Assembly: GCA_002479215.1 (NCBI GenBank)
Contig: DLME01000201.1
Location: 1 to 23,872 of the forward strand
Length of the DNA: 23,872 bases
From: Syntrophaceae bacterium UBA7544
Lineage (GTDB): Bacteria; Desulfobacterota; Syntrophia; Syntrophales; Smithellaceae
Direction of reading: 5' to 3'
Within the stretch, counting starts at the first letter, position 1; the number at the start of each line of letters is the position of its first letter. The position numbers and the translations under genes were made by a program. Below are positions 1 through 23,872 of this stretch, in pieces. The notes below the pieces were generated by a model. That model saw nothing but the letters and a program-made list of their open reading frames with translations. It did no database searches and was not told the DNA's origin.

Positions 1-564
1 GCAATCGCCATCCCGAATCATTCTTGCTCGGATACCGATGGCGTGGTTCCCGGAGGCGCAAGCGCCCTGCGGTGAAAAAATAGGACCGCTAAATTTTAAC
101 AGCATTCCGGCTTTACCGGAAGGAACATTTGCGCATAAATTAGGCAGCAGATAGGGGCTGACCCTCAGTGGCCCGCGATGTTCCAAATCGTGCATGGCCA
201 CGCGAAAGGCATCCGAACCGTTGAGTGCCGAACCGATAAGGCAAGCCATCCGTGGGGCAATCTTTTCATCAATGGTAATTCCTGAATTTTCGAGCGCCTC
301 CTTGCAGACCGCCATAGTTAAAATTACAAAAGAAGCATTCCAGTTATAAACTTCTTTAGCATCGGTGAAATCAAGCTCCAGTGGATACCAATCCGGAATT
401 TCTCCGACTATGTCGCAGGCCGACTCTACTTTACAACGCGTTACCTTCCTAAAACCGGCTTCACCCTTGATGGCCCTTTTCCATGTTTTCTCAAACGTGC
501 TTCCCAGCGGGGTGGCCGCGCCGTAACCGACAACATATACTTTTCTATTTTTAGGGGCTCTCAT
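1..564 (-). CDS. Beta-ketoacyl synthase, N-terminal part (runs off the window)
   Basis: This is the N-terminal 188 residues of a FabF/KAS-II-like condensing enzyme; the rest lies beyond position 1. The protein opens with a typical thiolase-fold strand (YVVGYGAATPLGSTF, residues 10-24) and reaches the nucleophile motif GACASG, with the active-site Cys near residue 169. The two downstream catalytic histidines are outside the window. In this family the enzyme extends an acyl chain by decarboxylative condensation with malonyl-ACP in the cytoplasm. It starts at an ATG 18 bases after the stop codon of the preceding ketosynthase, so the two are almost certainly co-transcribed. Because the Cys is present, this is not a chain-length-factor type subunit lacking the nucleophile, unless the later histidines are lost. 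The two ketosynthases are clearly divergent, so this is not a recent tandem duplication. Confidence 0.88.
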   Translation of the reverse strand, partial: MRAPKNRKVYVVGYGAATPLGSTFEKTWKRAIKGEAGFRKVTRCKVESACDIVGEIPDWYPLELDFTDAKEVYNWNASFVILTMAVCKEALENSGITIDEKIAPRMACLIGSALNGSDAFRVAMHDLEHRGPLRVSPYLLPNLCANVPSGKAGMLLKFSGPIFSPQGACASGNHAIGIRARMIRDGDC

Positions 565-582
565 AATTTCACTATATATTCT

Positions 583-1833
583 TTATGCTATTCTGTGCAA
601 GATCAAACAGGAATTGCAGCCACCGAACCCAAAAGCGTTTTTCAATGCAAATTCCTGTTTCAACTTTCTGGCTCCTTCGGCCACACAGTCAATTGTAATT
701 TCCGGATCGGGAATGTAATTTATCGTGGGAAGCAAAGTATCTTTTAGCATTCCTTCGATTGCCAAAATCGCTTCGATGGCGGAAGATGCGCCCATGGCGT
801 GCCCCAACTGCGATTTATTCGCCGACACAGGTGGCACTTTATTGCCAAAAATATTGGAGAGGGCATCAGCTTCTACTTTATCACCTACTTTTGTAGAAGT
901 GGCATGCGCGTTAATCGCATCTATATCATTGGGCCGTAATCCGGCATTGGCGATTGTCTCTTCAATGCATCTTTGCACGGTCTCCAGTTTGGGCGAAACA
1001 AAATGGCTCGCATCGGATGTCATTGACCAGCCGGCCATTTCTATTTTTGGTTTAAGCCCATGCGCTTTAGCAAATTCTTCAGTTGCCAAAATAATGCAAC
1101 CGGCGCCTTCGGAAACGACAAAACCTCTTCTATTGATGGAAAAAGGCCTGCTCGTTTTTTCCGGCGGTTCTTCCGGCTGTCCCTCTTTTGGGCGGTAAGC
1201 GCCGTTCATTGTGGCAAATCCGGCGACAATCGGTTCCACCAGAGGAAAATCAACGGCGCCGCCGATAACCACATCCGCCATGTCTCTTTGTAGCAGCATC
1301 TCGCCGATTATGAGCGAGGTAATTCCGGTTGCGCAAGCCGTAATGGTCGAACAGATTGGACCTGTTGCGTGGGTCAGGATAGAAACCTTACCTCCCACCA
1401 TATTAATACAGGAATTGGGATTGGTAAACGGGTGAGGCATCTTACCTTCCGCGACCATCAGGCGATCAGCTTGTAGTACCGCATCCAGACCGCCGACTGC
1501 CGTGCTGAACGTAACCGCCACTCGCGGTGCGATATCCGCTGAAATTACAATTCCGCTTTTTTCCAGAGCGCGATGCACAACCAGCAGGGCGTATTTAAAT
1601 ATCGGCGATGTCCAGTGCGCCATTTCCCGCGGCTGTAAAAAAGGATAGGGGCGTGAATCAATGTCCGCGACTTGACCGGCGACACGCACAGGAAAATCGG
1701 CGGTAAGCGGGAATCTGGTCAACTTTCCTATTCCAGAATCTCCAGCGACTGCACGTTGCCATTGAGTATCCAAATCCGTTCCTAAAGGAGAAACGGCATC
1801 ATAACCCAATATTAGAGTTTTTTTTGAACCCAT
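583..1833 (-). CDS. Beta-ketoacyl-ACP synthase (FabF/KAS II-like)
   Basis: A complete condensing enzyme of 416 residues, the normal FabF length. The whole Cys-His-His triad is visible: Cys167 in TACATG, His310 in NAHATSTKVGD and His345 in the NKSQLGHAMGASS motif, with Lys340 in the same motif. It should elongate an ACP-bound acyl chain using malonyl-ACP. The ATG at 1833 is preferred because the protein then begins MGSKKTLILGYDAVSPLG, like other family members. The frame stays open upstream to a GTG at 1872, inside a palindrome, which would add 13 poorly family-like residues. It is followed at once by a second ketosynthase and preceded, after a 303-base gap with a repeat, by two radical SAM genes. 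It clusters with two ACPs rather than with fabD/fabG/acpP, so it is probably a dedicated enzyme of a specialised pathway and not the housekeeping FabF. Confidence 0.9.
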   Translation of the reverse strand: MGSKKTLILGYDAVSPLGTDLDTQWQRAVAGDSGIGKLTRFPLTADFPVRVAGQVADIDSRPYPFLQPREMAHWTSPIFKYALLVVHRALEKSGIVISADIAPRVAVTFSTAVGGLDAVLQADRLMVAEGKMPHPFTNPNSCINMVGGKVSILTHATGPICSTITACATGITSLIIGEMLLQRDMADVVIGGAVDFPLVEPIVAGFATMNGAYRPKEGQPEEPPEKTSRPFSINRRGFVVSEGAGCIILATEEFAKAHGLKPKIEMAGWSMTSDASHFVSPKLETVQRCIEETIANAGLRPNDIDAINAHATSTKVGDKVEADALSNIFGNKVPPVSANKSQLGHAMGASSAIEAILAIEGMLKDTLLPTINYIPDPEITIDCVAEGARKLKQEFALKNAFGFGGCNSCLILHRIA

Positions 1834-1865
1834 AACTACATTCCTGATACCAAGTTGTATGTAAG

Positions 1866-1886
1866 TTACCACCTCGGAGGTGGTAA
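1866..1886. repeat. 21-bp perfect palindrome upstream of the ketosynthase gene
   Basis: The arms TTACCACCTC and GAGGTGGTAA are exact reverse complements around one central G. The site sits about 33 bases before the chosen ATG of the ketosynthase gene (minus strand). It could be an operator or a hairpin in the leader RNA. There is no downstream T-run to support a terminator. Confidence 0.6.
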
Positions 1887-1950
1887 TTACCGGTGATGTG
1901 AGATTTATTTACTATGCGCTCCCTTACGGGATGCGCCTCCGGTCATTGTC

Positions 1951-2038
1951 TATCTTTGTTGGCATCGTCGTCAGCTCCTCGACGTATGGTACTATACGAC
2001 TGCGTCGCCTCTTCCTTGCCGCCGCGGTATACTTTTGA
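1951..2038 (+). repeat. Dispersed ~88-bp repeat, copy 1
   Basis: First of three copies of a GC-rich repeat (others at 16109-16195 on the opposite strand and 20376-20463). All copies start with a CTTTGTTGGC-like block, have a central hairpin CGTAT-loop-ATACG (here with loop GGTACT) and end with a GCCGCCGCG-like block followed by TACTTT. This copy fills most of the gap between the ketosynthase and radical SAM genes. Confidence 0.82.
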
Positions 2039-2136
2039 CTGCGACTTGGTATAAAAAATCCTCTCCTGCGGGAAAGGGAAAGCCGAGGATGGAGGATGTT
2101 AATAACAAATGTGCCTATATCAAAGATTGTTGGGTA

Positions 2137-3132
2137 TTACCAAGGAATAAAACGGTACAGCTTGGCGAACATTTCATAAACTTCGATCCAGTTTTGTAAA
2201 TCTTTGGTTGAGCTCATGTGGTCCCGCTTGTTGACCATTATCCAACTCATATGCGCTGCTCCATCTTTGCAGGTGGAGCAATCGCGCGTTGCCGATGTGC
2301 AGCAGCGGTGAACTGTTTGTAAATCGGAAGCCCAGCGGAAAAAATGGATCAGACGGCGGGTTTGTGGTTTTCTGTTATCCAGAGATTCGGTAACGGACGG
2401 GCATTCTTTCCAGCCAAAGCGGCGTCCCATCATTTTCCCGGAGGTAATAACTTCGTGGTAGTATTTGCTGGAAATTACCGTTTGGGGGTATTTGTCCAGC
2501 ATTTCATCCATTTCACGGCGTAAATCTTTGAGTTCACCTTCGCGCCAGGAAAATCCGTCAACACCTTCATCATTCGAGAGAAGCTGGAGATGCACTTTTA
2601 AGCCGACATCCGCAATTCGTTTGATTACCGGCTCGACCTTTCCAAGCTGTTTTGGTGTTATGGTATAAAGATAGTAGGTGTAAGGGTCGCCGGCATAATT
2701 TTTACTGGAGATGGCAAATGTATCGCGTCCGCGGAGAACCTTTTCATCGGCACTGCCGCCCCACAGGGAAATCCCCACCATCATGTCGGGAAATTTATCA
2801 CGGGAAATTTTAATCAAGCCGTTAGTGGCGCAGTAGGCGGGCAGGCGTTTATAAAAAGCTTCGATGCGATCCATGCACAAAGTTGGCTCACCTCCGATCA
2901 GAATCGCCAGATTAACGCCGCGCTCTTTTTCTTTATCAATAAAATTTTCCCATTTCCGTATATCCATTTCCTCCGTCACTTCATGCTCACCGGAAGAAAA
3001 GAAGAAACACCCCTTGCAGCGCAAGTTGCAGCGGTTGGTTACATCATATATGGAACTGCGGATGTTAAGATTGGCAATCCGTTTGTAACGGGCTTGCCAA
3101 TCCTGATCCAGTAAGGAACTAACTGTTTTCAT
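2137..3132 (-). CDS. Radical SAM protein with C-terminal extra cysteine motif
   Basis: A 331-residue radical SAM enzyme. The [4Fe-4S]/SAM motif CNLRCKGC places cysteines at residues 35, 39 and 42, followed by a GGEPTL motif (SAM-binding GGE) near residues 100-105. Near the C-terminus is a second cysteine set, CC-x6-C-x2-C (CCTSATRDCSTC), which looks like ligands for an auxiliary iron-sulfur cluster. It is homologous along its length to the next gene upstream (3181-4263), which has the same two cysteine sets, so they are diverged tandem paralogues. Its place between ACP and ketosynthase genes suggests radical modification of an acyl chain or of a carrier-bound intermediate; that role is inference. 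The ATG at 3132 follows a purine-rich AAGGGCAG segment. The substrate cannot be read from sequence. Confidence 0.85.
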   Translation of the reverse strand: MKTVSSLLDQDWQARYKRIANLNIRSSIYDVTNRCNLRCKGCFFFSSGEHEVTEEMDIRKWENFIDKEKERGVNLAILIGGEPTLCMDRIEAFYKRLPAYCATNGLIKISRDKFPDMMVGISLWGGSADEKVLRGRDTFAISSKNYAGDPYTYYLYTITPKQLGKVEPVIKRIADVGLKVHLQLLSNDEGVDGFSWREGELKDLRREMDEMLDKYPQTVISSKYYHEVITSGKMMGRRFGWKECPSVTESLDNRKPQTRRLIHFFRWASDLQTVHRCCTSATRDCSTCKDGAAHMSWIMVNKRDHMSSTKDLQNWIEVYEMFAKLYRFIPW

Positions 3133-3180
3133 TAACTCTGCCCTTCTTCAGAAAGATAATATATAATACCCGGATTTTTT

Positions 3181-4263
3181 TTAATTTACAGCTACCTGTG
3201 GCGGCGCTACCTGCTCGGCGCAAAGATTTTCTCCTTTTTCATAGTCCATGACCCAGACCGCCAGATAAGTATCGACATAATCAAGCCAGGATTTAAATGA
3301 GGCCAGGTTGTTTACATGGCGGTAAAGGCGCGCTGTGACGACCGCGGAACCGGCGGCGTAATGACGGCAATCGACGCAATCCGTATCCGGCACACAACAG
3401 GCAACCGACCTGTCCCAGTTCAAGTCCGTTCTGTATTGCCGGAAAGATCTGCCCAGACCGATATCCTGCGAAGGATTCTGGCGGGGATATGAACAACTGT
3501 AAAGATCGTGCAAACCTTTTTTATGGGTGTGCGCCACGGCATTGTAAACGGAAAAAAGAATATTTTGCGGATATTTATTCAAAAGCGCTATCATCATTTG
3601 CTCTGTTCGTTGAAGAGATTCATCATCATGTCGCAGATGTCCTGTATAACCCACCGGAGAAGAAAAAACATTAAAGGTTAGTTTGCAACCGTTAGCAACG
3701 AGCTCGGAGGCGACATCATTTGCTTCATTGATATTTTCCCGCGTAAAGGTGTAAACGAAGACCGCGCGCGGATCATTTTTATAATTTTCAATCTGTTTTT
3801 TTAAAAGATTTTTCGCTTTTCTGATGCGCAGGCTGGTTTCGTCATTACCCCAAACGGAAATATGTAGTTTGTAGCCGACTGATTCCGGGATTTTTCTATA
3901 GCCATTGGTGGCAATACTGCCCAGCGGCATTTCCTGATAGCATACATCCAGCAACTCCGGCACTAAAGACGGTTCCGCTCCCGCCAGAACTACATAGGTA
4001 ATGCCGCGAGCTTTTTCGGCCTGCATTAGTTTACGCCATGCTTCCGCATCATTAATTTCCCGGGCAAACTGCTTATCCCCTTCAAAATAATAACAGCCGT
4101 CACAACGGATATTGCAGCGGTTAGACATGTCATAGGTTGATTCCCGCAGAAAAAAATATTTCCTGACTTTTTCCCAACGAGCCTTTACCTCCGGCTGGGC
4201 TAAAAGCTCGGAAAATTTCGGTTTGGCCGGTTCCAAAGAATCTTTATTGTTAATAGTAGTCAT
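3181..4263 (-). CDS. Radical SAM protein, paralogue of the adjacent gene
   Basis: A radical SAM enzyme of 360 residues counted from the ATG at 4263; an in-frame TTG two codons earlier is less likely. The cluster motif CNIRCDGC gives Cys50, Cys54 and Cys57, and a GAEPSL motif follows in the SAM-binding position. The C-terminal part carries CC-x5-C-x2-C (CCVPDTDCVDC), matching the layout of the paralogue at 2137-3132 and implying an auxiliary cluster. The pair also share the segments before the motif (xxYDxxNRCNxRC) and the TNG and SxWG segments after it. It lies 20 bases after an acyl carrier protein gene and 48 bases before the second paralogue, so one transcript is likely. Two co-expressed paralogues might act at successive positions of a chain or as a heterodimer; neither is shown. 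Confidence 0.85.
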   Translation of the reverse strand: MTTINNKDSLEPAKPKFSELLAQPEVKARWEKVRKYFFLRESTYDMSNRCNIRCDGCYYFEGDKQFAREINDAEAWRKLMQAEKARGITYVVLAGAEPSLVPELLDVCYQEMPLGSIATNGYRKIPESVGYKLHISVWGNDETSLRIRKAKNLLKKQIENYKNDPRAVFVYTFTRENINEANDVASELVANGCKLTFNVFSSPVGYTGHLRHDDESLQRTEQMMIALLNKYPQNILFSVYNAVAHTHKKGLHDLYSCSYPRQNPSQDIGLGRSFRQYRTDLNWDRSVACCVPDTDCVDCRHYAAGSAVVTARLYRHVNNLASFKSWLDYVDTYLAVWVMDYEKGENLCAEQVAPPQVAVN

Positions 4264-4283
4264 AGACAATTAATTTCTATCGA

Positions 4284-4556
4284 TTAACTTTTCGCGGTAA
4301 GTTTTTCTTTGATATAATCGGCTATGAGGCGAATAGTTTTTAATTTTGGATAATCGTCTTCATCAATCACAATTTTATACTCATCCTGCAGTACTAAGGC
4401 AATCGTGGCTAAATCCATACTATCAATGCCCAGTTCATCCACTAGGTCCATATCCGGATTGAATGTGTCGGCAGTAACATCTTCTAGCTTAAGTTCTCCA
4501 ATAATAACTTCGGCCACATGACGTATAATGCCTTTTATATCTCGACTTTCAGGCAT
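4284..4556 (-). CDS. Acyl carrier protein
   Basis: A 90-residue acidic protein with the phosphopantetheine attachment motif ELGIDSMDL; the modified serine is Ser46. The helical acidic pattern and length fit a stand-alone ACP. It starts with ATG behind a very strong ribosome binding site (GGAGAGGAGGA). It sits between a dehydratase-like gene and a radical SAM gene and is one of two different ACPs in the cluster (the other is at 7346-7618), so the pathway has its own carriers. It should tether growing acyl intermediates for the neighbouring ketosynthases in the cytoplasm. The two ACPs differ strongly outside the serine motif, which suggests different partners or pathway stages. Confidence 0.92.
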   Translation of the reverse strand: MPESRDIKGIIRHVAEVIIGELKLEDVTADTFNPDMDLVDELGIDSMDLATIALVLQDEYKIVIDEDDYPKLKTIRLIADYIKEKLTAKS

Positions 4557-4580
4557 CAGTATCCTCCTCTCCTTCTATGC

Positions 4581-4961
4581 TTATTTATCTTTTTTTATCT
4601 TCTGCGCAATTATTAAACCACTGCATACGATATTTTCGCTATTTGCTACTTTAAAAGAAAACAATGTTTCCTCGCCCAATTCTTCACCGGAGATGTTCAG
4701 CGATAAATTTTCTCCGGGTTTTACCGGTTGGGTAAATCTCACTCTTCTCAGTGCGGAAAGCTTAACTTGCTCGTTTCCTTTTTCGGTATGGCGGATAATT
4801 GCCTGTTCGGCCAGATGAATCAGAGCTATTCCCGGAAGAATCGGCTCACCAGGGAAATGTCCTACAAACCAGGGCGAATCAGTCGGCACATAAGCTAATG
4901 CTTCAATCTCATTTGGTTTATCGGATTTAACCTCCCTTAGCAAATTCCATCGACTTTTCAA
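4581..4961 (-). CDS. Hotdog-fold 3-hydroxyacyl-ACP dehydratase-like protein (FabZ/ApeI-like)
   Basis: A 126-residue single hotdog domain with the family signature WFVGHFPGEPILPG (residues 31-44), including the catalytic-type His35. FabZ has a catalytic Glu seven residues after the PG, in IIEAMAQ. Aligning by eye, this protein reads GIALIHLAEQ there, so the Glu is replaced by His49 and the nearest acid is Glu52. It may therefore be a dehydratase with a shifted acid, a thioesterase-like variant, or a non-catalytic partner. The start is a TTG at 4961, supported by GAGGA seven bases upstream; no suitable ATG lies nearby. It is 24 bases upstream of the ACP gene, consistent with co-transcription. 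Membership of the fold is firm; activity is uncertain. Confidence 0.8.
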   Translation of the reverse strand: MKSRWNLLREVKSDKPNEIEALAYVPTDSPWFVGHFPGEPILPGIALIHLAEQAIIRHTEKGNEQVKLSALRRVRFTQPVKPGENLSLNISGEELGEETLFSFKVANSENIVCSGLIIAQKIKKDK

Positions 4962-5073
4962 GAGAATATTCCTCGTTTACTACCGTGCAAAATTTAATTT
5001 ATTTTGAGCAACGCTTCTTTATATCATTAATTATTTTTTAATCAAAATTTTTTATAAAATCAATGATTAATTT

Positions 5074-5108
5074 ACCCCGTTAGAAAGTAGAAGACTTTCT
5101 AACGGGGT
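5074..5108. terminator. Perfect 15-bp stem hairpin, probable (bidirectional?) terminator
   Basis: ACCCCGTTAGAAAGT (5074-5088) and ACTTTCTAACGGGGT (5094-5108) pair perfectly around the loop AGAAG. It lies in the 168-base gap between the deacetylase gene and the dehydratase-like gene, both on the minus strand. The plus-strand side is followed by TTACTTTTT, while the minus-strand side is followed by an AT-rich but not T-rich sequence. It could end the 8072-5130 transcript, or be an attenuator or processing site within a longer operon. Confidence 0.65.
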
Positions 5109-5129
5109 TTACTTTTTGGGAAAAGATTT

Positions 5130-5942
5130 TTATAAATTTTTATTTTCCATTATCATCACTTCTTTGTTTATTAAAACGGAAAGCGGCACAACTCTAAAAC
5201 CCCTGGAAATAATTCCGGCCAAAAGAATTTCTATCTCCGATAAAAAAATAATATCGTCTTCCTTGCTTCGCGTCGGTACGTCGTGAAGCAAGATAATGTC
5301 ATCGGCTTTTACTTTTTTCAGTATTTTTTGGCTGACGTTTTTTATAAAAAAATTGCCGGCATCAAAGGCGCGACAGCTGAATGTTAGGCAATACATCCCC
5401 AGTTTGTCGAGAATTGAAGGAAGCTTGGGATTAACTATACCTACCGGCGGCCGGAAAGCCAGCGTTTTTATCCCCATATTGCGCAAAACTTCTTGAGCCG
5501 TGTATATTTCCTGATAAAGAGTATCATAACCTCTAAACATCAAAAATGGATTATGGTTATACGAGTGGTTGCCGATAGAATGACCACGGGCAATTATATC
5601 ATTAATGATATCAGAGTGGTGAAGAGCATTGACGCCGGAGACAAAAAAAGTCGCCTTCATTGAATACTTATCAAGCAGATCAAGAATTTGTGTCGTCATC
5701 GGTTTTGAAGGACCATCATCAAAAGTGAGCGCAACCATATTTTTTTGCGTACTGCCGCGGCTGATCACAGGCAGAAAAAAGTTGGTTAGTGGGAAAAAAG
5801 AAGCAAAAACGCACAGAAGAATGTAAAAAAAAGCGACGGCGGCCGCCATCAAGGGGCTGACAAAATAAACTAACGCGGCGACAGCCAAAAGAATTATTCC
5901 TGAAGCTTCGGCCGGATTCAAGAACGGCAATCTCTTTTTCAT
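5130..5942 (-). CDS. Membrane-anchored polysaccharide deacetylase (NodB domain)
   Basis: A 270-residue protein with two hydrophobic N-terminal segments (about residues 12-50) followed by a NodB-homology carbohydrate esterase 4 domain. Visible motifs are TFDDGPS (catalytic base and metal Asp), GNHSYNH (metal histidines), FRPPVG and LLHD. The family hydrolyses N- or O-acyl groups from amino sugars using a divalent metal, usually at or outside the cytoplasmic membrane. Its ATG overlaps the stop of the B12-type radical SAM gene (sequence TAATG, one shared base), so translation is probably coupled. An in-frame GTG six codons upstream is possible but would overlap further. In an acyl-chain cluster it may trim a lipid-linked sugar or hydrolyse an acyl amide; this is inference. 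Confidence 0.86.
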   Translation of the reverse strand: MKKRLPFLNPAEASGIILLAVAALVYFVSPLMAAAVAFFYILLCVFASFFPLTNFFLPVISRGSTQKNMVALTFDDGPSKPMTTQILDLLDKYSMKATFFVSGVNALHHSDIINDIIARGHSIGNHSYNHNPFLMFRGYDTLYQEIYTAQEVLRNMGIKTLAFRPPVGIVNPKLPSILDKLGMYCLTFSCRAFDAGNFFIKNVSQKILKKVKADDIILLHDVPTRSKEDDIIFLSEIEILLAGIISRGFRVVPLSVLINKEVMIMENKNL

Positions 5943-7291
5943 TAAATCAGGTGCTCCCACAAAGGTCCTGTTAACCCCCGTTCATAGAGTTTGGGCAAAA
6001 CATGGGTCGCCTTGGCTTCACCGGCGTCGACGAGCCAATTCAAACGACCGTCGGCATGAGTTTTCACCGTTTGCATAATTTCCCGGCCGGATATGTGTGA
6101 TGATCTATAAAATACAGGTTGCAGGAGACTTTGAGAGGCTGTGATTTGACCTTCCTTCAAAGCGAGATCATACAACGCGGTATGAGGGTAAATGCGGATG
6201 CCGCAAAAAAAGAAAAAGACCGATTTTTCCAGCTTATCCATTCCCTTTAATGTTTTTTGCAGGGTCTGATAGTTTTCACCCGGACCGCCCAGAAGGAAAT
6301 AATGGGCAACGTGCAGGTCAGCCTTCCGGGCTTGACTATGAGCGGTAAATACATCAGCGGCGACAAAAGGTTTGCCCAAATTGATGAGCATTAAATCGGA
6401 CAAAGATTCTGTCCCAAATTCCACATGAGTCAAGCCGGCATCCGCCAGACGCTTATAATAATCGGCTGGAGGAGCGGTGGGAGCAAAAAAACCTCCCCAG
6501 GGTATGGATACGCGGGCATCAATAAAAGCCTGCGCTACTTGTCTGCTGTGATCGTGACTGGCATTAAAAGCCGAATCAGTAATAAAAATGTACTTGGCGC
6601 CGGCATCCTGCAATTCGCGCGCTTTTTGGGCTATTTCCTGCGGTGGGAAAAATCGCATCCGGCTGCCTTCGATGTGCGGATAAGTGCAGTAGCTGCAGCG
6701 AAAAGGGCACCCCCTTTTTGTTTGCAGGTTGAGCATTCCACCGTAGGATAAATAAAATTTTGTATGCGAACTTGCCGGATTAAAACTTCTATTGATTGGA
6801 CTATCCCACGGTTCGTAAGTAATGACGGAGGTTTCTTTAGTCACAATGCCGGGAATTGATTTTACGTCAGCATTTTTTTGCAGTGCTTCCAAAAGCAAGG
6901 GCAACCTTTCGCCCTCGCCGGCAATGCCGTAATCGGCATCCAGTGCGTGCAGAAATTCAACCGGAAAAACGGTGAAACCACTGCCTCCTAAAATCAACAA
7001 GGCTCGCGAATTTTTTCTGATCCGGCGCACCAAATTTTGATATTCTGCAAGAAAGCCGCGGCTGTTTATTGTATCCAGGTTATCTATATTTCTGATTGAT
7101 ACTCCGACAAAATCTGGTAAAAACTCTCGAATTACCATCCCTAATTCTTCCAGATCATTAAATTCATTTAAATCAACAATTTTGGTTTGATAACGTGAAT
7201 CCAATGAACCGGCGACATAATCGAGCCCCAGGGGATAAACAGGATACGGAACTCTCAGAGTGTTTGCCGAGATTAGCAATACTTTCATCAT
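5942..7291 (-). CDS. B12-binding-type radical SAM protein
   Basis: About 449 residues with an N-terminal Rossmann-like cobalamin-binding-type domain (start MKVLLISANTLRVPYPVYPLG, residues 2-22; LLILGGSGFTVFP near 98-110) and a central radical SAM core with TKRGCPFRCSYC, Cys195, Cys199 and Cys202. This architecture is typical of enzymes that methylate or rearrange unactivated carbons, or form C-C bonds. No classic DxHxxG cobalamin His motif is evident, as in many members of this class. The start is the ATG pair at 7291/7288; an upstream TTG at 7306 is less likely. It is translationally coupled to the deacetylase gene through a TAATG overlap. Together with the two other radical SAM genes it gives the cluster three radical enzymes. 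Confidence 0.86.
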   Translation of the reverse strand: MMKVLLISANTLRVPYPVYPLGLDYVAGSLDSRYQTKIVDLNEFNDLEELGMVIREFLPDFVGVSIRNIDNLDTINSRGFLAEYQNLVRRIRKNSRALLILGGSGFTVFPVEFLHALDADYGIAGEGERLPLLLEALQKNADVKSIPGIVTKETSVITYEPWDSPINRSFNPASSHTKFYLSYGGMLNLQTKRGCPFRCSYCTYPHIEGSRMRFFPPQEIAQKARELQDAGAKYIFITDSAFNASHDHSRQVAQAFIDARVSIPWGGFFAPTAPPADYYKRLADAGLTHVEFGTESLSDLMLINLGKPFVAADVFTAHSQARKADLHVAHYFLLGGPGENYQTLQKTLKGMDKLEKSVFFFFCGIRIYPHTALYDLALKEGQITASQSLLQPVFYRSSHISGREIMQTVKTHADGRLNWLVDAGEAKATHVLPKLYERGLTGPLWEHLI

Positions 7292-7345
7292 AGAGGCAAA
7301 ATGCAAAAAGCGCTATAAGGTTATTATCTTTGCGTAAGCGAAAGC

Positions 7346-7618
7346 TTAGGCCTTTTGACGCTGATTCGCTAAAATGTGCGTGGCCAATGCACGCACCGAT
7401 GCAAAAACCTTGGAGCCAAGTTCTTTGCTCTCGATTTTGACGCCATAGATTTTTTCAATCATCATCACTAACTCCAGCACATCAATGGAATCAATTCCCG
7501 TATCGCCGCCCACAAGCGGAGCATCATCTTTGATATCTTCCGGTCTAACATCCATCAGTCCCAGAGTTTGAATGATCTTCACTTTTAATTCAGCTATCAA
7601 TTCATTAAGTTGACTCAT
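7346..7618 (-). CDS. Acyl carrier protein
   Basis: A 90-residue ACP with the attachment motif GDTGIDSIDVLEL; Ser44 would carry phosphopantetheine. The ATG at 7618 is chosen over an in-frame TTG four codons earlier because GAGGTG sits five bases upstream of it. The protein is more like polyketide or aryl-polyene carriers in having a GG pair before the motif (LVGGDTGIDS), a soft resemblance only. It is 54 bases ahead of the B12-type radical SAM gene and is the second carrier in the cluster. The carrier may hold the substrate of that radical enzyme or feed the ketosynthases further downstream. Confidence 0.92.
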   Translation of the reverse strand: MSQLNELIAELKVKIIQTLGLMDVRPEDIKDDAPLVGGDTGIDSIDVLELVMMIEKIYGVKIESKELGSKVFASVRALATHILANQRQKA

Positions 7619-7706
7619 TGAACACCTCAAAATTTTAATCTGGCACTCGCCAGCGCATTTTAGTCTTTTATCTTTATGCTTCCAAATTATTCGTATTTAA
7701 AGAAGC

Positions 7707-8072
7707 TTATGTTTTCGCCTCATCCCCGAGAATTTTTTCCAGAATAACCCGCGCAGCCCAGCGGCTTAAAGCCCTTCCATATTCAGGTCCCGCTAAATAC
7801 ACGCCCACCAAAAAAATCAGCCAGGAAATACCATAAAGCAGCGGAGCAGCAATAGCGGCTATTAGGGCATTGCCCCGTGATGCAACAATTATACTCAGAA
7901 CAATTGCTACCGGCAGACCGATAGCATAACTGAAGGCAAGCAAAACCAGACCGATAATTACTCGAAAAGAAGGTTTCTTTTTAAAGATGCTGAGGTTCGC
8001 ATGCTCAGCAATTGCTTTCCGGCAGAAATCTTTCCGGGCAATATACAATGCTATTTTTTTTACGATACTCAA
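7707..8072 (-). CDS. Small membrane protein, unknown function
   Basis: A 121-residue protein I do not recognise. It begins with a basic amphipathic stretch (residues 1-34), has two hydrophobic segments (about residues 36-61 and 66-93, the second rich in Ile, Leu and Ala) and ends in a charged tail. The start appears to be a TTG at 8072, with GGGGA about six bases before it; no ATG gives a better protein. It is the first gene of the minus-strand cluster, 88 bases before an ACP gene. A membrane anchor or export helper for the cluster product is possible, but nothing in the sequence shows it. Confidence 0.65.
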   Translation of the reverse strand: MSIVKKIALYIARKDFCRKAIAEHANLSIFKKKPSFRVIIGLVLLAFSYAIGLPVAIVLSIIVASRGNALIAAIAAPLLYGISWLIFLVGVYLAGPEYGRALSRWAARVILEKILGDEAKT

Positions 8073-8442
8073 AAAATCCCCGTAAACAGTTGAATTTCAA
8101 AAAGTGCGTGATAATAGCTTTAAGTAGAATACAATTTCAAGGAAAATTTATAGTGAGACTCATATTGATAGCTACCTGAAACGTAGCTACGATACCTAAG
8201 GTAGATATTTATTTGCTATTTTCCCGCTCACATCGTCGCTTGCCAGCGGCTGATTGCGCGGGAAACTGTATTCAAAAACGAAGTGCATAACCTAATACCC
8301 TAATCACCTAAAGGTGACAAGAGGGCACGCGAGGTCAGACGAGGTCACACGTTGAAATTATCAAACAAAATTCAATAGCGTTGAGGAAAAATTTGCGTTA
8401 TAAGATTTTAAAACAAAGGCAATTCCGAGAAAAGAGGAAAAA
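8073..8442. promoter_or_regulatory. 370-base divergent intergenic region with direct and inverted repeats
   Basis: This region separates the minus-strand cluster from the plus-strand Hrb gene and should hold both promoters. Inside are an inverted repeat TAGCTAC/GTAGCTA (8169-8175 and 8183-8189) and a head-to-tail repeat GAGGTCAGAC GAGGTCACAC (8331-8350), a ten-base period compatible with a regulator binding one helix face. ACCTAAAGGT (8307-8316) is a further short palindrome. No convincing coding sequence or clear sigma-70 promoter was seen. Confidence 0.4.
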
Positions 8443-9132
8443 ATGAACAGAGCAGCACTCCACAAAATTAGTTACGGCATTTATATAGTGACTTCCGGAC
8501 AGGATGGAAAATTCAACGGCCAGATAGCTAATTCCATGTTTCAGGTCACAGCAAATCCGGCGACAATTGCCATCAGCATCAATAAAGAAAATTACACGCA
8601 CGAATTAATCAGACTCAGCCGTAAATTTGCCGTTTCGATTCTGGCCGAAGCGGCGCCGATGACTTTTATCGGTCTTTTCGGTTTAAAAAGCGGGCGAGAT
8701 GTAAACAAACTGCAAAACACGAAAACAAAGACAGGTGTGACAAAAGTACCGATTGTTCTGGAAAACGCCATCAGCTATATTGAAGCTGAGCTGGAAAGCG
8801 AATTGGATTGCGGCACGCATACAATATTTGTCGGCCGTGTTGTTGATGCGGATGTTATCAGCAACGAAGAACCCTTGACTTATGCCTACTATCAAAAAGT
8901 TAAAGGTGGTAAATCATCCAAAAACGCGCCGACCTATGTGAAAGAAGAGACGGCAGCGCCGTCGATCTCAGCAGCAGCGCGTTATGTATGCAGTGTTTGC
9001 GGTTATGTTTACGATCCGGCCAAAGGCGACCCTGGTGGTGGCATTACTCCCGGAACGAAGTTTGAAGATATACCGGATTCCTGGGTTTGTCCGGTTTGTG
9101 GTGCGGATAAATCTAAATTTGAAAAAAAATAA
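8443..9132 (+). CDS. hrb: Flavin reductase-rubredoxin fusion (high-molecular-weight rubredoxin type)
   Basis: A 229-residue two-domain protein. Residues 1 to about 155 are a flavin reductase-like FMN-binding domain ([33 protein letters not shown]). A linker rich in Lys, Thr, Ala and Pro leads to a C-terminal rubredoxin, residues 181-229, with both iron-binding knuckles: CSVCGY (Cys183, Cys186) and CPVCGA (Cys216, Cys219). This arrangement matches the Hrb protein known from acetogens such as Moorella, which passes electrons from NADH to a flavodiiron oxygen or NO reductase. No flavodiiron gene is in this window. The ATG follows AAAGAGGAAAAA, a good ribosome binding site. The gene stands alone, diverging from the lipid-like cluster. 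It supports an anaerobic lifestyle with oxidative stress defence. Confidence 0.88.
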
Positions 9133-9147
9133 TTGACCGTCACTTGT

Positions 9148-9172
9148 GCACCGGTTCTTTTTTAATCGGTGC
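9148..9172 (+). terminator. Possible terminator after the Hrb gene
   Basis: GCACCG (9148-9153) pairs with CGGTGC (9167-9172), with a T-rich 13-base loop. It begins 16 bases after the stop codon of the flavin reductase-rubredoxin gene. The T-run is in the loop rather than after the stem, so the call is tentative. Confidence 0.4.
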
Positions 9173-9208
9173 GTTCTTTCACTAATAGAACTTCATTTTT
9201 CATAACTC

Positions 9209-9434
9209 TCACCGCATTCTCAATTGCTTCGTTTGATGAGAGTGCCAGACACGGCGCAAACGCAAGGAATTACTCACGACAGAAACGGAACTCAAGGCCA
9301 TCCTGCGCTTTTTCTGTCGCAAAGTTTACCGTCGCTCTGAGTACGCCGGGCGTTTGACTCAAGCCTTCCTTGATGCGCCGGACACAGGCCGCACAGGTCA
9401 TAGTGCGAATATGAAGGGTTACTTTATCCGACAA
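9209..9434 (-). pseudogene. copA: Remnant of copper P-type ATPase CopA (large internal deletion)
   Basis: On the minus strand from 9434 a short frame encodes the start of a heavy-metal-associated domain with TMTCAACVRRIKEGL and VNFATEKA, the usual N-terminus of CopA. Right after it, in another frame from 9301, comes MALSSVSVVSNSLRLRR, the characteristic C-terminal end of the last transmembrane helix of CopA-type copper ATPases, ending at a TGA at 9209. A normal CopA has roughly 700-800 residues, so nearly all of the protein, including the ATPase and CPC segments, is gone. The remnant begins at a TTG overlapping the stop of the copZ-like pseudogene, so the two once formed an operon. Only these two family signatures support the call, but their order and strand agree. 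Confidence 0.75.
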
Positions 9435-9624
9435 CTTCGTACCCTGCCTTTTTTATCGCCGCGGCTATTTTTTGAGGATCAACCGGTTTTACTTCCTCGT
9501 AAGTGGCCAAACCGCTTTTTAAATTCACCTAAACATTTTTTATGCCTTCCAGAGCGCCGAGCGCTTTGGTTACCGCCATAACACAGTGCTGACAGCTCAT
9601 TCCCTGTATTTTAATACTTTTAAT
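9424..9624 (-). pseudogene. copZ: Decayed copper chaperone CopZ-like (HMA domain with in-frame stop)
   Basis: The minus strand reads IKIQGMSCQHCVMAVTKAL, then GALEGIKNV, a TAG stop (9529-9531), and continues in the same frame with VNLKSGLATYEE, VKPVDPQKIAAAIKKAGYEVV and a natural stop. This is a single HMA metal-binding domain of normal size (about 66 residues) with the MSCQHC copper motif and one nonsense codon where family members usually have a charged residue. No ATG precedes the motif in frame; an ATT at 9624 sits seven bases after AGGGAGAG, so the start codon may also have mutated. It lies just upstream of the deleted copA remnant, and both appear dead. Confidence 0.78.
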
Positions 9625-9793
9625 TTTATTTCTCTCCCTAATTATAAAATTTAATATATTTAATTTAAGGACATTTTATCTATAAGCAAGATTAATAATC
9701 AATATTTTTGGTATTTTTTCACTTAGGCTTAATATTTTCTTCTTACTTGATATTAAATTTATTCTGTATTATGGCAAAAAAGAAGGGGGGAAA

Positions 9794-10634
9794 ATGATTA
9801 TTCGCTGCTGGGGTGCCAGAGGTTCCATACCAGTTTCGGGAAGGCAATACTTGCGCCACGGCGGGAACACCACTTGTCTGGAAATCAGGACAAAAGACGA
9901 CGAAATTCTTATCGTTGATGCCGGTTCAGGTATTCGTGAACTAGGTAATTTTCTCCTGGCGAAGGACAGACACACTTTTACGCTTTTATTAACTCACGCC
10001 CATTGGGATCACATCATGGGCTTCCCTTTTTTTAAGCCTATATATTCACATAAAACAAATTTGACCGTTTGGGGTTGCCCCTTTGCCCAAACCTCCTTAA
10101 AGGAAATGTTGTCTCGCACCATGGCGCCGCCAAATTTTCCGGTCAATTTCGACGCTATTCGTGCGAACATATCCTATCAAGACATGTGCATTGATTCCTA
10201 CAAATTAGGGTCGATGACTATAACTCCTATTGCGCTGAGTCACCCCAATCAGGGTATGGGTTATGAGTTCGCCGAAGACGGTAAACGTTTCGTTTTTCTA
10301 ACCGACAATGAATTGGGTCATCAGCATGAGGGGGGGGCTTAATTATCAGGCCTATCTGGATTTCTCGTGCGGGGCCGACTTGCTTATCCATGATGCCGAA
10401 TTTACTGCAGAAGAATATAAGCATACCCGCGGCTGGGGACATTCGCTTTATACAGATGCTCTGCATCTGGCTCTCGATGCCGGCGTAAAAAAGTTCGGTT
10501 TATTTCACCACAATCAGGAAAGATTCGATAACGGAATTGATACGATAGTCGTTGATTGCCGCAAGATAATTAGCCAAAGTAAAAAAGATCTCGAATGTTT
10601 TGCCGTTTCACAGTCAATGGAATTGACGCTTTAA
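9794..10634 (+). pseudogene. Metallo-beta-lactamase-fold hydrolase, frameshifted at a G-run
   Basis: The first frame (9794-10342) begins MIIRCWGARGSIPV and includes the zinc motif THAHWDHIMG and GGNTTCLEI, as in metal-dependent hydrolases of the MBL fold. It breaks at a run of eight G (10330-10337) into GGA and a stop. The next frame continues without loss as GGLNYQAYLDFSCGADLLIHDAEF, then RGWGHS and GLFHHNQ, up to a stop at 10634. Removing a single G restores one protein of about 279 residues with the full set of metal ligands (HxHxDH, an Asp in LLIHDAEF, and a late His). The start has a strong ribosome binding site, GAAGGGGGG. This is either a sequencing or assembly error in the homopolymer, a phase-variable switch, or a real recent mutation. 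The substrate is unknown. Confidence 0.82.
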
Positions 10635-10658
10635 TTTTCCGGTTACTGCGCTTATGAT

Positions 10659-11216
10659 ATGAAGACAAAAGTTACAGAAAACATTAATGAGGAAATCACG
10701 CTGGGCGGGGGCTGCTTTTGGTGTTTGGATGCTGTCTATAGAGAAATCAGAGAGGTGGAAAAGGTTCTTTCCGGCTATTCCGGAGGTTCAGTTGCTAATC
10801 CGACTTATGAAGAAGTGTGCACGGGATCGACAGGGCACGCAGAAGTTGTGCAAATAACCTTCAATCCCCGAATCATAACTGCGGAAAAGCTGCTCCAAAT
10901 ATTTTTCGTCATTCATGACCCAACGACATTAAACCGCCAGGGAGCCGATGTCGGCACTCAATACCGTTCGATTATTTTCTACCGTAATCAAAAACAAAAA
11001 GATGTTATCGATAAAGTCATCGGAGAACAAAAAAAAGACAAGGTTTACAAAAATCCAATTGTAACCGAAGTAGTTCCCTTTCAATCTTTTTATGCCGCTG
11101 AAGACTATCATCAGGATTATTACAGTCAAAATAGAGAGCAGAGTTATTGTCAGGTTATCATTAATCCTAAATTGGAGAAATTTAAAAAAACCTTCCGCGA
11201 TAATTTAAAGAAATAA
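10659..11216 (+). CDS. msrA: Peptide methionine sulfoxide reductase MsrA
   Basis: A 185-residue protein with the MsrA signature GGGCFWCLDAVYREI near residue 17, where the first Cys of GCFWC is the catalytic nucleophile. Conserved segments VLSGYSGG, YEEVCTGSTGHAEVVQI, FFVIHDPT and GADVGTQYRSIIFY follow, all typical of the family. It reduces methionine-S-sulfoxide in proteins using thioredoxin or an equivalent donor in the cytoplasm. Length is normal for a stand-alone MsrA without a fused MsrB domain. The start ATG has only a weak ribosome binding site. It lies 24 bases after the frameshifted hydrolase and 40 bases before ygiQ on the same strand, so the three may be co-transcribed. Confidence 0.95.
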   Translation: MKTKVTENINEEITLGGGCFWCLDAVYREIREVEKVLSGYSGGSVANPTYEEVCTGSTGHAEVVQITFNPRIITAEKLLQIFFVIHDPTTLNRQGADVGTQYRSIIFYRNQKQKDVIDKVIGEQKKDKVYKNPIVTEVVPFQSFYAAEDYHQDYYSQNREQSYCQVIINPKLEKFKKTFRDNLKK

Positions 11217-11256
11217 TCATTCTTATTAAAGCCTGATTTCTTTTACGGTCAAAAAT

Positions 11257-13062
11257 ATGTTTCTGCCTACAACCAGCGCTGAATTAAGAAAATTAAAATG
11301 GGATAAACTCGACATAATTCTTGTCACCGGCGATGCCTATATTGACAGCCCCTATATAGGAGTTGCTGTTATTGGCCGGATTCTGTCGCATGCCGGGTAT
11401 CGCGTAGGAATCATCGCCCAGCCGGATATTCATAGCGATCATGATATCTGCCGTCTGGGAGAGCCGGTGCTATTCTGGGGAATCACCGGCGGCTGCATGG
11501 ATTCAATGGTCGCCAACTACACTGCCACCAAGAAAAAAAGGCTTGCCGATGATTTGACCGCCGGAGGGGAAAATAATCGCCGTCCGGACCGCGCCGTTGT
11601 CGTGTATGCCAATCTGATTAGACAATATTTTAAAAATACCAAACCGCTGGTTTTGGGCGGTGTCGAGGCTAGCCTGCGCCGTGTTGTCCATTATGATTAC
11701 TGGTCGGATGCCATTCGCCGCTCGATTTTATTTGATGCCCGCGCCGATATTCTTGTTTATGGCATGGCCGAAAAGGCCATACTGGAACTGGCGCAAAAAC
11801 TGACGAGAGGAGAAGACACAAAAAATATCCGTGGCACTTGCTATATTGATTCCACTCCTGTGCCCGGATACATTGAATTACCATCTTATGAAAAGGTTGT
11901 AGCCGACAAAAAAGCTTTCATCCAAATGTTCGATACATTTTACCGCAATAATGATCCTTTAACTGCGCGCGGCTTGTTTCAGCAGCACGGTTCTCGCTAT
12001 CTGATCCACAATCCGCCTCAACCTCACCTGACAGTTGAGGAATTGGATCAAATCTATGCTCTTGCTTTCACGCGGGATGTCCACCCCTATTACAGTGTAC
12101 AGGGAAAAGTCAAGGCAATGGATACGATTAAGTTCTCGCTGACAGCACATCGCGGCTGCTATGGCGAATGCAATTTTTGTTCAATCGGCCTGCATGAAGG
12201 AAGAACAGTAATCAGCCGCAGCGAGCAATCGATAATTAATGAAGCGCGCCAAATTGCCGCCCGGCCTGATTTCAGAGGCTATATTCTGGATGTAGGCGGA
12301 TCAACGGCAAATATGTACGGGATCGACTGCCCGCGCAAAAAAAGTCGGGGAGCCTGTGCAGATAAAAGATGTCTTTACCCGCAGGTCTGTGTGTCTCTGA
12401 AGCCGGATCACAACCGTCAGCTCAACTTGCTTGCGAGCTTGCGCAAGATCAAAGGCGTAAAAAAAGTATTTGTTGCCTCCGGCATTCGTTACGATTTACT
12501 GGAGGCCGATAAAAAACACTGTGCAGGTTACGTGCAAGAGCTCGTTTGTCACCATATCTCCGGCCAGTTAAAAGTAGCGCCCGAACATACTGTTTCCAGT
12601 GTCCTAAAAATTATGGGCAAACCTCAAGCTCAGTCACTTATAAATTTCCAGCAGCTTTTTGAAAAAATTGATCACGGGTATGAACCACAAAGCAAACTGC
12701 GGGGTACCATACCCACCGCTGCGCGGGATTGTTCAACTAAGCAATTCCCGCGCACTTCGTTACGGAAATTGCAGTTTTACAACAAAGCTTCGGGACGCCA
12801 ACAATTTCTCACATACTATTTTATTGCCGCCCATCCAGGATGCACCGAAGAAGATATGCATACGCTCAAATCTTTTGCCACCAGAGAGCTGAAAATTAAT
12901 CCGCAGCAGGTGCAAATATTTACGCCGCTCCCTTCCACTTATTCCAGCCTGATGTATTGGACGGAAGTTGATCCCGCAACCGGCAGGAAAATATTTGTGG
13001 AAAAAAATACCGCGAAAAAACAGAGGCAGAAAGATATTGTTGTCGGGCGAGCGAGCAAGTAA
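11257..13062 (+). CDS. ygiQ: YgiQ-family radical SAM protein
   Basis: A 601-residue protein of the YgiQ family. The N-terminal domain (YgiQ_N-like, residues 1 to about 280) contains the usual DIILVTGDAYIDSPY and LGGVEASLRR segments. The radical SAM motif is HRGCYGECNFCS near residues 297-308, followed by family segments such as ILDVGGSTANMYG and LKVAPEHTVSSVLKIMGKP. These proteins bind a [4Fe-4S] cluster and SAM, but the reaction is not established. Length fits the shorter bacterial members, which lack the longer C-terminal tail. Start ATG at 11257; its ribosome binding site is weak. The gene ends about 70 bases before the first attC site of the cassette array. Confidence 0.93.
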   Translation: MFLPTTSAELRKLKWDKLDIILVTGDAYIDSPYIGVAVIGRILSHAGYRVGIIAQPDIHSDHDICRLGEPVLFWGITGGCMDSMVANYTATKKKRLADDLTAGGENNRRPDRAVVVYANLIRQYFKNTKPLVLGGVEASLRRVVHYDYWSDAIRRSILFDARADILVYGMAEKAILELAQKLTRGEDTKNIRGTCYIDSTPVPGYIELPSYEKVVADKKAFIQMFDTFYRNNDPLTARGLFQQHGSRYLIHNPPQPHLTVEELDQIYALAFTRDVHPYYSVQGKVKAMDTIKFSLTAHRGCYGECNFCSIGLHEGRTVISRSEQSIINEARQIAARPDFRGYILDVGGSTANMYGIDCPRKKSRGACADKRCLYPQVCVSLKPDHNRQLNLLASLRKIKGVKKVFVASGIRYDLLEADKKHCAGYVQELVCHHISGQLKVAPEHTVSSVLKIMGKPQAQSLINFQQLFEKIDHGYEPQSKLRGTIPTAARDCSTKQFPRTSLRKLQFYNKASGRQQFLTYYFIAAHPGCTEEDMHTLKSFATRELKINPQQVQIFTPLPSTYSSLMYWTEVDPATGRKIFVEKNTAKKQRQKDIVVGRASK

Positions 13063-13131
13063 ATTTAAACTATTTTGACCTGCTGAGAAACAAGCATTGT
13101 AATAAATATTTTAACGATGCGGATTTGAAAT

Positions 13132-13188
13132 GTTTAACGTAAGGGTCAGCCGCGCGCGTAGCGCGTCGGCTGGAACCTATGGTTGGGC
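13132..13188 (-). other. attC recombination site A
   Basis: 57 bases, read on the minus strand. R'' GCCCAAC (13182-13188) and R' GTTAAAC (13132-13138) flank an imperfect inverted repeat with CAGCCG/CGGCTG arms and a GCGCGC-rich core. The upstream gene's stop codon lies inside the site, as is common for cassettes. Confidence 0.8.
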
Positions 13189-14097
13189 AGTATCCATTAC
13201 TTTTATAATTTCATAGCAATCAAATTTGGTTTTACTAAAAAACAAGGCGTCTTTCCTAACAGGTATCACGATAGTATATCCTGCATAGAAAACTATCTTT
13301 ATTTTAAAATTTGTTAATCTCGCTGGATCTTTAGAAGAATTTGATTCCCATAAATCTAATGTATTCTTACTGAGTTTTTGATCTTTCCCCCCTGGCTCAA
13401 TAGATATATGGGCAAAACCGATTCCAAATTTATCTTCGCTATCACCAACCATTCTTAATGCGATTCTTTGAATTATTTTATCTGGAGAAGAGTATGTCAA
13501 TGTACCAATATGTTTTTTATCTTTCTCCCATGAATTAGTTGTAATGGTTTCAGATGGCTTATAACCAATATATCTTTTTAATGGGGAATTGGGTATCTCG
13601 ACAGAAAGCAACTCATCACTATACTCCATAATCAATTTGCCAGTTTTTGGGTTATAGAGACGATGGTTAGGGCAGGCACTACAGCACCCATACCAAATGG
13701 TATGATAAAAATTACAATCAAGTTTACCTTCATCTGCTTCTTCTTTGATGCTCCAAAGATTTTCTTGTTTACCATCAGGCATTATTTGAAAAGCTGTTGC
13801 TTCTATAGTTGGATTATTGCCTTCCCAATCTCCGACTCTCCATATGGATTTTTGTAGAATTACCAACCTATCTCTCATTTCTGTATGATATCTTAAACAA
13901 TTTGAATAGAGGAAAGTTTGATTCTCAATAATCGTGCTGTTATTATCGTAAAGTTTGATTTCAGAGGATGATTTAGATTCCCAAATGTTTGTGACTATGA
14001 TGGTATTATTCTCTTCAGCTAATACAGAATTGCTAATAAAAATTGCTAATGTTAGAAATGACAAACAGATAACCGATTTAAGATGCTTTATTCCCAT
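13177..14097 (-). CDS. Exported protein of unknown function (integron cassette gene 1)
   Basis: A 306-residue protein I do not recognise. It starts MGIKHLKSVICLSFLTLAI and has a clear signal peptide ending near residue 27 (SNSVLA then EEN), so it should be exported, with no lipobox. The mature part is mostly beta-type, rich in Thr, Ser, Lys and Asn, and contains a cysteine cluster CCSACPNH around residue 135, possibly disulfide-forming, and a YNPKTGKLIMEYSDE strand-turn-strand segment. The ATG follows a CGAGGTTAAAT ribosome binding site. It is flanked by attC sites A and B, and its stop codon falls inside site A, which marks it as a cassette. The gene is more AT-rich by eye than ygiQ next to it. 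Confidence 0.75.
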   Translation of the reverse strand: MGIKHLKSVICLSFLTLAIFISNSVLAEENNTIIVTNIWESKSSSEIKLYDNNSTIIENQTFLYSNCLRYHTEMRDRLVILQKSIWRVGDWEGNNPTIEATAFQIMPDGKQENLWSIKEEADEGKLDCNFYHTIWYGCCSACPNHRLYNPKTGKLIMEYSDELLSVEIPNSPLKRYIGYKPSETITTNSWEKDKKHIGTLTYSSPDKIIQRIALRMVGDSEDKFGIGFAHISIEPGGKDQKLSKNTLDLWESNSSKDPARLTNFKIKIVFYAGYTIVIPVRKDALFFSKTKFDCYEIIKVMDTAQP

Positions 14098-14123
14098 ATT
14101 TAACCTCGAAATAATTAACTGAT

Positions 14124-14188
14124 GCCCAACGAAAAGCTGAGCCGGAGCAGCCCAGCGGGCTGCGATCGGCTCTAGCGGCTGGTTCGGC
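14124..14188 (-). other. attC recombination site B
   Basis: 65 bases. On the minus strand it runs from GCCGAAC (14182-14188) to GTTGGGC (14124-14130). Nested arms GAGCCG/CGGCTC and CAGCCC/GGGCTG give a long imperfect hairpin, the folded single-strand form used by integron integrases. Confidence 0.82.
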
Positions 14189-14190
14189 CA

Positions 14191-14601
14191 TTAAATGTCT
14201 ATTTCATTTTGATAAATGAATAATGCTAATACAACAATAACAACAAAACTCCATATGCTTCCCCAAATAGCCCAACCATTTTTCATCATTATGCCTGTAA
14301 AAAGAGTAAATCCACTGAATAGAAACCAGATACCAGAAAGAGCGTAGGCAATGGTTTTGCTATGAGAGGGTGCGATTTTAAAACCGACATAGACAAAAGC
14401 AATGGCCATTGCAGCGTGGCCAACGGTGTTAAAATATAATTGGCCGATAAATGATGTTGAATCAAACCCCACAAAATATAGGCCAATTCGACCAAGAATA
14501 TTCGCTATGTACCATCCAAGCAAAGATGCTATCGCTGCACATGGGAGAAATATAATCCATCGTAGAATTATAGTACCCCTATTTCTATTGGTTGTTTCCA
14601 T
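14191..14601 (-). CDS. Small polytopic membrane protein (integron cassette gene 2)
   Basis: A 136-residue protein with about four hydrophobic helices (near residues 11-32, 48-69, 77-100 and 105-131) and short loops. No known domain is apparent. It ends DIDI just before attC site B, with the stop only three bases from it. Its ATG sits four bases after the R' end of attC site C, leaving no room for a normal ribosome binding site, so translation may depend on the upstream cassette or be leaderless-like. The context as a cassette gene is better supported than any function. Confidence 0.72.
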   Translation of the reverse strand: METTNRNRGTIILRWIIFLPCAAIASLLGWYIANILGRIGLYFVGFDSTSFIGQLYFNTVGHAAMAIAFVYVGFKIAPSHSKTIAYALSGIWFLFSGFTLFTGIMMKNGWAIWGSIWSFVVIVVLALFIYQNEIDI

Positions 14602-14605
14602 TGCA

Positions 14606-14664
14606 TTCTAACTAATTAAGAATCATAGTCCTCGAGATGCCCACAGGTATTGCCCTTGTTGGGC
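14606..14664 (-). other. attC-like recombination site C
   Basis: 59 bases. On the minus strand, R'' GCCCAAC (14658-14664) and R' GTTAGAATGC ending near 14604, very like the GTTAGATGC end of well-known class 1 cassettes. The inner arms are poorly paired, so this site may be degenerate. Confidence 0.6.
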
Positions 14665-14678
14665 ATTCCGAACCGTAA

Positions 14679-15035
14679 TTAAAATGGAATGCCCTTTGGC
14701 TCTAAATAATTTACAGAAATTAGGTGTAAAATTGCTCCAAGATTTAATATTATCCAAAACCAAATAGGACAAAGCGTCCATCCCCATTGCCATCCGACTT
14801 TCTTGAAAAGCTTTAGTGTACTAAAAATGATTGTAAGGATTAGTGCTATTGGTATGGCTCCAACCAAAAATTGTCCTTTAAATGAATATTCTCCGTATAA
14901 TATCAAAGTAGTAATCCATATAGGTGATAGCACCCACCTCCAATACATCGCAGGTCTTCTCATCTGTTTCCAAAGATATAGCAAAACTGATAATGGGAAG
15001 CTTAAAAGAAGCAAAAGAAAAGTTAATTTTGACAT
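14679..15035 (-). CDS. Small membrane protein (integron cassette gene 3)
   Basis: A 118-residue protein starting MSKLTFLLLLLSFPLSVLLY with four predicted hydrophobic segments and several Trp-containing motifs (YWRWVLSPIWITTLIL and GWQWGWTLCPIWFWIIL), which look like an internal tandem repeat of one two-helix unit. No family is recognised. The open frame extends upstream through attC site D, but the ATG at 15035 has GGGGG as a ribosome binding site, and the extension would only translate the attC sequence. The stop codon is 14 bases before attC site C. Confidence 0.7.
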   Translation of the reverse strand: MSKLTFLLLLLSFPLSVLLYLWKQMRRPAMYWRWVLSPIWITTLILYGEYSFKGQFLVGAIPIALILTIIFSTLKLFKKVGWQWGWTLCPIWFWIILNLGAILHLISVNYLEPKGIPF

Positions 15036-15080
15036 CACGATACCCCCTAAAAAATTTTTCTGACCGCAGTTCATCGGCAT

Positions 15081-15135
15081 GCCGAACGAAAAAATCAGCC
15101 GGAGCGTAGCGATCGGCTGTATGGATTTGTTGGGC
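15081..15135 (-). other. attC recombination site D
   Basis: 55 bases. Minus-strand GCCCAAC (15129-15135) to GTTCGGC (15081-15087) with CAGCCG/CGGCTG arms, closely resembling sites A and F. Confidence 0.8.
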
Positions 15136-15190
15136 ATTCATTAAATAGAACCGGTCCCCTTTTATTTTATTGGCATTTGATATCTGTTTT

Positions 15191-15418
15191 TCAGTTCCTT
15201 TTGAAAGGTAAATATTCACCAATCATCTTTCGCGACGGAGTAACCCATATTTTGGCATCCACGTCCCATACTAAAATTTCTCCTGTAATAGTATTGCATC
15301 TGAATACTGCAATATCATTAGGCCCCATGAATTTATATTTCGGATAAATGAAGTACAGGAGAATTGCTGCTACACACAATATTATAGACCATTTTAAGAT
15401 ATCTTTAATCATAGCCAT
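15191..15418 (-). CDS. Small membrane-anchored protein (integron cassette gene 4)
   Basis: A 75-residue protein with one N-terminal transmembrane helix (about residues 9-25) followed by a hydrophilic domain with the segment VFRCNTITGEILVWD, a short beta-type stretch with one Cys. No family is recognised. The ATG at 15418 has GGAG five bases upstream. Its stop lies 55 bases before attC site D, and it begins about 35 bases after the possible attC site E. It is small but has a plausible start, ribosome binding site and composition. Confidence 0.65.
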   Translation of the reverse strand: MAMIKDILKWSIILCVAAILLYFIYPKYKFMGPNDIAVFRCNTITGEILVWDVDAKIWVTPSRKMIGEYLPFKRN

Positions 15419-15452
15419 GTTTCTCCATTAAGTTTTTGGTATTATCGTTCAA

Positions 15453-15540
15453 GCCCAACAATGTTTATACAGTCTGTATAAATCTGTAAACACAGACCGT
15501 TGCTTTCTGTATAAATCGTTTTTCTATAGTTAAAACATTG
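15453..15540 (-). other. Possible attC site E or attI-side boundary of the array
   Basis: Minus-strand GTTGGGC (15453-15459) could be the R' box where the array begins. The other end is only loosely like R'' (GTTAAAA on the plus strand at 15529). CAATGTTT (15459-15466) and AAACATTG (15533-15540) are inverted repeats enclosing the region. No integrase lies beyond it. Confidence 0.38.
15464..15482. promoter_or_regulatory. 19-bp palindrome, possible operator
   Basis: TTTATACAG and CTGTATAAA flank one T. On the minus strand the region contains TTTACA (15485-15490) and TATAAA (15464-15469) spaced 15 bases apart, a weak promoter pattern pointing into cassette gene 4. A regulator binding the palindrome would cover the -10 box. 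Confidence 0.4.
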
Positions 15541-15595
15541 CCAGTATTATTAAATAAAATCAACCTTTTAAATCTTAATTTATGCTTTTTCTTTT

Positions 15596-15622
15596 CCGAT
15601 TTATACAGACTGTATAAATCGG
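15596..15622. promoter_or_regulatory. 27-bp perfect palindrome, possible operator
   Basis: Arms CCGATTTATACAG and CTGTATAAATCGG are exact complements around one A. The same core occurs at 15464-15482, and a half-site CTGTATAAATCG is at 15507-15518. The site lies between the cassette array and the cupin gene, in a 147-base stretch with no gene, near a run of nine G (15645-15653). Confidence 0.55.
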
Positions 15623-15687
15623 TTAAAGGCAGTCATGTGAAATCGGGGGGGGGCATGACACTTAATTCAATCTTAGTTCTATGCCTA

Positions 15688-16065
15688 TCAGGCTCGGCCG
15701 TATTTATCTTCCAGCCTCTCAATATCATCTTCACCAAAATACTCGCCGGTTTGGACTTCAATGATCACCAGATTCTCAGCAGATGAATTTTCTGCGCGAT
15801 GTTTGGCATTCTTGGGAATATCCACCACACTGCCGGCGCCTAAATTATAATTTTTATCGGCAACGATAGCTTTTCCTTTGCCGGAGACGATAAACCAGTG
15901 TTCGCGACGCAACTTATGTCGCTGTAAACTCAGGATACCGCCGGGTGAAACAACGATTCTTTTCACTTTATGGTTTGGAGCATCCGCCAGTACTTCAAAA
16001 TGTCCCCAAGGACGTTTATTAATTGCTACCATTCGGTTAACTCTTTTTTTTATTTTTCGTAACAT
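15688..16065 (-). CDS. Mannose-6-phosphate isomerase type II-like cupin
   Basis: A 125-residue single cupin domain matching the C-terminal isomerase domain of bifunctional mannose-1-phosphate guanylyltransferase/mannose-6-phosphate isomerase. Visible motifs are RPWGHFEVL, VSPGGILSLQRHKLRREHWFIVSG (metal-type QxHxxRxEHW pattern) and GEYFGEDDIERLEDKYGR at the C-terminus, a hallmark of the family. The guanylyltransferase domain is absent, as in stand-alone versions. It should interconvert mannose-6-phosphate and fructose-6-phosphate, or bind a related sugar phosphate. The ATG at 16065 lacks a ribosome binding site; an ATG at 16032 (MVAINKRPWG) is a good alternative. It ends about 65 bases from the operator-like palindrome. 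Confidence 0.85.
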   Translation of the reverse strand: MLRKIKKRVNRMVAINKRPWGHFEVLADAPNHKVKRIVVSPGGILSLQRHKLRREHWFIVSGKGKAIVADKNYNLGAGSVVDIPKNAKHRAENSSAENLVIIEVQTGEYFGEDDIERLEDKYGRA

Positions 16066-16108
16066 AAAATTAAATTAATGAAAAGGCATCTTTGATGCCA
16101 TTTCTACA

Positions 16109-16195
16109 TCAAAATGATATTGAGGCGGCTAGGCGGAGGCGACGAGACGTATTGTACATACGGTGAGGAAGCCGACAACGACGCCAACAAAGATA
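16109..16195 (-). repeat. Dispersed ~88-bp repeat, copy 2 (inverted)
   Basis: Reverse-strand copy of the repeat at 1951-2038. It retains the GCGGC block, the central hairpin CGTAT-TGTAC-ATACG and the terminal GCCAACAAAGATA. It lies in the 349-base gap between the cupin and metallopeptidase genes, which holds no gene. Confidence 0.8.
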
Positions 16196-16302
16196 GCGCT
16201 TTGATTTAGAATTGGAATAATGCTTTTATGGACTCGCTTTAACCGCCAATCTATGGTAATCAATTCCGCGACTTGGAATCCCCCAGCTCTGGCCGGGACG
16301 AC

Positions 16303-16349
16303 GTCTGGATTCCCGCCTGCGTAACCTGAAGGTCACAAGCGGGAATGAC
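16303..16349. repeat. Interrupted inverted repeat of the GGATTCCCGC...GCGGGAATGAC type
   Basis: GGATTCCCGC and GCGGGAAT-type arms enclose a short ACCTGAAGGT-like inner hairpin. This kind of element is widespread as an intergenic repeat in many bacterial genomes. It is followed by an AT-rich leader before the metallopeptidase gene. Confidence 0.55.
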
Positions 16350-16414
16350 ACTATTTATATATATTGTTGCTGGAATAATAATTCGGTTGCTGGAATCTTG
16401 CAGGAAATATTTTC

Positions 16415-17095
16415 ATGAATATCAACTATACTTTGAAAAGAAGCAGAAAAAGAAGAAAAACTATTTCTCTGCAAATCAGCGATAACTCTGAAGTTACTAT
16501 TTGCGCGCCACACTTTACACCTGCCGGTGAAATCAACCGTTTTGTCCGGGAAAAACAAAACTGGATTCAGAGAACGATACAAAAGCAAATCTCGCTTCGC
16601 ACTAAAGAAAAAGAATATACTACCGGTGAATTATTTTATTATCTGGGTGAATCCTTTCCCCTGGAAGTATTCTTTGAAGAAAATGCCCGCAAAGGACTTG
16701 TTTTTTGGCGTGACCGGTTTTATCTTAATTCCCCGGATGCGGCAGTTGACGGGATGTCTTTCTTTGTTTCCTGGTATAAGAAGAAAGCCAGGGAACATTT
16801 AACCCAAAGAGTTGATTTTTTCAGCCGGAAGCTATCCCTTCAGCCGCGGCAGGTAAAAATAACTTCAGCAGGCAAACGCTGGGGGTCGTGCTCGGAAGAT
16901 AACAATTTATCATTCAGCTTCCGGCTGATAATGGCACCGCCCGAGGTGATTGATTATGTCGTTGTGCATGAACTGATGCATATCAGAGAAAAAAGTCATT
17001 CGTCAAGATTTTGGAAATTAATAGAGGCGGTTATGCCGGAATATAAAATACACAGGCATTGGCTGAAGGAAGAGAGCGGTAAATTTATTCTTTGA
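16415..17095 (+). CDS. YgjP-type metallopeptidase (M48-like, DUF45)
   Basis: A 226-residue protein with the family order: an N-terminal beta region (YTLKRSRKRRKTISLQI), the WGSCS motif at about residues 154-158, and the zinc motif VVHELMHIREKSHSSRFW (HExxH as HELMH) with a third ligand region downstream. It is the common YgjP/DUF45 family, often annotated as a metal-dependent hydrolase or M48-family peptidase and found alone in many bacteria. The start ATG follows GCAGGAAAT, a moderate ribosome binding site. Length is normal. It is followed by a GC-rich hairpin and is probably monocistronic. The physiological substrate is not known from sequence. Confidence 0.9.
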   Translation: MNINYTLKRSRKRRKTISLQISDNSEVTICAPHFTPAGEINRFVREKQNWIQRTIQKQISLRTKEKEYTTGELFYYLGESFPLEVFFEENARKGLVFWRDRFYLNSPDAAVDGMSFFVSWYKKKAREHLTQRVDFFSRKLSLQPRQVKITSAGKRWGSCSEDNNLSFSFRLIMAPPEVIDYVVVHELMHIREKSHSSRFWKLIEAVMPEYKIHRHWLKEESGKFIL

Positions 17096-17179
17096 TCCGT
17101 CTTATCCCGCGAATTGAAATCCCCGAATCCGGCTGGGGGAAGAAAGCACTGTAATCCGCGGGAGGTCGCGTTGTTTTAG

Positions 17180-17210
17180 GGAGCCTCCGGCTCCTGCCGG
17201 AGGGGGCTCC
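17180..17210. terminator. Strong GC-rich hairpin in the metallopeptidase-DUF2156 gap
   Basis: GGAGCCTCCGGC (17180-17191) pairs with GCCGGAGG and GGGCTCC (17196-17210) with one bulge and a four-base loop. It lies 85 bases after the metallopeptidase stop. No T-run follows, so it may be a repeat element acting as an RNA-stabilising structure rather than a classical terminator. Confidence 0.5.
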
Positions 17211-17237
17211 ACTAGGAAGGATTAAATAGCATTTTTT

Positions 17238-18095
17238 ATGGAAAAATTAGAAACAATCGATTTTCAGCATCGCGAACTTTTCATCGACAGCTTTAAGCAG
17301 TTGAATTTGCCGATTTCCGACTACACTTTCGCTAATATTTATTTGTTCCGCAAAGTCAGTCATTATGAATTTCTGACAACGGATTGCGGCTTATTTATTT
17401 GCGGCAATAATAAACAGGGGCAGCGCTACGTAATGCCTTTAAACGATCTGCGCAGTTGCGATATGCAGGTATTCAGGGATCTTTTGGATAAACAGGGCTT
17501 TTTCTTTCCTATACCCCAAGAATGGCTTTCTTTTTTCCCCGGTGATAAATTCGTTATAACCAGCAACGATAGCGAATCCGACTATATTTATCTCACCGAA
17601 AACATGGCTTCTTTCAAGGGAAAACAATATACGCGTCATCGCAATCACTTAAATCAATTTTTTTCTTCATATCGACCGCAGGCGGAATCCATCGGCATGA
17701 ATAATTTGACCGGCACGATGAATATTTTACAAGAATGGCAAAACGATTCCGGACTAGCGCTGGATAAAACGGACTTTGAACAGTGCAGCGAAGCCCTGCA
17801 TAAATTTTCCGAGCTTGCACTATGGGGAACGATTTATTACATTGATAAAGAACCCGCCGGATTTATAATCGGTGAGGCGCTAAACACTGATACATTTTGT
17901 TTACACTTTGCCAAAGCGTCCAAGAAATACCACGGTATTTATGAATTTATGTTTAACGATACAGCCAAAAAATTGCAGTCTCAATATAAATATCTTAATT
18001 TCGAAGAAGATATGGGTAATAAAAATTTGCGCCGGACGAAAAGCTCTTACGGCCCGGAGATGCTTTTTAAAAAATACTGTATCTGCCTTAAATGA
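17238..18095 (+). CDS. DUF2156 (phosphatidylglycerol lysyltransferase C-terminal-like) protein
   Basis: A 285-residue protein of the family that corresponds to the GNAT-like catalytic domain of MprF/LPG synthase. Typical segments are IDFQHRELFIDSF at the start, YTRHRNHLNQF mid-protein, and NFEEDMGNKNLRRTKSSYGPEMLFKKY at the C-terminus. The full-length flippase part is absent, which is the normal architecture for this stand-alone group. MprF-like enzymes move amino acids from tRNA to lipids; for the short group the substrate is not established. Start ATG lacks a strong ribosome binding site. It ends 18 bases before feoB on the same strand, so co-transcription is likely, though a functional link to iron uptake is unclear. 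Confidence 0.82.
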   Translation: MEKLETIDFQHRELFIDSFKQLNLPISDYTFANIYLFRKVSHYEFLTTDCGLFICGNNKQGQRYVMPLNDLRSCDMQVFRDLLDKQGFFFPIPQEWLSFFPGDKFVITSNDSESDYIYLTENMASFKGKQYTRHRNHLNQFFSSYRPQAESIGMNNLTGTMNILQEWQNDSGLALDKTDFEQCSEALHKFSELALWGTIYYIDKEPAGFIIGEALNTDTFCLHFAKASKKYHGIYEFMFNDTAKKLQSQYKYLNFEEDMGNKNLRRTKSSYGPEMLFKKYCICLK

Positions 18096-18113
18096 TACAG
18101 GGAATATTGATTA

Positions 18114-20351
18114 ATGAACAGTCCAATTGTTATTACAGCTTTGCGTGAAGGCGATCAGGGGGTTATTCACTCCATTGAGGGAGGCTCAGCCCTGACCAGC
18201 AGGCTCGCCGGTATGGGCATAGTCGGAAACGCCAGATTCCGCATTGCCCAGGTCAGCGGTGGTCTTATCGTAATTCAAGTAGCAGATACACGGATTGCCT
18301 TAGGCCGCGGCGAAGCGTCAAAAATAATGGTTTATAAAATTGATTTCGCCGAAGAAATCTGCCTGCCGCCCATCGAAAAGGAAATTTTTGTAGCCCTTGT
18401 CGGCCAGCCCAATGTAGGCAAATCGACGGTGTTTAATATTCTTACCGGTTTGTCCCAGCATGTCGGCAACTGGCCGGGAAAAACAGTGGAGAAGAAAGAG
18501 GGAATACATCGCGCCGATAATGTTTTAATTCGTATTGTGGATTTACCCGGAACTTACAGCCTGACCGCGTTTTCCGAGGAAGAAAGGGTTGCCCGCGATT
18601 TTATCATCAAAGAAAAGCCCGATCTTGTTGTGCTGGTGCTCAACGCTGCGGCCCTGGAAAGAAACCTTTATCTTTTATCCGAAGTTCTTCTGCTCAATCG
18701 CCCGGTAATTGTGGCTTTAAATATGCTGGATGTCGCTTCTAATCAAGGTATCCAGATTGATACAAAGGCATTGCAGGATTCGCTGGGAATACCGGTAATT
18801 CCCATGGTGGCTAAACGAAACAGCGGTATTAAAGAACTTGTGGCGCAAATATCTTCGCTGGCCTTATGTGACAATAAATTTCATCCGCAGTTACCGGAGG
18901 TCTCTTTCGACCATCAGCAAATCTACCAGAAAATATTGGAAGCAGTCCGGCCTTATATTCAGGAGCCTTACACACCTGAATGGATTGCGATAAAATTGAT
19001 GGAAGGCGATCCCGAAGTATCGAAAATGGTGGAAGGAAAGGCGCAGAAATCCGCATGGGATGAGATACGGAATCTTCTCATCAAGCATGAAGACGCACTG
19101 CACGCCGTTGTCAACGGACGCTATGACTGGATTGAGAAAATGACCAGGGCGGCCATTTCCCGTTTTAAAATGGGGCAGGTAGTGTTAACCGATAGAATCG
19201 ATCATATTCTGACTCGTCCAATCTTCGGCATTCCGGTTTTGCTGGCAGTAATGGCCGCAGTTTTTTCCCTTACTTATTCTGTCGGTGTTCCCATGCAGAA
19301 ATGGATGGACGTCCTGATTCACCAATTCATTCAATTTTGTGAACCATATATAACCGTTCTGCCTGCCTGGCTTCAGGGACTATTACTCAACGGCGTCATC
19401 GGGGGAGCAGGATCAGTGCTCACTTTTCTGCCGATTCTGCTCATCTTTTTTACGATCATGGCGCTGTTGGAAGACGTCGGCTACATGGCGCGCGCCGCCT
19501 TTGTTATGGATAGAATCATGCATCTGGTCGGTCTGCATGGAAAAAGCTTTATTCCGATGTGCCTGGGATTCGGGTGCAACGTGCCCGCCGTTCTGGGCGC
19601 GCGGATTATTGAGACGCGCAAAGCCAGAATGATTACTTTGCTTTTAATCCCCTTTGTTCCCTGTACGGCGCGGTTGGCGGTATTGACACTTGTTTCTGCC
19701 GCTATCTTTGGAACCAACGCTGCTTATGTATCCTGGAGCATTCTGTCTTTGAACATTGTAGTGCTCGGATTGGCGGGAGCATTGGTGAATAAGACACTCT
19801 GGCAGCAGGATGCGCCTTTTATTATGGAGTTGCCGATTTACCATAGTCCCGATCCCAGAACAATTATGATGGTGGTCTGGTCCAGAACAATTTCCTTCAT
19901 CCGTAAAGCGGGAACAATTATTCTTGCCGTTGCCTTGCTGATCTGGCTTTTATCTTATTTTCCTTCCGGCGTTGTGGAAGAAAGTTTTCTGGCCTCATTA
20001 GGGAAATTTCTACAGCCGCTGGGAGTGCCGCTGGGGCTGGATTGGAAGATGATTACCGCTCTTTTAACGGGGCTTGTAGCCAAAGAAAATGTTGTGGCCA
20101 CTCTGGGTGTTCTTTATTCTGTAGGCGCAGAAGGTTTGGTTAATGTCCTGCCGACGGTGATGAGCCACGCCTCTGCCGCGGCCTTCCTCGTGGTGATGAT
20201 GCTTTTTATTCCCTGCGCCGCAACAATCGCCGTGTTGAAAAAAGAAATGAACAGCAATAAATGGTTTTACTCCACCATCCTTATGACCCTTATCGTTTCC
20301 TATCTTGGCGGGATTGCGGCTTATAGTTTTGTTAGATGGCTGGGGATATAG
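18114..20351 (+). CDS. feoB: Ferrous iron transporter FeoB with fused FeoA domain
   Basis: A 745-residue membrane protein. Residues 1-78 form a FeoA (SH3-like) domain (LREGDQGVIHSIEGGSALTSRLAGMGI). It is followed by the FeoB G-protein domain with G1 GQPNVGKST (97-105), G3 DLPGTYSL and G4 NMLD, then a helical spacer and the gate membrane region with LEDVGYMARAAFVMDR and the FxxxGCN-type segment GFGCNVPAV. It takes up Fe2+ across the inner membrane and is typical of anaerobes. The FeoA-FeoB fusion is known from other bacteria; its N-terminal fusion here replaces a separate feoA, and no feoC is seen. The ATG follows a GGGAAT segment, and the gene lies 18 bases after the DUF2156 gene. Confidence 0.96.
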   Translation: MNSPIVITALREGDQGVIHSIEGGSALTSRLAGMGIVGNARFRIAQVSGGLIVIQVADTRIALGRGEASKIMVYKIDFAEEICLPPIEKEIFVALVGQPNVGKSTVFNILTGLSQHVGNWPGKTVEKKEGIHRADNVLIRIVDLPGTYSLTAFSEEERVARDFIIKEKPDLVVLVLNAAALERNLYLLSEVLLLNRPVIVALNMLDVASNQGIQIDTKALQDSLGIPVIPMVAKRNSGIKELVAQISSLALCDNKFHPQLPEVSFDHQQIYQKILEAVRPYIQEPYTPEWIAIKLMEGDPEVSKMVEGKAQKSAWDEIRNLLIKHEDALHAVVNGRYDWIEKMTRAAISRFKMGQVVLTDRIDHILTRPIFGIPVLLAVMAAVFSLTYSVGVPMQKWMDVLIHQFIQFCEPYITVLPAWLQGLLLNGVIGGAGSVLTFLPILLIFFTIMALLEDVGYMARAAFVMDRIMHLVGLHGKSFIPMCLGFGCNVPAVLGARIIETRKARMITLLLIPFVPCTARLAVLTLVSAAIFGTNAAYVSWSILSLNIVVLGLAGALVNKTLWQQDAPFIMELPIYHSPDPRTIMMVVWSRTISFIRKAGTIILAVALLIWLLSYFPSGVVEESFLASLGKFLQPLGVPLGLDWKMITALLTGLVAKENVVATLGVLYSVGAEGLVNVLPTVMSHASAAAFLVVMMLFIPCAATIAVLKKEMNSNKWFYSTILMTLIVSYLGGIAAYSFVRWLGI

Positions 20352-20375
20352 GATACAAGTCCGATCTTCTGCGTA

Positions 20376-20463
20376 TAACTTTGTTGGCAACGACGTCGGC
20401 GTCCTCGACGTATTTAAATATACGCCTGTGGAGCCTCCTTGTTGCCGCCGCGTTCTACTTTGA
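20376..20463 (+). repeat. Dispersed ~88-bp repeat, copy 3
   Basis: Same orientation as the copy at 1951-2038, beginning AACTTTGTTGGC and ending TACTTTGA, with hairpin CGTAT-TTAAAT-ATACG. It begins 25 bases after the feoB stop. The predicted out-of-frame tail of the HD-domain gene runs into it. Confidence 0.8.
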
Positions 20464-20507
20464 ATATCGAACTCGGGTTTTTTGCGGCAGCCGCAAGAGC
20501 CTCTTTA

Positions 20508-21803
20508 TCAGCGTAACCGGTGTTGACCAGTCTCATTTTTTCCACTTCTTGTGCTAGATTTATTATGCTGCCTGTGTGCCTTTTGGGCGTGCCTATGGCT
20601 TCTTCTTTTTTTAAATTCACCGATAAATTCTTTTGAGGAAAGATATTTATCGGCAAATGAAACGATAAAGGATTCTTTATATTTGGGCACAAAAAGAGTG
20701 AGCGGCCACATGTGCTTTTTGATAATGTCCTCTTCAATTTCATTTAGAGAAAAGTGTTTTTTAGCATTGGCAAGGGCAATTGCAGGATGTTCGATGCCAT
20801 GAAATTTTTCCCGGGAAAGGTCCGGCACATCATGATTACGCCAGTCGTAGAGGAAGAAATCATGAAGGATCGCTCCGCGCGCCGCGGAGCGGTAGTCCAG
20901 TTTTAAAAATTTGCATATCCGGTAAGATAAATACGCGACTTTCTGCACGTGTTCGTAAATTGAAGAATTGTGATGAAAGTAATCTTTAAGTTTCATGAAT
21001 TCTTCGTGCCCGTCTATGTCTTGAATTATTTCGTAATATTCATGTTCAAATGGCTTGCGGCCATTCATCTCCAGGATGATCTTATCCTGGATGGATTTTA
21101 AAAAAGCACTAATGCTGTTTTTAATTTTGTTGTTGATATTCTCATTGATATACCTGTTTAAATCCGGAAATGCGTTGCGCAGGCGCTGAAAAGAATTGAG
21201 AATCCTTTCGATTTCAAGGTTGCTCAGGTTAAAGTATTCAGTATACAGATAGGCAATTTTCTTTTGGAATTCCGTCAAAAAGATTAAAGATAGTATAGAA
21301 TCAATCGAATAGTAGATCAGGAATATGACGGCCGCTATTTTTATGTAAGCGACATTCAACGTAAACACGTTGCTTGAAACCAAAGGATGGATAAATGTTA
21401 TAAAGATAAAGGCAAGAATAGTCCATAATGTTGAAAAGAGCAAACATACCTTTCCCTGTAGATTAAACTTGTATTCGGAATAATCCCATAGGGTTAACTT
21501 AAATATCTTTTCGAATAAAAAACCAATGGAATATTCAATGGCGGTAAGCGTAAGGCCGAATATAATAAACCGGGGTACAAGATGCCATGTATGGAAAAAA
21601 TATTGAAGAATTATGGTAAAAGCCGCGCCTATGCCGTAGAGGGGAATGAAAGGCCCGTACAAAAATCCCGCATTGACAAACTTCCGCTGGGTTATTGAAC
21701 GGTAAATAACCTCGATAACCCATCCCAGGAAGGAGTAGATCACGAAAAGCACCACATAATAAAATACGCTTGTGCCGTCATCTAGCATGGTATGGTTAAT
21801 CAT
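20508..21803 (-). CDS. CmpB-like membrane protein fused to an HD domain (C-terminus frameshifted)
   Basis: A protein of about 431 residues from the ATG at 21803 (AGGA upstream). Its N-terminal half (about residues 14-185) has around five to six hydrophobic helices and resembles the CmpB-type putative ABC-transporter family (FLGWVIEVIYRSITQRKFVNAGFLYGPFIPLYG). A spacer follows, then an HD phosphohydrolase-type domain: HVQKVAYLSYRICKFL, GAILHDFFLYDW (the HD pair) and IEHPAIALANAKKHF. The frame then turns at an A-run of seven (T-run on the plus strand, 20606-20612) into a very basic tail ending at 20508. The neighbouring frame continues smoothly as KKEEAIGTPKRHTG and SIINLAQEVEKMRLVNTGYAD to 20414. 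The true protein therefore probably ends at 20414, in the repeat; either a base error or decay is involved. A CmpB-HD fusion suggests membrane-linked nucleotide signalling, but that is inference. Confidence 0.72.
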   Translation of the reverse strand: MINHTMLDDGTSVFYYVVLFVIYSFLGWVIEVIYRSITQRKFVNAGFLYGPFIPLYGIGAAFTIILQYFFHTWHLVPRFIIFGLTLTAIEYSIGFLFEKIFKLTLWDYSEYKFNLQGKVCLLFSTLWTILAFIFITFIHPLVSSNVFTLNVAYIKIAAVIFLIYYSIDSILSLIFLTEFQKKIAYLYTEYFNLSNLEIERILNSFQRLRNAFPDLNRYINENINNKIKNSISAFLKSIQDKIILEMNGRKPFEHEYYEIIQDIDGHEEFMKLKDYFHHNSSIYEHVQKVAYLSYRICKFLKLDYRSAARGAILHDFFLYDWRNHDVPDLSREKFHGIEHPAIALANAKKHFSLNEIEEDIIKKHMWPLTLFVPKYKESFIVSFADKYLSSKEFIGEFKKRRSHRHAQKAHRQHNKSSTRSGKNETGQHRLR

Positions 21804-21918
21804 CACACTATCCTGATATATAAATAATTTTATATCCGGCAGTTAAATATTAAGAACATTGTCGTGGCAACAATTTTTTTATCACAACTGAGCATTTTTG
21901 CAAAGAGTAATATGTATT

Positions 21919-23073
21919 TCAGTAGCTTATGCTTTTTACAACGGGGCGGTAAAGAAAAAGATTTTTGCGGATGAAATTGTTTTGTTGTTGGAAATTTTCG
22001 GATGAATTACAAACATATGTTACAACAAGATTCCTCGCGTACGCAAATTCAATGTGTTCTTTGCCGGCATAACAAAAATTTTGATCGTCATACCGGGGGC
22101 TTTTGGGGTCAACTTCGGGAATCTTTTCTACTAGAGCTTTGGGCTTTGTCCACGGGCCCTCCAGTGTATCCGCGGTTTGATACAAGAGTTGATTGCCGTT
22201 GTTTTGCGGGGATAGGTAAATAGCGATCCATTTTTTATCATCATCATGGTACCTGACGCTCAACTCGGAGACACTGGCGGCAAGAACGATCTTAGCCTTG
22301 TCGGGCACAAGTCCTTTTTCCCATTTTCCGTATTTGTTTAAGTATTCCATGGAATCGGCAGGATCATCCAATTTGTCGATGGGAATGCGCGCCAGGATAT
22401 TGCCGGAAACTTTCGCTATTTTCTTTACAGAGATATAAAGCGGATAAAAATAGACATAATTCTGAAAAACGACGGAGGTCGGGGCAAAAGCTTCAATTCC
22501 CGGCAGAATTGCGTCTTTTAAGTCAATATAATCGACATTCCATTGAAGGGGATCCGCCAGTGTATAATTTTTGATTCGGGCAATTTTATGTCTGATTATC
22601 TTGAAGTTTAAAGGTGCTTTTAAATCCAACATAGCTTTTACAACTAATAGAGGAACATACAATACATTATTAATAATAAATGGGTCCTGCGGCCAGAGCC
22701 ATTCGTTTTCACCAAAGGCCGACACAAATTTCCCATTTTTCTTTTTCAAATAATAGTGAATATGGAATTGGTTATTTTCCGAACAGGTGGAGATGGCCAG
22801 TGTTGTTCCCATTACCACATCCATACCAATGCGGTCTTTCCTGCCTTTTTCATTGGCAACAAACGTATCGCCGAAGAGCCACAAGGTGCGTTCTTGATCC
22901 AGTTTTATAGAATACGCGCCGTCACCGCCATACCACCCGTCTTTATCCGGAAAACTGGGCAGGCATTGGGCTGATGGAAACGCAGTAGTATATTTCCCTT
23001 GCCAAAAAGGTGAGCAGGCAGAAAGCCCGATGCTCAAGAAGAATAAGATAAGCCATGTTAATTTTTTCGTCAT
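21919..23073 (-). CDS. Lipoprotein with beta-propeller-like sequence (DUF4185-like)
   Basis: A 384-residue protein with a lipoprotein signal peptide: basic start MTKK, hydrophobic LTWLILFFLSIG, then the lipobox LSAC with Cys20, so it should be lipidated and envelope-anchored. The mature part resembles DUF4185-type five-bladed propeller proteins: WYGGDGAYSIKLD and TLWLFGDTF near residues 47-72, later FAPTSVVFQNYVYFYPLY, and LLYQTADTLEGPW near the end. These are often grouped with glycosidase-like propellers, but no catalytic residue can be assigned here. The ATG at 23073 is used; a TTG two codons upstream is possible. It starts 16 bases after the attC site at 23089-23179 and has no attC behind it, so it may be the first chromosomal gene or a cassette with a lost site. 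Confidence 0.75.
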   Translation of the reverse strand: MTKKLTWLILFFLSIGLSACSPFWQGKYTTAFPSAQCLPSFPDKDGWYGGDGAYSIKLDQERTLWLFGDTFVANEKGRKDRIGMDVVMGTTLAISTCSENNQFHIHYYLKKKNGKFVSAFGENEWLWPQDPFIINNVLYVPLLVVKAMLDLKAPLNFKIIRHKIARIKNYTLADPLQWNVDYIDLKDAILPGIEAFAPTSVVFQNYVYFYPLYISVKKIAKVSGNILARIPIDKLDDPADSMEYLNKYGKWEKGLVPDKAKIVLAASVSELSVRYHDDDKKWIAIYLSPQNNGNQLLYQTADTLEGPWTKPKALVEKIPEVDPKSPRYDDQNFCYAGKEHIEFAYARNLVVTYVCNSSENFQQQNNFIRKNLFLYRPVVKSISY

Positions 23074-23088
23074 AGTCAATTCTTTATA

Positions 23089-23179
23089 ATGTAACGCCCA
23101 TCATCAGCCGACCCTGCCACAGGCGCCGGAATGGAAAAGAAAAACGGCTATTCGGGTCGGCTGGATGAAATTGTTAGGC
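23089..23179 (-). other. attC recombination site F (second cassette region)
   Basis: 91 bases. Minus-strand R'' GCCTAAC (23173-23179) to R' GTTACAT (23089-23095). The arms AGCCGACCC (23106-23114) and GGGTCGGCT (23154-23162) pair perfectly, and next to them GATGA/TCATC pairs with one extra G bulged out, like the extrahelical bases of true attC sites. It is the most convincing attC in the window and shares the CAGCCG/CGGCTG core with sites A and D. Confidence 0.83.
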
Positions 23180-23851
23180 TTGCTCTATTTTATTTTCAAT
23201 AATGTTTCCTATGAAAGGATATTCGGTCAGGCAATAACTGTTTAGCAAGTTACATATGTTTTCATCATCGCCATGGCGGCCCAGAACCAAGTAATGGTTG
23301 CTATTATTGTTCTTAGCGAAAACGATCCATTCGCCTGTGCTGGAACCCTTCAATATCCTATTTTTAAGCAGTTCATCCGTAAGTCTGTATGAAAGGACAT
23401 TGATCATTTCGTCCGTAATGTATTCCGAGACCGACTCTTGGAAAACGTCATCAATCATTTCATCCAACTTACTCTTCCCTTTTTTATCCATTTCCCAATA
23501 ATTGATGATGTTTCTTGCCAGAAACCTATTCGAGAAAAAATGCTTGTGCCATAATCCTATTAAATATTTTCCTCTAAATTGTGATGCAGCTTTGGTTTTT
23601 GTCGTCTTTGAACATCCTTCTAAATACTTGATTTCATCGAGAACGTCATAAATGGAATGAATGCGAGTAGAATGTAAGTAATATAGCTGCGCCAAAAGCA
23701 GTCTGCTTATTTTCGCGGCATCAAGATGCAGAAAACCATTATGACTGTGTCTAAAGTGGTCAAGCGCTTTATCGGAGATTTGCAAGATTTCTTCCCTCAT
23801 CGATTCGTCGGATAGCTCGATACATGAGCATAGGAGAGCCAGCCATATCAA
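23174..23851 (-). CDS. Unknown cytoplasmic protein (integron cassette gene)
   Basis: A protein of up to 225 residues that I do not recognise. It is mostly helical and charged, rich in Leu, Ile, Asp, Glu, Lys and His, without a signal peptide or clear transmembrane helix. Segments of note are YYLHSTRIHSIYDVLDEI, WHKHFFSNRF and WIVFAKNNNSNHYLVLGRHGDD, the last suggesting a small beta domain near the C-terminus. The start is uncertain: a TTG at 23851 opens the frame, and an ATG at 23800 (MREEILQIS) is the next candidate; neither has a strong ribosome binding site. Its TAA stop falls inside the R'' box of attC site F, as in many cassettes. The 5' neighbour lies outside the window. Confidence 0.68.
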   Translation of the reverse strand: MIWLALLCSCIELSDESMREEILQISDKALDHFRHSHNGFLHLDAAKISRLLLAQLYYLHSTRIHSIYDVLDEIKYLEGCSKTTKTKAASQFRGKYLIGLWHKHFFSNRFLARNIINYWEMDKKGKSKLDEMIDDVFQESVSEYITDEMINVLSYRLTDELLKNRILKGSSTGEWIVFAKNNNSNHYLVLGRHGDDENICNLLNSYCLTEYPFIGNIIENKIEQA

Positions 23852-23872
23852 CGCAATTTAATTGTTTCTTTA

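Follow-up and report, generated by a model that had tools for sequence, protein, structure and literature searches.

Gene Content of the Locus

The gene run at 1-8072 of the window, the 23,872-nucleotide stretch of DNA analyzed here, raised the question of which product is built by a set of acyl-chain genes that includes three radical SAM enzymes, and of which known pathway it resembles. The initial annotation had placed two ketosynthases, two acyl carrier proteins, a hotdog protein, a radical SAM pair, a B12-type radical SAM protein and a deacetylase on one strand of this region, and every part was recovered as an open frame on the minus strand with a family match. The contig edge split the cluster, and three further genes were located on contig C158 of the same genome (G000). 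The last 15 bases of C158 were the first 15 of the window, in frame with KS2; residues 1-188 of a relative's KS2 matched the window contig (C74) and residues 184-421 matched C158. The genes were as follows:

7707..8072, minus strand: TM, small hydrophobic protein (121 aa) that opens the run, no Pfam family
7346..7630, minus strand: ACP1, ApeE-like acyl carrier protein (PF00550; NF006617, 71.1 bits, cut-off 70)
5942..7306, minus strand: B12rSAM, B12-binding radical SAM protein of TIGR04072 (rSAM_ladder_B12; 390.5 bits, cut-off 360; PF02310 and PF04055)
5130..5960, minus strand: PDA, polysaccharide deacetylase of the NodB type, N-terminus hydrophobic (PF01522, 104.4 bits)
4581..4961, minus strand: DH, FabZ/ApeI-like hotdog protein (PF07977, 37.4 bits; PF22818, ApeI-like, 34.8 bits; both above cut-off)
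4284..4556, minus strand: ACP2, acyl carrier protein adjoining the radical SAM pair (PF00550)
3181..4269, minus strand: rSAM_A, radical SAM protein with CxxxCxxC (C52, C56, C59) and invariant C259, C291, C292, C298 and C301
2137..3132, minus strand: rSAM_B, radical SAM paralogue (PF04055 above cut-off) with CxxxCxxC (C35, C39, C42) and invariant C244, C277, C278, C285 and C288
583..1872, minus strand: KS1, ketosynthase with Cys-His-His motifs (PF00109 and PF02801)
1..564, minus strand: KS2, N-terminal 188 aa, broken off by the contig edge
L101:12230-12946, minus strand: remainder of KS2 on C158
L101:11749-12228: thioesterase, following KS2 on C158 (family match)
L101:10910-11770: PKS-type dehydratase on C158 (family match)
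L101:10097-10696: PlsY-like acyltransferase, last gene, on C158 (family match)
8443..9132, plus strand: flavin reductase-rubredoxin protein, divergent neighbor (rubredoxin model NF045768, 91.6 bits, cut-off 90)

No riboswitch or other RNA family reached its gathering score in the window, and no repeats were found in the two intergenic stretches examined.

Conservation and Distribution

The rSAM_A protein was detected (E<=1e-60) in 28 of 395 Desulfobacterota genomes, spread over 11 families, and in 9 of 178 genomes of the phylum of a Spirochaetes MAG. It was accompanied by rSAM_B in all of them (28/28 and 9/9). The usual core was composed of seven genes in the order ACP2-rSAM_A-rSAM_B-KS1-KS2-thioesterase-dehydratase. 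Among the 28 Desulfobacterota genomes, the rSAM_A stretch also carried KS1 in 28, ACP2 and DH in 27 each, KS2 in 26, and the thioesterase and the PKS-type dehydratase in 24. The B12rSAM of TIGR04072 was present in 22 of the 28 stretches, some of the remaining six being cut, and a TM homologue in 17, a count that likewise includes stretches cut short. Conserved synteny across Desulfobacterota had been named as the sign of a real system, and with both rSAM_B and KS1 in the rSAM_A stretch of every Desulfobacterota carrier, the proposal of a dedicated acyl-chain system was supported.

Within the same family, 22 stretches were compared, namely the window and 21 others, and their shared content showed that the gene set is real and not a product of chance. 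A TM homologue occupied the same place in 22/22, while ACP2, DH, rSAM_A and rSAM_B were found in 21/22, the remaining one (L046) being cut. KS1 was present in 18 and KS2 in 17, most misses falling at stretch ends. The radical SAM core was not invariant, as several exceptions were recorded: L054, of the same family, lacked the genes from KS1 onward though 5.4 kb remained; G514 lacked KS2 and G464 the thioesterase and PKS-type dehydratase although both stretches continued; ACP2 was missing from G122 and DH from G114. The flavin reductase-rubredoxin gene adjoined the cluster in 20 of the 22 same-family stretches and in 1 of the 18 others examined; as a neighbor, its product is a possible redox partner.

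Ketosynthases

The two ketosynthases were compared with housekeeping FabF, firm membership of which had been named as refuting a dedicated system. KS1 was 42% identical to the KS2 of a close relative. Against the fabF model, with its cut-off of 493.75 bits, KS1 scored 326.8 bits and the KS2 of the relative L035 scored 384.0. In a tree, KS1 and KS2 formed a 100/100 clade apart from both the E. coli FabF and the genome's own FabF, so that both fell outside the housekeeping group. It is therefore hardly credible that the locus consists of ordinary fatty-acid synthesis genes with radical SAM neighbors by chance. Among known types, KS1 and KS2 are indeed closest to FabF, but the separate clade, the scores under the cut-off, a FabF already encoded on another contig (C53) and a neighborhood kept in two phyla all argue against it. 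The start codon of KS1 was uncertain, the aligned family starting about 14 residues in.

Radical SAM Enzymes

rSAM_A and rSAM_B were 27% identical to each other. rSAM_A scored 25.8 bits, below the Pfam radical SAM cut-off of 29.5, and the mean column identity of rSAM_B was 87% over 20 sequences. In alignments both proteins retained the CxxxCxxC motif and invariant C-terminal cysteines; despite the latter, no SPASM auxiliary-cluster domain was found in either of them by a family search up to E 10. Among solved structures, the radical SAM proteins had no more than distant relatives: for rSAM_A, SkfB (31.4 bits) and the tetraether synthase 7tol (E 0.021), and for B12rSAM, the tryptophan C2-methyltransferase (100.6 bits); these matches revealed no mechanism. 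The chemistry at unactivated carbons that had been proposed for the radical enzymes remains an inference. Judging by gene position, rSAM_A and rSAM_B may act on a chain bound to ACP2. No paper on the rSAM_A/B core was noticed in a literature search of open-licence PMC articles.

Hotdog Protein and Deacetylase

The hotdog protein DH was read at its catalytic positions by alignment to E. coli FabZ. The FabZ histidine was kept in 29 of 30 sequences, whereas glutamate, the second catalytic residue of FabZ, was found in 1 of 30 only. The name of dehydratase thus became doubtful. The consensus of 37 PDA sequences displayed the TFDDGP, HSxxH and RPPVG motifs, which we take to serve metal binding and catalysis.

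Further Loci of the Proposed Pathway

Candidate pathway genes were found in three places of the genome, C54, C195 and C74/C158. Contig C54 holds ligases, an aromatic ammonia-lyase, ketosynthases, a second B12-binding radical SAM protein, a glycosyltransferase, an exporter and an acyltransferase. Contig C195 holds an ApeR-type ketosynthase, a ketoreductase, a dehydratase, an ACP, an acyltransferase, LolA and a phytoene-desaturase-like oxidoreductase. The C195 ketosynthase (>600 bits) occurred in 27 of the 28 genomes with rSAM_A and in 0 of the 367 without it, the next best match having 337 bits, although it stood within 25 kb of rSAM_A in only 9 of 27 genomes; Fisher values overstate this co-occurrence because the genomes are related. 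The initial annotation had noted that no acyltransferase or ketoreductase was nearby and concluded that they must be borrowed. None was indeed in view at 1-8072, but borrowing is not needed, as candidates stand at C195 and C54, and the distribution of the ApeR-type ketosynthase beside them at C195 indicates that these enzymes are not merely borrowed. A loss of KS-CLF and desaturase in the same family was considered and rejected, with candidates at C54 and C195.

The aromatic ammonia-lyase (>570 bits) was found in 12 of the 28 rSAM_A genomes and in 1 of the 367 others; an aryl starter is thus not general, given the 16 genomes without a close ammonia-lyase. The C54b ketosynthase pair matched at 29% the 727-aa KS-KS fusion of relatives, and the MMPL protein of C54 carries a fused methyltransferase domain, different from ApeB.

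Genes for aryl-polyene (APE) pigments of E. coli CFT073 (apeA-R, sequence L239; gene list in Table 1 of PMC8253772) were used as the reference, and 17 Ape proteins were queried against chosen contigs of the genome at E<0.01. Matches were obtained for 13 of the 17 among the loci examined, several of them to generic families: ketosynthases, ketoreductases, ACPs and dehydratases are such that any fatty-acid synthase could give these matches. Within the window, ACP1 was the best match of ApeE (50.1 bits) and DH the sole match of ApeI (30.8 bits) among the loci examined. At C195, ApeR best matched the ketosynthase (297.3 bits), which formed one 100/100 clade with ApeR and the KS40 rows and which lies in trans, outside the window; ApeQ matched the ketoreductase (211.7 bits), ApeF the ACP (31.9 bits) and ApeP a further product (39.4 bits), while ApeL gave a weak match (14.7 bits, E 1e-4) where PF03548 LolA scored 60.1 bits. 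At C54, ApeO matched KSa (169.3 bits) and, on C54b, a ketosynthase (98.6 bits), and ApeM scored 63.3 bits. The ApeH ligase, the ApeD and ApeJ acyltransferases and the ApeK thioesterase gave 94.2, 53.4, 118.7 + 37.0 and 58.0 bits.

Proposed Pathway

The sequences themselves show gene content, gene order, co-occurrence and, in relatives, that the three sets of genes are physically linked. All three types, those of the window, C195 and C54, lay together on one contig in G077 and G304, and C195-type genes adjoined the core in G085. Of 8 further stretches from Spirochaetota, 5 had KR-DH-LolA placed head to head against an operon of the window type. Linkage, co-occurrence and the Ape matches bear out the aryl-polyene lead for the pathway as a whole. 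We proposed that the window probably holds one arm, that of the radical SAM enzymes, of an anaerobic lipid pathway of the aryl-polyene type, kept by this genome in three places.

In the proposed sequence, a KS-CLF pair, the ketoreductase and dehydratases would build a polyene from an aryl or other starter on carriers of the ApeE/F type, and this chain, or a second one, would be elongated on ACP2 by KS1 and KS2. A 5'-deoxyadenosyl radical generated by rSAM_A and rSAM_B might then alter the carbon skeleton by a new C-C bond, desaturation or cyclisation, and the B12-binding radical SAM proteins would probably methylate. The PKS-type dehydratase and the thioesterase would finish and release the chain, and acyltransferases would put it on a glycerol or sugar lipid, whose N-acetyl sugar may be deacetylated by the NodB-type protein. 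LolA and the exporter would take the lipid outward.

It is possible, at a distinctly lower probability, that the arm of ACP2, KS1, KS2 and rSAM_A/B makes a separate second acyl chain, which PlsY and the other acyltransferases join to the aryl polyene in one lipid. Its own ACP, two complete FabF-type ketosynthases, its own thioesterase and dehydratase, and the PlsY-like gene at the end of the run are consistent with this, as is a FabA gene upstream in 16 of the 22 same-family stretches, its product passing NF003509 (192.5 bits, cut-off 124). PlsY was nevertheless found in only 6 of the 28 Desulfobacterota stretches (some of them cut), FabA in 0 of the 18 stretches outside the same family, and in most other lineages KS-CLF and the ApeE-type ACP1 share an operon with the radical SAM core.

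A free-standing lipid pathway merely co-inherited with the aryl-polyene cluster is improbable. In its favor, the core has its own ketosynthases, ACP, dehydratase and release enzyme, and in G000, G019, G053 and G168 the C195-type ketosynthase is either separated from rSAM_A by hundreds of kb or encoded on a different contig. Against it stand the co-occurrence over 11 families and the intermingled gene sets of the Spirochaetota stretches and of G077, G304 and G085.

It is a doubtful suggestion that rSAM_A/B, with ACP2 and KS1/KS2, convert a polyene made anaerobically to a new carbon skeleton through radical polycyclisation, possibly ladderane-like, or through chain-to-chain coupling. If true, a widespread group of sulfate reducers, syntrophs and spirochaetes would make aryl-polyene membrane lipids, cyclised or cross-linked, of a class not seen so far. 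The analysis defined a set of genes and its distribution over two phyla and named a candidate substrate, ACP2; the action of the radical enzymes on the chain is therefore directly testable in growable carriers.

Comparison with Known Systems

The E. coli APE cluster shares with the three loci two ACP types, an ApeR-type ketosynthase, a ketoreductase, ApeI- and ApeP-like hotdog proteins, an acyl-ACP ligase, a thioesterase, a GT, a lysophospholipid-type acyltransferase, an RND/MMPL exporter and LolA. It differs in being one cluster where G000 has three loci (one contig in G077 and G304). ApeG, ApeN, ApeC (a 240-aa annotated gene) and ApeB, the last listed among the E. coli APE genes in PMC8253772, had no counterpart (E<0.01) among the loci searched. 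G000 adds rSAM_A/B, two B12-binding radical SAM proteins, KS1/KS2, ACP2, the PKS-type dehydratase, the deacetylase and the desaturase-like oxidoreductase, and 12 of the 28 genomes add the aromatic ammonia-lyase. By NCBIfam names only, the flexirubin cluster was approached by the C195 ketoreductase near FlxB (308.6 bits, cut-off 340) and by the C54 aromatic ammonia-lyase, which is alike but passes no curated cut-off.

The initial annotation had also noted that similar sets are grouped as ladderane-type or aryl-polyene-like. According to the description in PMC9902471, genome mining labels such clusters 'ladderane' in Desulfobacterota and other phyla, their function outside anammox bacteria being unknown. 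Of the two names in the initial annotation, the aryl-polyene one stood for the pathway as a whole; the ladderane one rests mainly on TIGR04072. Its cut-off was passed in 84 of 395 genomes of the phylum, and its best-scoring members there, 20 stretches (L137-L156) of 425-698 bits, lacked rSAM_A/B, with rSAM_A in 0 of those 20 genomes (E<=1e-60). These APE-like clusters (e.g., G355, G265 and G229) share TIGR04072 with the window; L137, L139, L142 and L148 also have a B12-binding radical SAM protein of 409-423 aa (58-62%), and several have MMPL, GT, ACP and a ketosynthase pair, whereas their ApeR-type ketosynthase, where listed, was only 37-42% identical. Two things are thus split under one label, a broad APE-like TIGR04072 cluster and a narrower seven-gene core, which has two further radical SAM enzymes and is inherited with the ApeR-type ketosynthase.

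A ladderane-type pathway was considered unlikely; in it, following the proposal made for anammox bacteria, a polyunsaturated chain would be closed into concatenated cyclobutanes by the radical enzymes. The TIGR04072 score of the window favors it, and so do the FASII clusters of K. stuttgartiensis, for which the account of Rattray et al. 2009 (PMC2649909) gives radical SAM genes, the B12-binding Kuste2803, the deacetylase-like Kuste3351 and phytoene-desaturase-like genes, with synteny in Desulfotalea; the genome studied here likewise has a desaturase-like gene, at C195. TIGR04072 is, however, absent from 6 of the 28 rSAM_A stretches (some cut) and most typical of clusters without rSAM_A/B. For Desulfotalea the same account reports no ladderanes, only acyclic polyunsaturated hydrocarbons. 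Here no phenylacetyl-CoA ligase was found beside the radical SAM pair, the desaturase-like gene stands at another locus (C195), and the hosts are not anammox bacteria. As described in PMC2649909 and PMC4790861, the K. stuttgartiensis clusters are alike in the TIGR04072 protein, extra FabF and ACP copies, the deacetylase-like protein and the phytoene-desaturase-like genes, and their adjacent pair kuste3342/3343 was likened to rSAM_A/B by description only.

Gene run and its continuation

Judged from the sequence, the window cluster is probably part of a three-locus aryl polyene (APE)-type pathway with a conserved radical SAM arm. The genome (G000; 3.0 Mb, 305 contigs) is 93.8% complete. The window is the full contig C74, of which the cluster occupies one end, and the contig edge at position 1 truncates the second ketosynthase (KS2). 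Residues 1-188 of a relative's KS2 matched C74 and residues 184-421 matched contig C158 (95-96% identity), and the first 15 window bases are the last 15 bases of C158, with the KS2 frame kept.

Window 1-8072, - strand, in transcription order:
small hydrophobic protein (TM)
acyl carrier protein ACP1
B12-binding radical SAM protein (B12rSAM, TIGR04072)
NodB-type deacetylase (PDA)
ApeI-like hotdog protein (DH)
acyl carrier protein ACP2
radical SAM protein rSAM_A
its paralogue rSAM_B
ketosynthase KS1
ketosynthase KS2, truncated
C158:
YbgC/FadM-type thioesterase (TIGR00051, 79.0 bits; cut-off 68.7)
PKS-type dehydratase (PF14765, 23.5 bits; cut-off 23.7; counterpart in stretch L039, 35.4)
PlsY-like protein (TIGR00023, 108.0 bits; cut-off 137.2)

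Cys-His-His was retained in both KS1 and KS2 by motif check. In alignments, CxxxCxxC and additional cysteines were retained in rSAM_A and rSAM_B, and DH retained the His and not the Glu of FabZ.

Outside the cluster, window 11257-13062 (+) codes for a radical SAM protein of 601 aa, presumably YgiQ-like, that matches PF04055 weakly. Two frames overlap in the ORF list at 9794-10342 and 10308-10634 (+), perhaps one protein split by a frameshift, which we take to have a metallo-beta-lactamase fold.

Conservation of the cluster

Within the Smithellaceae, TIGR04072 was matched in 21 of 24 genomes (E<=1e-70), and genes were counted in 22 stretches, namely the window, its C158 genes left uncounted, and 21 fetched ones. 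TM, ACP1, B12rSAM and PDA were found in all 22, DH, ACP2, rSAM_A and rSAM_B in 21, KS1 in 18, KS2 in 17, the thioesterase and PKS-type dehydratase in 15 and PlsY in 11. The majority of absent genes fell at stretch ends; L054 lacked KS1 and everything after it despite 5.4 kb remaining. A FabA-like gene, absent from the window, lay upstream in 16/22. An additional radical SAM gene was observed between PDA and DH in L048:6442-7983 (G019; DUF4070 type) and in L036 at 6831 (G007). KS1 and rSAM_B each matched as two pieces in L038, where a frameshift in the G003 MAG is possible.

Across Desulfobacterota, rSAM_A was found in 28 of 395 genomes (E<=1e-60). The initial annotation had proposed a dedicated system, which conserved synteny supported: in stretches from all 28 genomes, some incomplete, rSAM_B and KS1 accompanied rSAM_A in 28/28, spanning 11 families. 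ACP2 and DH were present in 27, KS2 in 26, the thioesterase and PKS-type dehydratase in 24, B12rSAM in 22, ACP1 in 20, TM in 17, PDA in 13, a KS-KS fusion in 12 and PlsY in 6. KS1 and KS2 were separated by ~5 kb of foreign sequence with a large ORF in L214:11006-17291 (G404). A Peptidase_U32-family gene stood at the usual place of B12rSAM in L210:7620-8798 (G332), a genome in which no TIGR04072 match was found at E<=1e-95.

In the phylum of a Spirochaetes MAG (L081, G422), 9/178 genomes carried rSAM_A, 69-75% identical to that of G000, with rSAM_B in 9/9, KS1 and ACP2 in 8/9, KS2 in 6/9 and the thioesterase and PKS-type dehydratase in 5/9. KS2 was absent from G514, and the latter two genes from G464, although both stretches continue.

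Second and third loci

Further ketosynthases were found in G000 on contigs C195 and C54.

C195: ApeH-like ligase; dehydratase-like protein; ketoreductase (NF004200, 297 bits; cut-off 273); LolA
C195, continued: unassigned 229-aa protein; phytoene-desaturase-like protein; ACP; ApeR-type ketosynthase; PF01553 acyltransferase
C54: two ketosynthases; AMP-ligase; 409-aa B12-rSAM; aromatic ammonia-lyase; thioesterase; DAK/DegV protein
C54, continued: GT2; MMPL-methyltransferase; LpxL-like acyltransferase; ABC transporter; ACP; ketosynthase pair

The C195 ApeR-type ketosynthase scored >600 bits in 27/395 genomes, each of which also carries rSAM_A (Fisher 6e-41, for genomes that are not independent). 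Of the 28 rSAM_A carriers, G122 was the exception (41% identical), and the next best score in the phylum was 337 bits. By position, the ketosynthase lay within 25 kb of rSAM_A in 9/27. The best matches of eight C195 proteins were consecutive in G085, adjoining the core (ACP2 to dehydratase), and single contigs of G077 and G304 held window-, C195- and C54-type genes. In 5/8 further Spirochaetota stretches, the ketoreductase, dehydratase and LolA stood head to head with ACP1-KS-CLF-B12rSAM-PDA-DH-ACP2-rSAM_A-rSAM_B. The ammonia-lyase exceeded 570 bits in 12/28 genomes with rSAM_A versus 1/367 without, and lay <=16 kb from rSAM_A in G077, G114, G122 and G170; a search of G422 with the C54 ammonia-lyase gave no match.

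Proposed mechanism

It was proposed that the polyene would be assembled on ApeE/F-type carriers, KS1 and KS2 would elongate a chain on ACP2, rSAM_A and rSAM_B would perform radical editing and the B12-rSAMs would methylate; release, acyl transfer, sugar-head deacetylation and export would be the remaining steps. The paired paralogues (KS1/KS2, rSAM_A/rSAM_B, two ACPs) suggest two chains, made successively or in parallel. Outside the cluster, G000 contig C89 (L028, L029; 27.5 kb) holds seven radical SAM matches, five resembling B12-binding ones.

Comparison with known systems

TIGR04072 was found in 99/395 phylum genomes at E<=1e-95, that is, in 24/28 with rSAM_A versus 75/367 without. Its scores formed groups of 480-700 and 320-440 bits with differing gene neighbourhoods, and therefore the "ladderane" family name spans more than one cluster type. 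In the 20 best-scoring fetched stretches (L137-L156), rSAM_A and rSAM_B were not found, and none of their genomes was on the rSAM_A list. According to excerpts of PMC2649909, the ladderane candidate genes of K. stuttgartiensis are syntenic with Desulfotalea, which had acyclic polyunsaturated hydrocarbons and no ladderanes. Excerpts of PMC4790861 give a candidate list and state that expression in E. coli yielded no ladderanes, and those of PMC9902471 describe "ladderane" clusters from several phyla, with function given as unknown; those of PMC9821293 and PMC12758564 hold nothing bearing on rSAM_A/B.

The reference was the E. coli CFT073 APE cluster (apeA-R, named in Table 1 of the excerpted PMC8253772), of which 17 proteins, all except ApeA, were queried against chosen G000 loci. 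No match at E<0.01 was obtained there for ApeN, ApeG, ApeC and ApeB. The other 13 (ApeR, Q, P, O, M, L, K, J, I, H, F, E and D) matched, several of them as generic families; ApeE matched window ACP1 and ApeI matched DH. In a ketosynthase tree built without ApeC and without two long-branch rows of an earlier tree, KS1 and KS2 formed their own 100/100 clade adjoining FabF, which upheld their earlier description as divergent. It was concluded that the cluster is real, conserved and not housekeeping. In the same tree, ApeR grouped with the C195-type ketosynthase at 100/100.
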